Source: Halalkaliarchaeum sp. AArc-CO
Lineage (GTDB): Archaea > Halobacteriota > Halobacteria > Halobacteriales > Haloferacaceae
DNA length: 64,000 nt
Direction: 5' to 3'
Assembly (NCBI RefSeq): GCF_024972735.1
Contig: NZ_CP087723.1
Coordinates: forward strand, 248,001 to 312,000
A program made the translations under genes and the position numbers. This document shows, piece after piece, positions 1 through 64,000 of the stretch. The stretch's first letter is position 1. Each line of letters opens with the position of its first letter. The notes beneath the pieces are model-generated. The model was not told where the DNA came from. It made no database searches and saw only the letters and a program-made list of their open reading frames with translations.

Positions 1-1
1 C

Positions 2-1099
2 ACGATGCTCCCCGGCAACCACGATCACGAACTCGCCGCCTACGAGGAGTACGTCGATCGGTTCGCAGCGTACAACGTCGAGGTCGTCCAGGACCGGTCG
101 ATCACCCGCCCGGTCGGCGACCGCGTGATCCACTTCGAGCACGGCCACCAGCAGGATCCGAACAACCGGATCGAAGACTGGGGGAACCCCCACATGACGC
201 CGCTGGGCTACTTTTACAACACCCACGTCGTGAGCCGTGCCGGCCACCTCTCGGATCGCGGCCGGTTCAACTGGCTGAAGGACGTCCAGGCGGTGACCCC
301 CACGGAGCGAATGCCGAACTGGCTGGTCTCGAAATACTTCTACCGGGAGATGAACCCCCTGTTGCGGTACGCCGCGGTCCCGTTTTTGTTCCTGTTCAAC
401 ATCAGCCTCGTGCTCGCGGTGCTGGCGGGGCTGGACCTGGCGGGGATCTGGTCGATGCCGGTCGAGCGAACCGAGGCGTTCCTCGGCCAGTTCGGGATCG
501 CCGGGGCGGCCGCCCATCTCCTGCTTACTGTGAACGTCGCGATCGCCGGCCTGCTGTTGCTCGTCGGGATCCCCGCCTACTTCTTCCTGCGTGACGCCCG
601 GAAAACGATCGACCGTTTCGGCGTCTTCGAGACCGAGATCACGGTCGATCCGGAGCGACCGTACCGCAAGGCCGCACGCGAAGTGTTCTTGCAGAACCCC
701 GAGACGGCGATCTTCTGTTACGGTCACACCCACCGTCCAAAGGTTCGGCAGGTCGACGGCGGGCTCCTGGTCAACACTGGCACCTGGCTGAAGCGACTCC
801 ACCGTCGAGAGGTCATCGCCGGCCGACTGCCGCCGGTCTTTTATCCTTCCTACCAGCTGTGTGCCGTCCGCATCGAGTCCGAGCCCGAGGGTGTGGCCGT
901 CGAATACGAGGCGATCGAAAAGCCCAGCCCGGTCTCCGAGGAGCTCACGCTCACCGAACGACTCCTGACGCTCGGTCGCGAACCGAACCCGACGCTCCCC
1001 GACCGGACGGTCCTTTCGGACGGTGACGACTCTCGAACTGACGATACGCGCGAACGCGCGAGCACAGCAGACGTGACGACGGAATCAGCCCGCGGCTGA
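2..1099 (+). CDS. metallophosphoesterase with membrane segments (5' end outside window)
   Basis: Calcineurin-type metallophosphoesterase. The reading frame is open to the left edge, so the N-terminus is missing. The motifs GNHDH (codons at 14-28) and GHTHRP (from base 722) are metal-binding motifs of the family. Between them lie two hydrophobic stretches, around bases 360-450 and 500-590, each long enough to span a membrane, so this is probably a membrane-anchored enzyme with its catalytic halves on the cytoplasmic side. The last 60 or so residues are polar and probably disordered. The substrate cannot be told from sequence; LpxH-like and nucleotide phosphodiesterase families share these motifs. 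It is convergent with the oxidoreductase operon that ends 22 bases downstream. Confidence 0.85.
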   Translation, partial: TMLPGNHDHELAAYEEYVDRFAAYNVEVVQDRSITRPVGDRVIHFEHGHQQDPNNRIEDWGNPHMTPLGYFYNTHVVSRAGHLSDRGRFNWLKDVQAVTPTERMPNWLVSKYFYREMNPLLRYAAVPFLFLFNISLVLAVLAGLDLAGIWSMPVERTEAFLGQFGIAGAAAHLLLTVNVAIAGLLLLVGIPAYFFLRDARKTIDRFGVFETEITVDPERPYRKAAREVFLQNPETAIFCYGHTHRPKVRQVDGGLLVNTGTWLKRLHRREVIAGRLPPVFYPSYQLCAVRIESEPEGVAVEYEAIEKPSPVSEELTLTERLLTLGREPNPTLPDRTVLSDGDDSRTDDTRERASTADVTTESARG

Positions 1100-1121
1100 C
1101 GGGGCCTCGTGGTTTTCGGGG

Positions 1122-2138
1122 CTACCCGTCGATACCGAGGTCTTCGGCCTGCGCGTCGATCTCGGCCTGGATCGCCTCGATCGTTTCCTCGCCCGCGTCG
1201 CCGCCAAACAGGTGGGAGAACCGGTCCTGCCGTTCGAGATACGCCTCGACTGGCTTGCGATCGCGAACGGTCTTCGCGCTCGTCACCTCGCCGTGTTCCA
1301 TCTCGTAAATCGGATAAACGCCGGTCTCGACGGCGAGTTCGCCCATCTCGATCGTCTCGGAGCCGTCGAACCCCCAGCCAACCGGACACGGCGAGAGCAC
1401 CTGCACGTAGGCGGGTCCGTCGACTTCGAGTCCCCGGGAGACCTTCTTCCGGAAGTCGATCGGATCGGAGATGCTCGCGGTCGCAACGTACTCCACGCCG
1501 TGGGCGGCCGCGATCGCCGGCATGTCCTTCTTCGGTGCGTCCTCGCCGGTACTGTACTCCCCAGAAGGCGTCGTGGTGGTGTGGGCTCCCGGCGGGGTGG
1601 AACCGCTGCGCTGGACGCCGGTGTTCATGTACGCCTCGTTGTCGTAACAGACGTACAGGACGTCGTGGCCGCGTTCGAACATACCGCTGAGGCTGCGCAT
1701 CCCGATGTCGAACGTGGCTCCGTCGCCGGCGAAGACGATGAAGTTCACGTCCTCGTGATCCTCGAACTCCTCGCGACCCCGCCGGGAGAACGACCGATAG
1801 GCCGCCTCGACACCCGACGCGACGCCGGGGGCGTTGGCGAACACGTTGTGGATCCAGCTGACGCCCCAGGCGCTCTCGGGGAACGGGGAGGAGACAACCT
1901 CCATACAGCCGGTCGGGTTGACGACGATCGTGTTTTCGCCCGCCTCGTCGACGACGTGCCTCGCGACGATCGCCGGCCCGCACCCCGAACAGGCGCGGTG
2001 CCCCGGCGCGAAGCCAGCGTCGTCGTAATCGAACTCGAATTCGTCGGCATCGTCGAATTCGTCGGCAGCCTCGGTTTTGTCGGAATCGTCGAATTCGTCT
2101 GGTTCGTCCGATCCGTCTTCGAGTTGATCGGTGGCCAT
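1122..2138 (-). CDS. porB: 2-oxoacid:ferredoxin oxidoreductase, beta subunit (TPP-binding)
   Basis: Thiamine-diphosphate subunit of an archaeal four-subunit pyruvate (or other 2-oxoacid) ferredoxin oxidoreductase, which oxidatively decarboxylates the acid to acyl-CoA and reduces ferredoxin. Seen: the cluster motif CSGCG, the NPTGCMEV stretch, and the TPP/Mg motif starting GDGATFDIG. An unusual acidic N-terminal extension of about 40 residues, rich in DEF, precedes the conserved core. The start ATG overlaps the alpha-subunit stop by one base (TGATG) and has a strong upstream GAGGAGGTG. It is the last gene of the operon. The substrate (pyruvate, 2-oxoisovalerate or another acid) cannot be decided here; the symbol reflects the most likely case. 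Confidence 0.88.
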   Translation of the reverse strand: MATDQLEDGSDEPDEFDDSDKTEAADEFDDADEFEFDYDDAGFAPGHRACSGCGPAIVARHVVDEAGENTIVVNPTGCMEVVSSPFPESAWGVSWIHNVFANAPGVASGVEAAYRSFSRRGREEFEDHEDVNFIVFAGDGATFDIGMRSLSGMFERGHDVLYVCYDNEAYMNTGVQRSGSTPPGAHTTTTPSGEYSTGEDAPKKDMPAIAAAHGVEYVATASISDPIDFRKKVSRGLEVDGPAYVQVLSPCPVGWGFDGSETIEMGELAVETGVYPIYEMEHGEVTSAKTVRDRKPVEAYLERQDRFSHLFGGDAGEETIEAIQAEIDAQAEDLGIDG

Positions 2139-3355
2139 CAGTGAGACACCTCCTCGGGAAGGATATCCTCGCGGAGCTGAGGCCAGATCTCGCGGTCCTC
2201 GGTCGGGGCCTGGTGGGGAGGCACGTCGGCGTCAGCGTACAGCTCCGCGCTCATCTCCCGGACGTCCTCGACGGTGACGTCGCGGCCGGCCAGACCCAGC
2301 ACGTAGTTGCGGACGAGCGGACGGTCCGGCAGGTCGTACAGCTCCGCCTTCAGTTCCATCGTCAGCGGCCCGCCGGATCCTGGCGAGATCGCCTTCTCCA
2401 GGACGCCGACGGCCTCGACGCCGCCGAGCGCCTCGCGAAGCGCCTCGCCCGGGAACGGACGGAACACCCGCGGCCGGACGACGCCGACGCGGATCCCGTC
2501 CTCGCGCGCCCGGTCGACGGCGTCCTTCGTGGTCCCTGCCAAACTCCCCAGCACGACGAGCGCGACGTCAGCGTCTCCGAGCCGGTAGGTGTCGAGCAGT
2601 CCTCCGGCGTCGCCGTACGACCGGCCGAAGACGTCCTCGAACTCCGCGGTGGCACGCTCGATCGCGTCGCCGGCCTGCAACAGCACCTCGTGTGGGACGT
2701 ACGTCGTCTCCGTCCAGTGTTCCGGACGCGCGTACGCGCCCATCGTCTTCGGGTCCGAGGGATCGAGGGTGTGTTCGGGCTCGTACCGCGGCAGGAACTC
2801 CTCGATCGCTTCGGGTTCGGGGACGTCGACCGGCTCCTGGACGTGCGTGAGTACGAACCCGTCGAGGTTCGACATGACGGGCAGCTTCAGCTCCTCGGCG
2901 ACGCGGAACGCGATCAGCGTGTTGTCGACTGCTTCCTGGACGTCCTCGGCGTACAGCTGGACCAACCCCGCATCGCGCTCGGCCATCGCGTCGGTGTGAT
3001 CGTTCCAGATCGAAAGCGGCGCGGAGATGCTGCGGTTCGCGACCGCCAGCACGAGCGGCAGCCGCATTCCGGCGGCGGTAAACAGCGGTTCGCTCATCAA
3101 CTTCAGCCCGTTGGAGGAGGTCGCGGTGAACGTCCGTGCGCCGGCGGCGCTGGCGCCGATCACCGACGAGGCGGCGTTGAACTCGCTGTCGATCCGCAGG
3201 AACTCCCCGTCGTAGGCGCCCTGCGCCGCCAGGTCGGCGATTCCCTCGACGATCCCCGTCTGGGGCGTGATCGGGTACGCCGAGACGACGTCCGGATCCG
3301 CGCTGACGACCGCCTTTGCGACGGCGTCGGTGCCTTTCATGATCTCGCGAGCCAT
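2138..3355 (-). CDS. porA: 2-oxoacid:ferredoxin oxidoreductase, alpha subunit
   Basis: Alpha subunit of the four-subunit oxidoreductase, carrying the pyrimidine-binding and transketolase C-terminal domains. Near the start is the family signature SAYPITPQTGIVE, and the SSNGLKLMSEPL region follows. The frame opens further upstream (to 3418), but those residues are arginine-rich and are the shadow of the delta gene. Two adjacent ATGs exist at 3358 and 3355. I chose 3355 because GGAGGTGA then has a better spacing; 3358 would overlap the delta stop as ATGA. About 405 residues, normal for the family. Tight overlaps on both sides imply translational coupling of the complex. Confidence 0.88.
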   Translation of the reverse strand: MAREIMKGTDAVAKAVVSADPDVVSAYPITPQTGIVEGIADLAAQGAYDGEFLRIDSEFNAASSVIGASAAGARTFTATSSNGLKLMSEPLFTAAGMRLPLVLAVANRSISAPLSIWNDHTDAMAERDAGLVQLYAEDVQEAVDNTLIAFRVAEELKLPVMSNLDGFVLTHVQEPVDVPEPEAIEEFLPRYEPEHTLDPSDPKTMGAYARPEHWTETTYVPHEVLLQAGDAIERATAEFEDVFGRSYGDAGGLLDTYRLGDADVALVVLGSLAGTTKDAVDRAREDGIRVGVVRPRVFRPFPGEALREALGGVEAVGVLEKAISPGSGGPLTMELKAELYDLPDRPLVRNYVLGLAGRDVTVEDVREMSAELYADADVPPHQAPTEDREIWPQLREDILPEEVSH

Positions 3356-3630
3356 CATTTCACCTCCGGGACCATCTCGATCGCGTCGACTGGACAGCGC
3401 TCGGCGCAGATCCCGCATCCCTTACAGTAAGTCAAGTCCACGTCGTACGCGCCGTTCTCGATTTCCTGTGCGACCCCGTCCGGGCAGAACCGTTCACACA
3501 GGCCACATCCAATGCAGGTGTCGTGATCGAACACCGGTCGCTGGGAGCGCCAGCTGCCGGTCTCGTTTGCGAGGCTCGTCCGGGGCTCTACGACCGCACC
3601 GAGGGTCAACTGCTCGTCGCTGCCGCTCAT
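3355..3630 (-). CDS. porD: 2-oxoacid:ferredoxin oxidoreductase, delta subunit (2[4Fe-4S])
   Basis: Ferredoxin-like delta subunit, 91 residues, that passes electrons from the TPP site to external ferredoxin. Two classical cluster motifs are complete: CIGCGLCERFCP around residues 41-52 and CKGCGICAERCP around residues 68-79. The N-terminus up to about residue 30 holds the segment GSWRSQRPV seen in archaeal delta subunits. The start overlaps the gamma stop as ATGA and follows GGGAGGTG. A separate delta gene marks this as the four-polypeptide enzyme type rather than the two-subunit oxidoreductases that most haloarchaea are known for. Confidence 0.9.
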   Translation of the reverse strand: MSGSDEQLTLGAVVEPRTSLANETGSWRSQRPVFDHDTCIGCGLCERFCPDGVAQEIENGAYDVDLTYCKGCGICAERCPVDAIEMVPEVK

Positions 3631-4172
3631 GCGGACACCTCCCGGACGGCCGCGTCGATGGCGGCGGCGTTCTTCTCGGCGATCTCGCCGTCGAACTTCT
3701 CGTAGACGACCGACTTCGCGTACTCCGGTTCGACCAGCCCGGTTGCGGCAGCGAATGCCCCCAGAAGCGACGTGTTCGCGATCGGCACGCCCAGATGTTC
3801 CCGGGCGATCGCGGTGGCGTCGACCGTCCTGACTTCCACGTCGATCCCCGCATCGAGTTCAAGCTCCTCGACGGCGTCAGTGCTGTTGACGAGCAACAGC
3901 CCGTCGTCGCTCATTCCGTCTGCCACGTCGACGATGTCCAGCAACGACGTGTCCTGGACGATGACGTAGTCGGGCGCGGTAACCTGGCTCCGGTCCCGGA
4001 TCCGATCCTCGTCGAGCCGGACGTACGCCTCGACCGGCGCCCCGCGACGCTCCACGCCGAAGGCCGGGAACGCCTGCGCCCACCGGGAGCCCTCGAACGC
4101 GGCTCCCGCGATGAGCTGGGCCAGCGTCACCGACCCCTGTCCGCCGCGACCGTGAATTCTGATTTCCTGCAT
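3627..4172 (-). CDS. porG: 2-oxoacid:ferredoxin oxidoreductase, gamma subunit
   Basis: First gene of the operon, 181 residues, the usual length for the gamma subunit, which binds coenzyme A. The N-terminal motif IRIHGRGGQGSVTLAQL is diagnostic of the family, and AFPAFGVERRGAPVEAYVR follows it. The gene order gamma-delta-alpha-beta is that of the enzymes of hyperthermophilic archaea. No strong Shine-Dalgarno sequence precedes the ATG at 4172; the promoter must lie in the AT-rich stretch 4200-4300. Whether the enzyme makes or consumes acetyl-CoA is not visible in the sequence. Confidence 0.88.
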   Translation of the reverse strand: MQEIRIHGRGGQGSVTLAQLIAGAAFEGSRWAQAFPAFGVERRGAPVEAYVRLDEDRIRDRSQVTAPDYVIVQDTSLLDIVDVADGMSDDGLLLVNSTDAVEELELDAGIDVEVRTVDATAIAREHLGVPIANTSLLGAFAAATGLVEPEYAKSVVYEKFDGEIAEKNAAAIDAAVREVSA

Positions 4173-4448
4173 ACGAGCGTTTCCCAGTAGTCTGTAGGAA
4201 CACGGTCTCGGTCAACTTACTCCCGCTATGTTGGGGGACTATATCATATCAGTTCGCTGTAATGTTGATGAAAAATGATGGAGATATCCCAATACTATCT
4301 GTGGATTGTGTCCAACATCAGGGGTATGATATTTCATGCCATGTTTTCACGGTGCAGTAGTTCCCGGGTTTCGGATGGTCGTTCGCGGGAGCGTTTCTGT
4401 CAGGTCGGGATGCCGGGTGCTTATCTCTCCGGCCCGCTTGCCGCAGGT
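4173..4448. promoter_or_regulatory. divergent intergenic region, por operon / dphB
   Basis: About 276 bases, clearly more AT-rich than the flanks at 4225-4345. On the minus strand TGATATAG near 4235-4245 is a candidate TATA box for the por operon, giving a leader of roughly 35-40 bases. On the plus strand GCTTATCTC near 4419-4427 lies 22-30 bases before the dphB start and could be its TATA element. A 32-codon frame starting at 4262 is open but resembles nothing I know. Confidence 0.4.
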
Positions 4449-5246
4449 ATGCTCACGTTCATCGGACTCGGGCTCTACGACGAGCGATCCATCACCGTCG
4501 AGGGACGGGAAACGCTCCGGTCGGCAGACCGGGTCTTCGCCGAGTTTTACACTAGCCGGCTGATCGGGACCGACGTCGAAACGCTGGAGGCGTATCACGA
4601 CGTCGAGATCGAGGTTCGCGACCGGGAGGGTGTCGAACGGGATCCGGGGCCGATTCTGGAGGCGTCAGCCGAGGGGAATGTGGCGTTTCTCACGGCGGGC
4701 GACACGATGATTTCGACGACTCACGTCGACCTTCGCCTGCGGGCTCTCGAACGGGGGATCGACACCCGAGTGATCCACGGGGTGACCGCCGAGTCGGCCG
4801 CCGCGGGGCTCACCGGCCTGCAGAACTACCGGTTCGGGAAGGCGGTCACGCTCCCGTTCCCGTACGCGCACGGCGGCGAGGACGTCCCCGACAGCGTGAT
4901 CGACACGATCGAGACCAACCGGGAGCGCGGGCTCCACACGCTGGTGTATCTCGACATCAAGGTCGGCACCGGCCCGCGGGGACCGGACCCGGAACACGAG
5001 GAGTACATGACGGCCGACGTCGCCGCCGACCTGCTCGCGTCGGCGTGGCACGACGAACTGGGTGTCGTGGTCGCGCGAGCGGGGAGTCCGGATCCGGTCG
5101 TCGCGGCCGACCGGCTGTCGAACCTTGCCGATCGATCGTTCGGCGAGCCGCTCCATCTGCTCGTTATTCCCGGCGACCTCCACCACATCGAGGCCGACGC
5201 GCTGGGTGGGCTGGCGGACGCGTCCGCGGAACTTCTCGGCGAGTGA
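4449..5246 (+). CDS. dphB: diphthine synthase
   Basis: S-adenosylmethionine-dependent methyltransferase that methylates the modified histidine of elongation factor 2 in diphthamide synthesis. The N-terminus MLTFIGLGLYDERSITV and the segments FLTAGDTMISTTH and IHGVTAESAAAGLTGLQNYRFGK are typical of the tetrapyrrole-methylase-fold DphB family. The length of 265 residues fits. The frame continues upstream to 4275, but that part does not resemble the family, so I take the ATG at 4449. It is convergent with artA: the two stop codons meet in TGATCA. Confidence 0.93.
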   Translation: MLTFIGLGLYDERSITVEGRETLRSADRVFAEFYTSRLIGTDVETLEAYHDVEIEVRDREGVERDPGPILEASAEGNVAFLTAGDTMISTTHVDLRLRALERGIDTRVIHGVTAESAAAGLTGLQNYRFGKAVTLPFPYAHGGEDVPDSVIDTIETNRERGLHTLVYLDIKVGTGPRGPDPEHEEYMTADVAADLLASAWHDELGVVVARAGSPDPVVAADRLSNLADRSFGEPLHLLVIPGDLHHIEADALGGLADASAELLGE

Positions 5247-6440
5247 TCAGTCCATCGCGTCGGGGTCGCTCGATTCGCCCACCTCGCTCTCGGGGGCCTC
5301 CGTCGTTTCGGCACCGGATCCCTCCGACGCCTCGGAACCGGCCGCGTCCACGGACGCCGTCGCCGCGGATCGCCCGGCACCGTCGAGATTCGTCGGCTCT
5401 CGCGGGAGGTCGATCACCTCCTGGAGGTCGTGTTCTTCTCCGGTGAGGACGTAGAGAACGTCCTCGAGCACGATCAAAAGCTCCGGGAGCTGACGGACGA
5501 CCAGGTAGGTAACGCCGATCAAGGCGACAACTGCCAGCACCTGGCTGATGATCCGATCGGAGACCAGAAACGAGACGCGGTAGGGGCTGGCCTCGCCGAA
5601 CAGGAACAGCACGGCCTCGGGGAACCAGTGCATGTACTGGTTGCCCGTGACGATCGTGATGAACGAGGTGCGCAGCACGTTGAGCACGTAGATGATGCCG
5701 ATCGCGATCGCGAGCGCACGGAGTTTGCGAACCAGCGGTGCCCGGACCGCAGCGATCAGGCCCGCGAAGATCGACATGCTCCCGATCCCGGTGCACGCGA
5801 GCACGACGCTGACGTGGATGATGTGTTCCTCGCCACCGTCGTCGTAGAGCCACCTGAACGTGGCGTCGTACCCCTCGCTGCTTTCGATCATCTCCGGCGT
5901 GTATCCGACCGCCTCCATCACGAGTGCAGTCATCACTGCGGTGTGTTCGATCAACACCTGCCTCGGGGCGGGAAGCGCGATCCCGGCGACAGACAGCGCG
6001 GGGATCGTCTCGAACGGAAGGTAGACGACGCCCATGACTGCCACCGCGCGCGTGAGGACGAACAGTGTGTCCCGCCCGGAGTAGACGAGCCAGCCGACGT
6101 ACGCCGACGCCGGCACTGCGACGAGGCTCAAGAGCCCCTCGACGTACGACTGGTGGACGAACGCGAAGTGGGGGACCAGGTTGAGCCAGAACGCGGCGAA
6201 CGTGAGCCACGCAGCGAACGCCACTACCCGGACGGGTTTCCCGATCGGGGCGTTCTCCGGTGAAGTGGCTCCCCCGACGCGCCGACGCTCCCGCCACTCG
6301 AGGAGGGCGGCAAGCACGAACAGGCCGATCGAGAGCCACGCCAGCCCGTCGGAAACGGGGCCGACCTCGAACAACCCGTCCGGGCCGACCTGGAGAACGC
6401 TGGTCGGCGCGGGGGCGGATCCGGGGACCGTGCCGTACAT
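5247..6440 (-). CDS. artA: archaeosortase A
   Basis: Polytopic membrane transpeptidase-like protein that removes the C-terminal PGF-CTERM segment of surface proteins and prepares them for lipid attachment. The motif ACTGIGSM contains the catalytic cysteine (Cys216 with this start). LRTSF contains Arg257 and VSDR contains Arg296. The spacing of 41 and 39 residues equals that of the catalytic Cys/Arg/Arg triad I recall for Haloferax volcanii ArtA. Eight or so hydrophobic segments are visible, and the last 60 residues are acidic and low-complexity. I chose the ATG at 6440 because upstream codons look non-coding. A likely client is encoded at 43306-45816. Confidence 0.9.
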   Translation of the reverse strand: MYGTVPGSAPAPTSVLQVGPDGLFEVGPVSDGLAWLSIGLFVLAALLEWRERRRVGGATSPENAPIGKPVRVVAFAAWLTFAAFWLNLVPHFAFVHQSYVEGLLSLVAVPASAYVGWLVYSGRDTLFVLTRAVAVMGVVYLPFETIPALSVAGIALPAPRQVLIEHTAVMTALVMEAVGYTPEMIESSEGYDATFRWLYDDGGEEHIIHVSVVLACTGIGSMSIFAGLIAAVRAPLVRKLRALAIAIGIIYVLNVLRTSFITIVTGNQYMHWFPEAVLFLFGEASPYRVSFLVSDRIISQVLAVVALIGVTYLVVRQLPELLIVLEDVLYVLTGEEHDLQEVIDLPREPTNLDGAGRSAATASVDAAGSEASEGSGAETTEAPESEVGESSDPDAMD

Positions 6441-6531
6441 ATCCGCGGTAAGGTGTTGGGCGAGTAAATCCCTTGTCACTCGACTTGCTGGGTCCGGTCG
6501 GTCGTCAGTCGTTTTTGTATCCAGTCGGTCG

Positions 6532-7317
6532 TCACTCGTCTTTCGGCGTTCCGTCGAACCGGTACTCCGCGGAGTTGTCCTGCGGATCGTACCCCAGCAC
6601 CTCTCGGGCCCGATCGATCGAGTAGTACTTCCGGTCGTTGTCGGAGATACCGTAGACGATCTCGAAGCCGTAGTCGGCCCGGAGACACCGGTCGAACAGG
6701 TGGGCACAGTCCCGGTGGGAGAGCCACATCGCGTGGCCCCGTTCGTACTCCGGCGGCGGATGTTCCCCGGTCAGGTTGCCGATCCGAACACACACCACCG
6801 AAACCCCGTGCTCGTCGTGGTAATACCGGCCGAGGAACTCGCCGGTCGCCTTCGAGACGCCGTAGAGGTTCCCCGGACGGGGGAGTTCGGTGCCGTCCAG
6901 TCGAAACTCGTCGTCCGGGCGGTACATCCCGGGCGTCCGGTCGTCGGTCTCGTAGGCGCCGACGACGTGGTTTGAGGAGGCGAACGCGACCTTCTCCACG
7001 CCGGCTTCGACCGCCGCGTTCATCACGACCTGCGTGCCGTCAATGTTGTTGCGGAGGACGCTGTCCCACGGGGCTGTCTTCCGGGGGTCGCCGGCGAGGT
7101 GGATCACCGCTTTGCAGCCGTCGACCGCCTCCGCGACCGCCGACTCGTCGGTGACGTCCGCGACGACGACGTCCTCGTGGGTTACCCCGGGTGGACGCTT
7201 CTCTGGCGACAGCGGTTCGCGGTCGAGCAGGCGCCAGTCGTACGACTCGCCGATCCCGTTCAGGATGGCCTGTCCGACCCGGCCCCCTGCGCCCGTCAAC
7301 AGGACTGGCTCGTCCAT
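6532..7317 (-). CDS. azf: NAD-dependent glucose-6-phosphate dehydrogenase (Azf type)
   Basis: Extended short-chain dehydrogenase of 261 residues. It matches, almost end to end, what I remember of the archaeal zwischenferment of Haloferax volcanii, which opens an oxidative pentose phosphate route in haloarchaea. Seen: the dinucleotide motif TGAGGRVGQA near the N-terminus, the WDSVLRNNIDGT segment, the active-site pair in NLYGVSKATGE (Tyr and Lys), and the family-specific C-terminus YGISDNDRKYYSIDRARE. It ends 91 bases upstream of artA on the same strand, so a joint transcript is possible though no functional link is evident. Confidence 0.88.
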   Translation of the reverse strand: MDEPVLLTGAGGRVGQAILNGIGESYDWRLLDREPLSPEKRPPGVTHEDVVVADVTDESAVAEAVDGCKAVIHLAGDPRKTAPWDSVLRNNIDGTQVVMNAAVEAGVEKVAFASSNHVVGAYETDDRTPGMYRPDDEFRLDGTELPRPGNLYGVSKATGEFLGRYYHDEHGVSVVCVRIGNLTGEHPPPEYERGHAMWLSHRDCAHLFDRCLRADYGFEIVYGISDNDRKYYSIDRAREVLGYDPQDNSAEYRFDGTPKDE

Positions 7318-7448
7318 TCACGTGTCACTCCGACGAGCGAGGGGAAATATCGTGTGGTTCGCCTGTCCGGAAGTCGGGCTGGCCGTCGTTCGAATCCCCT
7401 CCAGGGACCGCCACACGCGGCGCTCGAAGAGTGAGCGCCGCGAGAAGA

Positions 7449-7530
7449 CGCCGGGAGAGGGATTCGAACCCCCGATCCCGTGAGGGAACACGCTTTCCAG
7501 GCGTGCGCCTTTCCACTCGGCCATCCCGGC
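7449..7530 (-). tRNA. tRNA-Ser (anticodon GGA)
   Basis: Folds as a tRNA with a variable arm. Acceptor arms are GCCGGGA and TCCCGGC with discriminator G. The anticodon stem is CACGC/GCGTG around loop CTGGAAA, which gives GGA. The T-arm contains GGTTCGAATCC. The long variable region and G discriminator identify serine. CCA is not encoded. A TATA-like CTTAACAG lies about 30 bases upstream on the minus strand. Confidence 0.95.
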
Positions 7531-7678
7531 CCGTTCGACTCTACTCCGGTGAGACTGTTAAGTCCTTCTTTTCGTGTGACGACGGCGCAGGCTGTTTTCG
7601 ACTGGTGTCGGCACGGACGATCGAACCTCTGTCTTTCGGGAAAGCTTATTACTGTGGGAATAGTTAGCACAGGTGACG

Positions 7679-7882
7679 ATGCCAGATACGAAGACAGGCC
7701 GCGAACGGAAAGGTCGTAACAAGCGGAGACAGCTCGAGCGGCGCCTGGCGGAACGAGAGCTTCGTGCCGACGAGGAACCGCCGGCGATGCGGCTCGAGGA
7801 AATCGACTCGGAGTATCTGGTAGACCCGTCGGACCTCGAAGAGTTCGACGGGACCGACAGCTTCGACTGGATCGACGGCTGA
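7679..7882 (+). CDS. small conserved haloarchaeal protein, function unknown
   Basis: 67 residues with an amphipathic, strongly charged first half (KTGRERKGRNKRRQLERR) and an acidic second half ending FDWIDG. No domain is recognised. A basic helix followed by an acidic tail would suit a nucleic-acid- or ribosome-associated role, but that is a guess. A GTG two codons upstream also opens the frame; I prefer the ATG because CTTATTAC at about 7645-7652 then lies 27-34 bases upstream, the spacing of a leaderless transcript. Confidence 0.7.
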   Translation: MPDTKTGRERKGRNKRRQLERRLAERELRADEEPPAMRLEEIDSEYLVDPSDLEEFDGTDSFDWIDG

Positions 7883-7936
7883 GGGACGAGGTCCGAACAC
7901 GTCGTTCTTTTTGTACTCCGACGCGAACAGGGAGTC

Positions 7937-8341
7937 GTGAGAGTCCGCGCCAACTACGCGACGATCTACGTCGGCGCACAGCTCGGGCCCGACGAGCGGA
8001 AGCTGGATCTCGACTGGACGACCGATGCGGGTGATCGCACCGACGCCCACGAGTTCGAGGTCCCGACGGCAGATCCCCGCGACGCGTACGTCGGCATCCA
8101 GGCGTTCGACGTCGACGCGTACGGCCACGAGATCATCGTCAACGGCGAGGCGATGTCCGGGTTCGACATCCCACCGAACGACGGCTGGCAGTACTGGGTC
8201 GACACCCTCACCGGAACGTCGCTCGTCGAGGGTACCAACACGCTGGAGATCGCCCGCGACACCGAAAGTGTGGACGCCTTCGCCGTCGGGACGGTAACCG
8301 TTCACTGGAAGGAACCGATCGAAGGGGCGGACGCCGAATAG
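7937..8341 (+). CDS. conserved haloarchaeal beta-sandwich-like protein, unknown
   Basis: 134 residues starting with GTG. The sequence alternates short hydrophobic strands and polar loops (YATIYVGAQLGP, AYVGIQAFDVDAYGHEIIVNGE, NTLEIARD, GTVTVHWKEP). This suggests a jelly-roll or carbohydrate-binding-like fold. It lacks a signal peptide or membrane segment, so it should be cytoplasmic. It resembles a haloarchaeal family of unknown function that I remember as DUF7383, though I am not certain of the number. It is convergent with the small membrane gene at 8356-8505. Confidence 0.7.
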   Translation: MRVRANYATIYVGAQLGPDERKLDLDWTTDAGDRTDAHEFEVPTADPRDAYVGIQAFDVDAYGHEIIVNGEAMSGFDIPPNDGWQYWVDTLTGTSLVEGTNTLEIARDTESVDAFAVGTVTVHWKEPIEGADAE

Positions 8342-8355
8342 GGGAAACAGTTGTC

Positions 8356-8505
8356 TCAGATAAACAGAATGTTGAATAGCAACCCTACTGTGATCCCGAT
8401 TCCGACGACTGTGCCGGCGTAAATTGCCAGCAGCCGTCGTTCGAACAGCTTGTTCAGGAGCGTGTCATAGAACTCTTCACACACTCTAGTCAGCCTAGTT
8501 ACCAT
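8356..8505 (-). CDS. 49-residue membrane peptide, putative RHH-regulon member
   Basis: Short frame from ATG at 8505 to TGA at 8358-8356. The first 25 residues are amphipathic and charged (TRVCEEFYDTLLNKLFERR). They are followed by one transmembrane helix (LAIYAGTVVGIGITVGLLF) and a tail of four residues, so the peptide is probably anchored with its N-terminus inside. It resembles no family I can name. Its main support is regulatory: a perfect CGTGCAC palindrome sits 27-43 bases upstream, matching the one ahead of the neighbouring ribbon-helix-helix gene, and TATAATG abuts the start. Confidence 0.6.
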   Translation of the reverse strand: MVTRLTRVCEEFYDTLLNKLFERRLLAIYAGTVVGIGITVGLLFNILFI

Positions 8506-8531
8506 TATAGCACGTTATCTGCTTAGAGGGC

Positions 8532-8548
8532 CGTGCACCGAGTGCACG
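8532..8548. promoter_or_regulatory. palindromic operator, CGTGCAC-N3-GTGCACG (copy 1)
   Basis: Perfect inverted repeat with 7-base arms and spacer CGA, 27-43 bases before the start of the 49-residue membrane peptide. That is where the TATA/BRE region of a near-leaderless haloarchaeal promoter would be, so binding there should block transcription. Arms are identical to those of the copy at 8786-8802. Confidence 0.65.
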
Positions 8549-8562
8549 TGGTTTAGAACTAG

Positions 8563-8763
8563 TCAAAGAGTACCCTTTCGTTTCCGAATAATGATTTCTC
8601 GCACCCGTTCAACGTGGTTCGTCTCGGATTGAACGAATGCTGTGAGGATGGCTTCGACGATCTCGGAGCGGCTGACTCCGAGATCGTCACATTCAGCGAC
8701 CAGTTCATCTACTTCTTGCACGATTTCCTCGTCAACAGCGACTCCGAACTTCTCTTTTGCCAT
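8563..8763 (-). CDS. ribbon-helix-helix transcriptional regulator (CopG/NikR-like)
   Basis: 66 residues. The start KEKFGVAVDEEIVQEVDELV forms the DNA-contacting strand and first helix. SRSEIVEAILTAFVQ is the second helix, the classical ribbon-helix-helix layout in which a dimer reads a palindrome. The acidic segment VAECDDLG joins the two. It has no C-terminal sensor domain. The gene lies in a minus-strand run ArsR, permease, this gene, membrane peptide. The palindrome at 8786-8802 is 23-39 bases upstream of its ATG, which predicts autorepression. Unlike NikR it has no metal-binding domain. Confidence 0.8.
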   Translation of the reverse strand: MAKEKFGVAVDEEIVQEVDELVAECDDLGVSRSEIVEAILTAFVQSETNHVERVREIIIRKRKGTL

Positions 8764-8785
8764 AGTTATAACACTCTAAGAACAG

Positions 8786-8802
8786 CGTGCACCAAGTGCA
8801 CG
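8786..8802. promoter_or_regulatory. palindromic operator, CGTGCAC-N3-GTGCACG (copy 2)
   Basis: Perfect inverted repeat with spacer CAA, located between the permease stop and the ribbon-helix-helix start. It has the same arms and nearly the same distance to the start codon as the copy at 8532-8548. The likely ligand is the ribbon-helix-helix dimer encoded immediately downstream; this is inference from position. Confidence 0.65.
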
Positions 8803-8827
8803 GCGCTTTCAATTCGTTAGAGCTGAT

Positions 8828-9805
8828 TCAGCGAGCCATGAGAACTATTCTATGACACGCTCTGTTCAGGAGAATCAGGTTCGGAATGCTGATCCCGGCA
8901 CCGCCGACGACGAACGCGAGCACCGTTCCGATCGGAATCCCCTGATCGAAAAGCGCCGCCGCGATCGGAAGCATCCCGCTCATCCCGACGTAAATCGGCG
9001 CGCCCGCGACTGCGGCAAGCGGTGTGGCAAGCGGGTTCTCGGGGCCTGCGATCCAGTGGAGCACGTCCGTCGGTACTGCTCCGTGGATCAGTGCCCCGAT
9101 CGCGATCCCGGCGATGAGGTACGGGAGGGTGCTCCAGAAAAACCTGAGGGCTCCGCGTCCGGCTGTAGCGAACCGTTTTCGGTGGGTGTCGTTCACGCCG
9201 GAACTGCAGCCACAGCCGCCGCCGGCAGCCGTCCTTGACGTTCCGTCGGCTGTTGGCTTCGGCGTTCCGCCGTCAGTCGTCGCCTCGACTGTCTCGCCTG
9301 GGGCGTCCGCCCCGGCTGTGGTCGTGACCTCACGCCCGCCCGCAGTGATCCGGACGTCCTTGACGTAGTTTGTCAGACCGAGACGACCGATGACGACACC
9401 GCCCACGATCGCCGCGGCCAGCGTCGTGACCACGTATGCGACTGTGATGAGCGGCCCGAACAGCCCGAACAGCAACACCACTGCGATCCAGTTGACCAAC
9501 GGCGACGCGAGCAGGAACGAAAACGCCAGCCCGAGCGGAGCCCCCGCCCCGAGAAGTCCCGCGAGGATCGGAACCGTCGAACACGAACAGAAGGGCGTGA
9601 CCGCGCCGAACCCCGCAGCTGCGACGTTTCCCGTCCCCTCGTCGTGTGATCGGAGGGTCGCCTCGACCCGCTCGGGCGGGAGATACTCCTTGGCGAGTCC
9701 GACCAGGAACGAGGCACCGATGAACAGTGGGCCGAGCCTGACTGCCAGGTAGACGAAATAGTCGGCTGACTCGGCCAGTGCGGCTTCGTATCCCGTCGGG
9801 ATCAT
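8828..9805 (-). CDS. permease of the DUF318/UPF0718 (YraQ/ArsP-like) family
   Basis: 325-residue membrane protein with about eight hydrophobic helices in two halves, separated by a hydrophilic loop of roughly 80 residues. The motif [14 protein letters not shown] in the first half and the repeat-like [13 protein letters not shown] in the second are hallmarks of the family, whose members export organoarsenicals or other thiol-reactive compounds. The loop contains GGGCGCSSG, a further cysteine cluster that could bind metal. The start overlaps the ArsR stop as ATGA, so regulator and transporter are translationally coupled. The substrate is unknown; arsenical or heavy metal is the best guess. Confidence 0.85.
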
Positions 9806-10203
9806 TCGTCCCGCTCCGTTTCCTCGTCGTTCCCGCCCATCGCGGCGGCGAGATCTAACAGCTGCAAGCTTGCAGTGTCTGCAATCCGGTAGTGGGTCCA
9901 TTTGCCCTCCTTTCGGGTGTAGACGAGTCCCGCGTCCCGAAGCGTCGAGAGGTGAGACGCCACCGTCGATTGGGGCGCATCGAGAACTTCCTCGAGTTCG
10001 CAGGCGCAAAGCTCCCCGTCCCGCAGCGCCTCGAGGATCCTGATCCGATTTTCGTTTGCGAGCGCCTTGAACACCGAGAGCTGATCGGCGGTTGTCTCCC
10101 CGTCTGTACGTCTGGCGTCGAGTAGCGACTCGTCCCCGCAGCCACACTCGCCGAGGCGACCGAGGGTGTGACTAACTGACTCCGTACGTTCGTTTCCGCT
10201 CAT
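9802..10203 (-). CDS. ArsR-family metal/metalloid-responsive repressor
   Basis: 133-residue winged helix-turn-helix protein. The segment [22 protein letters not shown] holds both the recognition helix and the CxC pair found at the arsenite or metal site of ArsR/SmtB proteins. A second cysteine pair, ECGCGDES, sits near residue 20. [10 protein letters not shown] forms the wing. I chose the ATG at 10203 (MSGNERTES) because AGGAGGAACACAG precedes it. It is coupled by an ATGA overlap to the permease gene. Metal binding would release it from DNA, by analogy with the family. Confidence 0.85.
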
Positions 10204-10226
10204 CTGTGTTCCTCCTGCGTACTCAT
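10200..10226 (-). CDS. possible 8-codon leader minicistron ahead of the ArsR gene
   Basis: The sequence encodes MSTQEEHR and its TGA overlaps the arsR-like start as ATGA. Its own ribosome-binding region, AGGAGGAACACGG, is a near copy of the one serving the ArsR gene 23 bases further on; the pair looks like a small tandem duplication. A coupled leader peptide is possible, or simply a duplicated ribosome-binding site. Confidence 0.35.
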   Translation of the reverse strand: MSTQEEHR

Positions 10227-10326
10227 CCGTGTTCCTCCTCACTTGCCGTCCCGTTCGATGGAGTCAGATTCAATTTTCTCGATTTTCAAACCACAGGTAC
10301 ACCCGTCGTCGTCGCCCGGACCATTG

Positions 10327-10335
10327 CTTTTAAAC
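10327..10335 (-). promoter_or_regulatory. candidate TATA box for the ArsR-permease unit
   Basis: TTTAAAAGC on the minus strand, about 125 bases before the ArsR start. It would give a leader of about 100 bases containing the duplicated ribosome-binding site. No closer TATA-like element is seen. Confidence 0.35.
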
Positions 10336-10375
10336 ACATTTGCCAGGCGACTGATGAGGGACGATTTTCTCATAT

Positions 10376-10395
10376 ATATCGAGTTTTCTCGATAT
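10376..10395. repeat. perfect hairpin, ATATCGAG-TTTT-CTCGATAT
   Basis: Inverted repeat with 8-base arms and a 4-base loop in the AT-rich part of the gap between the ArsR gene and the small acidic gene at 10512. It lies about 40 bases upstream of the candidate ArsR TATA box and about 120 bases after the acidic gene's stop. It could be a regulator site for the ArsR protein or a transcript end; position alone does not decide. Confidence 0.4.
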
Positions 10396-10511
10396 GTGTA
10401 TATAGTTTTCGTCTGTTCTCAGACGCACAGACTTCCGAGAAATGGGAGAACGGAGATCGAAGGCTGTGGGGTCTTCGTTCACAAATAGTCCGGAGAGCCT
10501 CTTTCGTCAGT

Positions 10512-10652
10512 TCAGGGCTCCGGGTCCTCACCGTTCCCTTTCACGCCTTCGACGCGCTCGGTCTCGCTATCGTCGTCGCTGTTCTCGTCATCGTCGGAGC
10601 CGTTACCCCGCAATTTCTCGACGAGGTGACTGACGAGTATTCCGTGTCCCAT
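10512..10652 (-). CDS. 46-residue acidic protein, unknown
   Basis: Frame from ATG at 10652 (MGHGILVSHLVEKLRGNG) to TGA at 10514-10512. The first 18 residues are helical and mildly hydrophobic; the rest is a low-complexity acidic tail (SDDDENSDDDSETER). The codon pattern and acidic bias are those of true haloarchaeal genes, and the opposite strand reads as the arginine-rich shadow expected of non-coding frames. No family is recognised and no clear promoter or ribosome-binding site was found. The rest of the 10.2-10.9 kb gap holds only promoter-like AT-rich sequence and the hairpin at 10376. Confidence 0.5.
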   Translation of the reverse strand: MGHGILVSHLVEKLRGNGSDDDENSDDDSETERVEGVKGNGEDPEP

Positions 10653-10870
10653 GTATCGAAGGTATCCGATCCGAATGGAAGGAGATTTCGGCCGTTCCTC
10701 GGTTTCCCCTCATAAACCGGGGACGTTACTCCTCAAAAGGGCGGCCTATTCGGAGTCATTATCCGTGTGAGTGGATACCATAAATCTCGACCATCCGGCT
10801 TTCTGTCCGGCGTTTTCTCTCCACTATGCACTCTCCGCCGATCGCCGGGCCTCGAATCGTTAGCAATACA

Positions 10871-10879
10871 TTTATATAG
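10871..10879 (+). promoter_or_regulatory. TATA box of the thermosome gene
   Basis: TTTATATAG, 27-35 bases before the ATG at 10906, in an AT-rich stretch. The spacing predicts a transcript starting within about ten bases of the start codon. Haloarchaeal chaperonin genes are heat-inducible through such core promoters. Confidence 0.7.
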
Positions 10880-10905
10880 AATCACAAACAACGAACCGCT
10901 GTACT

Positions 10906-12570
10906 ATGAGCCAGCGAATGCAGGGACAGCCGATGATAATTCTCGGAGAGGACTCCCAGCGCGTCAAGGACAAGGACGCCCAGGAGTACAACATTTCGGC
11001 CGCGCGCGCTGTGGCGGAAGCCGTACGCTCGACGCTCGGGCCGAAAGGGATGGACAAGATGCTCGTCGACTCGCTCGGCGACGTCACCGTCACAAACGAC
11101 GGAGTCACCATCCTGACCGAAATGGACATCGACAACCCGACCGCCGAAATGATCGTCGAGGTCGCCGAAACCCAGGAGGACGAGGCCGGCGACGGCACGA
11201 CCACGGCGGTCGCGATCGCGGGTGAACTGCTCAAGAACGCAGAGGATCTCCTCGAGCAGGACATCCACCCGACCGCGATCATCCGCGGATTCAACCTCGC
11301 CAGCGAGCGCGCACGCGAAGAAGTCGACGCCGTCGCGTCCGAGGTCGACCCCGACGACGAGGAACTGTTGCAATCGGTCGCCGAAACGTCGATGACCGGC
11401 AAGGGCGCCGAACTCGAGAAGGAAGTGCTCGCGGATCTGGTCGTCCGGGCGGTCGGACAGGTCACCGTGGAGGCCGACGACGGCTCCCACGTCGTCGATC
11501 TGGAGAACCTCAAGATCGAGACCCAGACCGGCCGGTCGGCGGGCGAGTCCGAGCTGCTTACGGGTGCGGTCATCGACAAGGATCCGGTCCACGACGACAT
11601 GCCCACCGACTTCGATGACGCCCGGATCCTGCTCGTGAACGAGCCGATCGAGGTCGAAGAGACCGATGTCGACACGCAGGTCAGCATCGAGTCGCCCGAC
11701 CAGCTCCAGAAGTTCCTCGACAAGGAGGAACAGCAGCTCCGAGAGAAGGTCGACCAGATCAAGGAGACGGGCGCGAACGTTGTCTTCTGTCAGAAGGGGA
11801 TCGACGACCTCGCACAGCACTACCTCGCGAAGGAGGGCATCCTCGCTGTCCGCCGCACGAAGAAGTCCGACCTGAAGTTCCTCAAGAACGTTCTCGGGAC
11901 GACGATCGTCACCGACCTCGACTCCGCAAGCGAGGCGGACGTCGCGGATGGGTCGGTCCGGCGCGACGAGGAAGGCGACCTGTTCTACGTGGAAGGGCCC
12001 GACTCCCACGGCGTCACGCTCCTGCTGCGCGGCTCGACGGACCACGTCGTCGACGAGCTCGAGCGAGGGATCGAGGACGCGATCGACGTCGTCGCCACCA
12101 CCGTCTCGGACGGCCGCGTGCTGCCGGGCGGCGGCGCGATCGAAGTCGAACTCGCCCGTCGGCTGCGCGATTACGCCGACTCCGTCTCCGGGCGCGAACA
12201 GCTCGCAGTCGAGTCGTTCGCCGACGCTCTCGAGCTGGTTCCCCGCGTGCTCGCGGAGAACGCCGGGCTCGACAGCATCGATCTGCTCGTGGACCTGCGT
12301 GCGGCCCACGAGGCGGGCGACGAATCCGCCGGTCTGAACGCCTTTACCGGCGACGTCGAGGACACCTTCGATGCGGGCGTCGTCGAGCCTGCACACGCCA
12401 AGGAGCAGGCGATCTCTTCGGCCGCCGAAGCCGCCAACCTCGTGTTGAAAATCGACGACATCATCGCCGCCGGTGACCTCTCCACCGAAGGCGAGGAAGA
12501 CGAGGCTGGGCCCGGTGCCGGCGGCATGGGCGGTATGGGCGGCATGGGCGGTATGGGCGGCGCGATGTGA
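10906..12570 (+). CDS. thermosome (group II chaperonin) subunit
   Basis: 554-residue subunit of the two-ring ATP-dependent folding chamber. Seen: the N-terminal [27 protein letters not shown], nucleotide motifs [11 protein letters not shown] and GDGTTTAV, and the [14 protein letters not shown] region in the C-terminal equatorial domain. The tail is a run of GGM repeats ending in GGAM, as in haloarchaeal Cct1/ThsB-type subunits and facing the chamber lumen. Haloarchaea usually have two or three paralogous subunits; only one is in this window. It is preceded by its own promoter and followed by ncsA on the same strand after 130 bases. Confidence 0.96.
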
Positions 12571-12700
12571 AGCCGGACACAGCCTGACCGCAACCGCCGT
12601 CGACCGCAACTGCCGACGAACGGTTCTGACTTTTCGACCGGACACCGAAACTCGATCGCGTCCCGAAACCCGTATCGGTGCTCGCACGTACCTGACGGTG

Positions 12701-13732
12701 ATGGAGTGTTCGAAGTGTGACCGTGAGGCGGTGATGCACGCTGCCTACAGCGGATCGCACCTGTGTGAAGAACATTTCACCCGATCACTCGAGCGGCGGG
12801 TCCGGCGTCGGATCCGGGAGGACGGCCTCGTTCCCGATCACGCGACGCCCGCAGATCCCGACCGGTGGTTGATCGGGCTCTCGGGCGGCAAGGACAGCGT
12901 CGTGCTCACCCAGATCCTCGCGGAGACGTTCAGCGAGGATCCCCGGATCGAACTGCTGGCACTCACGATCCACGAGGGGATCGAAGAGTATCGCGACGAG
13001 TCGCTGTCGGCCTCCCTGGATCTCACCGAGGAACTCGGGATCCGCCACGAGGTCGTCCACTACGAGGAGGAGTTCGACGTCCGGATGGACGACGTCGCCG
13101 AGGCGGATCCGCTGGGGATGTCGCCGTGTGCCTACTGTGGCGTATTCCGCCGGGATCTGCTCGAGAAGTACGCTGCGGAGCTCGATGCGGACAAACTGCT
13201 CACCGGGCACAACCTCGACGACGAAGCACAGACGGCACTAATGAACGTCCTCGAAGGGGACGTCCGACAGATCGCCAAACACTTCGACGCCTCGCTGGGG
13301 CCGTTCGACGAGCGAACGATCCCGGCGGAGGACGGGTCCGATGACGACGCCGATCGCGGTACCGACGACTCCGGAGCCCGGCAGGAGACGTTCGTGCCCC
13401 GGGCGAAGCCGCTCCGGGACGTCCCCGAAAAGGAGGTCGCACTGTACGCCCACCTGCGGGAGCTTCCGGCTCACATTACCGAGTGTCCGCACGCGAGTGA
13501 AGCCTACCGCGGGGAGATCCAGTCGCTGCTCCAGGATCTCGAGGAGAACCATCCGGGTACCCGTCACTCGATCCTCTCGGGGTACGAGGAGCTCGCCTCG
13601 CTTGCAGCAAACCGGTACGACGGCGCCGGGGGCGACCGCGTGGAACTCTCCGCGTGCGAGCGATGCGGCTCCTCGACCAGCGGCGACGTCTGTCGGAAGT
13701 GCCGGCTGCTCGAGGCGGTCGAGGACGCCTGA
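12701..13732 (+). CDS. ncsA: tRNA 2-thiolation protein NcsA (Ctu1/TtuA family)
   Basis: Adenylating sulfurtransferase for 2-thiouridine at the tRNA wobble position, using SAMP-type ubiquitin-like sulfur carriers in haloarchaea. 343 residues. Zinc-binding pairs occur at Cys3/Cys6 and Cys22/His25 and again at the C-terminus (CERCGSS...CRKC). The PP-loop SGGKDS is at 61-66, the catalytic CAYC at 143-146, and GHNLDDEAQ follows. An acidic insert of about 30 residues (EDGSDDDADRG) interrupts the C-terminal half. The frame is open 76 codons further upstream into the thermosome tail shadow; the ATG at 12701 starts the first zinc motif. Confidence 0.92.
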   Translation: MECSKCDREAVMHAAYSGSHLCEEHFTRSLERRVRRRIREDGLVPDHATPADPDRWLIGLSGGKDSVVLTQILAETFSEDPRIELLALTIHEGIEEYRDESLSASLDLTEELGIRHEVVHYEEEFDVRMDDVAEADPLGMSPCAYCGVFRRDLLEKYAAELDADKLLTGHNLDDEAQTALMNVLEGDVRQIAKHFDASLGPFDERTIPAEDGSDDDADRGTDDSGARQETFVPRAKPLRDVPEKEVALYAHLRELPAHITECPHASEAYRGEIQSLLQDLEENHPGTRHSILSGYEELASLAANRYDGAGGDRVELSACERCGSSTSGDVCRKCRLLEAVEDA

Positions 13733-13762
13733 AAAAACCGAAAGCGGACGGCTCGCGGGACG

Positions 13763-14920
13763 TTATCGGATGACGTCCAGGCCGTTGTTCGTTTCCTGGG
13801 GTTCGCGTCCGCCGTCGGACTCCCAGCTCGCGCGGTCGGCGGCGTCGAACGACTGGCCGTCGATGCTCGCGCGGGACTTGTCGGCCTGCTTTTGGGTGGA
13901 CGGGCCGAGCACCTGCGCGCTCTGGACGCCCGTCATGATCGCCATCACGCGGACCTTGCCCTTGTACTCGTCCTGGATCCGGGCGCCCCAGATCACGTTG
14001 GCGCTCGCCTCGAGGCGTTCGGTGATGTTGTCGGCGATGCCCTCGGCCTCCTTCAGCGTGAGGTCGGGACCGCCCGTGATGTGGACGAGTCCGCCGGAGG
14101 CACCGCGATAGTCCACGTCCAGGAGTGGGTGGTTCATCGCGTCGTTGACGACCTCCTGGGTCTTGTTTTTGTCCTGGGTCTCGCCGACGAGCATCACCGC
14201 GACGCCGCCCTGATTCATGATAGTGGACATGTCCGCGTAGTCCAGGTTGATCAGGGACGGCTGGGTGATCGTCTCGGAGATCCCTTTGACCGTCTCGGCG
14301 ATGATCTGGTCCATCACCGAGAAGGCCTTCCCGATCGGCAGGTTCGGCACGTAATCGAGGAGCCGATTGTTGTCGAGGACGATAATCGAGTCGGCCTCGC
14401 CGCGGAGCCGCTCGAGCCCCTCCTCGGCTTTCACCGTGCGGGCACGCTCGACGTTGAACGGCGTCGACACCATGCCGACGACGATTGCGCCCTGGTCTTT
14501 AGCGATCTTCGAGACGACCGGCGCGGCGCCGGTTCCGGTGCCGCCACCCATGCCGGCGGTGACGAACACCAGGTCCGCGTCGCCGAGCACCTCCTTGATC
14601 GTTCCCTGGGCCATCTCGGTCGCGCGCTCGCCCATGTCGGGGTCGCCGCCCGCGCCGAGCCCGGCCGTCAGGGATTTGCCGACGAGGATCTTCGTGTCGG
14701 CCTCGACCATTTTGAGATGCTGCTTGTCCGTGTTGATCGCCACGGTGTCGGCGCCGTCGACGCCGATGTTGTACAGTCGGTTGACCGTGTTGTTGCCGGC
14801 GCCGCCACAGCCGACGATCACGATCCGCGGATCGCCGAACTCCTCGTCGTCCATGGCGTCGTCCATCTCGCGCTGCTCGATCCGGGCGTTCTCCATCGCG
14901 TCTTTGACGATATCCTGCAT
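13763..14920 (-). CDS. ftsZ2: cell division GTPase FtsZ2
   Basis: Tubulin-like GTPase of 385 residues. The GTP-binding glycine motif GGGTGTG is at 125-131, preceded by [14 protein letters not shown] and followed by [21 protein letters not shown]. The N-terminus [12 protein letters not shown] and the C-terminus NGLDVIR match what I recall of the haloarchaeal FtsZ2 type rather than FtsZ1. FtsZ2 acts with FtsZ1 in the mid-cell ring and is needed for constriction. Its start lies three bases after the stop of cdrS, so the two form one operon controlled by the region 15104-15290. Confidence 0.95.
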
Positions 14921-14923
14921 CGT

Positions 14924-15103
14924 CTACACCTTCGCCCAGTTGTGGTTCCGGCGACGCGAGTCGGCTTCGCCGTCGTTTTCGTTTATCATCTCCCGGACCG
15001 CCGAACGGATCGCTTCCGAGCGGTTCGGGAACTGGCCGGTCTCGACCATCTGTTCGACCTCCTCGATCTGCTGTTTCGGGATGCGAAGTGTCACACGCTC
15101 CAT
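14924..15103 (-). CDS. cdrS: CdrS, ribbon-helix-helix cell division regulator
   Basis: 59 residues: a ribbon-helix-helix domain ([20 protein letters not shown], then [17 protein letters not shown]) and a short basic tail ending RRNHNWAKV. In Halobacterium, cdrS is co-transcribed with ftsZ2 and controls division, and the same arrangement is seen here with a three-base gap. The gene is easy to miss because of its size. The ATG at 15103 begins the DNA-binding strand directly. It may bind the GTAAGAC-containing palindromes just upstream, alone or with CdrL. Confidence 0.9.
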
Positions 15104-15118
15104 ATTTTTGTTCCCCCG

Positions 15119-15272
15119 GTAAGACGGCCGGCCACGCCGGATACCGTCTTACACGCAAAAACCGCCCGACGTGGGCGACCCACCCCGGAGCGGCGTCACG
15201 CTGTAAGACGGCCGTCTTACGCAATCGTATCCACCGATGGAATACACTTAAAAGTACCGGCTGTCGTAAGAC
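15119..15272. promoter_or_regulatory. cdrS-ftsZ2 control region with GTAAGAC repeats
   Basis: Contains five copies of GTAAGAC/GTCTTAC. One pair is an inverted repeat with 9-base arms (15119-15127 and 15144-15152). The perfect 18-base palindrome GTAAGACGGCCGTCTTAC is at 15203-15220, and a single site is at 15266-15272. On the minus strand ACTTTTAAG at about 15247-15255 is a TATA candidate, placing the transcript start next to the 18-base palindrome and leaving a leader of about 115 bases. This is the layout of a repressor-controlled promoter. Two further GTCTTAC copies fall inside cdrL (15518 and 15563). Confidence 0.65.
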
Positions 15273-15342
15273 ATTTCGGTGAACTGGCCGTAAACGGGGC
15301 TAATTCGTTCGTTTTCGGCGTTTGCACGTTTTCTATCGCTGC

Positions 15343-15969
15343 CTATCTCGGGTCGAGGACGTCCGCAGCCGGCGTTCGACGACCGCAACTCGGACAGAAC
15401 GACCAGTCGGAACGGAGCTCGTCGCCGCAGTCACAGAACACTCTACGGGACGACTTCTCGCCGCAATTCGGGCAGTAGACGTGTTCTTCCGGGACGTCTT
15501 CGCCACATTGCGCGCACGTCTTACGCTGTGTTTTCGTTTCGTCATCCGTGTTTTCGACTTCTGTCTTACGAACGTCCTCGTTCGCGTCACTCTCTGTTTC
15601 GTGTGTGGTGTTAGAATCTACACCTTCCGCGGTAGCACCCTCGAGACTGACGTTTACGGTCACTTCGGGCGATGACGGTGGTGTATACGACCCGAAACGG
15701 GCGTCGAGCCGTTCCGAAACGAGTTCGTCGACCCGCTGGGCGATCAGCCCGTCGATCCCGTCTTCCTCGAGGCCGTCCCCGGCCGTCGAGCTCCCCGGCG
15801 ATGATTTCGAGGAAACTGCCCCTGTTCGGGTCACGTCCCCGCTTTCATTGCTGTCGGACGCGTCGAGAAACGCTCGAAGTGCCTCCCGCATGACCTCGCT
15901 TTTGGAGGCGTCGTACGCCTCCAGCCGCTCGACGAGGTCGTCGTCCGCGCGGAAGGTGATCTTGCTCAT
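15343..15969 (-). CDS. cdrL: CdrL-like protein: ribbon-helix-helix plus zinc ribbons
   Basis: 208 residues. The N-terminal ribbon-helix-helix (SKITFRADDDLVERLEAYD, SKSEVMREALRAFL) is followed by a long acidic, probably disordered linker. The C-terminus carries two zinc-ribbon-like units (CAQCG/CPNCG and CDCGDEL/CPSCG). This is the long partner of CdrS described in Halobacterium, and it lies directly upstream of cdrS on the same strand. The frame extends 13 codons upstream, but the ATG at 15969 starts the conserved domain and a TATA candidate (TTAAAATAC) is about 25 bases before it. It probably acts with CdrS in regulating ftsZ2. Confidence 0.82.
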   Translation of the reverse strand: MSKITFRADDDLVERLEAYDASKSEVMREALRAFLDASDSNESGDVTRTGAVSSKSSPGSSTAGDGLEEDGIDGLIAQRVDELVSERLDARFGSYTPPSSPEVTVNVSLEGATAEGVDSNTTHETESDANEDVRKTEVENTDDETKTQRKTCAQCGEDVPEEHVYCPNCGEKSSRRVFCDCGDELRSDWSFCPSCGRRTPAADVLDPR

Positions 15970-16132
15970 CGTTCCACAATTCGTTCCCCAGTATTTTAAT
16001 CTTCCCACCCGTCGGACAGGTGTCTGTCACTCGTCAGTCAACTGTCAGTCGCTACCGTTTCTTCGAGAGCTGCCCGGCCGTGTGAGCGAGACTCGCGGAA
16101 GGGCTTTCAGTCTCCTCCCCGTCACTCGAGGC

Positions 16133-16744
16133 ATGGATTACGAAGCGAGCCTGGATCGAGCGATCGATGCCATGCCGGAGCTCGGCGGGGAGGAGGCGCG
16201 GCTGCGAATACCGGACTCGGAGGCGGAACCGGACGGTGCGTTCACGCGCTTTACGAACATTTCGGCCGTGGCCGACGCGCTCTCGCGCGATCCGGAACAC
16301 CTCCACAGTCACGTCCAGCAGGAACTGGGGACGGCCGGACAGTTCGAATCCGGACGCGCACGGTACAACGGAAACTTCAGCGGGGCTGACTTCGACGAGG
16401 CCGTCGAAGGGTACGTCTCCCGATACGTCACCTGCTCTGAGTGTGGCCTCCCGGACACCCGGCTCGTCACCGAGGACCGCACGGAAATGCTCCGGTGTGA
16501 AGCCTGTGGGGCGTTCCGTCCCGTCGCGAAAGGACACGTGAGCAAGCCCAACCGCCGGGAGCGGGAAACCGTAGAGAAGGGCAAGACGTACGAACTCGAG
16601 ATCATAAGTACCGGCCGAAAGGGCGACGGCGTCGCCGAACGGGGCGAGTACACGATTTTCGTCTCCGGCGCGCGCGAGGGGGAGACCGTCCGGGCGTACG
16701 TCGAAAGCGTGAGCGGGACGCTGGCGTTCGCACGGAAGGCATAG
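16133..16744 (+). CDS. aIF-2 beta-like protein with C-terminal TRAM domain
   Basis: 203 residues. The first 135 match translation initiation factor 2 beta: an N-terminal DYEASLDRAIDAMPEL, a middle fold including VADALSRDPEHLHSHVQQELGT, and the C4 zinc ribbon CSECG...CEACGA. A TRAM domain (RKGDGVAERGEYTIFVSGAREGE) follows, which binds RNA. The fusion is common in haloarchaea beside a separate aIF-2 beta, so this may be a paralogue rather than the sole initiation subunit. Start chosen at the ATG that begins the conserved region. It is divergent from cdrL. Confidence 0.85.
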   Translation: MDYEASLDRAIDAMPELGGEEARLRIPDSEAEPDGAFTRFTNISAVADALSRDPEHLHSHVQQELGTAGQFESGRARYNGNFSGADFDEAVEGYVSRYVTCSECGLPDTRLVTEDRTEMLRCEACGAFRPVAKGHVSKPNRRERETVEKGKTYELEIISTGRKGDGVAERGEYTIFVSGAREGETVRAYVESVSGTLAFARKA

Positions 16745-16854
16745 GCCGACGATCTGGAAAAACGGAGCCACGACGATCCGGAACGCCGATCATCGAGCGG
16801 TCCCAGCTGGCCGCGTCCCGATAGTTTTTGCCGTCCGGGGCGTATTCCACGCGC

Positions 16855-18036
16855 ATGGCGACCCGCGTTCCCCCCGAGGAGTTCCGCGCTCGACTGGCCG
16901 AGATCCGCGGCCGGCTGTCCGAGGCCGAGGCGGATGCTGCCGTCTGGTTCAACGCGACGAGCATCGAGTACGTCACCGGCTTTCATCACATCCAGACCGA
17001 ACGCCCGGTCTGTCTGGCGGTGACGCCGGATCGCGTCGAAATCACGGTCCCACGGCTCGAAGTCGAGCGCGTCGAACCGAATCCCCGCATCGACGCGGTG
17101 CATCACTACTTCGACTATCCGGGCGGGAAACCCATCGAGACCGCAGTCGGGATGCTTCGGGAACTGGACGTCGACCACGTCGCGGCCGACTCCGACGGCG
17201 CCCCCGGCGTGATGGGATACGAGGGGCCGGCGCTGTCGGAGTTCCTCGAGGTCGACACCCAGGAGTGGATCCCCCGGATGCGGTGGGAGAAGACGGACGC
17301 GGAGGTCGATCTGGTCCGGGAGTCGGCCAAGTGGGCCAACCTCGGACACCGTTACCTCGCAGAGTACACCGAAGTCGGCGCACATCCAGCAACGGTGAGC
17401 CAGCGCGCCTCGATGGACGCCTCGCGGGCGATGTTGGACACCCTCGGCGATCGGTACGCCGTGCGGGTCCGCGGGAGCGGCCCCGTCCACGCCGGCTACA
17501 TCTCCGGCGAGGAGACGGCACTTCCCCACGGCCACACCCCAAACGAACGGCTCTCCCGGGGTGACGTGCTCATCACCGGCGCCTCCGCGAACGTCGACGG
17601 CTACCACTCGGAACTGGAGCGGACGATGTTCGTCGGCGACTACACCGACGAGGACGCTCACTACTTCGAGCTGATGCTGGAGGCACAGACTATCGCAATC
17701 GAGGCGCTCTCCCCCGGCGTTCCCGTCGAGTACGTCGACAGACAGGTGTGGGAGTACTTCGAGGAACAGGGGGTGACGGAGCTGGCCCAGCATCACGTCG
17801 GCCACAACATCGGGATGGAAGGGCACGAGCCGCCGTACCTCGACCGCGGCTGGAGCGAGCGGTACGAGGGCAGTGCGACCGAACTCGCCCCCGGACAGAT
17901 TTACACGATCGAGCCGGGGCTGTACACCGACGAGGCGGGGTACCGTCACTCCGACACCATCGCGATCACCGAGTCGGGGACCGAATGGCTGACCTACTAT
18001 CCCCGCGATCTCGAGTCGAACGTCATCGATGGGTGA
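16855..18036 (+). CDS. M24 peptidase homologue (Xaa-Pro aminopeptidase-like)
   Basis: 393 residues: an N-terminal creatinase-type domain and a C-terminal pita-bread fold. Family landmarks are RGSGPVHAGYISGEETALPHG, HHVGHNIGMEGHEPPYLD and YTIEPGLYTDEAGYRHSDT. The two usual aspartate ligands are not as expected: the region reads LITGASANVDGYHSELERTM, with Thr/Gly where the first Asp sits and Glu for the second. The last Glu ligand is replaced in the HSDT segment. The His and first Glu ligands remain. It may use a different metal set or be a hydrolase of another substrate, so I do not call it prolidase. It overlaps the next gene by eight bases. Confidence 0.8.
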   Translation: MATRVPPEEFRARLAEIRGRLSEAEADAAVWFNATSIEYVTGFHHIQTERPVCLAVTPDRVEITVPRLEVERVEPNPRIDAVHHYFDYPGGKPIETAVGMLRELDVDHVAADSDGAPGVMGYEGPALSEFLEVDTQEWIPRMRWEKTDAEVDLVRESAKWANLGHRYLAEYTEVGAHPATVSQRASMDASRAMLDTLGDRYAVRVRGSGPVHAGYISGEETALPHGHTPNERLSRGDVLITGASANVDGYHSELERTMFVGDYTDEDAHYFELMLEAQTIAIEALSPGVPVEYVDRQVWEYFEEQGVTELAQHHVGHNIGMEGHEPPYLDRGWSERYEGSATELAPGQIYTIEPGLYTDEAGYRHSDTIAITESGTEWLTYYPRDLESNVIDG

Positions 18037-19183
18037 GGACACCGCCGGATACCGCATCGTCGACGGACACAACGACGTACTGTTACGCGTTTACGAGGGA
18101 CTGCTCGACGGTTCGGTCGGCTCTCCGACGATCCCCGACGACGACGTCAAGTCGTTCCTCGAGGGCGATGACGACGTCAAGTCGTTCCTCGAGGGCGATG
18201 ACGGCGTCGGATCGTTCCTCGAGGGTCGTGACGGACACGTCGATCTCCCGCGCGCGTTCGACGGCGGCTTGGCCGCCGGCTTCTTCGCCGCGTTCGTCTC
18301 GAACGACCTCGATCCGGAGTCGCCGGATCTGTCCGCGATCGACTTCGACGCCGGCGAGGTGCCGCCGCCGGTCGATCCATTGGTGGCGGCCCGCGCCACA
18401 CACGACCAGCTCGCGTTGCTTTCCCGGTGGGCCGACGCACACGACCGGTTCCGGACCGTCGAGTCGATCGCGGATCTCGACGCGTGCCTCGTCGGCGACT
18501 GCCTGGGGGCGATCCCGCACGTCGAAGGCGCAGGCGGGATCGCGCCCGACCTGTCGAACCTCGAGGCTCTCGTCGACGCGGGGCTCCGGTCGGTCGGGCT
18601 CACCTGGAGCCGACCGAACGCGTTCGCCCACGGCGTGCCGTTCCTCCACGGATCGACTCCCGACCACGGTCCCGGCCTCACGGACGCCGGACGGTCGCTG
18701 GTCCGGGCGTGCAACGACCGGGGACTGGTCGTCGACTGTGCACATCTCAACGCGGCAGGCGTTCGTGACGTCCTCGCCGAAACGGAAGATCCACCGGTCG
18801 TAAGCCACACTGGAGTTCACGAAATCTGCCCTTCCTCGCGCAACCTGACCGACGAACAGCTGCGGGCGATCGCCGATGGCGACGGGATCGTCGGGCTCAC
18901 GTTCGCGACCCGGTTCCTCCACCCGGACGGCGACGACGACCGGGAGCTCCCGCTTTCGGTCCTCCTCGATCACCTGGATCATGCCGTCGACGTCGCCGGC
19001 GTCGAACACGTCGCCCTCGGCTCCGACTTCGACGGCGCGACGGTGCTTTCGGCCGTCGATGACGTCGCCGGACTCCCCGGGCTGTTCGATGCGATCGAGG
19101 ATCGGGGATACAGTCGCCGGGAGTGTGAACTGCTCGCCTACGGTAACTGGCGGCGGGTGCTGGCTGCGACCTGGGACGGATAG
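18029..19183 (+). CDS. M19 (membrane dipeptidase-like) metallopeptidase
   Basis: 384 residues of the renal-dipeptidase family, a TIM-barrel zinc enzyme cleaving dipeptides, including D-amino-acid ones. The first metal ligands are in DGHND (His14, Asp16). VSHTGVHEICPSSRNLTD and LGSDFDGA carry further ligands. Residues 38-67 are three 10-residue repeats of the form DDVKSFLEGD, inserted between the HND motif and the usual DLPR segment, where homologues have a shorter loop. The start lies within the stop region of the M24 gene, so the two are likely co-translated and may act together in peptide turnover. Confidence 0.85.
   Translation: MGEDTAGYRIVDGHNDVLLRVYEGLLDGSVGSPTIPDDDVKSFLEGDDDVKSFLEGDDGVGSFLEGRDGHVDLPRAFDGGLAAGFFAAFVSNDLDPESPDLSAIDFDAGEVPPPVDPLVAARATHDQLALLSRWADAHDRFRTVESIADLDACLVGDCLGAIPHVEGAGGIAPDLSNLEALVDAGLRSVGLTWSRPNAFAHGVPFLHGSTPDHGPGLTDAGRSLVRACNDRGLVVDCAHLNAAGVRDVLAETEDPPVVSHTGVHEICPSSRNLTDEQLRAIADGDGIVGLTFATRFLHPDGDDDRELPLSVLLDHLDHAVDVAGVEHVALGSDFDGATVLSAVDDVAGLPGLFDAIEDRGYSRRECELLAYGNWRRVLAATWDG
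18140..18229 (+). repeat. 30-base tandem repeat inside the M19 dipeptidase gene
   Basis: Three in-frame copies; the first two are identical over 30 bases and the third has diverged. Each encodes DDVKSFLEGD or a variant. The unit is a multiple of three, so slippage would alter length without breaking the frame. Confidence 0.9.
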
Positions 19184-19238
19184 TCCTCCGGCTGGTTCGA
19201 AACGTCCGGGTCGATTCGGTCGTCGCAGGGGTCCGTTT

Positions 19239-20132
19239 TCATCGCAGCCGGAGTGCAGCCACCGCCACGGCAAGGGAACCGAGGAGCCAGGCGGAAAGCC
19301 CGGCGAGGCTCGCCGGGACCGAGGCCGTCTCCGGCCCCGCGCCGCCGGCGGCGGAGATCACGGTCTCGAACACCAGCCCGCGGAAGGCGCTCGCGGGGGA
19401 CAGCGCCAGCGCGCCGTGGGTCGATTCACCGCCGAGGGCGCCGCTTGCGAGCCCGCCGACGATCGCCAGGTCGGCGACCAGTACGATCCCGACAACGGCC
19501 CCGACCGAAAGCGCGATTCCGACCCGGGCTGAGGTCGCCACCGCCGACACCGCGACGCCGACGGCAAGGGCGACCAACGCGTACAGCAGGGTCAACGCGG
19601 CGAGCCGGGCGAAGAGGATCGGGGAATCGGCCCCCGCGTGGGTCGCGAACACGGACGCCTCCGGCGCTGTCGACACCGACACCAGTCCGGCGACGGCCAT
19701 GAACGGAACGAGTACGATCGCCGAAAGCGGGATCGCCCGTCCGAGATACGCGCCGAGGACGTGTTGCCAGGCGGCGACCGGATACGTCGACAGCACGTCC
19801 AGTTCGCCGCTTCGCGCGTCCGAACGCAGCGTCCGGTAGCCGAACGCCACCGCCACGACCGGTACCAACACCGAAAGCGCCGCGAGGAGGTCCGCGGTTG
19901 TCGCCAGATAGCTCGACTGATATCCCCCGCCGGCGTACGCCACGCCGACGATCGCGATCGTCAGCCCAGCGCCAAACAGGAGGCCGCCGGTGCTGCGCAT
20001 CGCCGATCGGAGCTCGCGTGCGGCGACCGCCGCGATCGGTGCCGTTCGGCTCCGGCGACCTGTCGGCGGCGACTCGTCTCCCTGGCTCTGGAGACCGTCT
20101 TCAGCGTGGGTTTCTGCGGCCTCGTCGGTCAT
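19239..20132 (-). CDS. nosY: ABC-2 type permease, NosY-like
   Basis: 297-residue membrane protein with six or so hydrophobic segments starting near residue 50 and a polar N-terminal tail. The segment FGYRTLRSDARSGELDVLSTYPV is typical of NosY permeases. It follows the ATPase gene with an ATGA overlap and completes the transporter. In denitrifiers, NosDFY supports copper-site assembly of nitrous oxide reductase; no nosZ is present in this window, so the cargo here is open. Confidence 0.82.
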   Translation of the reverse strand: MTDEAAETHAEDGLQSQGDESPPTGRRSRTAPIAAVAARELRSAMRSTGGLLFGAGLTIAIVGVAYAGGGYQSSYLATTADLLAALSVLVPVVAVAFGYRTLRSDARSGELDVLSTYPVAAWQHVLGAYLGRAIPLSAIVLVPFMAVAGLVSVSTAPEASVFATHAGADSPILFARLAALTLLYALVALAVGVAVSAVATSARVGIALSVGAVVGIVLVADLAIVGGLASGALGGESTHGALALSPASAFRGLVFETVISAAGGAGPETASVPASLAGLSAWLLGSLAVAVAALRLR

Positions 20133-20965
20133 TGCTTTTCACCTTCCGATCCGCCGACGTACACGGTTCCGGCGGCGCCGGCGACGGCCGTGTCGTACAC
20201 CTCGGCCAACGTTTCCGCCCCGAGTTCGTCCCGCAGTGCTGCGGGGGTTCCCGCGCGGACGACCTGTCCGCGGTCGAGCACCCCGATACGGTCGGCACGC
20301 CGATCGACCGCGTTCAGATCGTGGGTCGTCGCCACGACTGCAACCCCTCGCCCCGCGAGTTCTTCGATGGCGCCGAAGATCCGGGATCGCATCCCCGGAT
20401 CTAGTCCGTGTGCGGGCTCGTCGAGGACGACCACCGGCGGATCCCCGACCACCGCCTGTGCGATCCCGAGAAGCTGACGCATCCCCCCCGAGAGTGCGCC
20501 GACGGGTCGGTCGGCGGCCGCCGAAAGCCCGACGCGTTCGAGATGCGCACGCGGCTTGGGCTCGGGAACACCGAGCACCGACTCGTAAAAACGAAGCGTC
20601 TCCGCGGCCGTAAACTCCGGCCGGAACGCCGGTCGCTGGGGGAGATAGCCGATCCGGCGCGGCCGATCCGGACCGTCGTAGCGTATCCGTCCACGTTCGG
20701 GAGGTTCAAGCCCCACGAGCAGCCGCAACAGGGTAGTTTTTCCCGCGCCGTTGGGGCCGATCAGGGCGGTGAATTCTCCCCTCCGAATTCCCAGCGAGAC
20801 GCCGTCGAGGACGGCGACGTCGCCGTAGCTGTGAGTGAGATCTTCGGCGACCAGTGTCGGTTCGTCGATTGGTTCGACGGCCGGTTCATCGGTCGGACCA
20901 CCGGCGGGTTCGTCGGTCCGACCACCGGTGGGTCCGTCGGTCAGATCGGGTTCCGATTCCGTCAT
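20129..20965 (-). CDS. nosF: ABC transporter ATP-binding protein, NosF-like
   Basis: 278 residues. Walker A GPNGAGKTT, signature LSGGM, Walker B VVVLDEPAHGLDPG and the switch His in TTHDLNAVD are intact. The first 35 residues form a degenerate repeat of TDEPAGGP-like units and are not part of the ATPase fold. The long frame continues far upstream, but that is an arginine-rich shadow of the NosD gene; the ATG at 20965 follows the nosD-like stop by an ATGA overlap. Confidence 0.87.
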   Translation of the reverse strand: MTESEPDLTDGPTGGRTDEPAGGPTDEPAVEPIDEPTLVAEDLTHSYGDVAVLDGVSLGIRRGEFTALIGPNGAGKTTLLRLLVGLEPPERGRIRYDGPDRPRRIGYLPQRPAFRPEFTAAETLRFYESVLGVPEPKPRAHLERVGLSAAADRPVGALSGGMRQLLGIAQAVVGDPPVVVLDEPAHGLDPGMRSRIFGAIEELAGRGVAVVATTHDLNAVDRRADRIGVLDRGQVVRAGTPAALRDELGAETLAEVYDTAVAGAAGTVYVGGSEGEKQ

Positions 20966-23016
20966 CGTTCCTCCTCGGTTTCGTCTTCCGTTTCGTCCAC
21001 GTCGCTGCCGGCTGTCGTCTCCGCGTTGTCGTGTTCCTCGAGCAGTCCCACGCGCTCCAGTAGCGCCGGGTTGGCAGGGGAGGCACGCGGAGCGACGTCG
21101 ACGACGCCACCGGTTTTGAGGCCGGGAACGGCGTCGGAAAGCGATCGCAGCGCGGCCACAGCGGGGGACCGAGCAAGCGTCGCTGCCCCGGCGGTCCGCC
21201 CGAGCCGTTCGTCGACCGGATCCGTGGCGACGTACTCGCGTGACAGCGTCGCTCCGTCTCTGTGTTCGTCCGTCTCTCCAACGGCACCGAGCGCGCCGTC
21301 CCAGTAGTTCCCATTCCCGTCGTGGGTCCAGATCCGGAGGGGTCCGATCCCGCTCGCGTACACGTGTCGGTCGTTCCCGACGAAGTCGTTCGCGACGATC
21401 CGGTTCGTCGGAAGGATACTCGACACCCGCGCTCCCACGTCGTTGTTCGCCAGGACGTTGTGTTCGTACAGCGACGTCCGGGTCGCCGTCGACATCCCGC
21501 GATCGTTGTCGACGAGCACGTTTTCGGCCACGTAGACGTCGCTGCCGGAGGGAGAGATCCCCGTCGTGCTGTTTCGAACGTCGTTGCCGACGATCGCGTT
21601 CCCGGCGGGATCGGTCATGATCGTGATGCCGCCGAACGCGCCGCCACGAACGACGTTGTCGGCGATCAGCGCGTCGTCGGTGTGCATCAGGTGGACGCCG
21701 TACCGCATTCCGGCCATCGAGTTGTTCCGCACGACTGTCCCGTGAGAGCGGTGTGTGTACACCCCATCGCGGCCGCCGGCGAACGTCGAGTTCTCGACGA
21801 CTGCGGGCGATCGCATCACCATCACTCCCATGAAGCCGTCGAGCCACTCGTCGGCGCCGCCGACGTCGGCGTTCCGGACGACTGCACCGGGGCTGTCCCG
21901 AAGGAGAATCCCGTTTGCGGGCGTGTCGACCTCGACGCCGGCGATCAGCACGTCCGCGGCGTCCACGGCGGCGATGCCGGCGTCCCCGTGGCCGTAGCCG
22001 AGTTCCACGTTGGCGTCCCAGGCGTCCGTCGGTACGGCGTCGGGATCCCGGGTTTCGTTGCCCACTCCCGAGACTGCCACGCCGGCGACGGCGACCCGGT
22101 CGGCGGCGATCTGAATCACCGTTCCGTTGCCGTCGCCTCGGACGTGAACTGGCTGTGTGGTCCCCGCCGTCTTCTCCGTGAGGTGTGTCGAATCTGCCCC
22201 CGTGGCGGTCCCCTCGACGCCGACGAGGGTGATCGGCCGGTCGATTTCGACGTGCTCCTCGTACGTTCCGGCCGGGACGACCACCGTCGTGTTCGGTTCG
22301 GCGACGTCCACGGCGGCCTGGATCGTGTCGGCGTCCTCGCCGACGACGACGGAGACGGGGCGAGTCTCCTCCTCGAGCAGTTCGGTCCGGGAGTCGACGT
22401 CGGCGTCGGCGTGTGCAGTGCGGTCGCTCACCGACTCGCGGACGCCATCGGCGCCGGTCTGTTCGTCGCTCCGTTCGAGCGCGGTTTCCCAGTCGACCAC
22501 GTCGCCGCCGTAATCGTGGACGAACGCCGCTGCCTCGCCCCGGTTCGAGAACGGAAGGATCGTACCCCCGTCCGGGCTTCGAGCGTCGCTTTCGACGACG
22601 TAGACCGCCTCGTCTGCGGCGACCCATCCCGGCGTTCGCATGGGCGCAGGATAGCCGTCCTCGTCGAGACGGATCCCCGTCCCTGCATAATCGGTGACGT
22701 GGACGGCCATCGGGTAGCCGAACTGAGCGTCGTGTCCCGGCTGGCTACTCACGTCGGCGTACGTTCCGACACCGTAGTAGCCGGTGACGTACCGGTACTG
22801 CGAGTAAAACACCTGGACTTCGGGGAGGGAAACGTTTTCATCGAGGGTGGCGGTGGCTTCGCTCGTCAGTCCGACAGTGACTGTCTCGTCGAACGGAACC
22901 GGTTCGGTCTCCGCCGCGCCGGCGTCGACGACGAACAGTCCGAGTGCTCCGAGTCCGAAAAGCAGCGCCAGAACGATCCCGGCCACCGCGAGCGACCGGG
23001 AAGTACTCCACGACAC
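20962..23016 (-). CDS. nosD: NosL-like/NosD-like fusion: exported beta-helix protein
   Basis: 684 residues. Residues 8-30 form a signal or anchor helix. Residues about 45-165 resemble NosL (GWVAADEAVYVVES, PFSNRGEAAAFVHDYGGDVVDW), but the copper-binding cysteine of true NosL proteins is absent. Residues about 210-560 form a right-handed parallel beta-helix of NosD type with many turns such as NRIVANDFVGNDRHVYA. The C-terminus is acidic. It probably sits outside the membrane and works with the NosF/NosY-like transporter in metal or lipid handling; copper delivery is only a guess. First gene of the operon nosD-F-Y. Confidence 0.78.
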   Translation of the reverse strand: MSWSTSRSLAVAGIVLALLFGLGALGLFVVDAGAAETEPVPFDETVTVGLTSEATATLDENVSLPEVQVFYSQYRYVTGYYGVGTYADVSSQPGHDAQFGYPMAVHVTDYAGTGIRLDEDGYPAPMRTPGWVAADEAVYVVESDARSPDGGTILPFSNRGEAAAFVHDYGGDVVDWETALERSDEQTGADGVRESVSDRTAHADADVDSRTELLEEETRPVSVVVGEDADTIQAAVDVAEPNTTVVVPAGTYEEHVEIDRPITLVGVEGTATGADSTHLTEKTAGTTQPVHVRGDGNGTVIQIAADRVAVAGVAVSGVGNETRDPDAVPTDAWDANVELGYGHGDAGIAAVDAADVLIAGVEVDTPANGILLRDSPGAVVRNADVGGADEWLDGFMGVMVMRSPAVVENSTFAGGRDGVYTHRSHGTVVRNNSMAGMRYGVHLMHTDDALIADNVVRGGAFGGITIMTDPAGNAIVGNDVRNSTTGISPSGSDVYVAENVLVDNDRGMSTATRTSLYEHNVLANNDVGARVSSILPTNRIVANDFVGNDRHVYASGIGPLRIWTHDGNGNYWDGALGAVGETDEHRDGATLSREYVATDPVDERLGRTAGAATLARSPAVAALRSLSDAVPGLKTGGVVDVAPRASPANPALLERVGLLEEHDNAETTAGSDVDETEDETEEER

Positions 23017-23041
23017 ACGTCCCTCTCGCGGAGCAGTGAGG

Positions 23042-23518
23042 TTAGCCCCTCTGGTACGGTTCTCGAACGCCCGGGTCGGAATCGACGTTGCCGTCTCGTC
23101 CCCCTGTGGCGTCTCGGTTCCTGTTTCCGCTCCCTGTTCGTTCCCCGTACTTCGTTTCGAACTCGTGTATCAGCCGACCCATCCGGGCGTACCAGTCGTT
23201 GAGCATCCGTCGGAGGTTCGAAGCGATGCGGTCGGGTTCGGCCGGCCTGTAGACGTGATAGTATCCGCCCTGGTCGTAGTTGATCTGCTCTTTGCTGAGG
23301 AACCCGGCGTCGTACAGCCGCTGGATGGAGCGATACACGGTCGATCGCTCCCGGTCGACCCGCTCGGCGACCTCGTCGACCGTAAGCGGCCCGTCGCTTT
23401 CGGCGATCGTCCGGAAACACCGCTCGTCCAGTGAGTTCAACCCGTGGAAACACTCGAGCAACCCCTCACACTCCAGCTCGTTTCTGAGGATCTCGGCCAC
23501 GGAGTCGGACATGTCCAT
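23042..23518 (-). CDS. TrmB-like winged-helix regulator of the Nos-type operon
   Basis: 158 residues. The winged helix-turn-helix GPLTVDEVAERVDRERSTVYRSIQRLYDAGFL is of TrmB/PadR-like type, followed by YYHVYRPAEPDRIASNLRRML and a disordered tail. It ends 25 bases before the NosD-like gene on the same strand and is probably its regulator. An inverted repeat at 23545-23569 surrounds its own TATA box. Starts at 23518 or 23512 are equally possible. Confidence 0.8.
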   Translation of the reverse strand: MDMSDSVAEILRNELECEGLLECFHGLNSLDERCFRTIAESDGPLTVDEVAERVDRERSTVYRSIQRLYDAGFLSKEQINYDQGGYYHVYRPAEPDRIASNLRRMLNDWYARMGRLIHEFETKYGERTGSGNRNRDATGGRDGNVDSDPGVREPYQRG

Positions 23519-23544
23519 TCCGGTCTACGGCATCTGTTGTGAAA

Positions 23545-23569
23545 AGTATTGTGGATATAGAACAATACT
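23545..23569 (-). promoter_or_regulatory. inverted repeat AGTATTGT-N9-ACAATACT around a TATA box
   Basis: Perfect 8-base arms flank TTCTATATC (minus strand), 27-51 bases upstream of the regulator's ATG at 23518. A dimer bound here would cover the TATA box, so autorepression of the regulator, and with it the Nos-type operon, is likely. Confidence 0.65.
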
Positions 23570-23638
23570 ATTTCGATCGTCGAACCGCGGGGGACACGGA
23601 ACGAAACGTTTAGGCGGGCACGGACAGTAGCGATCCTT

Positions 23639-23794
23639 ATGAGCGGCAATCAAGGCGGACTGATGTCGAGTGCCGGTCTCGTTCGGTACTTCGATGCCGA
23701 AGACCGGAACGCCATCACGATCGATCCGAAGACGCTGATCGCCTTCGCCCTCCTGTTCGGCGTCTTCGTGCAGGTCCTTTCCCTTACGGTCTGA
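23639..23794 (+). CDS. secG: Sec61 beta subunit of the protein translocase
   Basis: 51 residues: a glycine-rich start ([13 protein letters not shown]), the conserved [20 protein letters not shown], and one transmembrane helix ([16 protein letters not shown]). This is the pattern of archaeal Sec61 beta, the small third subunit of the SecYE channel. It is divergent from the Nos regulator. Codon use matches the neighbours. Confidence 0.9.
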
Positions 23795-23908
23795 ACGACC
23801 CGTTTTCGCGTTTCTCTTTTCCGGCATCCCTCCGTCTCCTGTCCGGGTTCGACGATCGGCGTAACCCACATCGACACACCCTTATGGACGCTCGGTGAAC
23901 CTTCGGAC

Positions 23909-25246
23909 ATGACAGCCGTCGGCATCGACGCCATCGAGATCTGGAGCGGCAACCTCAAACTCGACTTACCCGAGACGTTCGCGTCGGTGAAGGGGGAAGA
24001 CCCCGACAAATATCGCAAGGGACTGGGCCTGGAAGCCTCCTCGTTCCCCGACGTGTACGAGGATATCGTCACGATGGGAGCGAACGCTTCGAAGCGATTG
24101 CTGGAGCGAAAGGGTCTAGAACCCGAGGACATCGGCCGGATCGACGTCGCGACCGAGTCGGCGTTCGACCACTCCAAACCGGTGTCGACGTACATCGCCG
24201 GCTGCCTCGAGCAGGTGTTTGAAGGCGACTTCAGGCACGCCAACAAGGGCGAGCGGAAGTTCGCGTGTGTCTCGGGCACACAGGCGATCGACGACGCGTA
24301 CAACTGGATCCGGGCCGGTCGCAACCGGGACCGGGCCGCGCTCGTCGTTGCTACTGACACTGCGCTGTACGAACGGGGCGATCCCGGCGAGGCGACACAG
24401 GGGGCAGGCGCGGTCGCGATGCTCGTCGACGAGGATCCGGACGTCCTCGCGCTTTCGGACGAACAGGGGTTCGGCAGCATGGACGAGACCGACTTCCTGA
24501 AGCCGAACCAGCAGTTCCCGAGCGTCGACGGCAAGCGGTCGATCCAGGTGTACCTTTCCCGGATGCGGGAGGCGCTGGAGGACTACGAGTCCGTCGCCGG
24601 ACGCGTCTACGAGGCGGACTTCGCCTACGCGCCGTTCCACACTCCGTTCCCGGGGATGGTTCGCAAGGCCGGCCTGCTGGCGTACCGTCACATCACTCGC
24701 GATACGGAGATCGAAGACCAACTCGCCGAGGAGATCGGTCGCCAACCCCGCGAGGACGAGTACGACTCCCGCGAGGAGTACGAGGAGGCCATTCGCGAGT
24801 ACATGGACGCGCTGAAGGGCACCGAGCGATACCGGAGCTGGTACGCTGACGTCATCGAACCCACCCTCACGATCTCCTCGCAGGTGGGCAACTGGTACAC
24901 CGGATCGGTTCACATCGCCCGTGCAAGCGCGCTGATGGCTGCCGCCGACGCGGACAGGGACTTCGAGGGCGAGCACCTGCTGATCGCTTCGTACGGCTCG
25001 GGCGCCCAGGCGGAGATCCACGCGGAGACCGTACAGTCCGGCTGGAAGGAGGAAGTCGAGGCGCTCGACATCGACCAGCAGCTCGAGAACCGCTACGACC
25101 TGACGTTCGAGGAGTACGAACAGATCCACAACGTCCACGACTTCGACAAGGACGTCGAGGTGGACGCGTTCACCCAGCCCGACGGCGAGTTCGCCTTCAC
25201 CGGCTGGGGACGGATGAACGAGCGCAAGTACGAGTACGTCGAATAG
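23909..25246 (+). CDS. hmgB: hydroxymethylglutaryl-CoA synthase
   Basis: 445 residues. It condenses acetyl-CoA with acetoacetyl-CoA in the mevalonate pathway for archaeal isoprenoid lipids. Catalytic residues are in place: Glu83 (ATESAFDHSK), Cys120 (FACVSGTQA) and His244 (APFHTPFPGM). In haloarchaea this is the bacterial-like stand-alone enzyme. The ATG at 23909 begins MTAVGIDAIEIW. It is followed, on the same strand, by a thioredoxin gene after 92 bases. Confidence 0.95.
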   Translation: MTAVGIDAIEIWSGNLKLDLPETFASVKGEDPDKYRKGLGLEASSFPDVYEDIVTMGANASKRLLERKGLEPEDIGRIDVATESAFDHSKPVSTYIAGCLEQVFEGDFRHANKGERKFACVSGTQAIDDAYNWIRAGRNRDRAALVVATDTALYERGDPGEATQGAGAVAMLVDEDPDVLALSDEQGFGSMDETDFLKPNQQFPSVDGKRSIQVYLSRMREALEDYESVAGRVYEADFAYAPFHTPFPGMVRKAGLLAYRHITRDTEIEDQLAEEIGRQPREDEYDSREEYEEAIREYMDALKGTERYRSWYADVIEPTLTISSQVGNWYTGSVHIARASALMAAADADRDFEGEHLLIASYGSGAQAEIHAETVQSGWKEEVEALDIDQQLENRYDLTFEEYEQIHNVHDFDKDVEVDAFTQPDGEFAFTGWGRMNERKYEYVE

Positions 25247-25338
25247 TTCTCTCGGAATAGTTCTCTCCCGTCCCGGTGCAGCCTCGCACCGGTGCAGTCC
25301 CGCGTCGCCTTTTTATCTATGACTCGCCTACGTCGTCC

Positions 25339-25710
25339 ATGACCGAAGACACGCCCTCTCGACCGATCGAGCTGCGAAACGGCGACGACATCGACGACCT
25401 CCTCGCGCGCGAGCCGCTCGTCCTGCTCGAGTTTTACACGAACAACTGCGGGATCTGTCAGTCGATCGAACCGGTTTTGGGACACGTCCACCGCGAGACG
25501 AACGTCACCGTCGGCGTTTGCAACCCGCAGACGGACATGGACCTCGTGGATCGGTTTTCGATCACGAGCGTTCCCACCCTCGTGCTGTTTTACGAGGGAG
25601 AGCAGCTGGCCACCCTGTCGGAGGGGTTCCAGGGGGCCGAGGCGATCCTCTCGTTCGTCCAGAGAAACCTGCCGGCGAACGCGACGCTCGAGGGGTCGAT
25701 CGTCGGGTAG
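25339..25710 (+). CDS. thioredoxin-like protein with CGIC active site
   Basis: 123 residues with the thioredoxin fold: VLLEFYTNNCGICQSIEP holds the redox pair Cys37/Cys40, and SITSVPTLVLFYEGE contains the cis-proline loop. The usual Trp-Cys-Gly-Pro-Cys is Asn-Cys-Gly-Ile-Cys here, which should change the redox potential. An additional cysteine lies in VGVCNPQTD. The ATG at 25339 gives the normal family length; upstream codons are unconvincing. Confidence 0.85.
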   Translation: MTEDTPSRPIELRNGDDIDDLLAREPLVLLEFYTNNCGICQSIEPVLGHVHRETNVTVGVCNPQTDMDLVDRFSITSVPTLVLFYEGEQLATLSEGFQGAEAILSFVQRNLPANATLEGSIVG

Positions 25711-25725
25711 TCCGTTCGTCGATTT

Positions 25726-26442
25726 TCAAAGCTCCTCGAGGTTCTCGAGGATTTCCTCGATATCGCGCGTCGAGACGGCAAGCGAGAAGCCGTCGACACG
25801 CGCCAGATCGGGCGCGTACTCCCAGAGATCCTCCTCGTCGATCCCGTGAAGTACCACCGCGTTCGGGGTCGGATTCACGACTCGCATCGCCACGAGCGGC
25901 GACTCCCCGCGGGTGACCCCCGTGAACACGAGCGCCCGGTTCGTCGACTGGCCGTACAGCCGGTAGAACTCCTCGCTGGAGAGCCGCGTGATCGCCGCGA
26001 TGCTGTTGATGACGGTGTGGCCGTTGACAGTGTCCTGGTCCCCACGGACGATTTCAGTCGCACCCATCGCCTCGTACAACGTCGACAGCGGCAGTGCCGT
26101 GGTGTACTCCCGGAGATCGTAGACGACGTCGCTTTCGAAGCCGGCTGAGATGACTCTGGCGTACTGGCGGATCCGTCCGCCGCCCCGTCGCTCGTCGATG
26201 TCGAGAAGCGCTTCGACCATCCGCGAGACGACCCCGATTCCGGGGGAACTTCGCCGCCCGCTCTCGTAGTCGGAGATGACCGACGACGAGACGTCGAGCT
26301 GGTTTGCCAGCGCGGTCTGGGAGACGTCGAAGTCGGTCCGCCACTTCCGGAGCGTCGCGCCGGGATCCTCACTCAGGGTGATCTCGCCGGCGATCCGGCG
26401 GGCCAGATCCGCCCGGGCCGCCTCCCGGTCTCCGTTGTCCAT
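25726..26442 (-). CDS. XRE-type HTH regulator of archaeal COG1709-like family
   Basis: 238 residues. The Cro/C1-type helix-turn-helix FDVSQTALANQLDVSSSVISDYESGRRSSPGIGVVSRMVEALL spans about residues 39-81. A C-terminal domain of 150 residues (ALPLSTLYEAMGATEIVRG, INSIAAITRLSSEEFYRLYGQ) is shared with archaeal regulators of unknown ligand. It is divergent from the CHAT gene, with a 194-base shared promoter region; control of that gene is possible but equally it may be a general regulator. Confidence 0.75.
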   Translation of the reverse strand: MDNGDREAARADLARRIAGEITLSEDPGATLRKWRTDFDVSQTALANQLDVSSSVISDYESGRRSSPGIGVVSRMVEALLDIDERRGGGRIRQYARVISAGFESDVVYDLREYTTALPLSTLYEAMGATEIVRGDQDTVNGHTVINSIAAITRLSSEEFYRLYGQSTNRALVFTGVTRGESPLVAMRVVNPTPNAVVLHGIDEEDLWEYAPDLARVDGFSLAVSTRDIEEILENLEEL

Positions 26443-26636
26443 ACACGAGACGTTGCAAGCCGGGCCGAAAAGCGTATCGAACCCCGGGTTCGTCGCCCGT
26501 CGAAAGTGATATATAGATGACTATTCGTTCCGACGCCGGTTGATTCTTTACACTCCGCCCAGAAGAGTCCGCAACGACGGTTCACACACCGTGGGGCGTC
26601 CACACCCGACCACGCCGGCGGGAAGTCCGAACGAGA
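26443..26636. promoter_or_regulatory. divergent promoter region, HTH regulator / CHAT gene
   Basis: AT-richer than its flanks. TGATATATAG at 26507-26516 is the best TATA candidate for the CHAT gene but would leave a leader of nearly 100 bases. No clear palindrome was seen. Confidence 0.3.
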
Positions 26637-28799
26637 ATGAAAAAAGTACGATTTACTGACACGGATCGGGGGGTCGAAGCGGTCGACGACATCGAAGACC
26701 GTACCTTCGAGTTGCATCTCCCCGACGGAAGCGCGGTCGGGCCGGTCTCGGCGGACCGGTTCGCCTTTCCAGTAACTGCCGGAATCGAGGTAGAGGCGAG
26801 CCGGATCGTCGTGCCGGAGTACTTCGGGCTGTTCGTGTACGATCGGGACGAAGGGTCGTTCGTTCGAACGATCAAGCCGGCTACCGATGCATTCGTGTCG
26901 GAGGGTGCGTACGACGTCGACATCGGGGGCGCTCCACTGAAGATGTACCTCTCTTTCGAGGGCGCATTCGACGTCGTCCACCGTTCGGAGGGTGCGGAGC
27001 CGGGTACGGTACTCGAATTCGACGGAAATCGGTCTGTCCGGATCGGTGCGCGGTCACTTCACTCCAGTCCGGCCGGAACGATCACCACGACCGAATCAGT
27101 CGAGGACCTGATGACTGCGGTCTCCTCGTTCGGCTCTGCAATTAAAACGTTCTCGCCGGAGCGATCGTTTCCCACGCTCCGCGGTCACCCGCCGCGGCTC
27201 GAAGTCGGCGAGGAGTTCTCCGCTCCGCCGGGCATCGAACCGCCGGAGACCGGCGTCGAGATCGCAGTCCCACCCGACGTCAAGTCGGTGTACACGGTCG
27301 CTTCGCTTTCGTACTATCTCGGCGCGAAGATCGTTCCCGGTTCGGAGCCGGCGATCCTCGCGAACGGGGATCGGTTCCCGTTGACGGGCGAGAACGCCCC
27401 CCGGAACGCCCGGGCGCTGATGGACGGCGCCGCGGGGGCCCTGGAGCGGCAGTTCGCCCTCGACTGCGTGGTCCGGACGGCGGGGCTTTACGACGTGGAT
27501 CTCAGGGAAACACAGCGATTGATCGAACGCATCGACGTCGATCTCCAGCATCTGTACGATCTTCCGCTTCCGGATCGGATCGGCGCGTACTTCGAGGTTC
27601 CCGGACACGTCGTCGACGACCTCCTCGAATGGCACTCGACTACTGACATCGTACCCTCGTACCGGTTCGCGAAGTTCCTCCCGTACGCAGTGGCGGAACT
27701 CTCGCAAATCCGGAGTTACGATCCGTCCAGGGCCGACGAGGAACTGACTGCCTCGAGCGCGAACACCGGGGACTTCTTCCGGACGACCGACCGAAACGTC
27801 ACGGAATCGGACGCGGACGGGCCGCGACCGGCGCTCGGCATGGGATCTCGTTCGGCCGACACTTCCGAACGACGCAGACGGAACCCGAGCGAAGTAGTGT
27901 CGCCGCCGGAGGTCGATACGGATACACACGTGTGGATCGCCGACCAGTATCCGGTTCGGGCAGGGAAACCGACGCTGGAGTCACTGGAACGACGTTTCGA
28001 GTCGAAGCCCGAAAAGGAGGAACCGGAATGGATCCGGATCCTGGTCGTCTGTAACGATTCGGAGATGCGCGAGGAGAGCGAGGACCTGTACGGGTTCCGT
28101 GACTTCTTCGAGTTCGATATCGACGTTCGGTACGATCTCTCGACGGACGAACTCCGCGAGGCGTTGCACGAAGAATTCGACTTCTTTCACTACGTCGGTC
28201 ATGTCGACGAGCAGGGGATGCGGTGTCACGACGGTTGGCTCGACCTCCACGACCTCGAGTACACCGGCGTGGAGTTGTTCTTCCTCAACGCCTGCACGTC
28301 GTTCTCTCAGGGTCGGGGGCTCGTCGATGCCGGCAGCCGCGGCGGCGTAATCACACTTGCGGAGGTGTACAACTCGCTTGCAACACGGTTCGGCAGGCGG
28401 CTCGCCCGATTGCTGGACGCCGGCTTCGACCTGTACGGGGCGTTGGCGGCGGGGCGAGACAGTGTCATCGGCGGCGGGATGTACGGCATCATCGGTGACG
28501 GTCGCGCGTCTCTGTGTTACAATACAGATGGGGTTCCGACGCTGTATCGGGTCGAACGGATGGGAGAAGACGACTTCGAGATCACGCCAATCTCGTATCC
28601 CACATCGAATTACAATGTTGGTACTATGCTGACTTTCATGTATGAGAAAAATGAGATAATGCACATCGGATCCGGTACGGGTGTGCCTTATACACTTCCG
28701 GGCCAGGAATTGTCAGAATTCTTGTCGGGGAAATCAATACCCGTAGAAGTGAACGGCAAACTATACTGGTCTAACGAACTCGGTCCCTCTGATATCTAG
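26637..28799 (+). CDS. CHAT-domain (caspase-like) protein
   Basis: 720 residues. The C-terminal 230 residues carry a CHAT protease: FDFFHYVGHVDEQG supplies the catalytic His522 and ELFFLNACTSFSQG the Cys553, followed by GGVITLAEVYNSLATRFGRRL. The first 400 residues are an unrecognised, largely beta-rich region, then a polar linker of about 80 residues. CHAT proteases act in prokaryotic cell-death and defence systems by cleaving a partner. The stop codon is shared, as the palindrome CTAG, with the convergent 45-residue membrane peptide. The last 150 bases are more AT-rich than the rest, as is the downstream gap, which hints at horizontal acquisition. Confidence 0.8.
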   Translation: MKKVRFTDTDRGVEAVDDIEDRTFELHLPDGSAVGPVSADRFAFPVTAGIEVEASRIVVPEYFGLFVYDRDEGSFVRTIKPATDAFVSEGAYDVDIGGAPLKMYLSFEGAFDVVHRSEGAEPGTVLEFDGNRSVRIGARSLHSSPAGTITTTESVEDLMTAVSSFGSAIKTFSPERSFPTLRGHPPRLEVGEEFSAPPGIEPPETGVEIAVPPDVKSVYTVASLSYYLGAKIVPGSEPAILANGDRFPLTGENAPRNARALMDGAAGALERQFALDCVVRTAGLYDVDLRETQRLIERIDVDLQHLYDLPLPDRIGAYFEVPGHVVDDLLEWHSTTDIVPSYRFAKFLPYAVAELSQIRSYDPSRADEELTASSANTGDFFRTTDRNVTESDADGPRPALGMGSRSADTSERRRRNPSEVVSPPEVDTDTHVWIADQYPVRAGKPTLESLERRFESKPEKEEPEWIRILVVCNDSEMREESEDLYGFRDFFEFDIDVRYDLSTDELREALHEEFDFFHYVGHVDEQGMRCHDGWLDLHDLEYTGVELFFLNACTSFSQGRGLVDAGSRGGVITLAEVYNSLATRFGRRLARLLDAGFDLYGALAAGRDSVIGGGMYGIIGDGRASLCYNTDGVPTLYRVERMGEDDFEITPISYPTSNYNVGTMLTFMYEKNEIMHIGSGTGVPYTLPGQELSEFLSGKSIPVEVNGKLYWSNELGPSDI

Positions 28800-28933
28800 G
28801 GACCTGGCTGAGGAACTGCGCCACTGTTCGCCACGACGCTCCCGGCCTGCGTCAACAGCAGGGTAATCGTGAACAGGACGCCGATCATCTTGGGGTGCTG
28901 TGCCAGGTATTCGCTGATGCTTGCTTCCGACAT
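28796..28933 (-). CDS. 45-residue membrane peptide convergent with the CHAT gene
   Basis: Frame from ATG at 28933 to TAG at 28798-28796. It starts SEASISEYLAQHPKMIGVL, continues as one transmembrane helix (GVLFTITLLLTQAGSVV) and ends NSGAVPQPGP. The layout (polar helix, KMIGVLFT, helix, short tail with a Pro-Gly-Pro end) recalls a family of tiny haloarchaeal proteins that I remember as DUF7503, sometimes encoded next to CHAT genes. AAGGAG lies eight bases upstream of the start, and AT-rich TATA-like sequence follows. A substrate or effector of the CHAT protease is the attractive reading; it is not shown by sequence alone. Confidence 0.7.
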   Translation of the reverse strand: MSEASISEYLAQHPKMIGVLFTITLLLTQAGSVVANSGAVPQPGP

Positions 28934-29164
28934 ACATGAACTCCTTTTTCGGGAAATATTAAAATAATATTTAAATAAATCTGATCAAAAATAAGTTGTA
29001 TTAAAGTGTGTAAAAATGAATGAACTACTCGTTGGTATGTTCGACGATTCAACGGGAATTTACAAATAACTGTGGGGTGGTACGGACGATCGAGGGGTTC
29101 GCTTCCGGTGTCGACGCCTCGAACCGGCCGAAACCCGGATATCCCTGCGGCCGTATTCCCGGAC
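28934..29164. promoter_or_regulatory. AT-rich intergenic region after the CHAT/peptide pair
   Basis: The first 100 bases are strikingly AT-rich (several runs such as AATATTAAAATAATATTTAA) and contain TATA candidates for the membrane peptide on the minus strand. A 17-codon frame at 29016 (MNELLVGMFDDSTGIYK) is too short to judge. The rest is the promoter side of the hydrolase-like gene at 29165. Confidence 0.4.
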
Positions 29165-29809
29165 ATGCCGCCGACCACGGTACACGTGGCGATCGCGGGG
29201 CTGATCGCCTGTGCCCTGCTGCAACACCACTTCGACACGAAGGCGATCCTCCTCGTACTGGTCGCCAGCGCTGCCCTCGATCTCGATGCGTTGCTGGCCG
29301 TCTACTGGTCGGGGACACATCGGGCCGCATTGCACAACATCTGGCTCCCGCTCGGGGCGTTCGCGCTGCTCGCGTGGGATGTGAAGTTCCGGGCGGAGTC
29401 GTTCGTGCTCTCTCGATGGGGGGAATACGGCTGGCGAGTCGGCTGGGTGACGATCGTCGCGATCACGTTCGGTCACATCCTGCTGGACGCCTTCTACAAC
29501 GGCGTCAACCTGTTCTGGCCGCTCCACGACCAGCTGTACGATTTCTCCGGGGAGCTACTCGTTTCCGACCAGCGAGGGTTCGTGCAGGACGTGATCGACC
29601 TCGGGGACGACGGCACCACCCAGCGCGGCGGCTCCGGCGACGTCCACTACACGACCGCCGTCGACCCGTCACCGGCGCCCAGTCCCGATGAGGACCCCGA
29701 ACGCGTGGCGTATCTCGCAGAGACCGGAGAACACATCCTGCTTACTGTCGTCGGATTCGCGGTCGTCGCCTATCGGATCTGGGAGCACCGGCGCGGCGAC
29801 GGCGTCTGA
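29165..29809 (+). CDS. YdjM-like membrane-bound metal-dependent hydrolase
   Basis: 214 residues. The pattern is that of the DUF457/YdjM family: PPTTVHVAIAGLIACALLQ, the acidic LDLDALLAV, HNIWLPLGAFALLAWD and the metal motif GHILLDAFYNGVNLFWPL. Four to five membrane helices are visible. Bases 29560-29690 encode a hydrophilic, disordered stretch before the last helix. The proposed hydrolase activity of this family is not well established. Start at the second possible ATG, where homology begins. Confidence 0.75.
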   Translation: MPPTTVHVAIAGLIACALLQHHFDTKAILLVLVASAALDLDALLAVYWSGTHRAALHNIWLPLGAFALLAWDVKFRAESFVLSRWGEYGWRVGWVTIVAITFGHILLDAFYNGVNLFWPLHDQLYDFSGELLVSDQRGFVQDVIDLGDDGTTQRGGSGDVHYTTAVDPSPAPSPDEDPERVAYLAETGEHILLTVVGFAVVAYRIWEHRRGDGV

Positions 29810-29914
29810 TACTGATTATTGTAGCGATTTACCGGTCGATCGGCCATCCGGCCCGCCGATCGTCCGGGTACGGCCGAGAATACTCAGTATGAGCCGGGTT
29901 CGGGTTTCCGGAAG

Positions 29915-30550
29915 CTACCGATCCCACTCGTAGCGTATTGCCGGTGGCTCCGCCATCGCGTCGACTGCCTCGCGCCACTCGGGTTGACTGATCGAGTACG
30001 CGATCTGATCGTGGACGCTCCCGTCGGCGTAGCTGATAGCGTTTCGGATCCGCCCCTCCCGCCGACCACCGAAGCGGTCGACGTACCGTTCGACTGCCTT
30101 TTGGGAGTTCTCGTTGTCGGGGTGATGTGTCACCCGAACGACGTCCAGATCCAACTGTCCCAGTGCCAGGTCCAGTAGTGCGCCCGCACGTTCGCGGGAG
30201 TAACCGCGACCCCAGAAGCGTTTGCGGAGCCAGATCCCCATCTCCGCCCGGCGGAGTTCCCACTCGATCCTGAGCCCGGAAAAGCCGGCGAGTTCGCCCG
30301 CGCCGGGCTCCCCGTCCCGGGGGCGGATCGCGTAGTCGGCGACGGTTCCCTCCTCGCGGCCGTCGACCCCGCCCTCCAGGAAATCGAGGGACTCTTTCGG
30401 ATGAGCGTGTGGCTCCCAGGTGACGTGCTCGGTCACCTCTTCGATCGCGTCGCCGTCTGAACAGTACTCGTACAGTTCGAGGTAGTCGACGTTCTCCGGC
30501 GTCCGGGACTCGAGCCCGAGGCGCTCGGTTTCGATCCGTTCGGGGAACAT
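29915..30550 (-). CDS. GNAT acetyltransferase (RimJ/RimL type)
   Basis: 211 residues. MFPERIETERLGLESRTPENVDYLELY is the usual start of RimJ/RimL-like N-acetyltransferases. EMGIWLRKRFWGRGYSRERAGALLDLA holds the acetyl-CoA-binding RGYSRE motif, and THHPDNENSQKAVERY follows. A TATA box (CCTTTTTATA, 30580-30571 on the minus strand) lies 21-30 bases before the ATG, so the transcript is leaderless. The acceptor could be a ribosomal protein N-terminus or a small molecule. Confidence 0.85.
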   Translation of the reverse strand: MFPERIETERLGLESRTPENVDYLELYEYCSDGDAIEEVTEHVTWEPHAHPKESLDFLEGGVDGREEGTVADYAIRPRDGEPGAGELAGFSGLRIEWELRRAEMGIWLRKRFWGRGYSRERAGALLDLALGQLDLDVVRVTHHPDNENSQKAVERYVDRFGGRREGRIRNAISYADGSVHDQIAYSISQPEWREAVDAMAEPPAIRYEWDR

Positions 30551-30570
30551 ACCTCCCGGTCTCGTTCGAG

Positions 30571-30580
30571 TATAAAAAGG
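30571..30580 (-). promoter_or_regulatory. TATA box of the GNAT gene
   Basis: CCTTTTTATA on the minus strand, 21-30 bases upstream of the start at 30550, consistent with leaderless transcription. Confidence 0.55.
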
Positions 30581-30662
30581 ATTGCCGCGGTGTGAGACAC
30601 GTTATCGACTGATTCAAGTACATTTGTACAAACCACAGGGTAATGGAGAGCTGGCACATGCC

Positions 30663-31973
30663 ATGAACGGAATCGTCATCGGCGGGGCACGCTCCGGGGT
30701 CGGAAAGACGGTCGCGACGCTTTCTGTGATTCGGGCGCTGGAAAACGCCGGTCGTGCGGTTCAGCCCGCGAAGGCCGGTCCGGATTTCATCGATCCGAGC
30801 CACCACGAACGCGTGGCCGGCCGTCCCTCCCGGACGCTGGATCTGTGGATGCAAGGCGAGGACGGGCTCCGGCGCAACTACCACCGGGGTGAGGGGGACG
30901 TCTGCGTCGTCGAGGGCGTGATGGGACTGTACGACGGCGACGTCTCCAGTACGGCCGCGGTCGCGGAGGCGCTGTCTCTCCCGGTCGTTCTCGTCGTCAA
31001 CGCGAGCGCCGGCATGGAGAGCGTCGCCGCGACCGCGCTCGGCTTCCGGGAGTACGCCGACCGGATCGGTCTCGAGATCGACGTCGCGGGCATCATCGCA
31101 CAGCGTGCCCACGGCGGCCGTCACGAACGGGGGATCCGCGAGGCGCTTCCCGAGGAGATGGCGTACTTCGGTCGAATTCCGCCACAGGAGGACCTGGAGA
31201 TCCCGGACCGCCATCTGGGGTTGCACATGGGCGAGGAGTCCCCACTCCCGCAGTCGGCACTCGATGCCGCGGCAGACCACCTCGAGGCGGATCGGCTCCT
31301 CGAGACCGCGCGGGAGCCACCCCGGCCCGACACAGCCTCCCCCGTCTCGTCTCGGCCGTCCGGGGACGGCCCCAGCGTCGCCGTCGCCCGCGACGCGGCG
31401 TTTCGGTTCGTCTATCCGGCCACGATCGAACGGCTCCGGGAGGCCGGAGTGCTCGTCACGTTTCAGCCAGTCGCGGGCGACGACGTGCCCGACTGTGACG
31501 GCGTGTATCTCCCTGGCGGGTATCCGGAACTCCACGCCGAGGCGCTGTCGGGAAGTCCGGCGGTCGACCAGCTCGCCGACCGAGCGGCCGACGGGCTCCC
31601 CATCTTCGGGGAGTGTGGCGGGCTGATGGCGCTTTCCGAGACGCTCACAACAGCCGAGGGGACCGAACACGACATGGCAGGGATCCTGCCGGCGGCGGTC
31701 CGGATGCACGACCGATATCGGGCGCTCGACCACGTCCAGTTGCGCGCCCGGACGGGAACTCTGACCGCCGCGCCCGGCGAGCGACTCCGTGGCCACGAGT
31801 TTCACTACTCCAGCGCCGACGTCGCGGGTGACGCTAGCTTCGCGTTCGAGGTCGAACGGGGTGACGGCATCGCGGACGGGCTCGACGGGCTCACCGAACA
31901 CCGGACGCTGGGGACGTATGCCCACGTTCACCCCGAAAGCGGCGCGTTCGATTCGTTCCTCGATCGGCTGTAG
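30663..31973 (+). CDS. cbiA: cobyrinic acid a,c-diamide synthase
   Basis: 436 residues. The ATP-dependent amidotransferase amidates the a and c side chains of cobyrinate, using glutamine, in cobalamin synthesis. P-loop GGARSGVGKT at 7-16, KAGPDFIDPSHH, and VVEGVMGLYDG in the synthetase half. The class-I glutaminase-like half has GVYLPGGYPE and the nucleophile Cys318 in FGECGGLMAL, with GHEFHYS near the end. It stands alone here, with no other cobalamin gene in the window and no riboswitch upstream. The ATG at 30663 begins MNGIVIGG; the frame upstream is unconvincing. Confidence 0.92.
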   Translation: MNGIVIGGARSGVGKTVATLSVIRALENAGRAVQPAKAGPDFIDPSHHERVAGRPSRTLDLWMQGEDGLRRNYHRGEGDVCVVEGVMGLYDGDVSSTAAVAEALSLPVVLVVNASAGMESVAATALGFREYADRIGLEIDVAGIIAQRAHGGRHERGIREALPEEMAYFGRIPPQEDLEIPDRHLGLHMGEESPLPQSALDAAADHLEADRLLETAREPPRPDTASPVSSRPSGDGPSVAVARDAAFRFVYPATIERLREAGVLVTFQPVAGDDVPDCDGVYLPGGYPELHAEALSGSPAVDQLADRAADGLPIFGECGGLMALSETLTTAEGTEHDMAGILPAAVRMHDRYRALDHVQLRARTGTLTAAPGERLRGHEFHYSSADVAGDASFAFEVERGDGIADGLDGLTEHRTLGTYAHVHPESGAFDSFLDRL

Positions 31974-32023
31974 GCGTTTCCGCTCGTCTTTTGAGCCCCG
32001 CGCTCGAACTCCCTTCAAGCCGC

Positions 32024-33595
32024 ATGACAGACTGGACTGAATCGTATCGTCCCCGCACGCTCTCGGAGGTTCGGGGCAACGACAAGGCCCGAGAGAAGCT
32101 CCGCGAGTGGGCGGAAAACTGGGACGACCACCGGGAGGCAGTCGTCCTGTACGGCAGCCCCGGCGTCGGCAAGACCTCGGCGGCACACGCGCTCGCGAGC
32201 GACATGGGGTGGAAGACCGTCGAACTGAACGCCTCCGATCAGCGCACCGCCGACGTCATCGAGCGGTTCGCGGGACGGGCGGCGAAAAACGCAACCCTCG
32301 CGGGCAGCGCGGCCGGCGGGGGCGCCCGCGGCGGCGACACCGCCTCCAGACAACTGGTGATCCTCGACGAGGCGGACAACATCCACGGAAACTACGACCG
32401 CGGGGGCGCCCGGGCGATCACTCGGCTGGTGAAGGAGGCCAGCCAGCCGATCGTGCTGATCGCGAACGACTACTACGAGATGTCCCGTGGGCTGCGCAAC
32501 GCATGCCGGGAGATCGAGTTCAGGGACGTCTCCCCTCGATCGATCGTGCCCGTGTTGCGGAACATCTGCCGCCAGGAGAGCGTCGAGTTCGAGCCCGACG
32601 CGCTCCAGCGGATCGCCGAACGCAACGCCGGCGATCTCCGAGGGGCGGTAAACGACCTCCAGGCGATCGCGGAGGGTCGCGATCGGATCACCCTCGAAGC
32701 GGTCGTTACGGGCGACCGGGACCGGACGATCGGAATCTTCCCGTTCCTCGATGCGGTGTTGAAAGAGGAGACGCCCGAAGAGGCGCTCCGGTCGGGCTAC
32801 GACGTCGACGAGACGCCCGACGACCTCGCAAAGTGGGTCGAGGGGAACGTCCTGAAGGCGTACGACACGGACGAGGCGGCCCGCGCCTACGAGTTCCTCT
32901 CGAACGCCGACGTCTGGCTCGGCCGGGTTCGCGCGAGCCAGGACTACTCCTACTGGCGGTACGTCACCGACAACGTCGCCGCCGGCGTCGCCGCCTCGCG
33001 CAACGGAACCAAGGGCGGCTGGACGCGATGGGGACGCCCGCAGTTCTGGCGGTCCTCGGACGCGACCGCAGAGGAGGTCGTCCGGAAGATCGCGGCTGCG
33101 AACGGCTCGAGCATGGCGACGGCCCGCCGCGAGATCCTGCCGTACCTCTCGGCGGTAACGCACCACTGCAAGCCACGGGAGCTCACCGTCGCGATGGCGG
33201 CCGCCTACGAGTTCGAGGAGAAACACGTCTCCGTTGTCACCGGTTCCGGCGAATCGACGAACAAGGTCCAGTCGATCGTCGAGGACGCCGAGAGCTTGCG
33301 GGAAGAGCGGATGGAGGATCACGCCGGGGGCGCGTTCGAAACCCGCCCGAACGCCGGCGACGACGAATCCGACGGCGAACGCGACGGTAGCGGATCAGCG
33401 GAAGAGGCCGACGAAAGCGCCGGTTCCGGCGGCGAAAACGCGACGCTCGATGAGCTCTCTACTGCGGACGAGTCGGACGACGCAACTGGGGGCGGTGAAA
33501 ACGGGGGCGACGAAAACACGGACGCCGAAAATACGGACGACGAAAACACGGACGACGAAGACGACGGACAGCTGAGCTTCGGCGATTTTACCTGA
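32024..33595 (+). CDS. rfcL: replication factor C large subunit
   Basis: 523-residue clamp-loader subunit that loads PCNA at primer ends. N-terminus DWTESYRPRTLSEVRGND, Walker A GSPGVGKT at 44-51, Walker B VILDEADN, followed by the collar domain. The last 120 residues are an acidic, low-complexity tail with repeated ENTDDENTDD. The protein ends GQLSFGDFT, a likely PCNA-interacting peptide. It follows cbiA by 50 bases on the same strand. No intein is present, although archaeal RFC genes often carry one. Confidence 0.94.
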   Translation: MTDWTESYRPRTLSEVRGNDKAREKLREWAENWDDHREAVVLYGSPGVGKTSAAHALASDMGWKTVELNASDQRTADVIERFAGRAAKNATLAGSAAGGGARGGDTASRQLVILDEADNIHGNYDRGGARAITRLVKEASQPIVLIANDYYEMSRGLRNACREIEFRDVSPRSIVPVLRNICRQESVEFEPDALQRIAERNAGDLRGAVNDLQAIAEGRDRITLEAVVTGDRDRTIGIFPFLDAVLKEETPEEALRSGYDVDETPDDLAKWVEGNVLKAYDTDEAARAYEFLSNADVWLGRVRASQDYSYWRYVTDNVAAGVAASRNGTKGGWTRWGRPQFWRSSDATAEEVVRKIAAANGSSMATARREILPYLSAVTHHCKPRELTVAMAAAYEFEEKHVSVVTGSGESTNKVQSIVEDAESLREERMEDHAGGAFETRPNAGDDESDGERDGSGSAEEADESAGSGGENATLDELSTADESDDATGGGENGGDENTDAENTDDENTDDEDDGQLSFGDFT

Positions 33596-33610
33596 CGGCT
33601 GTCGCGGTGA

Positions 33611-33853
33611 TCAGACGGTCTGTTCTCCGTCGTCGTCGAACACCGCGATCGCATCGACAGGACACACGCGTGCGGCAAATTCCGCTTCGAACTCTTCGCC
33701 GTCGGGAACCTCCAGGACGAACACCCCCTCCTCGGTTTCCTCGGCGCCGGGAAGATCGGCTTTTCCGTCGTCGACGTTCTCTTCGAACCCGCCCCACTCG
33801 TCGACACACTGGAACATTCCGATACAGGTGTTGCGATCGAACTCGATTCGCAT
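33611..33853 (-). CDS. small single-cluster ferredoxin
   Basis: 80 residues. Start IEFDRNTCIGMFQCVDEWGGF and end FAARVCPVDAIAVFDD. Only three cysteines are visible (positions 9, 15 and 63). The CxxCxxC of standard ferredoxins is replaced by C-x5-C, so the cluster may be [3Fe-4S] or a [4Fe-4S] with a non-cysteine ligand. The insert of 45 residues between the ligands is acidic, a haloadaptation. It is convergent with rfcL, the stops being 15 bases apart. Redox partner not evident. Confidence 0.82.
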   Translation of the reverse strand: MRIEFDRNTCIGMFQCVDEWGGFEENVDDGKADLPGAEETEEGVFVLEVPDGEEFEAEFAARVCPVDAIAVFDDDGEQTV

Positions 33854-33930
33854 TGTACAGGTGAACTCCGATCCCTACCAAGTTAGTTTCGTCGGGGGCG
33901 CCGGCGTCGATCACCGGTGTCGACCGCCGG

Positions 33931-34188
33931 CTAACGCGGCTCGACGCGCCAGGTCGTCGCGCTCGTATAGGACCACTTCTCGATCGTCAGATCGGGAACG
34001 CCTCCCTCTAGTTGGGCCATCAGCGCGCCGATTTCCTTCGGGGAGAGATCGACGTCGTCGGCGATGAACTTGCTTTTGAAGTAGAGCTCCCCGCCGGTGT
34101 CGGCGACCTCTTCGCGGAGGTAGTTCGCGAGCTTCCGGGCTTTCGGGGAGTCGGGAAGAGAGCTCGAGGTTGAGACGTGGGCGCTCAT
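33931..34188 (-). CDS. small haloarchaeal winged-helix-like protein (DUF7123-like)
   Basis: 85 residues. KARKLANYLREEVADTGGELYFKSKFIADDVDLSPKEIGALMAQL reads as a winged-helix fold, and WSYTSATTWRVEP as its last strand. It resembles the haloarchaeal family I recall as DUF7123; function unknown. It overlaps the upstream membrane-protein gene as ATGA, so the two are translationally coupled. DNA binding is plausible but not shown. Confidence 0.75.
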   Translation of the reverse strand: MSAHVSTSSSLPDSPKARKLANYLREEVADTGGELYFKSKFIADDVDLSPKEIGALMAQLEGGVPDLTIEKWSYTSATTWRVEPR

Positions 34189-34472
34189 CGGGACTCACCT
34201 CCCCCGAGCGGTGGGGACCGGTTGTGGGCTCGTCCGTGGCCGATCAGAATGCAGGCGACGTGCAACGCGAGCAGGAGCAAAAACAGGTCGACCCGCTGTC
34301 CGGCGACGGACTCGTGTAACGCGAGGACGTACGCCAGCGGGAGCAGAATCGCACCCCAGAACGCGAGGACGCGAACCGTTTCGCCGAGGCGGCTGGCTGC
34401 GCTTTCCGCCATCGTCCCCGCGCTTCCGGGGACGGGGAATCGATCAGTGGAGGGTTGTGTGCTGCCGGACAT
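34185..34472 (-). CDS. small membrane protein, unknown, coupled to the DUF7123-like gene
   Basis: 95 residues with two predicted membrane helices (VLAFWGAILLPLAYVLAL and VDLFLLLLALHVACILIG), a 25-residue polar N-terminus and a Gly/Pro-rich C-terminus. No family recognised. On the minus strand GGTTTATATG lies about 40-50 bases upstream of its start, a candidate promoter for this two-gene unit. Confidence 0.65.
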   Translation of the reverse strand: MSGSTQPSTDRFPVPGSAGTMAESAASRLGETVRVLAFWGAILLPLAYVLALHESVAGQRVDLFLLLLALHVACILIGHGRAHNRSPPLGGGESR

Positions 34473-34794
34473 TGGAGTTCACCTTCGTCACTGGAGACAC
34501 GGAACCACGTCCCCATATAAACCCCCGAGCGTTGTCGTCGATTCGCCCGGTTTGTCGCCGATCGAACTCGTTTTCACGACTGTTTCCGATCTGTTCCACG
34601 TTTTAGTTCACTTCGACGACCATTTATTGCCGTTCCAAATGGCCTTAGAAGTTTTATAAAACTATTTGAGTCTGTTTTTCCTGGATCGGGCAGTCGAGAA
34701 CGAGCCGCTGTTTTCGATGGATGTGCGGGGCGTCAACTGCCGGATCGACCACGACTGCGCGTCGTGTGGTCTCTCGCGCACCGGGGGTACCGAC
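34473..34794. other. intergenic region without a convincing gene
   Basis: It holds the promoter of the two-gene unit at 34185-34472 and, at 34650-34663, the palindrome AGTTTTATAAAACT, which could be a bidirectional TATA element or part of a transcript end. The rightmost 130 bases follow the acyl-CoA dehydrogenase stop and show no recognisable coding potential. Confidence 0.4.
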
Positions 34795-35958
34795 TCATTC
34801 GAAGGCGGGGATCCCGGTGAGATCGTGTCCGAGGATGAGTGTGTGGATGTCGTGGGTTCCCTCGTAGGTGTACACCGTCTCCATGTTCTGCATATGTCGC
34901 ATCGGCGGATAGTCGGTGGTGATCCCGTTGCCACCCAGCATTTCACGTGCGATTCGGGCCTGGTCACGGGCCATCCGGACGTTGTTCCGCTTGGCCATCG
35001 ACACCTGCTGTGGGCGGAGGTCGCCCCGCTCTTTCAGTTCGGCGAGCCGATAGGCGAGCAACTGGCTCGTGGTGATCTCGGTCGCCATCTCCGCGAGTTT
35101 CTCCTGCTGGAGCTGGAATCGGGCGATCGGGCCGCCGAACTGTTCGCGGTCAATCGCGTACTCTCGGGCGGTTTCAAAACAGTCCCGCGCTGCGCCCACC
35201 GCCCCCCACGCGATCCCGTACCGCGCCTGGGTGAGACACGAGAGAGGTGCCTTCATGCCGTCGGCTTCCGGGAGCCGGTTCTCCGCGGGGATCTCGACGC
35301 CCTGGAGGCCGATTTCGCCGGTGATCGAGGCCCGCAGCGAGAGCTTCTCGTGGATCTCGTTGGTCGTCACCCCGTCGCGATCGGTCTCGACGAGGAATCC
35401 CCGAACCGGCGACCCCTCGGCGGTGGTCTCCCGGGCCCACACGACCGCAACGTCCGAAATCGGCGAGTTGGTGATCCACGTTTTGCTCCCGTCGAGCACG
35501 TAGCTGTCCCCCTCCTTTCTGGCGCGCGTCTCCATTCCCGACGGGTTCGAGCCGTGCTCCGGTTCAGTCAACCCGAAACAGCCGACCGCTTCCCCCGTTC
35601 CCAGCTTCGGCAGCCATTTCTCTTTCTGTGCCTCGCTGCCGAACGCGTAGATGGGATACATCACCAGCGCGCCCTGCACGCTCGCCATCGATCGCAACCC
35701 CGAGTCGCCGGCCTCCAGCTCCTGCATCAACAGCCCGTAGGCGGTCTCGCTGACGTTCGCCAGCCCGTATCCGTCGAGGTTCGGTGCGTAAAACCCCAAC
35801 TCCCCCATCTCGAGGATCAGCTCCGTCGGGAACGTCCCCGCCTCGTAGTGCTCGCCGATCTCCGGCCGGACCTGTTCGTCGACGAACCGTCGCGCGGTGT
35901 CGCGGATCATCCGCTCTTCTTCCCCGAGGTCCGCCTCCAGGTCCACGTAATCGAGCAT
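34795..35958 (-). CDS. acyl-CoA dehydrogenase, glutaryl-CoA dehydrogenase-like
   Basis: 387-residue FAD enzyme. CFGLTEPEHGSNPSGMETRA contacts the flavin and substrate. WITNSPISDVAVVWAR and GEIGLQGVEIP follow in the middle domain. The catalytic Glu is in YTYEGTHDIH (about residue 366). This last motif and MLGGNGITTDYP are nearest to glutaryl-CoA dehydrogenases, which oxidise and decarboxylate glutaryl-CoA in lysine and tryptophan breakdown; other acyl chains cannot be excluded. It stands alone between an intergenic gap and the RNase R-like gene. Confidence 0.87.
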   Translation of the reverse strand: MLDYVDLEADLGEEERMIRDTARRFVDEQVRPEIGEHYEAGTFPTELILEMGELGFYAPNLDGYGLANVSETAYGLLMQELEAGDSGLRSMASVQGALVMYPIYAFGSEAQKEKWLPKLGTGEAVGCFGLTEPEHGSNPSGMETRARKEGDSYVLDGSKTWITNSPISDVAVVWARETTAEGSPVRGFLVETDRDGVTTNEIHEKLSLRASITGEIGLQGVEIPAENRLPEADGMKAPLSCLTQARYGIAWGAVGAARDCFETAREYAIDREQFGGPIARFQLQQEKLAEMATEITTSQLLAYRLAELKERGDLRPQQVSMAKRNNVRMARDQARIAREMLGGNGITTDYPPMRHMQNMETVYTYEGTHDIHTLILGHDLTGIPAFE

Positions 35959-36033
35959 GACTGTGACTCCGTCCCACCCGGTAAAAAGCAGTTCGCAACG
36001 CCTTCGGCGAGCGGGATACGGTGGGGATCGGAG

Positions 36034-37332
36034 CTAGACGCCGTGGGTCGCTTCCTCGGGATCCTCGACTACTTCGAGTCCCCGGTTGTTGACCGCGTAC
36101 GGGTCGATGTGGTTCTCTTCCAGGAACTGTTTGTAGATGCGTTCGCACGTCTCGGCGTCCTTCTGTTTGTCGCTGGCGCGGTCGCACAGCTCGATGAGGT
36201 CCTCCGGGACGTCGTTCGTGTAGACGATCCAGTGGTTTACCAGGTCCGAGAGGCGGCGGATCGGCGAGGTGAAGTGACCGTAGATGTCGAAGTTGAGCGC
36301 GTGATGCCCGCCGAACGGATCGTTCATGTACTTCGCGCGCGGCATCACCTTCAATACTGCCCGCTGGATCTTGTTGAGCTGGCGGTCGGGCGCTTCCTCG
36401 AGCGCGGCGTTGACGGCTTTTCGGGGATCGTCCCAGGAGCCCCCCGGGATCGAGACGCCCTCGAGTTCCTGGATCTCCTTGAGTGCGTCGTTCCACTGCT
36501 CGGGGGTCGGCTGCGGGTGAACTCGGTACATCGCCTCCACGCCGCGGTTCCACATCAGCTCGTGCGTGACGGCCTTGTTCGCCTTCAGCATGCACTCCTC
36601 GATGATCGTGTGTGCCCGGTCCCGACGGGGGTTCAACACCAGCGAGCCGTCCTCCTTGCGCTGCTCGTGCATCCGCTCGGCGAGTTCGTACGCCAGGGCG
36701 TTCTCCTCGTGGAGCGGTGCGTCGGGATCGTCGAGGCGGTTTTCACACTGGGTGTACGTCAGCCGTTCGTCGCTTCGGATCACCGACTTGTAGATGTCGA
36801 TCGACTCGAAGGAGAGCGTCTCCCGATCCAGCACCATCTCGACGGTGTGGGCGAGGCGGTCCTCGTCGGGAACGAGCGAACAGACGGTCTCGGCGAGCAC
36901 CGAGGGGAGCATGTGAATCGTGTACGCCGGAAGGTAGACGGTGTTGCTCCGCTGGACGGCTTCCTCCCACATCGTCGTCTCCGGAGTGACGTAGTGGGTG
37001 ACGTCCGCGATGTGTACCCAGAGGTGGTAGGTCTCCTCGTTTTTCTCGATGCTGATGGCGTCGTCGAAGTCCTGTGCGTCGATCGGGTCGGTCGTCCACG
37101 TCGTGAGGTCCCGGAGATCCTGCCGATCGTCCAGTTCCGCTTCGATTTCGTCTTCGATGCCGTCGCTTCGCGCTTCCGCCTCCCGTTTCACCTCGATCGG
37201 AAAGCCGTCCCGGATCTCGAACTCCTCGAAGAGTTCCTCGCGTTTGTCCTCGAGCCGCTCTGCCATCTCCTCGGTGATCTTCACCGGGCCTTGCCCCTCC
37301 GCGGTGCCGGCGGCGGCCTGTTCGTCCGACAT
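36034..37332 (-). CDS. rnr: RNB-family exoribonuclease (RNase R-like)
   Basis: 432 residues, about half the bacterial length. It is essentially the RNB catalytic domain: TTDPIDAQDFDDAISIE has the Mg-binding aspartates, then LWVHIADVTHYV, AYTIHMLPSVLAETVCSL, and YGHFTSPIRRLSDLVNH. Bacterial cold-shock and S1 domains are missing, as in other haloarchaeal members that process RNA 3' ends in the absence of an archaeal exosome. The ATG at 37332 is the first in the conserved part; upstream frame is a shadow. Confidence 0.9.
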   Translation of the reverse strand: MSDEQAAAGTAEGQGPVKITEEMAERLEDKREELFEEFEIRDGFPIEVKREAEARSDGIEDEIEAELDDRQDLRDLTTWTTDPIDAQDFDDAISIEKNEETYHLWVHIADVTHYVTPETTMWEEAVQRSNTVYLPAYTIHMLPSVLAETVCSLVPDEDRLAHTVEMVLDRETLSFESIDIYKSVIRSDERLTYTQCENRLDDPDAPLHEENALAYELAERMHEQRKEDGSLVLNPRRDRAHTIIEECMLKANKAVTHELMWNRGVEAMYRVHPQPTPEQWNDALKEIQELEGVSIPGGSWDDPRKAVNAALEEAPDRQLNKIQRAVLKVMPRAKYMNDPFGGHHALNFDIYGHFTSPIRRLSDLVNHWIVYTNDVPEDLIELCDRASDKQKDAETCERIYKQFLEENHIDPYAVNNRGLEVVEDPEEATHGV

Positions 37333-37406
37333 ACCGGGTACAACGGTGACGGGGGTAAAAAGACGTGTCGTCGGGGACGGCCGACAGGTCCCGAACCGGA
37401 ACCGGT

Positions 37407-37712
37407 TCAGGACCGCTCTTCGGCGTCCGCGGACCCGTATTCCTCCTCGACGGCGTCGTAATACCGCCGGAGGAACGCTTCCCGGGAGAGCCCGTCGGAT
37501 TCGATCGACAAAAGCAGGGACTCGAGTTCGGTGCGGGGCTGGTGACACAGCCCGTCGTGACACTCCTTACAGAGGTGCTCGAACTCCTTTCCGTGGCGGT
37601 CCCACCGGTCCCCCTCCTTGTCGTACTCGCGGGCGTCCGTCCGGAGCAGCGACGTCCCGCACGCGATGCATACGACGGTTTTGCGGTCCCGGTTCGTCCG
37701 CGAACGCCACAT
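37407..37712 (-). CDS. small zinc-finger-like protein, unknown
   Basis: 101 residues. Two cysteine pairs, CIACGTSL near residue 15 and CKECHDGLC near residue 48, should bind one zinc. The second half (TELESLLLSIE, REAFLRRYYDAVEEEYG) is helical. It is a conserved haloarchaeal type without known function. The ORF is open further upstream, but the ATG at 37712 starts the basic segment before the first zinc pair. Nucleic-acid binding is possible. Confidence 0.7.
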   Translation of the reverse strand: MWRSRTNRDRKTVVCIACGTSLLRTDAREYDKEGDRWDRHGKEFEHLCKECHDGLCHQPRTELESLLLSIESDGLSREAFLRRYYDAVEEEYGSADAEERS

Positions 37713-37902
37713 ACGAGTATCGAAGCTCCCCCGATACTTAGCGCTTGTCGTGACCCTGGTCGGCACGGCGGCGTCGTTTGCTGTTGTGGTGTCTCTCACC
37801 GTGGATGGTTGGCTCTCACCGATGCGTAGGTCCTCGCCGCTCCGTCGAATCACGCCGCGACGGAACAGTCGATTTATCGGTCGGGGCGCCGATCCAGCAC
37901 GT

Positions 37903-38382
37903 ATGGACGTCAAATCGCGACATCATCTCCGGAGCGACGAGGTCGACGCGATCCAGTCGAGCGTTCGGGACGCGCTCGGCGTCGAGATCGACCGGGAGAG
38001 CTTCGAACGCGTCTCCTTTACGGACGATCCGCGGGAGGTGGTGCTCGTCGACGGCGATCCGGCAGTCGTCTACGTCGACGACGAGCCGTTCCTCACGGTC
38101 CAGGGCGCGAACGCGTTCCCGCCGGAACGTCGGATCGTCACCGTCGACGCCGGCGCGGTGTCGTTCGTCTCGAACGGGGCCGACGTGATGCGCCCCGGGA
38201 TCGTGGAGGCCGACGAAGCGATCGAAGAGGGGGACCTCGTCGTCATCGCCGAAGAGACCCACGGAAAGGTGCTCGCTGTCGGGCGCGCGCTCGTCGACGG
38301 CGCCGACATGCGCGGCGACTCCGGGAAGGTCGTTGAGTCGATCCACCACGTCGGCGACGAACTGTTCGAGTTCTCGGTTTGA
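37903..38382 (+). CDS. PUA-domain RNA-binding protein
   Basis: 159 residues. MDVKSRHHLRSDEVDAIQSSV opens an N-terminal domain. A PUA domain follows (RIVTVDAGAVSFVSNGADVMRPGI, then VVIAEETHGKVLAVGRALVDG) with the typical end DELFEFSV. This is the archaeal relative of eukaryotic MCT-1/Tma20, a translation re-initiation factor family. TTTATC 30 bases before the start is the TATA candidate. It is divergent from the zinc-finger gene. Confidence 0.85.
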   Translation: MDVKSRHHLRSDEVDAIQSSVRDALGVEIDRESFERVSFTDDPREVVLVDGDPAVVYVDDEPFLTVQGANAFPPERRIVTVDAGAVSFVSNGADVMRPGIVEADEAIEEGDLVVIAEETHGKVLAVGRALVDGADMRGDSGKVVESIHHVGDELFEFSV

Positions 38383-38403
38383 GCCGTTCCGTCGTCGTCG
38401 CCG

Positions 38404-38465
38404 TCACTCGTTGTCGTCACTCGTTGTCGTCGTCGCCGTCACTCGTTGTCGTCACTCGTTGTCGT
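38404..38465. repeat. four copies of TCACTCGTTGTCGT after the DUF1028 gene
   Basis: On the minus strand each unit reads ACGACAACGAGTGA, so it repeats the last codons and stop of the DUF1028 gene. Copies start at 38404, 38417, 38439 and 38452; the last holds the used stop codon. Confidence 0.85.
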
Positions 38466-39186
38466 CGTCGTTGCCGTCATCGTACTTCTCGGCGGCGTCC
38501 TGCCATCCCTCGAGCGTCAACGCGTAGGTGTGACGGAGGTCTTCGACCGGCGTCTCACTCGCGTCCACTCGGAGGTCGATCGAGTCGGGTGAGGTCGGCT
38601 CGTCCTCGACGTCCGCGGTGGTCTCGACCAACAGCGCCGCCGACTGGACCGGGAGATCCGTCCGCTTGTCGCCGCCCGCTTCGTGGCCAGCCTCGAGTGC
38701 GTCGATCAGCCGAGCCGCGAGGGGGTCCTCGCCGAACGCGTTCGACTCGTAGGCTGCCGCAGTGGCGTCGATCACTTCCGGGCCGGTCAGGAGGTTCCCG
38801 GCGACGGTGTAGTTCTCGCCGGCTGTGTGGCCGTACCAATCCCGGCACTCCTCGCCGGAGAAGACGAACGTCCCGTCGGCGTCGACGCCGTGGAGCTGGC
38901 GCTGGGGCCGTCCCTCGTCGGCATTCAAAAGGGCTTCCAGGGCGTCTTCCACCGCGAGGCCGTCCGCGAGGTAGTCGATCCCTTTCCGGCCGAGCTCGAC
39001 GTTGACCAGGCTCTGGGTCGCGACAGCGCCGTGTTCGGACGCGAACGGACACAGCGTTCCGACGCAGGGGAGTCGGGTGGTAACGGCGACGCCGAACCGG
39101 TGGTGTCTGGTTTCGTCCTCGTCAGTGTACGGTTCCCGAACGCAGATGCTGAACGTCACGTCGGAGGCTGCACGCCGGGGAGACAA
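38452..39186 (-). CDS. DUF1028 family protein (Ntn-hydrolase-like)
   Basis: 244 residues. TFSICVREPYTDEDETRHHRFGVAVTTRLP is the start of the DUF1028 fold. CPFASEHGAVATQSLVN, GRPQRQLHGVDADGTFVFSG, AGNLLTGPEV and AALLVE follow in family order. Members are predicted Ntn-type hydrolases, but substrates are unknown. The C-terminus DDGNDDDNE is low-complexity, and its coding repeat continues past the stop codon. Confidence 0.82.
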   Translation of the reverse strand: MSPRRAASDVTFSICVREPYTDEDETRHHRFGVAVTTRLPCVGTLCPFASEHGAVATQSLVNVELGRKGIDYLADGLAVEDALEALLNADEGRPQRQLHGVDADGTFVFSGEECRDWYGHTAGENYTVAGNLLTGPEVIDATAAAYESNAFGEDPLAARLIDALEAGHEAGGDKRTDLPVQSAALLVETTADVEDEPTSPDSIDLRVDASETPVEDLRHTYALTLEGWQDAAEKYDDGNDDDNE

Positions 39187-39250
39187 AAACCTCGCCGTTC
39201 CCGAGGGGCGAACCGTCAGCCGTTTGTAGGCAGGCGGAGAAGGTCCGGCG

Positions 39251-39649
39251 ATGAACGACGTGATCGATCAGGAGCTGTACGAGCGGACGAAGGCGCTCCT
39301 CGAGCCGGGGGAGATCGAACTCGTCGGCTGTATCGTCCACACCCATCTCGACGGGCAGGCGGACCTCGAGATGCAGGAGCTCACCGTCGACATCCACGAC
39401 GCGATCTCCGACCACGCCGACAAGGGGGAGGCGTACATCTACGCCGGCAACGACGACCCCGATTTTTCATCGAACCAGTTTCAGGGTCTGACCCTCGAGG
39501 ACGAGGAGTTCGTCTGGGAGTGTCAACAGCTCCTCCGGGAGGGATCGTTCGACCTCGTCTTTTATTACGAGGCAGGCGTGGACCAGGACGCACTCGCCGA
39601 CGATCTCGCGGCACTGGAACACGTGGATCGCGTGACGCCGGTGCCGTGA
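39251..39649 (+). CDS. conserved haloarchaeal protein (DUF5778-like)
   Basis: 132 residues, alpha/beta with acidic surface: ELYERTKALLEPGEIELVGCIVHTHLDGQ, LTVDIHDAISDHA, FDLVFYYEAGVDQD. It resembles the haloarchaeal family I recall as DUF5778; no function known. No signal peptide. It is divergent from the DUF1028 gene with a 64-base gap, and ends 74 bases before tRNA-Cys. Confidence 0.72.
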   Translation: MNDVIDQELYERTKALLEPGEIELVGCIVHTHLDGQADLEMQELTVDIHDAISDHADKGEAYIYAGNDDPDFSSNQFQGLTLEDEEFVWECQQLLREGSFDLVFYYEAGVDQDALADDLAALEHVDRVTPVP

Positions 39650-39723
39650 TCGGTGCCCTGGCGGAGGGGCGCGATACGGGAGACCGCTAGCCTTAAGAGT
39701 TCGAATCGGGTAGGTTCAGGTGC

Positions 39724-39799
39724 GCCAAGGTGGCAGAGTTCGGTCAGACGCAGCGGCCTGCAGAGCCGCCCAACGCCGGTTCAAATCCGGCCCTTGGCT
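39724..39799 (+). tRNA. tRNA-Cys (anticodon GCA)
   Basis: Acceptor arms GCCAAGG and CCTTGGC with discriminator T. Anticodon stem-loop GCGGC-CTGCAGA-GCCGC gives GCA. T-arm CCGGTTCAAATCCGG. CCTTAAGAG about 30 bases upstream is the promoter. The last 24 bases are the target of the two further copies downstream, so this tRNA served as an integration site. Confidence 0.95.
39776..39799 (+). repeat. attachment-site copy 1 (3' end of tRNA-Cys)
   Basis: T-arm and acceptor arm of the intact tRNA-Cys. The 24 bases from CCGGTTCAAATCC to CTTGGCT are repeated exactly at 39888-39911. Confidence 0.8.
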
Positions 39800-39887
39800 T
39801 CCTGCGAGGAACGAAGGTGACGAGCGGAAGCCATCAGGCTGCGATTTGAACCCTGTCGTGGAGCGAGCGTACGCGAGCGAGACGACT

Positions 39888-39911
39888 CCGGTTCAAATCC
39901 GGCCCTTGGCT
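39888..39911 (+). repeat. attachment-site copy 2 (partial tRNA-Cys)
   Basis: Identical over 24 bases to the tRNA 3' end, 112 bases downstream of it, without the 5' half of a tRNA. Such partial duplications mark the far end of an integrated element. Confidence 0.75.
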
Positions 39912-40163
39912 CTTACACGATACCCTAAAGCCCAAGACGACATTCTCTTGGCATATTTTTGCTTTTGAAAGCGGTATCTCGGGAATACGACAGAAGTTTC
40001 GGACGCACATCCGTCGAAGGTCCACAAGCGACGTTCACGGGTGTCTCGCAGTACCGCCGTAGGGACAGAATCTGCGCGTTGCGTCGTCCTATCGAGTATT
40101 TGGACCGATATCAAAAATAATCCTTCTCAGTAAACGGTCCGTTTTCACCTCGGCTGGGAAACG
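39912..40163. other. AT-richer intergenic stretch inside the tRNA-Cys island
   Basis: About 230 bases with no convincing gene on either strand. It contains short AT-rich runs such as CATATTTTTGCTTTTGAAAG and AAAAATAATCC. No integrase remnant was recognised. Confidence 0.4.
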
Positions 40164-40964
40164 TCATCGTCGATCTTCGAGGGTGCCGAGCGCACGTCGG
40201 AACTGCTCCTCGTTGATTCGCGGTTCGGACATCGCCTGTGCTTCGAGTGCGCCGGCGAATCGTTCAAATTCGTTGTCGCTTGGGTCGGCCGCGAGCACAC
40301 AGTCGACGTACCCTTCGAGCGCAGACCGCAAGGCCTTGGCGTAGTGATCGTATGCGGCGTCGATGCGGGTATGGTTGTCGTCGATTCCCTCGAACAGCGC
40401 ACGGTAGACGGTCGCAGCCGCCCGGTAGCACTCGCGCTCGCGGTACTGCTCGGCCACTTCGAAGAAGTGAGAAAAGTCGATAGCTTCCGTGACGACTGGA
40501 TAGTGCTGTGTGTGCTGGTCGAACAGCTCCTCGATCTCGTCACGGTACGCTTCGACCGACTTGCCGCCGTCGCCAAACCGTGCGAGGAACTGCTCGCGCA
40601 GGTCCGGATTTTCGGCGAGTGCATCGCGCACGAACGCACGTAGGTCGTCAGACGAGACATCTTCGATAACCCTTTCGACGTGTTCGCTCTCGTCTTGGGG
40701 CGGATCGGCGACGACGTCCAGCAGCACCGCGACGACGTGCTTGCACTCGCCCGCTCCTTCGTAAGGACACGTACACCGAGCATCGATGGTGGATTCGCCT
40801 AGATCGACGGTCACGTCGTACAGACTCGTCCCTCGAACCGCGGCTGTAACCACGTCGCCAAACCGTTCAATTCGCTGGATGTGTCCTTCGTCGCGGTAGT
40901 CCCGCCCGCGCTCGAACACCGCGTCAGCACAGGTCTCCCGAATTTTTGCGTTGTTGAGGTCCAT
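40164..40964 (-). CDS. SWIM zinc-finger protein
   Basis: 266 residues. N-terminus MDLNNAKIRETCADAVFERGRDYRDEGHI is the usual lead-in. The SWIM finger CTCPYEGAGECKH (C-x-C-x-n-C-x-H) is complete at about residues 63-75. The rest is helical (FLARFGDGGKSVEAYRDEIEELFD, AATVYRALFEGIDDNHTRIDAAYDHYAKAL), resembling TPR-like repeats. SWIM domains bind DNA or proteins; the role here is unknown. Located inside the putative tRNA-Cys island. Confidence 0.8.
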   Translation of the reverse strand: MDLNNAKIRETCADAVFERGRDYRDEGHIQRIERFGDVVTAAVRGTSLYDVTVDLGESTIDARCTCPYEGAGECKHVVAVLLDVVADPPQDESEHVERVIEDVSSDDLRAFVRDALAENPDLREQFLARFGDGGKSVEAYRDEIEELFDQHTQHYPVVTEAIDFSHFFEVAEQYRERECYRAAATVYRALFEGIDDNHTRIDAAYDHYAKALRSALEGYVDCVLAADPSDNEFERFAGALEAQAMSEPRINEEQFRRALGTLEDRR

Positions 40965-41008
40965 AACTGGGGAGGACTCGTTGGTCCTGTTCTCGTCCGT
41001 TCGCGGCT

Positions 41009-41515
41009 CTATTCATCTAATAGTTCCGTGACGCTCTCGACGGGGGCGTAGTAGCCGCGTTCGTCCCGCCAGACCTCTAGCCATTCGTCCGCAGTTTCGC
41101 TGTCGATATGCTCGCGTTTGATGCCGAGGACGAGGAGGCCTATCGATCCAGTGACCGGCACATCCAGTTCCGTCGCAAGACGGCGTGCTGCGAGGTCATC
41201 AGTGGCAATCGTCCCGTCGCGTTCAACGGCTCCCCGCAATGCTTCCCTTTCTCCCGGATCAAGTCGCTCATGGAGGCTTACTCTTCCTATTTCGGGTGGA
41301 ACGTCACTGACTGCCAGTCCGTTGTCGAACGCCTCGACGGCGCTGGTCAGATACTCGTGACCGTGTTCGACTCCCCGTTCAATTTCGTCACGGACTGCGG
41401 GTACTACGATTGGAGCTTCGAGTAGGTGAACGAGAAATTCGACCGAGCTCGTACTGGCGAAATTACTGATGGCCGTTGCGTCGAGGAAAACCGGTTGCGG
41501 GTATCCGTCCGGCAT
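41009..41515 (-). CDS. PIN-like nuclease, toxin of a type II module
   Basis: 168 residues. Acidic residues placed as in PIN/DUF3368 nucleases: FLDATAISNFA with Asp12, VVPAVRDEIERGVEHG with glutamates, LDPGEREALRGAV and ATDDLAARRLATEL with the Asp pair. Its start directly follows the stop of the UPF0175 antitoxin gene (41516), so the pair is one operon. Such toxins cleave RNA when the antitoxin is lost. Confidence 0.82.
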   Translation of the reverse strand: MPDGYPQPVFLDATAISNFASTSSVEFLVHLLEAPIVVPAVRDEIERGVEHGHEYLTSAVEAFDNGLAVSDVPPEIGRVSLHERLDPGEREALRGAVERDGTIATDDLAARRLATELDVPVTGSIGLLVLGIKREHIDSETADEWLEVWRDERGYYAPVESVTELLDE

Positions 41516-41737
41516 CTATTCGTCGAGATCGAGTGCAACGTCGATCTCCCGCTGTAACTGGTCGTCAGTTCGTGGCCCGTAGAGCGACGTGAAGCCAGCG
41601 TCTTCCAGCACTTCTTCGAACTCCCACCGGGACAGTCCGGCCGCTTCGGCAGCACGTCCGAGCGAGAGATCGCCGAGGACGTACCGACCCACCGCGGTCG
41701 CAAGTTCGTCGGAGGACTCACTACTGGAAGAGGCCAT
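41516..41737 (-). CDS. UPF0175-family antitoxin
   Basis: 73 residues. AVGRYVLGDLSLGRAAEAAGLSRWEFEEVLEDAGFTSLYG is the helix-turn-helix-like UPF0175 core, and the acidic tail DQLQREIDVALDLDE should bind the PIN protein. First gene of the operon, with zero bases to the toxin. It is likely to bind its own promoter in the AT-rich gap 41738-41830, by analogy with other type II antitoxins. Confidence 0.82.
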   Translation of the reverse strand: MASSSSESSDELATAVGRYVLGDLSLGRAAEAAGLSRWEFEEVLEDAGFTSLYGPRTDDQLQREIDVALDLDE

Positions 41738-41921
41738 CGTACATAGTTATCGGATCCACGGACCTAATAATCTATCGTGGGAGGGGGGCACTCATCGACT
41801 CACCGGGTTGCCATCCACATAGCAATCTAAGACAACAACATTTCTTCATCCGCTATCTGGGGTGATTTGGCGATAATTCACTTGATGTGATGGCTTATAC
41901 GTAAAATACTGCCTTAATTCG

Positions 41922-41935
41922 GGCCCTTGGCTCTT
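41922..41935 (+). repeat. attachment-site copy 3 (short tRNA-Cys 3' end)
   Basis: GGCCCTTGGCTCTT, identical to the end of copy 2 with its five following bases, in an AT-rich surrounding. Likely the right boundary of the island. With 14 bases, chance similarity is unlikely but possible. Confidence 0.55.
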
Positions 41936-41957
41936 TTAGTAGTCGGCGGGAGTGCGA

Positions 41958-42098
41958 TCAGTCGAGGCGATCCAGGGAGCCATAGAGCTCTTCGTTCTGA
42001 ATGTGGGTACAGAACTGTGCACAGAGGCGACAGCAGTCGGCGGCATCGGTGAACGTCCGAACGCTGGCGTCCCAGCGGGCGTGGACGGCTCCAAGCAT
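41958..42098 (-). pseudogene. possible 3' fragment of an unknown gene
   Basis: A frame of 46 residues from the ATG at 42098: MLGAVHARWDASVRTFTD followed by CCRLCAQFCTHIQNEELYG and SLDRLD. The four-cysteine cluster and amino acid mix look like protein rather than an arginine-rich shadow. It may be a complete small gene or the end of a larger one cut by the rearrangement that also truncated the HTH gene at its other side. Confidence 0.35.
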
Positions 42099-42101
42099 TG
42101 C

Positions 42102-42347
42102 ACTTCGAACCGACGGTTCGGTCGCGATGATCTCACGGCCGCAGTCGACGTCGAGTCCCACAATTTCTACTATCACCCCGACGAGCTGGTCGATGTCGGA
42201 CTGGTCGACAAGCGACAGCGGCGGACCGCCGATAGCTACGGTTTCTACACGTACTATCGCCCGACAGCGATGGGGCGCGGCATCCTCGAGCACGGCGTCG
42301 AGGAGCTGATGCGCCGCGAACGAGAGCTCGACGACGCGTATTCGTGA
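42102..42347 (+). pseudogene. truncated winged-helix regulator (C-terminal part)
   Basis: The frame reads DDLTAAVDVESHNFYYHPDELVDVGLVDKRQRR, then YGFYTYYRPTAMGRGILEHGVEELMRRERELDD and stop at 42347. This is the second half of an archaeal ArsR-like winged helix protein. The recognition helix is present, but the preceding helices are missing and codons upstream do not fit the fold. It sits directly beyond the island boundary and its 5' end meets the fragment at 41958-42098 head to head. Confidence 0.5.
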
Positions 42348-42348
42348 C

Positions 42349-43185
42349 TCACCGCCGCAGGTTCTCGATCCGCTTTTCGGTGGGCGGATGCGTCGAGAAG
42401 ATCCGCTGGAGGGTGCTCCGGTCGGCGTTGAAGATACACAGCGCGTTGACGCCGCTGTCGTCGATCCGGGACTCCCGGCCCTCGGCGCTGCGGGAGATCT
42501 TCTCGAGGGCGCGGGCGAGCGGATCTCCGGAGCCGATGTAGCGCCGGGCGGTGTCGTCGGCGACGTACTCGCGGTACCGGGAGATCGCCATCACGAAGAT
42601 CATCACCAGGAAGTTCGCCAGGATGGAGGCGATCCAGGCGACGACGAAACTCCCCGGGTTGTCCTCGCCCAGCACCTGGACGAAGAAGAACACCGCGTAG
42701 CCGACGATCGTCGCGATCGACTGGCCGAGGGTCATCATCACGGTGTCGCGGTTCTTGAGGTGCGCGAGCTCGTGGGCGATCACCCCTTCGAGCTCGTCGT
42801 CTTCGAGCACCTGCATGAGCTCGGTCGAGACGACGACGATACCGGCCCCCTTGCGGCCGGTCGCGAAGGCGTTCGGGACGCCCATTTCGGCGACCATCAG
42901 CCGGGGCTTTTCCATGTCCATGTCCCGGCACAGCGACTCGGTCATCTGATGGACTTTCCGGAACTGGGGGTGATCCTCCGGCATGTCCTGGGCGCCGGCA
43001 CTCCTGATCGCCAGCCACTTGCCGAGTTTGTACTGGCCGGCCGGCAGCAGCACGATGCTGAGGAGGACGACCAGCAGCAGGTCGACCCCGAAAAACAGGT
43101 GGAAGAACCACGCCGCGGCCAGGTACAGGCCGAACAGGACGCTTCCGACGACTGCCATCCGGAGTTGCAGTCCAGTCTGGTTCAT
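42349..43185 (-). CDS. htpX: HtpX-like membrane zinc metalloprotease (paralogue 1)
   Basis: 278 residues. Membrane helices at about 12-32 and 34-52, then the zinc motif HELAH (His138, Glu139, His142) in VIAHELAHLKNRD, two more helices, and the distal Glu in SRYREYVADDTA. HtpX removes damaged membrane proteins. VPNAFATGRKGAGIVV is the usual pre-motif. The C-terminus ENLRR is short. ATG at 43185 begins MNQTGLQ; the frame upstream is not conserved. A paralogue is at 56630-57505. Confidence 0.92.
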   Translation of the reverse strand: MNQTGLQLRMAVVGSVLFGLYLAAAWFFHLFFGVDLLLVVLLSIVLLPAGQYKLGKWLAIRSAGAQDMPEDHPQFRKVHQMTESLCRDMDMEKPRLMVAEMGVPNAFATGRKGAGIVVVSTELMQVLEDDELEGVIAHELAHLKNRDTVMMTLGQSIATIVGYAVFFFVQVLGEDNPGSFVVAWIASILANFLVMIFVMAISRYREYVADDTARRYIGSGDPLARALEKISRSAEGRESRIDDSGVNALCIFNADRSTLQRIFSTHPPTEKRIENLRR

Positions 43186-43305
43186 GTGGATCTGGGTTGG
43201 AACTCGAGACGGTAAAAATTGGTTGACTCGAGGCAATCGAGGGAATCGACAGCGGTTCCGCCCCGTCCGTTGCTCGCGACAAACCCACACCGGACTGTCG
43301 TTCCC

Positions 43306-45816
43306 CTACTCTTCGGTCTGCCTGCTCTCGAGCAGTGCATACAGCGCGCCAGCAGAAAGCAGTGTCGCAGGAATACCGAATCCGGGGACGGTTTCGTCAG
43401 TTTTTGTCGGCGATTGCTCTGTGGGTTCCGTCGTTTCTGTGGGAGTAGGGTCGTCTTCGGTCGGCGTGGCGGTGGGTGTTTGTGTCTCTGCGACTCCCTC
43501 GATCAGGTCTTCGGCCTCGGTTGCCAATGACTGTGCGACCTCGAGGGCGTTGTACTGCAACACTCGTTCGGCTTTGTCGAGTTTAGCGCCCGCGCGAACA
43601 GCGAGTGGCTCCCTGTCGGTGTCCGTCGCCTCGATCACGGTTCGGATCTCCTCGATCTGTTCGCGTACCGTTTCTTCCGTCGTTTCTGGGGCTCTCTCGT
43701 CGAGGACGAGGATGCCCCACACTCGTACAGTTGGCACCTGGAGCGATATCCCATCGTCTGTCGGCTCTACGGAGAGATCGGTGACTCCCTGTGGTGTGTA
43801 GTACGTTGCCTCATCAGCAGCCTCGGACAGCGACACTGCGAGATCGTCGAGTCGATCCATCTCGTCGGTTTCGCGGTCGTATTCGTAGTTTACGAGGTGG
43901 ACGATCGTGGTCCCTGCGTTCGTGAAGACGGACACGCCAACGTCGGTGTCTGTCTCGATCGAGACGTGGGGTGAATCATCGTCGAGTGCCTCTCGGAACC
44001 GGTCTGCGCTTTCCCCTGTTCCGTGCTGATTCGGCTCAGTATCCAGCACGGTCGCTCGGTCGGCTTCGTCCAGGTGGGCACGGAGGTCATCTCGTGGTTG
44101 GTACTCTTCGGATCGCACCGGTGGTGTTCCTGTAGCGATCACCGTTGTCCCTGTATCGAGTGCAGCAGTAATCGCCTCGGCGTGGCGATCGGAGACGCAT
44201 TCGACGCCGGGAAGCACGAGGCGGTCGTACGACTGCAGTCGTTCTGTCTGTTCGGGGGCTTCCCAGAGGTCGGGCATATCGAGAATGACGACGTCGTAGG
44301 GAACGTGTTGGTTCCGGAGGACGTTTGCGACCTCACCCAGCGCAACCGAATGATCCGCCCGATACGTCCCCCATTCAGGTGTCCGTTGCCACAACAGCGT
44401 CGGTAGTGACACGGCAACGACCGTCTCGGAAGCCTCCGTGACGTCGGTGAGGTATGGCTCCATCGCACGAAGGAAATCGGCACACTGGTGGAGTTCATCC
44501 GGAATCGTTCCATCCGGCTGCATCCAACTGTTGACTGCTCGGTCCGCATGTGAATTCGGGAGACCAGTCATCGGAAGACTCCGCCTGACCCCGTTGCTGT
44601 ACGCCTGTGCGACGTGAAACTGCATGAGCGTCGGGTACTGGTCACTGGTCTCCAGTCCGGCAGTCGTTGTGAAGTTCTCGAACATGCGTCCCCAGGCTCG
44701 GACTGGTTTTTCGAATCGGCCGGCTGCCCGACCGATTTTCATCGACATATCGTGGGGTCGTTCCGGCGGAACCGTGGGCTGTGTTTCGATCGAGATGACG
44801 TCTACGTGATCGGATTTGTAGATACTTGCCGGCGAGAGGTGATTCCATTGGAGACCGAAGCCGAGCCCGAAGACGGTGTATCCGGTGTCACGGGCCGGTG
44901 CGCGAGCCACCGCTTCGGAGAAGACGTCGTCGACAAATTCGCGTTGTTCGGTGTGTTGAAACATCGCGTATTCTCGAAAGACGGGATCCGCTGCGGGTGT
45001 CGAGGTCTCTGCTGGTGTGACCCCGGCAGCTTCGAAGTAGTCGAGGACGTCGAAGGACGCCGGATCGTCGATTCCGAGTTCCGAACGCCTGTGGTCCGGG
45101 AGTGCTGTGAGGTGCTCGCGGAACGCAGTCTGGGCCCACTCCGAGAAATCAAGTCCAGAATGAATCCCCTGGACCGGCGAATCGATCCAGAACTCGGTGG
45201 CCCCCCACGCGAGGATTTCTGCGCCCGTTCGTATCAGTCGATCGCGCGTTCCTTCCGCGAACGAGGAGGGATTGATCGTCTCCTGGTCCTCGCCGTGGGG
45301 CATCCGCGGCTGCCGGTCGAACGACTCGGCTGCCAGTGCATTCGGGTGCCATACTGTGGATCCATCGGGATACTCCCACCGTTCGTCTTCGGGAAGCTGC
45401 TCGTACCAATCCGGGTGGAGCTGGTCCGTATTGATGTAGGCATGCACTCCGAGTGAGAACGGCAGATCGTACGTGTTCGCGACAGATCGGATCTCCCGGT
45501 GCCGAGCTGCATACCCCCGACTGTCGGGGCCGTGCCATCCGGTCAAGTCGAGTTCGTTCAGGAGATCCGGGTCGAGTTGCAGGACCGCTCTGATCGCCCG
45601 TGTCCGATCCGCGTCGTCCCACCCTCGCTGCTCCTGGAGCGCATGGTTGAGGTGATTGACCATGAGGAAGGCGTCGGCAGTTCCCGTGTGTTGATCGGCT
45701 TCGTGGGTCCGGACGGTTTCGGCGGCACGTCCCCCTTCCACAGTCGCCATCGCACCGACCCCGAGTATCCCACAGAGCTGAAGATAATTCCGCCGCAGAA
45801 TCGCGTCTCGAGACAT
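43306..45816 (-). CDS. Tat-exported glycoside-hydrolase-like protein with PGF-CTERM-like tail
   Basis: 836 residues. MSRDAILRRNYLQLCGILGVGAMATV is a twin-arginine signal. The body looks like a TIM-barrel glycosidase-like domain (WHGPDSRGYAARHREIRS, GATEFWIDSPVQGIHSG) followed by a Rossmann-like domain (PYDVVILDMPDLWEAPEQTERLQSYDRLVLPG) and a beta-domain, as in family 42-like or related proteins. I cannot assign the family. Near the end comes a Thr/Pro-rich stalk (TPTATPTEDDPTPTETTEPT), then VPGFGIPATLLSAGALYALLESRQ, a PGF-CTERM-like signal. It should be a client of the archaeosortase encoded at 5247. Confidence 0.7.
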   Translation of the reverse strand: MSRDAILRRNYLQLCGILGVGAMATVEGGRAAETVRTHEADQHTGTADAFLMVNHLNHALQEQRGWDDADRTRAIRAVLQLDPDLLNELDLTGWHGPDSRGYAARHREIRSVANTYDLPFSLGVHAYINTDQLHPDWYEQLPEDERWEYPDGSTVWHPNALAAESFDRQPRMPHGEDQETINPSSFAEGTRDRLIRTGAEILAWGATEFWIDSPVQGIHSGLDFSEWAQTAFREHLTALPDHRRSELGIDDPASFDVLDYFEAAGVTPAETSTPAADPVFREYAMFQHTEQREFVDDVFSEAVARAPARDTGYTVFGLGFGLQWNHLSPASIYKSDHVDVISIETQPTVPPERPHDMSMKIGRAAGRFEKPVRAWGRMFENFTTTAGLETSDQYPTLMQFHVAQAYSNGVRRSLPMTGLPNSHADRAVNSWMQPDGTIPDELHQCADFLRAMEPYLTDVTEASETVVAVSLPTLLWQRTPEWGTYRADHSVALGEVANVLRNQHVPYDVVILDMPDLWEAPEQTERLQSYDRLVLPGVECVSDRHAEAITAALDTGTTVIATGTPPVRSEEYQPRDDLRAHLDEADRATVLDTEPNQHGTGESADRFREALDDDSPHVSIETDTDVGVSVFTNAGTTIVHLVNYEYDRETDEMDRLDDLAVSLSEAADEATYYTPQGVTDLSVEPTDDGISLQVPTVRVWGILVLDERAPETTEETVREQIEEIRTVIEATDTDREPLAVRAGAKLDKAERVLQYNALEVAQSLATEAEDLIEGVAETQTPTATPTEDDPTPTETTEPTEQSPTKTDETVPGFGIPATLLSAGALYALLESRQTEE

Positions 45817-45898
45817 ACTCACCCGTCGATGCAGTGTGTCATAATCCCTTCGCCGAGGGTGGGGGAGCGTGGCCGCGAGTGGATCCAGTCCATTCCCG

Positions 45899-46015
45899 TC
45901 ACCTGTCGACGGATTCGAGTTCGATCGACCGGTCCTCGGTTGCTTCCACGTCCAGGATCCGTTCGAGTTGCTCCTCGAACTCCGCCTCGGAGAGTTCATG
46001 GACTGTGGCGTCCAA
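45899..46015 (-). pseudogene. possible small gene or C-terminal gene fragment
   Basis: The frame ends DATVHELSEAEFEEQLERILDV, then EATEDRSIELESVDR and TGA. It is preceded by an in-frame TAG and offers only a TTG as start. The acidic, helical composition is typical of true haloarchaeal protein, whereas other frames here are arginine-rich. Most likely the remaining end of a gene lost between the reductase and the secreted protein. Confidence 0.35.
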
Positions 46016-46047
46016 ACACTATTGCGTCGTTCCCTCCAACTCGGAGT

Positions 46048-47079
46048 ATGACGAACACCAACCGTGAGTGGATTCTCGCCGAGCGGCCGGTCGGCGAGCC
46101 CGATACAGCGTGTTTTGACTTACAGGAAACCGACGTCCCCACACACGGGTCAGGGGAGCTGCTCGTCCGGACGCGATATCTCTCGGTCGATCCATACATG
46201 CGCGGCCGAATGCGCGATTCGAAATCCTATGCGGAGCCGTGGGACGTGGGTGACACACTTCGAGGCGGGATCGTCGGCGAGGTTGTCGAAAGTGAGAGTG
46301 ACGACTACCACGAGGGCGATCTCGTTACCGGGGAAGGGACGTGGGGGGATTACTCCGTTCTCGATACGGAGGAGGTTGTCCCTGTCGATCCCTCGGTCGC
46401 GAACCCCGAAGCGTATCTCGGTGTCCTCGGAATGCCGGGTCGGACGGCGTACTTCGGCTTGCTGGAGGTTGGCGAACCCAAGCCCGGCGACACGGTCGTC
46501 GTTTCCGGTGCGGCCGGTGCGGTCGGATCAGTCGTCGGCCAGATCGCGAAACGAAACGGGTGTCAGGTGGTCGGATTCGCAGGTAGCGACGAGAAGACCG
46601 CATGGCTCACTGACGATCTCGGGTTCGATACTGCAATAAACTACAAAACGACTGACGACTACCGTGCTGCGCTCGAGGACGCCGCACCCGGCGGCGTGGA
46701 CGTGTATTTCGACAACGTTGGCGGCCCGATCACGGATGCGGTTTTCACGAAACTCAATCTTGACGCTCGCGTCGCCGTCTGCGGGCAGATCGCCCATTAT
46801 AATGACGAGGAGCCGCCGACAGGCCCGCGGAAGCTTCCACAACTGATCGCCCCGCGAGCGAAGGTTCAAGGGCTGCTCGTGAGTGATTTTTCCACCCGAT
46901 TCGGCGAGGCGAACGAACGGATCTCCCGGTGGGTGGCAAGCGGGGAACTTGACCACCGGGAGACGATTGTCGAAGGGTTAGAGAACGCCCCCGATGCTTT
47001 TCTTGGCCTATTCGAGGGCGACAACATCGGCAAACAAGTGGTGCGAGTCTCGTCTCCAGCGGGAGACGATACTCGCTAG
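46048..47079 (+). CDS. zinc-free medium-chain NADP-dependent reductase
   Basis: 343 residues. Typical features of 2-alkenal/leukotriene B4/curcumin-type reductases: YLSVDPYMRGRM, GDTLRGGIVGEVVES, GMPGRTAYFGLLEV, the dinucleotide loop VVSGAAGAVGSVVGQIAK, GGVDVYFDNVGGPITDAVF, and AKVQGLLVSDF. No zinc ligands. It reduces activated double bonds, probably in detoxification. The ATG at 46048 starts MTNTNREWILAERP, and homologues start this way. Confidence 0.9.
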   Translation: MTNTNREWILAERPVGEPDTACFDLQETDVPTHGSGELLVRTRYLSVDPYMRGRMRDSKSYAEPWDVGDTLRGGIVGEVVESESDDYHEGDLVTGEGTWGDYSVLDTEEVVPVDPSVANPEAYLGVLGMPGRTAYFGLLEVGEPKPGDTVVVSGAAGAVGSVVGQIAKRNGCQVVGFAGSDEKTAWLTDDLGFDTAINYKTTDDYRAALEDAAPGGVDVYFDNVGGPITDAVFTKLNLDARVAVCGQIAHYNDEEPPTGPRKLPQLIAPRAKVQGLLVSDFSTRFGEANERISRWVASGELDHRETIVEGLENAPDAFLGLFEGDNIGKQVVRVSSPAGDDTR

Positions 47080-47187
47080 GAGTACACCTCTTCTGCAGGT
47101 CCTTTTAAAACCGGCGCGATCGCCGAGAACTCTCATCGAATTCGCTTAACAAGTACCATTACAAGTGTCGCGGGCGCTCCGTCAATT

Positions 47188-48654
47188 ATGAGTGATGAGC
47201 GCCGGATGACCACGGACCGATTCTACGGCGGTGTCACGAACCGCCTCGAGAACCTCCGATCGATGCTCGAGTACGTCCGGGCTCACCATCCGCCCCGTGA
47301 ACAACTCGTTGACTGGGTACTCTCAAATACTCCTGCAGGAAGTTCTGACGCCGTGGATCATCACCTGGCGTTTCTGGCGTCGATCGAACTGATCGACCTC
47401 ACCGACGAGGAGTGTACACTAGCCGAGTACGGGGAGCAGTGGCTGCAAACCCAGGAACCAGAAACGCTATACAAGGCACTTTCAGAGGGTGTGAAAGGCT
47501 TCGAGACGATCCTTACTGCTCTCAGTCAGGGGTCGATGACTGACGAGGAAATCATGACGTTGCTGACCAGCAGGTTCGACGAAGCCGAAATGTCTACGCC
47601 CGGGCCAGCAATCCGACATCGGGAATGGTTGCAAGTACTGGGCTATCTCACACGTGAAGACGGGGTCAACCGAATCACGGACACAGGTGAAGCGCTCGTG
47701 GCTGAAAAGGGGGACCACAGCGATCTTTCTCCGTCAATATGGAGGCCACCGGACGGTGTGTCGGTGGGGGATACACTCACCCAGGACGAAATCGAAGCAG
47801 CGTTCGAGACGGGGTTTGGCTACCGTATTACTGGCATCAATCCACGTCGAGACGATCACGACCACCGCTACGTCCTCGTGTTTGCCAGGGAGGATGGTCC
47901 CTACGATGATTCCGTGCGAGACGGCCAATTCGAGTATATTGGTGAAGGGCTTTCCGGCGATCAAAGCGAAACGTCACCCGGAAATTCGACGCTCATCGAC
48001 GCGACTTCATCGGATATTCCGGTGCATTTCTTCTACCAGAATACGACTGAAGACGGCTGGGAGTACCAGGGACTCGTTGACGTCTGCGACTACGAGTTCA
48101 AGAAACGAGATGGTCGTGAGGTTCTCGTTTTTACGATGGAACACCAGGATGTAGACGGAACTGATCGAACAGACTCCGGAGATCACACTCTCACGGCTGA
48201 ACAGGAAATCCTCGAAGAGGTACTGGCGGAGGAATCGGACACACATTCGAGCGAGGAGTCGTATACTGAGGTGCGACAGCGGGTTCGAGATACTGTATTC
48301 CGGCGGCTCGTGCGACAAATCTACGACGGAACCTGTGCGATTTGCGGGCAGTGTCGGGAGACGCCCGACGGTATCCCTGAGGTGGAAGCCGCCCACATAC
48401 GTCCGAAGGAAGACGGTGGTCCGGATACGGTCGCGAATGGACTTGCCCTTTGTAAGCTCCATCACTGGGCGTTCGACAACGGGTGGCTCGCTGTTAGCGA
48501 TGACTACGAAATCCTCGTGAAGGAGGCCCCGGACCGCGACGGCTATTACGAATTCAAGCAACTCGAAGGAAAGCGTCTGGAGTTGCCTGACAACGACGCG
48601 GTACTGCCTGCATCGAAGTATTTGAAGAAGCACCGGGAGCTACAGGACTTCTGA
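47188..48654 (+). CDS. HNH endonuclease with modified-DNA-reader-like domain
   Basis: 488 residues, three parts. The first 190 residues are helical (DRFYGGVTNRLENLRSMLEYVRAH, EYGEQWLQTQEPETLYKALSEGVKGFETIL) with winged-helix look. About 195-325 resembles the SRA-like/PUA-like reader of McrA-type enzymes (FEYIGEGLSGDQSETSPGN, WEYQGLVDVCDYEFKKRDG). The C-terminus is a complete HNH nuclease: CAICG at 383-387, AAHIRPKEDGG and LCKLHHWAFDNGWL. It is probably a type IV-like restriction enzyme against modified DNA, and has no methylase neighbour. GC content is below that of neighbouring genes. Confidence 0.8.
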   Translation: MSDERRMTTDRFYGGVTNRLENLRSMLEYVRAHHPPREQLVDWVLSNTPAGSSDAVDHHLAFLASIELIDLTDEECTLAEYGEQWLQTQEPETLYKALSEGVKGFETILTALSQGSMTDEEIMTLLTSRFDEAEMSTPGPAIRHREWLQVLGYLTREDGVNRITDTGEALVAEKGDHSDLSPSIWRPPDGVSVGDTLTQDEIEAAFETGFGYRITGINPRRDDHDHRYVLVFAREDGPYDDSVRDGQFEYIGEGLSGDQSETSPGNSTLIDATSSDIPVHFFYQNTTEDGWEYQGLVDVCDYEFKKRDGREVLVFTMEHQDVDGTDRTDSGDHTLTAEQEILEEVLAEESDTHSSEESYTEVRQRVRDTVFRRLVRQIYDGTCAICGQCRETPDGIPEVEAAHIRPKEDGGPDTVANGLALCKLHHWAFDNGWLAVSDDYEILVKEAPDRDGYYEFKQLEGKRLELPDNDAVLPASKYLKKHRELQDF

Positions 48655-48754
48655 TAGGGGTTATCGCAGGGTAATAGATCCGAAAGAGGGAACCGAAAGC
48701 CGTGGCCGTGTCGAAGATTACTGGGATATACTGTCGGCTCTCACAGCACAGTCG

Positions 48755-49114
48755 TCAATATTCGTTTATCGAGCCTGTGTGGACACTCCCGTATCCATTA
48801 CAATTACCACAAGTTCCGTGGTATCGGCCGTCACCTCCACAGGTTCGACACTTGATTCTAGGACTCTTGGCGACCACAACCCCTATTCCATCACAAATGC
48901 CGCAGGTTCCGTGGTATCGACCGTCACCTCCACAGGTTCGACATTTGTACAGGTCTCCTCCCGACACCTTCTTCCAAACTACTCCATCACCATCACAAAT
49001 GCCGCAGGTTCCGTGGTATCGGCCGTCACCTCCACAGGTTGCACAGTCTAACAGAACTTTCTTAGATTCGCGCTTTATCACCAACTTGGTGTATTTCTCG
49101 AGCTTCGTCGCCAT
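48755..49114 (-). CDS. DnaJ-type zinc-repeat protein (three CxxCxGxG units)
   Basis: 119 residues. Three near-identical blocks CATCGGDGRYHGTCGICDG, CRTCGGDGRYHGTCGICDG and CRTCGGDGRYHGTCGNCNG, each with two CxxCxGxG-like motifs, are separated by short linkers. The arrangement equals the zinc-binding part of DnaJ without J or substrate domains. DNA of the blocks is repeated almost exactly (about 45 bases at 48808, 48900 and 48999). It is convergent with the HNH gene (stops 100 bases apart). Zinc-binding is certain in outline, function unknown. Confidence 0.78.
   Translation of the reverse strand: MATKLEKYTKLVIKRESKKVLLDCATCGGDGRYHGTCGICDGDGVVWKKVSGGDLYKCRTCGGDGRYHGTCGICDGIGVVVAKSPRIKCRTCGGDGRYHGTCGNCNGYGSVHTGSINEY
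48808..49044 (-). repeat. three 45-base direct repeats in the zinc-repeat gene
   Basis: Copies at about 48808-48850, 48900-48945 and 48999-49044, spaced by nearly 100 bases, encoding the repeated zinc units. Third-position identity shows recent duplication or gene conversion. Confidence 0.85.
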
Positions 49115-49620
49115 ATGGTCGTGACTGGGATAGAGGGATAATACTTTTTCTGCATGAATATCTGGGAGTAACCACCATATTTGAGCAGGTCAACCATTCT
49201 GAGGGCCGCTTTGTCTGACGTACGGTAATGTCTCCTCCTCGAGGTGTGCGACATCGTCCGGCGAACGTCGTAATTTACTACAGAGCCCGACGCTGATTAC
49301 TCCACCATTTCACTAAGACCGTGCTGACTACACGCTCTGTATCTTGCACTGTCTTCTCTAACTAGTTCTATTTCAACAGTTTGCCACTCCGATGCAACGC
49401 GATAAATCTGCTGTGAACGTTTCTATGACACGGTATGTGGTAATCGCTGCAATCTCGGCGGAGATCTTTTCTCGATAACCGATCCGGACTCTTCTCCCTG
49501 GCGATGGTCACACCGAGTGGATCCCCGGCCCGCCACACCCTGAAAAGAAACGAAGGTGAGCCAACGAGTCCGCACGGTCACAGCTGAGGGAATCGACTGG
49601 ATGGATTTCCAGGGAGGAAT
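49115..49620. other. 500-base gap with decayed sequence, no intact gene
   Basis: AT content is intermediate. On the minus strand a run of about 37 codons (ISVGLCSKLRRSPDDVAHLEEE then TLPYVRQSGPQNG, about 49194-49310) without a start looks like a gene remnant. The right end leads into the hairpin of a possible insertion-sequence end at 49616-49649. No RNA gene seen. Confidence 0.35.
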
Positions 49621-49649
49621 CTCCGTCCGTTAGGGCGGAGAGAGGGTCA
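49616..49649 (+). mobile_element. possible right end of an IS1341/IS605-type element
   Basis: GGAAT followed by a hairpin CTCCGTCC-GTTA-GGGCGGAG (49621-49640, one G-T pair) and GAGGGTCAA is the pattern found after tnpB genes in haloarchaeal IS200/IS605 elements. No tnpB is left upstream. The same hairpin could instead end the nhaC transcript, whose stop is at 49647. Confidence 0.4.
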
Positions 49650-51320
49650 ATCGTCGGACCCGCCCGCCTCGGCGTCCGGCTTCACCGGATCGTCGATCTC
49701 CTCTTGCGCGGCGTCGACCGCAACCGGCTCGACACCCTTGCGTCGGGCGTCCAGCTCCGAGAGCCCGTACACGAGCCCGACGAGCAGGAGCACGCCGACG
49801 GGCACCAGAACGAACGGCGTGATTCCGGTGAAGCCCCACACGAGCAACAGCACGATCGCGACGAGTCCCACCGTGACGGCGTAATACAGTTGCGTCCGGA
49901 CGTGATCGATCAGGTCGGCGCCGGTAAAGGTCGAGGAGAGCACCGACGTATCGGAGATCGGGGATGTGTGGTCGCCGAAGATCGACCCGGAGAAGATCGT
50001 CCCGACGACCGCCGCGACCATGGTGTGATCGCCCGTGAGGCTCCAGGCGACCGGGATCGCGATCGGCGTCAGGATGGCCATCGTACCCCACGAAGTGCCC
50101 GTGGAGAAGGCGATAAACGCAGCCAGGATCAACACCAGCGCCGGCAGGATCCCCGCCACCAGATACGCGTCGGCAAACCCGGCGACGTATTCGCCGGTCT
50201 CCAGCGCCGAGACCACCTCGCCGATCCCCCACGCGAGCACCAGGATCGACACTGCGGTGAGCATGATCCCGAACCCTTCGATCGTCGTGTCGGTCGCCTC
50301 GCCGAAGCCGAAGATGTCGTAAACCTTCCCCAGCACGAACCCGGAGACGATCATCGCGAACGAGCCGTAGATCAACGCCGCCGCGTAGTCGGCGTCGATG
50401 ATCATGTCCATCAGGGCCGCCCCCGGTTCGTAGCCCGTCCACAGGGCGGTGCCGAGCGTGACGACGACGAGAACGATCACGGGGACGAAGAAGTTCACCA
50501 GCCTGGGGTTGTCCCCGTGTGGCTCCCCGAGTTCGGCCTCGACGTCCTGCATCGGTCTTGCATCCTCGCGGTACACCTTCCCCGTCGACCACGACCGATG
50601 TTCCGCATCGAGCATCTCCCCGTAGTCCCGACGGGTACCGACGACGATTGCGACCATCGCGATCGCGAGCAGCGCGTACATGTTGTACGGGATCGAGTTG
50701 AGGAACACCTCGAAGGCGGAGGGATGCTCCGCCAGCCCGAGGTCGTCGTACGCGTCGGCGATCAATCCGAGCTGAAACGCCACCCACGAGGAGATCGCCA
50801 GCGTCGCCACCGGCGCCGCCGTCGAGTCGACGATGTACGACAGTTTCTCCCGGGAGATCCGGAGCTGGTCGGAGACGTCCTTCATCGAGCTGCCGACGAT
50901 CGCGGTGTTGGCGTAGTCGTCGAAGAACATCACGAGCCCCAGCACCCACGCCGCAATCCCGGCCTTTCGCTGGGTGTCGAGCCGCTCGAGCGCCCAGTCC
51001 CGGACGGCATACGAGCCACCGAGGTTCCAGATCATCGCCACGCCGGAGCCCAGAAACAGCGTGAACACCAGAATCATCGCGTGGAAGTCGTCGGCGATGG
51101 CGGCGACGATCCAGTCGAACGTCGGGAAAAAGCCGAAGCCGGCGCTCGCGACGTCGCTCACCCATCCGGCCGGATCCGCCAGTGGATTCGGCCCGCCGGC
51201 GTACAGGATCCCCCCGGACCAGATTCCGAGGAACAGCGACAGCACCGCCTTCCGCGTGATGATCGCCAGTACGATCGCGAGCAGCGGCGGGATCAGTGAC
51301 AGTATGCCAAATTCTGACAT
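49647..51320 (-). CDS. nhaC: NhaC-family Na+/H+ antiporter
   Basis: 557 residues, 11-12 membrane segments. Family landmarks: GVAMIWNLGGSYAVRDW, the acidic motif FFDDYANTAIVGSSMKDVSD in the membrane, DSTAAPVATLAISSWVAFQ, FSTGTSWGTMAILTPIAIP, and GSIFGDHTSPISDTSVLSS. The acidic C-terminal tail (about 30 residues) is cytoplasmic. It exports sodium and fits salt adaptation. ATG at 51320 begins MSEFGILSLIPPLL. Confidence 0.93.
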   Translation of the reverse strand: MSEFGILSLIPPLLAIVLAIITRKAVLSLFLGIWSGGILYAGGPNPLADPAGWVSDVASAGFGFFPTFDWIVAAIADDFHAMILVFTLFLGSGVAMIWNLGGSYAVRDWALERLDTQRKAGIAAWVLGLVMFFDDYANTAIVGSSMKDVSDQLRISREKLSYIVDSTAAPVATLAISSWVAFQLGLIADAYDDLGLAEHPSAFEVFLNSIPYNMYALLAIAMVAIVVGTRRDYGEMLDAEHRSWSTGKVYREDARPMQDVEAELGEPHGDNPRLVNFFVPVIVLVVVTLGTALWTGYEPGAALMDMIIDADYAAALIYGSFAMIVSGFVLGKVYDIFGFGEATDTTIEGFGIMLTAVSILVLAWGIGEVVSALETGEYVAGFADAYLVAGILPALVLILAAFIAFSTGTSWGTMAILTPIAIPVAWSLTGDHTMVAAVVGTIFSGSIFGDHTSPISDTSVLSSTFTGADLIDHVRTQLYYAVTVGLVAIVLLLVWGFTGITPFVLVPVGVLLLVGLVYGLSELDARRKGVEPVAVDAAQEEIDDPVKPDAEAGGSDD

Positions 51321-51469
51321 GCTCGGAGCACGACGGTCGATCTACTTAAAAATATAGTCGGCGGAGCGAACTGTGTACCGGTACCACGGCGAACGGATGT
51401 ACCACCGCCAGGACCACTTTCACTCCGGTCTACGTAGTTTGATTATCCAGGCCGACAGTCACCAGACTG

Positions 51470-52249
51470 ATGGGGGATCCGCACGGGCCGGACGCACGGA
51501 TCGAGTCGTCACAGAACGGATCGGCGCAAAACGGATCGGCGCAAAACGGATCGGCGCAAAACGGAACGGCGCAAAACGGATCGGCGCAAAACGGAACGGC
51601 GCAAAACGGAACGGCGCAAAACGGATCTGCGCAAAACGGATCGGCGCAAAACGGATCGAAGACCGACCGTCCTCGGGCCGACGGGCGGGTCATCGCGATC
51701 TGTGGGGTTCCCGGTGTCGGAAAAACCACCACGGCCGAGTGGATCACCGACAACGTCGGCGGGCAACTCCTCCGGACGGACGTGATTCGAAAGGAACTGT
51801 TCCCTGATCCGTCGTACACGGCCGAGGAGCGCAGACGGACGTACGCCGAACTGTTCGACAGGGCGTTCGAGGTGGTCTCGACGGGTGAGGTGGCGGTGCT
51901 GGACGCCACGTTCGCGAGGCGACGCCACCGCGACTGGCTGCGGGAGCGCGCGGCCCAGGCGGACGTCGATATCGAGTTCGTCGAAGTGGAGTGTGCCGAA
52001 CCGGTCGTTCGCGACCGCATCGCGGCCCGCGAGGGGGCAAGCGACGCCGACTTCGAGGTGTACCTCTACTACCGGTATCGCTTCGAACCCGTCCGCGGCG
52101 AACATCTCACCGTCGATAACTCCGACGGGCTCGCGGAGACGTACGCCCAACTCGAGCAGTACTTCGGCGGCGTCGAGGCTGTAGGCGTCGAACGATCGGC
52201 GGAGACCGAGGGTCCGACGGAGATCGAACAGTCGAGCGAGGCGGAGTGA
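51470..52249 (+). CDS. P-loop kinase-like ATPase with AQNG-repeat N-terminus
   Basis: 259 residues. Residues 14-63 are ten units of xQNG(S/T), mostly AQNGS. The folded part starts at about 70: Walker A CGVPGVGKTT, TDVIRKELF, AVLDATFARRRHRDWLRERA, then RIAAREGASDADFEVY. This is the small-molecule kinase/zeta-toxin-like group (COG0645 style); the substrate is unknown. The tail ends in an acidic repeat. The repeats are a flexible linker and may vary among strains. ATG chosen just before the repeats; an internal start would lack them. Confidence 0.8.
   Translation: MGDPHGPDARIESSQNGSAQNGSAQNGSAQNGTAQNGSAQNGTAQNGTAQNGSAQNGSAQNGSKTDRPRADGRVIAICGVPGVGKTTTAEWITDNVGGQLLRTDVIRKELFPDPSYTAEERRRTYAELFDRAFEVVSTGEVAVLDATFARRRHRDWLRERAAQADVDIEFVEVECAEPVVRDRIAAREGASDADFEVYLYYRYRFEPVRGEHLTVDNSDGLAETYAQLEQYFGGVEAVGVERSAETEGPTEIEQSSEAE
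51509..51658 (+). repeat. 15-base minisatellite, ten copies (AQNGS units)
   Basis: Unit GCGCAAAACGGATCG or GCGCAAAACGGAACG, in frame in the kinase gene. Because 15 is a multiple of three, copy number changes keep the frame. Both alternatives (Ser or Thr) are intermixed. Confidence 0.92.
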
Positions 52250-52294
52250 CTGAGGAAGGAATCCCTTTTGCCCCTCGATTCCGGAGGGGGTGAC

Positions 52295-54160
52295 GTGCAA
52301 CCGTCCCGGCTGTTCGAGGCGTTCCCGGCGCCCTCCTACCGCGGCAACCAGGAGTCGGCACTGTCGGCGATAGAAGACGCCTTCGAGGCCGGCAACGAGG
52401 TGGTGCTCGTGCGTGCGCCCACCGGCAGCGGGAAGTCGCTGCTCGCGCGGGCGATCATGGGCTGTGCGCGCCGGGCCGAAAACGCCGACCCCCACCAGGC
52501 AACGGGCGCGTATTACACAACGCCGCAGGTCTCACAGCTCGAGGATGTCGCCGAGGACGACCTGCTGTCGGACCTGAACGTCATCCGCGGCAAGTCCAAC
52601 TACACCTGCATTCTCCAGGGGGAACGGGACACGCCGGTCGACCGGGCCCCCTGTGCCCGCCGGCAGGGGTTCGACTGCAGCGTCAAACACCGGTGTCCCT
52701 ACTACGGCGACCGGGCGATCGCTTCCGCCCGCCGGTACGCCGCGACAACGCTGGCGTATTTCATGCAGACCGCCGGCTCGGAGGTGTTTCGCAAGCGGGA
52801 CGTCGTGGTCATCGACGAGGCGCACGGGCTCGCCGAGTGGGCCGAGATGTACGCCACGATCGAACTCTCGCCCGACCGCGTTCCGGTGTGGGACGGCGTC
52901 GGCGTCCCGGACGTCCACGGCGACACCCGAGAGAATGAGGGCGCGCTCGATCGGACGGCCCGGTTCGCCGAGACGCTCGTGGGGGTCTGTGAGCGCGCGA
53001 AAGACGACCTGCTCTCGAAGCCGGAGCTCACCCCCGCCGAGGCTGCCCGGCGCGACCGGCTCCAGGAGTTGATCTCGGAGCTCGGCTGGTTCCTGGAGGC
53101 GTACCGCGATCCCGACAGCACGACCACGTGGGTCGTCGACCAACCCGACGGCGAGGGATCGTCCATCACGATCAAGCCGCTGGATCCGGCGCGGTATCTC
53201 AGACACACCGTCTGGGATCGGGGAAACCGGTTCGCGCTGCTGTCGGCGACGATCCTCTCGAAGGACGCGTTCTGCCGGAGCGTCGGGCTCGACCCCTCGA
53301 CGGTCGCGCTCGTCGACGTCGAACACACGTTCCCGCTCGAGAACCGGATGCTGTACGACGTCACGCAGGGGAAGATGACGTTCGAGCACCGCGATTCGAC
53401 GATCCCGAAGATCGCTCGATTGCTGGTCCGTCTCATGGCGGAACATTCCGACGAGAAGGGAATCGTCCACGCCCACTCGTATGCGATCGCCGGCCGCCTG
53501 TCGGACCGCCTCGCCGAAATGGGCGTCGCCGCCCGGGTGCGAACTCACGACCGGCACGACCGCGACGACGCCCTCGAGGCGTGGAAGGCGACCGACGACC
53601 CGGACGTCTTCGTCTCCGTCAAGATGGAGGAGGCGCTCGACCTCCGGGACGAGCTCGCCCGGTGGCAGGTGATCTGCAAGGCGCCGTACCTCAACACCGG
53701 CGACTCCCGGGTCGCCAGACGGCTCGAGGACGGGCAGTGGGCGTGGTACCACCGGGTCGCGCTGCGGACCGTGATCCAGGCGTGCGGTCGGATCGTCCGG
53801 GCACCCGACGACTTCGGGGCGACGTACCTCGCCGACTCGTCGCTTCTGGATCTGTTCGACCGCGCGGAGGCCGACGTCCCCCCGTGGTTCGCCGACGCGA
53901 TCGACGCGATGGAACGCCCCGATCTCCCGGAGTTCGATCCGGCGGCGGCGCTGTCGGGGATCGACGCAGCGCCCGGCGGGACCGGGGGTCACCGGAGTCG
54001 TGGGTCGAACAGCTCTACTCGGGGAGGACCGAGCCGTCGAGACTCCGCCGGCAAGAGCGGTGGAGCGCCGGCGAACAGCGACGGGACGTCGGCGACTCGC
54101 GACGATGAGAGGCCGTCCTCCAGAAAAGACCACCCGCTCTCGGACGTCTGGGGCGAGTGA
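52295..54160 (+). CDS. XPD/DinG-like superfamily 2 DNA helicase
   Basis: 621 residues. Walker A VRAPTGSGKSLLARA, DEAH box VVIDEAHGLAEWA, later motifs SATILSKDAFC and QACGRIVRAPDDFG. Four cysteines between motifs I and II (CILQGER, CARRQGFDC, CPYYGD) fit the [4Fe-4S] cluster of XPD/DinG helicases that unwind 5'-3'. The last 70 residues are disordered. I prefer the GTG at 52295, preceded by GGAGGGGG, to a TTG 27 bases earlier. In repair or replication-conflict resolution, substrate undefined. Confidence 0.87.
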   Translation: MQPSRLFEAFPAPSYRGNQESALSAIEDAFEAGNEVVLVRAPTGSGKSLLARAIMGCARRAENADPHQATGAYYTTPQVSQLEDVAEDDLLSDLNVIRGKSNYTCILQGERDTPVDRAPCARRQGFDCSVKHRCPYYGDRAIASARRYAATTLAYFMQTAGSEVFRKRDVVVIDEAHGLAEWAEMYATIELSPDRVPVWDGVGVPDVHGDTRENEGALDRTARFAETLVGVCERAKDDLLSKPELTPAEAARRDRLQELISELGWFLEAYRDPDSTTTWVVDQPDGEGSSITIKPLDPARYLRHTVWDRGNRFALLSATILSKDAFCRSVGLDPSTVALVDVEHTFPLENRMLYDVTQGKMTFEHRDSTIPKIARLLVRLMAEHSDEKGIVHAHSYAIAGRLSDRLAEMGVAARVRTHDRHDRDDALEAWKATDDPDVFVSVKMEEALDLRDELARWQVICKAPYLNTGDSRVARRLEDGQWAWYHRVALRTVIQACGRIVRAPDDFGATYLADSSLLDLFDRAEADVPPWFADAIDAMERPDLPEFDPAAALSGIDAAPGGTGGHRSRGSNSSTRGGPSRRDSAGKSGGAPANSDGTSATRDDERPSSRKDHPLSDVWGE

Positions 54161-54184
54161 CGTCGAGGCGCGGCGCCGGTGCCC

Positions 54185-54268
54185 CTACAGGAGCGTGACG
54201 CCCCACGCGACCATGGAAGTCACCATGAGGACGGCGAAAAACAGCGCGAACCATTTTTGGCGATCCAT
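54185..54268 (-). CDS. 27-residue membrane peptide
   Basis: Frame ATG at 54268 to TAG at 54187-54185: MDRQKWFALFFAVLMVTSM then VAWGVTLL. Almost the whole peptide is one hydrophobic helix following a DRQKW start. Similar tiny proteins occur in haloarchaea as far as I recall, with no known function. It lies alone between the helicase and NMD3 genes; AT-rich sequence 54270-54300 (TTTATTGAG) supplies a possible TATA box on the minus strand. Confidence 0.5.
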   Translation of the reverse strand: MDRQKWFALFFAVLMVTSMVAWGVTLL

Positions 54269-54351
54269 ATACGTCGGTATGCTACTTTCTCAATAAAGTC
54301 TTTCGAGGGATGATGGCTGCCCGTGCCGGTTTCGAGAACGGATGGCCCTTT

Positions 54352-55473
54352 TCAGTAGAGCTCGGACTCGCCGTTTTCGGGAAGCACGTGCAGGCCGGCC
54401 CGACTTTTCAGTACCGCGACGGTTTCGGCGTCGTCGGGGACGTAGTCGGGTCGGGCGATGGTCTTCGCTTCGTACGTCTCGGGATCGAGAACCTGTATCG
54501 CGTGTTCGTCCTCGACCGCGACCACCGTCGTCTCCTGGGCGTCCTCGTGGTCGCCCAGCTTCCGGGCGTCCGGTGCGATTCCGTCCTCGTAGTCCGCCTC
54601 GTACTGTTCGCCGGTGGTGAGCCGGACGCCTTTCAGGTTCCCACGGACGCTCCGGACCAGCACCGGTCCTTCGTCGTCGAGGTCGATCACGTCGCCCGGT
54701 CGATACCGCGGCAGTCGGACCGCAAACGTGACCCGGTACACCTCGTTGCCGTCGCTGTCCTCGGTGACCAGCGTGGCGTGGTCCTCGACGGTCCCGCCGA
54801 GCTCCTCGATTATCCGGGCGGAGACGCCCCGGCCGAGCTGGTTCCTCGACAGCTTGATGTCGACGCCGTCGTCCGTCTCCGTCACCTCCGTGATGAACGC
54901 GTCCCGGCTGCCTGTCTCCTCCCGAGCGGCGACGTACGACTCGGCGATCTCGACGGCACGGGTGGTCTCTTCGCTCGTCGGGGCTCGGTTGTCGGCCCTG
55001 ATCTGGATGACGCTCGCGTAGTATCCTCCCGCAATGCGACCACAACGTTTGCAGGTTCCAGAGCCGATCTTGACGGGGACAGTCACCGACTCCTGACGGA
55101 GCGTCCCCCGGACGATTCCGGAGAACTCACAGTGCATCCGGATCGTGGTGGCGTCGACCTGCTCGGGCTCGACGCCCCACTGGACGTCCCGGGCGTTCAC
55201 GTGGACCCCGAGCCCCTCGGTGACGGCGTCGACCGCGACGTCGGTGTAATCGCGGGCGCCGACGTCGACCCACTGGTTGCCCCTGTGGACGGCGCCACAG
55301 CCCGAACAGACCTGAATTTCGATCCGGTCGGGAGCGTCGATGAGGTCGAAGTCTTCGAAGTAACAGTCGTCACACAGTTTCTCGTCCCGGTCGCGCGGCT
55401 GGCCCGGCAGCGGCTCCTCGCGCGCGTCGACCGCGCTGCCACACCGCGGACAGAACTCCCGGGACTCGCTCAT
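54352..55473 (-). CDS. nmd3: NMD3 family ribosome-associated protein
   Basis: 373 residues. Four or more zinc pairs: Cys8/11, Cys34/37, Cys56/59 and Cys142/145. C-terminal half is beta-rich (RPRYRPGDVIDLDDEGPVLVRS). In eukaryotes NMD3 escorts 60S subunits; the archaeal protein probably acts in large-subunit maturation or anti-association. Start ATG at 55473 (MSESREFCPRCG). The gene stands between the 27-residue peptide and the cupin gene. Confidence 0.9.
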   Translation of the reverse strand: MSESREFCPRCGSAVDAREEPLPGQPRDRDEKLCDDCYFEDFDLIDAPDRIEIQVCSGCGAVHRGNQWVDVGARDYTDVAVDAVTEGLGVHVNARDVQWGVEPEQVDATTIRMHCEFSGIVRGTLRQESVTVPVKIGSGTCKRCGRIAGGYYASVIQIRADNRAPTSEETTRAVEIAESYVAAREETGSRDAFITEVTETDDGVDIKLSRNQLGRGVSARIIEELGGTVEDHATLVTEDSDGNEVYRVTFAVRLPRYRPGDVIDLDDEGPVLVRSVRGNLKGVRLTTGEQYEADYEDGIAPDARKLGDHEDAQETTVVAVEDEHAIQVLDPETYEAKTIARPDYVPDDAETVAVLKSRAGLHVLPENGESELY

Positions 55474-55515
55474 GAAACCTGATAGCCGATTAGCGGATAA
55501 AAGGGACTCGGAGTT

Positions 55516-55602
55516 ACGGCGGAATCACGGGGGAGTCACGGCGGAATCACGGGGGAGTCACGGCGGAATCACGGGGGAGTCACGGCGGAATCACGGCGGA
55601 GT
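55516..55602 (+). repeat. 22-base tandem repeat upstream of the cupin gene
   Basis: Nearly four copies of ACGGCGGAATCACGGGGGAGTC, each itself composed of two similar 11-base halves, between the divergent nmd3 and cupin genes. It ends one base before the cupin TATA box (GTATTATC, 55601-55608), so copy number could set promoter strength or hold a regulator. Confidence 0.85.
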
Positions 55603-55608
55603 ATTATC
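55601..55608 (+). promoter_or_regulatory. TATA box of the cupin gene
   Basis: GTATTATC, 25-32 bases upstream of the ATG at 55633, so the transcript should be leaderless or nearly so. Confidence 0.5.
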
Positions 55609-55632
55609 AGTCTCTATCTCGAGACGTGGAAC

Positions 55633-56034
55633 ATGTCCACCGGCTTCAGCATCGTCGATCCCGAGGAGGTCCCGACAGCGCAGTTCGACACCTGTGAAAC
55701 TCAGGTCAGAAAGCTAACCGAACCGCTCGGAGCGGTTGAATTGCGGGTGAATCAGGTGATCGTCGAGCCGGGCGAGGTGACCACGCCCCACACCCACGAG
55801 GGTCAGGAGGAGGTGTTCGTTGCGATGACCGACGGCCAGATTTCGATCGACGGGGAGGTTCACGAGGTTCCGGCGGGTGGCGTCGTCCGGGTGCATCCCG
55901 ACACCGTCCGGAATCTCTGTAACCACACCGAGAACCATACCGAGGAGACGCACGTCTGGCTCGCGTTCGGCGCCCCGCCGGTGGGCAGCGTCGACGATTT
56001 CGGTGCCTACGTCGTCGTCGACGAGGACGAGTGA
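55633..56034 (+). CDS. cupin-fold protein
   Basis: 133 residues. Cupin motif 1 is THEGQEEVFVAMTDGQISIDG with metal-binding His and Glu (TPHTHEGQEE). Motif 2 is PAGGVVRVHPDTVRNLCNHT, with the third ligand His at the middle. A metal site of His2-Glu-His type can be assembled. Substrate unknown; many such proteins bind or isomerise sugars and small acids. ATG at 55633. Confidence 0.83.
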   Translation: MSTGFSIVDPEEVPTAQFDTCETQVRKLTEPLGAVELRVNQVIVEPGEVTTPHTHEGQEEVFVAMTDGQISIDGEVHEVPAGGVVRVHPDTVRNLCNHTENHTEETHVWLAFGAPPVGSVDDFGAYVVVDEDE

Positions 56035-56090
56035 TCGCCCCCGGGATCGCTCCTCGCAGACCATACGTTCCCCTCGAGTTCGGAGATCTC

Positions 56091-56513
56091 TCAGTCGAAC
56101 AGTTCATCGAGGCGGAATCGTCTCTCGAACGGCTCGACTGCAAACTCGATGTCGGCCTTTCGGATCGTGACGTGGAGACTTCCGGTTTCCTCGCGAACGT
56201 CCCACTCGTAGCCACGCTGCCGATCGTCGGTGCTCACGTCCACCGAATACGTCACGCCGGTGTCCACGAGTATCCGTTCGCTCACCTCGGCCCCCTCGGT
56301 ATCGCGTGGCGAGACTGCAACCGTTTCCGAGACGAAGGTGGCACCGATTTCGTTCGTGATCTGGACCTCGACAGTTCGCCCGGTGTCGGTCCGGTTTTGT
56401 ATCCGGACAGTGCCTTCCTGTGGGAGCGCGGGGCGGATCCGGGTGTCGAGACAGCCCGACAGCAGGAGTACTCCCCCGGCGGACGTCGCCTTCAGGACCC
56501 CGCGACGATTCAT
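56091..56513 (-). CDS. Tat-dependent lipoprotein, unknown
   Basis: 140 residues. MNRRGVLKATSAGGVLLLSGCLD combines a twin arginine and lipobox LSGC, so the mature protein is fixed to the outer face of the membrane through Cys21. The rest is beta-rich (GTVRIQNRTDTGRTVEVQITN, TYSVDVSTDD) and looks like an immunoglobulin-like or beta-sandwich domain. No known function. Divergent from the htpX-pspAB unit. Confidence 0.75.
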   Translation of the reverse strand: MNRRGVLKATSAGGVLLLSGCLDTRIRPALPQEGTVRIQNRTDTGRTVEVQITNEIGATFVSETVAVSPRDTEGAEVSERILVDTGVTYSVDVSTDDRQRGYEWDVREETGSLHVTIRKADIEFAVEPFERRFRLDELFD

Positions 56514-56595
56514 GTCACTGCCCGTATGTCCCTCACAAATATAGGCGTTCGGCGGTTTTCCTCGTCTGTCGCTACACCGTTGGGCCGAAACGGAG

Positions 56596-56603
56596 ATATT
56601 TAA
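56596..56603 (+). promoter_or_regulatory. TATA box of the second htpX gene
   Basis: ATATTTAA, 27-34 bases before the ATG at 56630, the spacing of a leaderless transcript. Confidence 0.6.
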
Positions 56604-56629
56604 CCGCGTTCGAACCGTTGTCCCAACGT

Positions 56630-57505
56630 ATGAACTGGAGTACCGACTGGGGGCTGAAAGGCCGGATGTTCTTTACGATGGCCCTGCTCGCAGTCCTGTA
56701 CGTCGTCTTCATCGGCGCCCTCTCGGTGGTCTTCGAGGGACGGATCCTGCCGATAATCCTCGTGTTCGGGCTGTTCTCGTTCGCACAGTACTTCTACAGC
56801 GACAAACTCGCGCTGTACAGTATGGGTGCCCGGACGGTCGAACCCGACGAGGCGCCAGAACTCCACCGGATGGTCGAACGCCTCTCCCAGCAGGCGGACC
56901 TCCCGAAGCCGACGGTGGCGGTGGCCGATTCACAGGTGCCCAACGCCTTCGCGACCGGCCGGAACCAGCGCAACGCCACCGTCTGTGTCACTCAGGGATT
57001 GATGGGGACGCTGGACCAGGAGGAACTCGAGGGCGTCATCGCCCACGAACTCGCCCACATCAAGAACCGCGACGTGATGGTGATGACCATCGCGTCGTTC
57101 CTCTCGACGATCGCGTTCATCATCGTCCGGTGGGGGTGGCTGCTCGGCGGCAACAACCGGCAGGGCGGCGCCCCCGTCATCGTTGCGATCGCGGTGTCGC
57201 TTCTGGTGTGGATCATCTCGTTTTTCCTCATCAGGGCGCTCTCGCGGTACCGCGAGTACGTCGCCGACCGCGGCGCGGCGGCGATCACCGGGAACCCGGG
57301 CGCGCTCGCCTCGGCGCTGTTGACCATCAACGGACGGATGGACCGCGTGCCGAAGGAGGACCTCCGGGAGCAAGCGGAGATGAACGCCTTCTTCATCATC
57401 CCGATCCGCTCGGGCTTCATCGGCAAAATCGCCTCGACGCACCCCCCCACCGAGGAGCGGGTCGACCGGCTCCGGGAACTCGAACGCGAGATGGAGACCG
57501 CCTGA
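56630..57505 (+). CDS. htpX: HtpX-like membrane zinc metalloprotease (paralogue 2)
   Basis: 291 residues. Zinc motif HELAH (His139, Glu140, His143) in VIAHELAHIKNRD, and the distal Glu in SRYREYVADRGA. Two N-terminal helices and two after the motif. SQVPNAFATGRNQRNATVCV is nearly the same as in paralogue 1. It is followed after 18 bases by pspAB, a pairing known from archaea and actinobacteria, so it is probably the membrane-stress protease of a PspA-like response. Confidence 0.92.
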   Translation: MNWSTDWGLKGRMFFTMALLAVLYVVFIGALSVVFEGRILPIILVFGLFSFAQYFYSDKLALYSMGARTVEPDEAPELHRMVERLSQQADLPKPTVAVADSQVPNAFATGRNQRNATVCVTQGLMGTLDQEELEGVIAHELAHIKNRDVMVMTIASFLSTIAFIIVRWGWLLGGNNRQGGAPVIVAIAVSLLVWIISFFLIRALSRYREYVADRGAAAITGNPGALASALLTINGRMDRVPKEDLREQAEMNAFFIIPIRSGFIGKIASTHPPTEERVDRLRELEREMETA

Positions 57506-57523
57506 TCGGCGGGAGACACGAGT

Positions 57524-58129
57524 ATGGGATTTTTCGACACGATTCGCGCGGTGCTGGGAACGAGCGCCGAGACTGACGCCTCCCGGGACGCAGACCCGGA
57601 GGACCTGTTCGGCATGTCGACCGCCTACCTCACGATGGAGGCGGACCTGGGGTACGACAACGCCGGCGAGGCGGCGCTGTGTTTCTCGGGCGTCGACTCC
57701 ACCGCCTTCGAGGCGGCCGTCGAAGAGGTGGAGGCGATCCTGGAGGCCGGCGAAATCGAGACCGGCACCGGCTTTCACCGGTACACCGACGACCACGGCT
57801 ACGAGTGGTTCGTTCTCGAGGACGACGACCCGGAGGATCTGGTGACGAGCATCCACTTCGCGGCCGACGAGTTCATCGAACAGGGGTTCGGTTCGCGGCT
57901 GCTGGCGGCGGTGTTCGGCTTCCGGAAGGGCGACACCCGGGCGTACTGGATTTACTCGTTCCGACGAGGGGCGTATTACCCGTTCGTCCCCGACGGCGAT
58001 CACGAACGTGATCAGCGGACGGAGTTCAAGCTCCAGTCGGTGCTCGACGGCGAACTCGCCGTCGAATCCGACGAGTCGTACTGGTATCCCCTCTGGCCCG
58101 ACACGCCGGGGGGCCATCCCTGGGAGTGA
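57524..58129 (+). CDS. pspAB: PspA-associated protein PspAB
   Basis: 201 residues. MGFFDTIRAVLGTS, then DPEDLFGMSTAYLTMEADLGY, IETGTGFHRYTDDHGYEWFVLEDDD, LVTSIHFAADEFIEQGFGSRLLAAVFGF and a C-terminus YWYPLWPDT, all as in the family. The second gene of the htpX-pspAB unit. The role is inferred from linkage to phage-shock/membrane-stress genes. No membrane segment. Confidence 0.85.
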   Translation: MGFFDTIRAVLGTSAETDASRDADPEDLFGMSTAYLTMEADLGYDNAGEAALCFSGVDSTAFEAAVEEVEAILEAGEIETGTGFHRYTDDHGYEWFVLEDDDPEDLVTSIHFAADEFIEQGFGSRLLAAVFGFRKGDTRAYWIYSFRRGAYYPFVPDGDHERDQRTEFKLQSVLDGELAVESDESYWYPLWPDTPGGHPWE

Positions 58130-59014
58130 TCACGCCGACGGATCGGACGGGTCCTCGAATAGCGACAGCACGTCGTTGACAGACTCGAGGACGGCGTCGG
58201 CGCCGGCGTCGGCGAACTTCCCGCGTCCCGTCTCGCCGGAGAGGCCGCCGGTGAGCACGCCGATCCCGTAGTACACCCGGTCGGGATCGGCGGCGTCGGC
58301 GTTCCGGGCGGTTTTCACGTCGTCGAGGGTGTCGCCGACGAACGCGATCCGGTCGGCGTCGAACAGCTCGGCGAGGGTCAAAAGCGCCTTCGGGTGGGGC
58401 TTTCCCTCCGCCCAGTCGTCCATCGTGAAGACGTGCTCGGCCGGGAGGTCCAGCCCCGCACGGTCGAGTGCGATTTCGGCTTCCGCGGCCGGGCGCCCGG
58501 TCACTACGCCGACGTCGAACTGGTCGGTCAGCCACTCGAGGGTGGCCGACTCGACGATCACCGGCTCGTCGTGGATGTAGCCCGGCGCGTCGAAGGGTGG
58601 CTCGCCCCCCTCGAGTTCGCGATAGAGATCAGCGCCCAGATACAGTGCCTGGAAAACTGCTTTGAGGCGGTCCCGGTCCCACTTGTCGCGGACCCGCGCC
58701 TGCGGAACGTTCGGCATCTCGGCGACGATCTGCTGTGCCGCCTCGAGGCCGCCTCCGCGCTGGTGAATCTCGTCGGTGAACTCCTCGACGTCCCAGCGGA
58801 GCCCCTCGCGGAACGCAAGCACGTACAGCGCGAGTGCGTCCGTGAGCTCCCAGTCGTTGTTGAACCCGCCGGCGTCCTTGAACGACTGTACGGCCTCCCG
58901 GGGAATCGTCCGTCCGTGGACCCGGTCGACGGTCTCGACGATGGCCCGCCTGTAGGAGTCGGCGACGTCGACGAGCACCCCGTCGACGTCGAGCACGACC
59001 GCGTCGACCTGCAT
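58130..59014 (-). CDS. HAD-superfamily phosphatase (TIGR01548-like)
   Basis: 294 residues. The nucleophile motif [22 protein letters not shown] has Asp8 and Asp10 as catalytic pair. Motif 2 is VVTGRP, motif 3 [14 protein letters not shown] with Lys, and motif 4 [11 protein letters not shown]. The cap domain of about 110 residues is helical. It agrees with a family of archaeal HAD proteins whose substrate is not established. ATG at 59014. Stops of this gene and pspAB abut (TGATCA). Confidence 0.85.
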
Positions 59015-59058
59015 ACGTCCGTGGGGGTCGCCGGGGAAAAAAAGCGTATCGGAGCCGG

Positions 59059-59481
59059 CTACTGTCGGACAACGTACACCACGCCCCCCTCGAGGTGATC
59101 GCGGTCGACCGGAATCACCGGTGCTTCGAACCCGAGCGTCGTAAACGAGAGGTCGGCGCCGACGCGTCGGGCCAGCTGTCGGCTCGGACGCTGGAGTTCG
59201 GCCGGCAGGTTTCGGGCGTAGACGGCGTCGACATCGTATTCGGGAGGGAGCTGCCGCCGATCGGCGAGGGAGACGACGTCGGCGTGAACCACCGTCACGC
59301 CCGTCGGGGTCTCGGCTCGGGTCTCGGCCACGACCTCCGGGTCGACGTCGACCGCGACGACTCGGCAGCCGGCGTCCGCGAGGGCGGCGGCGACTCCCGG
59401 ACGGCGGCCGACGCCGACCTCGAGCAGGCTGTCGTAGCCGGCGAGCCGATCGGCGAGTTCGCGGTCGGGTGGGACTGTCAC
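59059..59481 (-). CDS. UPF0146 family protein
   Basis: 140 residues, start GTG at 59481. [31 protein letters not shown] looks like a methyltransferase-type nucleotide fold shortened by half. [30 protein letters not shown] follows. The family is small and archaeal, and the activity is unknown; SAM-binding residues are partly kept. Divergent from archaemetzincin with 39 bases between, sharing a promoter. Confidence 0.8.
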
Positions 59482-59520
59482 GGCGCAACACTTACGAACG
59501 GCCGAACCAAAGCGCTTGCC

Positions 59521-60042
59521 ATGCGTTTCGACATCGTGCCCATCGGGGAACTCCCCGCCCAGGTGAAACGCGAGGCCTCCGCCGCGTTGCGGTCGGTGTA
59601 CGACTGCGAGGTGACGGTCCACGACGAGCAGTCGGTTCCCGAGGGCGCGTTCGACCAGTCCCGGAGCCAGTACCGGGCCGAAGAGTTCATCGAGCTCGTC
59701 GGCCGGGTCGGAGCCGGCGAAAAGAACATCGGAATCACCGCCCGGGACCTCTACTACCGGCGCCGGAACTACGTGTTCGGGCTGGCGTATCTCAACGGCA
59801 ACGGCTCCGTGATCTCTACGTATCGGCTCCAGACCTCCTCGGACGGCGGCATCTCCTCGAAACCTCACTCGGAGGTGTTCGCCGATCGCGTCCGCAAGGA
59901 GGTCGTCCACGAGATCGGCCACACGCTCGGGCTGGAACACTGCGACAACAACAAGTGCGTGATGTCGTTTTCGCCGACGGTCCGGGAAGTCGACGTCAAA
60001 GAGGAGAACCTCTGCGGAAGCTGCTCGCGGACGATCCGGTAG
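59521..60042 (+). CDS. amzA: archaemetzincin
   Basis: 173-residue soluble metalloprotease. The zinc motif HEIGHTLGLEHC gives His130, His134, His140 with Glu131 as base. A second zinc is held by Cys141, Cys146, Cys165 and Cys168. N-terminus MRFDIVPIGELP matches the family. Physiological substrate unknown. No signal peptide. Confidence 0.92.
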   Translation: MRFDIVPIGELPAQVKREASAALRSVYDCEVTVHDEQSVPEGAFDQSRSQYRAEEFIELVGRVGAGEKNIGITARDLYYRRRNYVFGLAYLNGNGSVISTYRLQTSSDGGISSKPHSEVFADRVRKEVVHEIGHTLGLEHCDNNKCVMSFSPTVREVDVKEENLCGSCSRTIR

Positions 60043-60058
60043 GTCTAGCCGGCGGCTC

Positions 60059-61396
60059 CTAGAGCGCTTCCTTGTACGCCTCTAGCGTTTTCTCGACGTC
60101 CTCGTCGGTGTGGGCGTAGCTAGTGAACTGACACTCGAACTGGTTTGCAGTGAGGAACACGCCCTGTTCGCGCATCTCCTGCCAGAAGACCCGCTCCCAG
60201 CGGTCGGTCTGTGCGCTCGCGACGTCGCTGCCGTTCTTCGGACACGTTCCGTATCGCGGACAGGACGATCGCTGTCGACAGCCGTTCGAACAGCTGTTCT
60301 CGAAGGACTCGGGTGCCTCGCGGGTAAACACCGTCTTGAACATCGAGCCGGTTCCGACGACGGTGTATTCGGGGGCCTGGTCCTCGCAGATCTCCGTGAT
60401 CCCCTTCCGGAGCTTCTCTCCCAGCCGGTTTACGTGGTCGTAAACGTCGTTTTCGGCGGCGAACGTCAGCGACTCGTAGCCGGCGGCCATCGTCACCGGA
60501 TGCCCGGAGAACGTCCCCGACTGGAACACCTCCCCTGCGGGGGTGAACGACTCGATGATCTCGGCTTTTCCGCCGATGGCGCCGACGGGGAAGCCGCCGC
60601 CGACGATCTTCCCGAAGGTGGTGACGTCTGGGGTGACGCCGAACTCGCCCTGGGCGCACTGGAGCCCGCCGACACGGAAGCCGGTGATCACCTCGTCGAA
60701 AATCAAAAGCGACCCGTGGTCGTCACACAGCTCCCGAAGCGTCTCGTGGTAGCCCTCCTCGGGCATCACGATCCCGGTGTTGCCGAGGATCGGCTCGGTG
60801 AGCACGGCGGCGATGTCGTCGCCGTACTCCTCGAACACCTCGTGGGCCGCCTCCTCGTCGTTGAACGGGATCGGCAATGTGTGGCGAGCGAACTCCTCGG
60901 GAACCCCCGGCGTCGACGGCCGGGCGTCGCCGGCGCTACCCTCCACGAGGGTGGTCTCCTGGGCGCCGTGGTAGCCGCCCTGCATGAGGACGATCTTGTC
61001 GCGCCCGGTGTACCCCCGTGCCAGTCGGACCGCCGACACGGTCGCCTCGGTGCCGGAGTTGACAAAGCGGATCGACTCGACGCTCGGGACGTGGCGGGCG
61101 ACGAACTCCGCGAGCTCGATCTCGATCTCGGTGGGTGCGCCGTACATCGGCCCGGCGCTGGCGTGTGACTGGATCGCCGACTGGACCGGATCCGGGAGAT
61201 CGTGGCCGTACAGGAGCGGGCCGTAGCCCATCACGTAGTCGATCAGCCGGTTGCCGTCGGCGTCGATCACGTGGCCGCCGTCGCCCCGCTCGATGAACAG
61301 GGGATACGGCATCGTCGCACGCACCGAGGAGTTGACGCCGCCGGGCATCACCGACAGCGCACGATCGTACAGTTCGCGTGAGCGGTCGTCTCGCAT
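60059..61396 (-). CDS. hemL: glutamate-1-semialdehyde 2,1-aminomutase with Cys-rich insert
   Basis: 445 residues. It isomerises glutamate-1-semialdehyde to 5-aminolevulinate in haem and cobamide synthesis. [10 protein letters not shown], the PLP phosphate loop [26 protein letters not shown] and the PLP lysine in [11 protein letters not shown] are intact. An insertion near residues 365-390 has four cysteines (369, 373, 379 and 385) in [17 protein letters not shown], placed between two conserved segments, so a zinc or Fe-S site is likely. I have seen similar cysteine inserts only in haloarchaeal copies, from memory. Confidence 0.9.
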
Positions 61397-61462
61397 ACTG
61401 GGCCGTTCACTCTCGGCCCGAAAGAAGATACTGGATTCCGGCAGCTTGCTCGGCTCCGGGCC

Positions 61463-62494
61463 TTATTCCGGCTTGAGCCCCTCGTTTTGGACCCGCATCA
61501 CGGCCTCCCCGTCCGCCAGGTTCGGCGCGTCGACGAGCCGGACGATCCGCTTGTCTCCCTTCGATTTGCGGAGATAGATTCGGAACGTGGAGGTGTGGCC
61601 GAGGATGTTGCCGCCGATCGGTTGCGTCGGGTCGCCGAAGTAGGAGTCGGGGTTGGAGGCGACCTGGTTCGTCACCAAAATCGCGGTGTTGTAGAGGTCG
61701 CCGATCCGCATCAGGTCGTGGAGGTGTTTGTTGAGCTTCTGCTGGCGCTCGGCGAGCTCCCCCCGCCCGACGTACTCGGCCCGGAAGTGAGCGGTAAGCG
61801 AGTCGACGCTCACCAGCCGGACCGGCCAGTCGGACTCCTCGTGTTCTTGCGCGAGCTCTTTCGCCTTCTGGGAGAGCAGGATCTGGTGGTTGGAGTTGAA
61901 CGCCTTCGCGACGTGGATCCGGTCGAGGAACGCCTCTGTGAGCTGTTCGAGGGCGTCGTCGTCGTCCGGGGTGCCGTCGATCTCGCGCCGCTCGAGTTCG
62001 ACCTCGAGAATCTCGTCGTCGAGCCCGCGAACCATGTCGTCGATGCGTTCGGGACGGAACGTGTCCTCCGAGTCGATGAAGATCGCCGCGCCGTCGAGCC
62101 CGCCGTACTCTCGCGGGAGCTGGACGTTGACGGACATCTGGTGGGTGATCTGGGACTTGCCGGAGCCGAACTCGCCGTACACCTCGGTGATCGACTGCGT
62201 CTCCATCCCGCCCCCGAGCAGGTCGTCGACCTCCTCGATCTGCCAGGAGAGCTTGCCGATCTGTTCGCGGCGCTCGAGTACGGACGCGCCGGTCTCGAAC
62301 CCGCCGACGTCGGCGGCCTCGCGGGCGCCCTGGATGATGTCCGAGGCGGTCGAGTCGCCGATGTCGGCGGTGTTGGACAGCTCGCCCGGACTGGCGACTG
62401 CGATGCTCTGGAAGCTGTCGAATCCCGCGTCGACGAGCTTGTCAGCGGTTGCCGGTCCCACGCCCGGAAGGCTCTCGAGGTCGTCTTCTGCCAT
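61463..62494 (-). CDS. radA: DNA repair and recombination protein RadA
   Basis: 343-residue strand-exchange ATPase, archaeal Rad51/RecA homologue. N-terminal helix-hairpin-helix ([17 protein letters not shown]), the Walker A GEFGSGKS at 107-114, Walker B LVSVDSL, and [14 protein letters not shown]. No intein. Acidic surface typical of haloarchaea. It runs codirectionally with hemL with a 66-base gap between them. Confidence 0.96.
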
Positions 62495-62644
62495 CGTGTC
62501 TCCGGGTTGTTCGCACTCCGGTATAAAAGCTCGTTAACAGCGTCCCGGAAGTGAAACTCCGGATCGGTCGGCGAGAAGTCGGAGGTCGGTTCCCTCGCCG
62601 TACCACAACCGCTTTGCCGGGGGCGAATGACCACGAAAGTGAGC

Positions 62645-63097
62645 ATGGCCACCGTCTGTCTCGTCGGCGATCCGGACGTGAACCTCCAGTACGAACTGCT
62701 CTCCCGGGAAACCTCCCGGGAGGCGCTCGCGACCTACGACATCGCCGAGCCGTTCGAGAACAGCCTCGCCGTCGAGACGGTGAGTCTGGGCGCCGCAGTC
62801 GCGTTGTGTAACGACCTGGACTGGTATCTCGTCCGGTTCGTCGAAGAGACGCTCGTTCGGGAACCCAGCATCAGCCGGGAGGAGTGGCTCTCCCGGGAGC
62901 TCGCCGGCCAGGTCAGAAACGGGGACCTTCCTCCCGAGGAGACCGACCGCCTGCTGAAGGTGTACGGCGTCGTCGACGGCGAACTCGTCGAGCCGATGTT
63001 CCTCACCCGCGTCGACGGCTCCGTCCCGGAGTACGACCTGCGCGAAGTGGACGACACCGTCGTCGTGCGCGTCTCGGAACGCGAGTTCGCCGAGTGA
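62645..63097 (+). CDS. conserved haloarchaeal protein (DUF5804-like)
   Basis: 150 residues. MATVCLVGDPDVNLQYELLSRETSREAL is the start of the family I remember as DUF5804. The rest is mixed alpha/beta (GAAVALCNDLDWYLVRFVEETLVREP, SREEWLSRELAGQVRNGD). No catalytic motif recognised. A second ATG six codons upstream (62627) is possible. Divergent from radA with 150 bases between. Confidence 0.72.
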   Translation: MATVCLVGDPDVNLQYELLSRETSREALATYDIAEPFENSLAVETVSLGAAVALCNDLDWYLVRFVEETLVREPSISREEWLSRELAGQVRNGDLPPEETDRLLKVYGVVDGELVEPMFLTRVDGSVPEYDLREVDDTVVVRVSEREFAE

Positions 63098-63121
63098 CGG
63101 GGACGGTCACGGGACCGCCCG

Positions 63122-64000
63122 TCACTCGAACATCCCGGTCGACATGTACCGCTCGCCGGAGTCCCAGAACACAGTGACGACGAGGGGGTCCTCGACGTTC
63201 GCCGCCACGAGTTCCCCGGCGACCTCCCGGGCGATCAGGTTCGAGGCACCGCTGGACTGTCCGACCAGGATCCCCTCCTCCCGTGCGAGCCGACGGCATT
63301 CGGCCTCCGCGGCCTCGATGTCGACGGTGCGCACGTCGTCCAGCAGGTCGACGTCGAGGTTCGGCGAGACGAATCCGGGGCCCATCCCCTGGAAGCCGCC
63401 GTCGCCGAGCTCACCCTCCGAGAGGACTGCGTTCCCTTCCGGTTCGACGGCGACGATCTGCAGGTCGGGAAACGCCTCGCGGAGCCGACGTCCGGTGCCG
63501 CTGATCGTCCCGCCGGTGCCGACGCCGGCAACCAGCGCGTCGACGGTCCGGTCTTCCACCTGCTCGATGATCTCCGTCCCGGTCGTCTCGTAGTGCGCTC
63601 GGGGGTTGGCCTCGTTTTCGAACTGCCGGAGCTGGAGCATTCCCTCCTCTTCCAGTTCGTCTGCACGGTCCTTGGCGTCGGAGATGTCGCCCTCGACGAG
63701 TTCGATGTCGGCACCGTACGCGCGCATCAGCCGCCGGCGTTCCTTCGACTGCGAGGCCGGCATCACGAGCGTCACGTCGTACCCCTTCACGGCCCCGACC
63801 ATCGCCAGCCCGATGCCGGTGTTGCCGGAGGTCGGCTCCACGAGGCTGTCGCCCGGCTCGATCTCGCCGGCTTCCTCGGCCGCCTCGATCATGTACAGGG
63901 CGGGGCGGTCCTTGGCCGACCCCGCCGGGTTTTTGGATTCGATCTTGGCTGCCACCGTCGCTCCCTCGGGTGAACTCACCCGCACCAGCGGCGAGCCGAT
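63122..64000 (-). CDS. cysK: cysteine synthase A (5' end outside window)
   Basis: PLP-dependent O-acetylserine sulfhydrylase. The window holds 292 codons, without the first 10-30 residues. PLP lysine motif KIESKNPAGSAKDR, the Asn loop EPTSGNTGIGLAMVGAVKG, TGGTISGTGRRLRE and SSGASNLIARE are present. The start shown in databases for truncated frames (GTG at 63985) is internal; the frame runs off the right edge. Convergent with the DUF5804-like gene. Confidence 0.92.
   Translation of the reverse strand: MGSPLVRVSSPEGATVAAKIESKNPAGSAKDRPALYMIEAAEEAGEIEPGDSLVEPTSGNTGIGLAMVGAVKGYDVTLVMPASQSKERRRLMRAYGADIELVEGDISDAKDRADELEEEGMLQLRQFENEANPRAHYETTGTEIIEQVEDRTVDALVAGVGTGGTISGTGRRLREAFPDLQIVAVEPEGNAVLSEGELGDGGFQGMGPGFVSPNLDVDLLDDVRTVDIEAAEAECRRLAREEGILVGQSSGASNLIAREVAGELVAANVEDPLVVTVFWDSGERYMSTGMFE

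Follow-up and report, generated by a model that had tools for sequence, protein, structure and literature searches.

The window analysed here, a stretch of 64,000 nucleotides located at bases 248001-312000 on contig 2 of the 3.18-Mb genome of the haloarchaeon Halalkaliarchaeum sp. AArc-CO, carries two directly convergent genes whose stops are separated by 100 nt. One of them encodes a predicted endonuclease made of an N-terminal domain called ND, an SRA domain and an HNH domain, and the other a small protein made of zinc hairpins (Table 1). Both genes are real, with open reading frames of 488 and 119 aa lying where the initial annotation had placed them, and both are indeed less GC-rich than their surroundings (0.560 for the nuclease gene and 0.506 for the zinc gene, whereas the 10 kb on either side have 0.625 and 0.659).

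The two genes share a segment of about 6.4 kb, together with an 897-aa ORF and an oxidoreductase gene, which separates an M48 peptidase gene from a Na+/H+ antiporter gene. In a genome of the same genus (G015), the stretches matching these two flanking genes are only 34 nt apart, and three genomes more distant than G015 have only the antiporter in common with the window locus. No tRNA was found within 3 kb of either edge of the segment, and no integrase among its four genes. The segment could correspond either to an insertion here or to a deletion in G015, the one relative compared; because its GC content is low, insertion is favoured over loss.

Table 1. Features of the nuclease and zinc gene locus, in positions of the window
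Feature	Coordinates	Strand	Basis or remark
Segment absent from G015, edges approximate	43218..49665	n/a	
897-aa ORF on the G015-absent segment	43306..45999	-	Pfam: nothing at 1e-5
ADH-type oxidoreductase gene on the G015-absent segment	46072..47079	+	PF16884, PF00107
Nuclease gene, predicted 488-aa ND-SRA-HNH endonuclease	47188..48654	+	ORF list, Pfam, structure and genome searches
ND domain, residues 1-180, duplicated winged helix, proposed DNA/modification reader	47188..47727	+	
SRA (PUA superfamily) domain, residues 183-325	47734..48162	+	Pocket Y239, D241, Y250
HNH (beta-beta-alpha-metal) nuclease domain, residues 356-488	48253..48651	+	
Zinc gene, 119-aa zinc-hairpin protein, probably separate cargo	48755..49114	-	
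Zinc unit 1	48983..49045	-	
Zinc unit 2	48881..48943	-	
Zinc unit 3	48788..48850	-	

Domain architecture of the endonuclease

The helical N-terminus, the SRA/McrA-like middle part and the HNH nuclease recognised by the initial annotation were all recovered. The ND is a duplicated winged helix: its halves (about residues 17-92 and 99-179) each form a winged helix, and the profile of one matched that of the other with a probability of 97.3% and an E-value of 1.8e-11 in hhalign, the profiles being built from 26 non-redundant ND sequences. In a structure search, the second half was found similar to the RosR regulator of H. salinarum (Z 12.5, rmsd 1.6, 76 residues). The second predicted recognition helix carries H144, R145, W147 and Q149, all kept in 21/21 rows of an alignment of the window protein with 20 full-length relatives from a single family (f4, see below); the other ND subfamily does not conserve R145.

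We also compared the ND with the DpnI wH. The hhalign probability was 5.5%, whereas an unrelated viral winged-helix regulator taken as a control reached 10.5% with the ND and 59% with its first half. The ND was therefore not retained as a DpnI-type wH, and because it is not detectably nearer to the DpnI wH than to the control, a specificity for 6-methyladenine (6mA) is not readable from its sequence. The DpnI_C family PF17726 had no match at E<=1 in the window protein or in its relatives from Haloquadratum (LUM.47) and Haloterrigena turkmenica. One of two hhalign outputs placed R143, R145 and Q149 in register with K197, R199 and Q203 of the viral enzyme HHPV4I (the numbering of Q203 being our own count), but the other output gave a different register. 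As position 143 is a Gln in 20/21 rows and the other ND subfamily does not share the pattern, we treated this correspondence as a lead only.

With the whole protein as query, TagI (6ghs) was matched at 9.5e-10 over residues 257-443, that is the SRA plus the HNH, and ScoMcrA (5zmm) at 3.4e-4 over residues 211-276. Residues 183-324 display the SRA fold, with Z up to 14.6 against SRA structures (rmsd 3.1 over 134 residues). The assignment from sequence alone is weak: PF02182 had no match in the nuclease at E<=1, and the SRA stretch used alone as query reached ScoMcrA only at E 0.09-0.18, ranked under an implausible top match. The residues Tyr55, Asp58 and Tyr67, which line the pocket of TagI (PMC6212794), correspond to Y239, D241 and Y250 of the window protein. 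These are kept in 21/21 rows of the full-length set and, in a wider set, in 17/18, 17/17 and 18/19 aligned letters, respectively.

The HNH domain matched PF13391 with an E-value of 1.8e-12. By correspondence with TagI, its zinc ligands are C383, C386, C422 and H425 and its active site is formed by H403, N417, H426 and D430, all of them kept in relatives. The best NCBIfam match was NF045808 (E=1.6e-26), with 93.1 bits versus a curated cut-off of 180 and over residues 356-484 only. The AlphaFold model of the nuclease has a mean pLDDT of 80.5; the relative placing of the domains is not given by this model because its overall pTM is 0.43.

Relatives and characterised enzymes

Searching the family of the host, we found matches to the nuclease in 78 of 148 genomes (E<=0.001). 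At the level of the order, at least 104 of 392 genomes matched at E<=1e-30, a lower bound as the best four candidates per genome were scored. A single match spanning essentially the whole protein was obtained in 21 of the 392, namely the window genome and 20 others, all from family f4. These 20 proteins, of 477-496 aa, are 41-44% identical to the window protein in the order-wide search, with no stops, and 39-43% identical by BLAST; partial matches of 32-35% identity in G632 (1-433), G661 contig 4 (1-432) and G537 (56-485, with a stop) were left out. Family f4 includes genomes whose matches start at the same coordinates as those on plasmids of Natribaculum, a genus of the Natrialbaceae. In Haloquadratum, the same three-domain architecture is found in LUM.47 (62%) and in a J07HQX50 copy that is broken by stops.

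The domains also occur in other combinations. ND-HNH proteins without SRA are encoded at L013, L031 and L067, the HNH of L013 being closely related to that of the window protein, and SRA-HNH proteins without ND at L010, L011, L016 and others. An SRA-DpnI_C-HNH arrangement was recognised in L014 by Pfam (PF17726, 5.7e-12) and in L015 and L027 by alignment, an SRA-EVE-like-HNH arrangement in L050, where the EVE match (E 0.007) is under the cut-off, and L047 comprises an ND, an insert, an SRA-like part and an HNH. Two proteins from haloarchaeal plasmids, L048 and L049, are 38% identical over residues 1-295 of the window protein (ND plus SRA-like part) and 47% identical over residues 1-171, respectively. 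In place of the HNH they display a McrB-like AAA NTPase domain (PF07728) and have a separate partner gene beside them, whose label as McrC-like is our own reading, with no Pfam match. Of 23 candidates from a scan of viral contigs for the nuclease, none was confirmed.

Among phage and virus records, the best match was HHPV4I, from Haloarcula hispanica pleomorphic virus 4. This enzyme is also named HhiV4I. Its SRA and HNH are 73% and 53% identical to those of the window protein, but a DpnI-type wH (PF17726, 2.2e-16) lies between them. This segment is missing in the window protein, which possesses the N-terminal ND as an addition. The study of HHPV4I (PMC10101028) describes a Gm6ATC-dependent endonuclease for which the wH is required and the SRA dispensable, and by which DNA containing 5mC, 5hmC or g5hmC is not efficiently cut. 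The best solved-structure match is the SRA-HNH enzyme TagI (6ghs; Z 16.1 and rmsd 11.4 over 241 residues, 184-488), which has no ND and cuts 5mC and 5hmC DNA (PMC6212794).

Another comparison is provided by genome G655, which is Haloterrigena turkmenica DSM 5511, since an 8001-base piece of its contig 2 is 100% identical to NC_013744.1 at the same coordinates. With four of eight candidates scored, this genome had one match at 1e-30, a 496-aa ND-SRA-HNH protein on a 3.889-Mb contig. It comes from a family other than that of the window genome and has diverged, with 40% identity, yet aligns co-linearly along the whole window protein including the ND. HtuIII (WP_012944509.1) is described in PMC11037411 as a protein of 496 aa from NC_013743 of H. 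turkmenica, labelled PUA-wH-HNH; its restriction in Dam+ E. coli is reported as mild, and in the presence of Mn2+ or Co2+ it weakly nicks DNA near Gm6ATC. The G655 protein is very probably HtuIII, as judged from genome, replicon and length and not from the accession sequence. By its published label, HtuIII has its wH located between PUA and HNH, but in the G655 protein the winged helices are N-terminal and DpnI_C is not matched. Other proteins of 480-496 aa in the same table vary in activity: NtiG33I showed none, and NspC1119I was strong in vivo with none in vitro (PMC11037411). The window enzyme is an ordinary but informative putative type IV enzyme, of a class with one member that has probably been characterised.

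The zinc-hairpin protein and its linkage to the nuclease

The zinc protein consists of an N-terminal beta segment followed by three CxxCxGxG-tip-CxxCxGxG units, so that the three zinc units initially described are present. It passed no Pfam or NCBIfam cut-off, scoring 16.7 bits versus 377.2 for TIGR02349 (DnaJ) and 11.9 bits versus 65 for NF058604 (anti-TRAP). Its model has a pLDDT of 72.9 and a pTM of 0.54, and the Foldseek matches were insignificant (E 0.13-0.6), the first being BSD2 (rmsd 12.4) and anti-TRAP. About 29 residues superpose on anti-TRAP (RtpA) at about 1 A; the CxxCxGxG pair of each unit is found in anti-TRAP and also in the zinc domains of BSD2 and DnaJ. The zinc protein differs in having three units in a single chain, and no J domain match was obtained: DnaJ combines a J domain with a four-motif zinc domain, whereas the 119 residues of the zinc protein hold six motifs in three pairs. 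From the model, each hairpin would resemble one anti-TRAP unit or half of a DnaJ/BSD2 zinc unit, and the protein may perhaps be an adaptor binding nucleic acids or proteins, as far as insignificant fold matches can suggest. An anti-TRAP-like covalent trimer was rejected on account of the same matches.

The three units of the zinc protein share 17-19/21 residues and 52-55/63 nt (83-87%) with each other. Their central part is nearly identical, as the initial annotation had said of the unit DNA, but this wording overstates the likeness of the whole units. Compared with the same-position units of G754, they share 11-16/21 residues and 39-41/63 nt, and the G754 units share 11-14/21 residues with each other. 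The tips of G087 and G253 likewise resemble each other within a gene and differ between genes, and many synonymous differences are seen there. The same three-unit layout is present in a 153-aa protein of the same family (G087), in a gene with an in-frame stop from another family of the order (G754) and elsewhere in the phylum, with quite different tips (G253). Because three distant archaeal relatives have this layout, the units look old and not newly expanded, contrary to the recent expansion first proposed. Judging from the sequences of these four genes only, the three units appear to be ancestral and to have been recently homogenised by gene conversion or by selection for equal tips.

The zinc gene is rare: with a threshold of 1e-8, it was found in at least 3 of the 392 genomes sampled from the order, a lower bound with up to 10 candidates per genome scored. 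Searches by tblastn with two queries gave no match in phages or plasmids (1e-5 and 0.01). Scanning viral contigs confirmed 0/5 candidates with the single protein and 1/209 with the alignment; the latter (L059) was discarded, its CxxCxGxG motifs being scattered and the layout absent. We also set aside the matches in G020 and G036, which lie in 402- and 386-aa frames and are presumably DnaJ, that of G298 (L046), with just two units, and those of G248 and G314 (L063, L064), which are devoid of the N-terminal segment and have another layout. A literature search for the family returned nothing corresponding to it among the matches listed. With this protein, a rare family of archaeal repeat proteins is documented, in which units are alike within a gene and differ between genes.

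We then considered whether the two genes occur together elsewhere. Only the window genome figures in both order-wide lists, obtained from two draws of 392 genomes each, of the same sizes and presumably the same genomes. The regions surrounding the zinc genes of G087, G253 and G754 measure 16.0-16.4 kb each, with only 2 kb on one side for G754. Of their 623 ORFs, none matched the nuclease (phmmer, E<=1) or the ND profile; as a positive control, the zinc query found all three zinc genes there. Near the other nucleases, no zinc relative was detected among 2769 ORFs at E<=0.01, and a motif count agreed. These ORFs came from 24 loci for the 20 other ND-SRA-HNH genes, with flanks of 1.5 kb and, for four of them, also of 4-5.5 kb, and from 6 Haloquadratum loci for 2 genes, the LUM.47 contig ending about 0.5 kb past the gene. 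In G087, the zinc gene and an ND-HNH gene (2.3e-14) are about 68 kb apart. In G754, a fragment resembling the McrC-like partners (28-30% identity, E ~1e-7) ends about 1.6 kb from the zinc gene at a contig edge, which we treated as chance. Linkage of nuclease and zinc gene is not supported in the genomes examined, the pair being found in no other locus of this sample, which is the outcome that the initial annotation had named as refuting a link.

What the endonuclease may recognise

We consider it likely that the nuclease is a stand-alone type IV ND-SRA-HNH enzyme with the ND as 6mA reader and the SRA as an accessory, and that the zinc protein is unrelated cargo. From its sequence, the enzyme probably belongs to the HtuIII class and is putatively modification-dependent; the modified foreign DNA initially proposed as its target is supported, and can be specified as that of a putative type IV enzyme related to HHPV4I. 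Modified DNA would most likely be read by the ND, the mark probably being 6-methyladenine within a GATC-like context, and the SRA/PUA domain would be a second reader. The HNH domains could pair as a dimer as in TagI and introduce nicks or cuts some way off the mark, with Mn2+ or Co2+ as the probable metal. For the window protein, we infer 6mA specificity, the reader role of the ND, dimeric cutting and metal use alike. Because L013 carries an ND plus an HNH without SRA, it suggests that the ND can act as sole reader.

No partner methylase would be needed, which is consistent with a host that shows neither a Dam-type nor a C5 methylase. The absence of a methylase from the neighbourhood, noted at the outset, extends to the whole genome for PF00145, PF01555 and PF02086 (no match at E<=0.001), and self-damage may be avoided in this way. 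Two PF02384 adenine methylases, adjoining genes that by appearance resemble HsdS, lie on the same contig, at 1.36 and 1.42 Mb, more than 1 Mb from the nuclease. Not every 6mA context can therefore be a target: the host is expected to methylate adenine in other contexts, and this must be tolerated.

As the pocket residues of the SRA are intact, cytosine marks stay among the possible targets. One could assume that the SRA is the true sensor and that the enzyme depends, in the manner of TagI or ScoMcrA, on a cytosine modification such as 5mC, 5hmC or one made by haloviruses, the ND merely adding sequence preference or dimerisation. This would agree with the TagI-type pocket kept in all full-length rows, with the SRA-HNH relatives that do without ND and with a genome unmatched by PF00145. 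It is nevertheless rather unlikely, since the SRA of HHPV4I, so similar to that of the window protein, is dispensable in an enzyme that is not an efficient cutter of 5mC, 5hmC or g5hmC DNA, and since ND-HNH enzymes exist without any SRA. A dependence on phosphorothioate could be deduced from NF045808, the best NCBIfam match. However, this match is confined to the HNH part and under its cut-off, the SRA-like part is where ScoMcrA is matched by sequence, and the structural alignment to the sulfur-binding plus SRA fragment of 5zmn is weak (101-365, Z 11.5, rmsd 7.0), which makes such a dependence highly improbable.

Plain sequence can be read by winged helices, and homing enzymes include some with the HNH fold, which would fit a methylation-blocked (type II-like) or homing-type enzyme that reads unmodified sequence and has lost its partner. 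The fusion to an SRA with an intact pocket and the Dam-dependence reported for HtuIII render this very unlikely. Finally, the initial annotation had hesitated between a modulator of the nuclease and a separate cargo for the zinc protein. Both genes would form one system, with the zinc protein as inhibitor, activator or antitoxin-like modulator, if their adjacency on a single segment and the McrC-like fragment near the G754 zinc gene were meaningful. Their convergent arrangement makes no operon, though, and the pair recurs neither around the three other full zinc genes nor around the other ND-SRA-HNH genes examined; we hold the modulator to be extremely improbable and keep the separate cargo.

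Returning to the ND as 6mA reader, we tentatively propose as a possibility that this domain is a second kind of 6mA sensor, a duplicated winged helix not detectably DpnI-like and passed as a module among haloarchaeal HNH, SRA-HNH and McrBC-like enzymes. If this were true, the Dam-dependence reported for HtuIII would be owed to the ND rather than to a DpnI-type domain in the centre. The domain order of the published HtuIII class would be corrected if the G655 protein is HtuIII. Natural swaps are available on a related HNH chassis, with a DpnI-type wH in HHPV4I, ND plus SRA in the window protein, ND alone in L013 and SRA alone in L010, and this set lets one ask which domain reads the mark. The nuclease suggests how incoming DNA bearing Dam-like or other modifications may be recognised by haloarchaea.

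Reading frames of the window

The 897-aa ORF lying on the same segment as the nuclease and zinc-hairpin genes gave no Pfam match at 1e-5, and its C-terminal tail presumably follows a PGF-CTERM-like pattern. Elsewhere in the window, a P-loop kinase-like ORF carries an N-terminal AQNGS-type stretch encoded by a 15-nt repeat array (9.6 copies, 95% matches), whereas only about four copies of this repeat are found in G015, a genome of the same genus.

Coordinates of the features
Feature	Location
897-aa ORF	43306-45999
15-nt repeat array	51515-51658
McrC-like fragment, G754	L065:2-412
Zinc gene, G754	L065:1987-2283
Two PF02384 methylase loci (L070, L069), source genome	contig 2, ~1.36 and 1.42 Mb

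Zinc gene and ND relatives in other genomes

In G754, from another family of the order, what we read as a McrC-like C-terminal fragment lies at the contig edge, ~1.6 kb away from the zinc gene. A second subfamily of ND, the duplicated winged-helix domain of the nuclease, is formed by L083-L088 and L090-L098, with the motif SIVPMFGG and frames of ~330-380 aa, the majority of which match HNH and not SRA. The ND-HNH locus L067 also belongs to this subfamily and displays a weak match to PADLOC PDC-S02.

Methylase loci of the source genome

At both PF02384 loci, the methylase gene is followed by an HsdS-looking gene, the same order as in type I restriction-modification systems.
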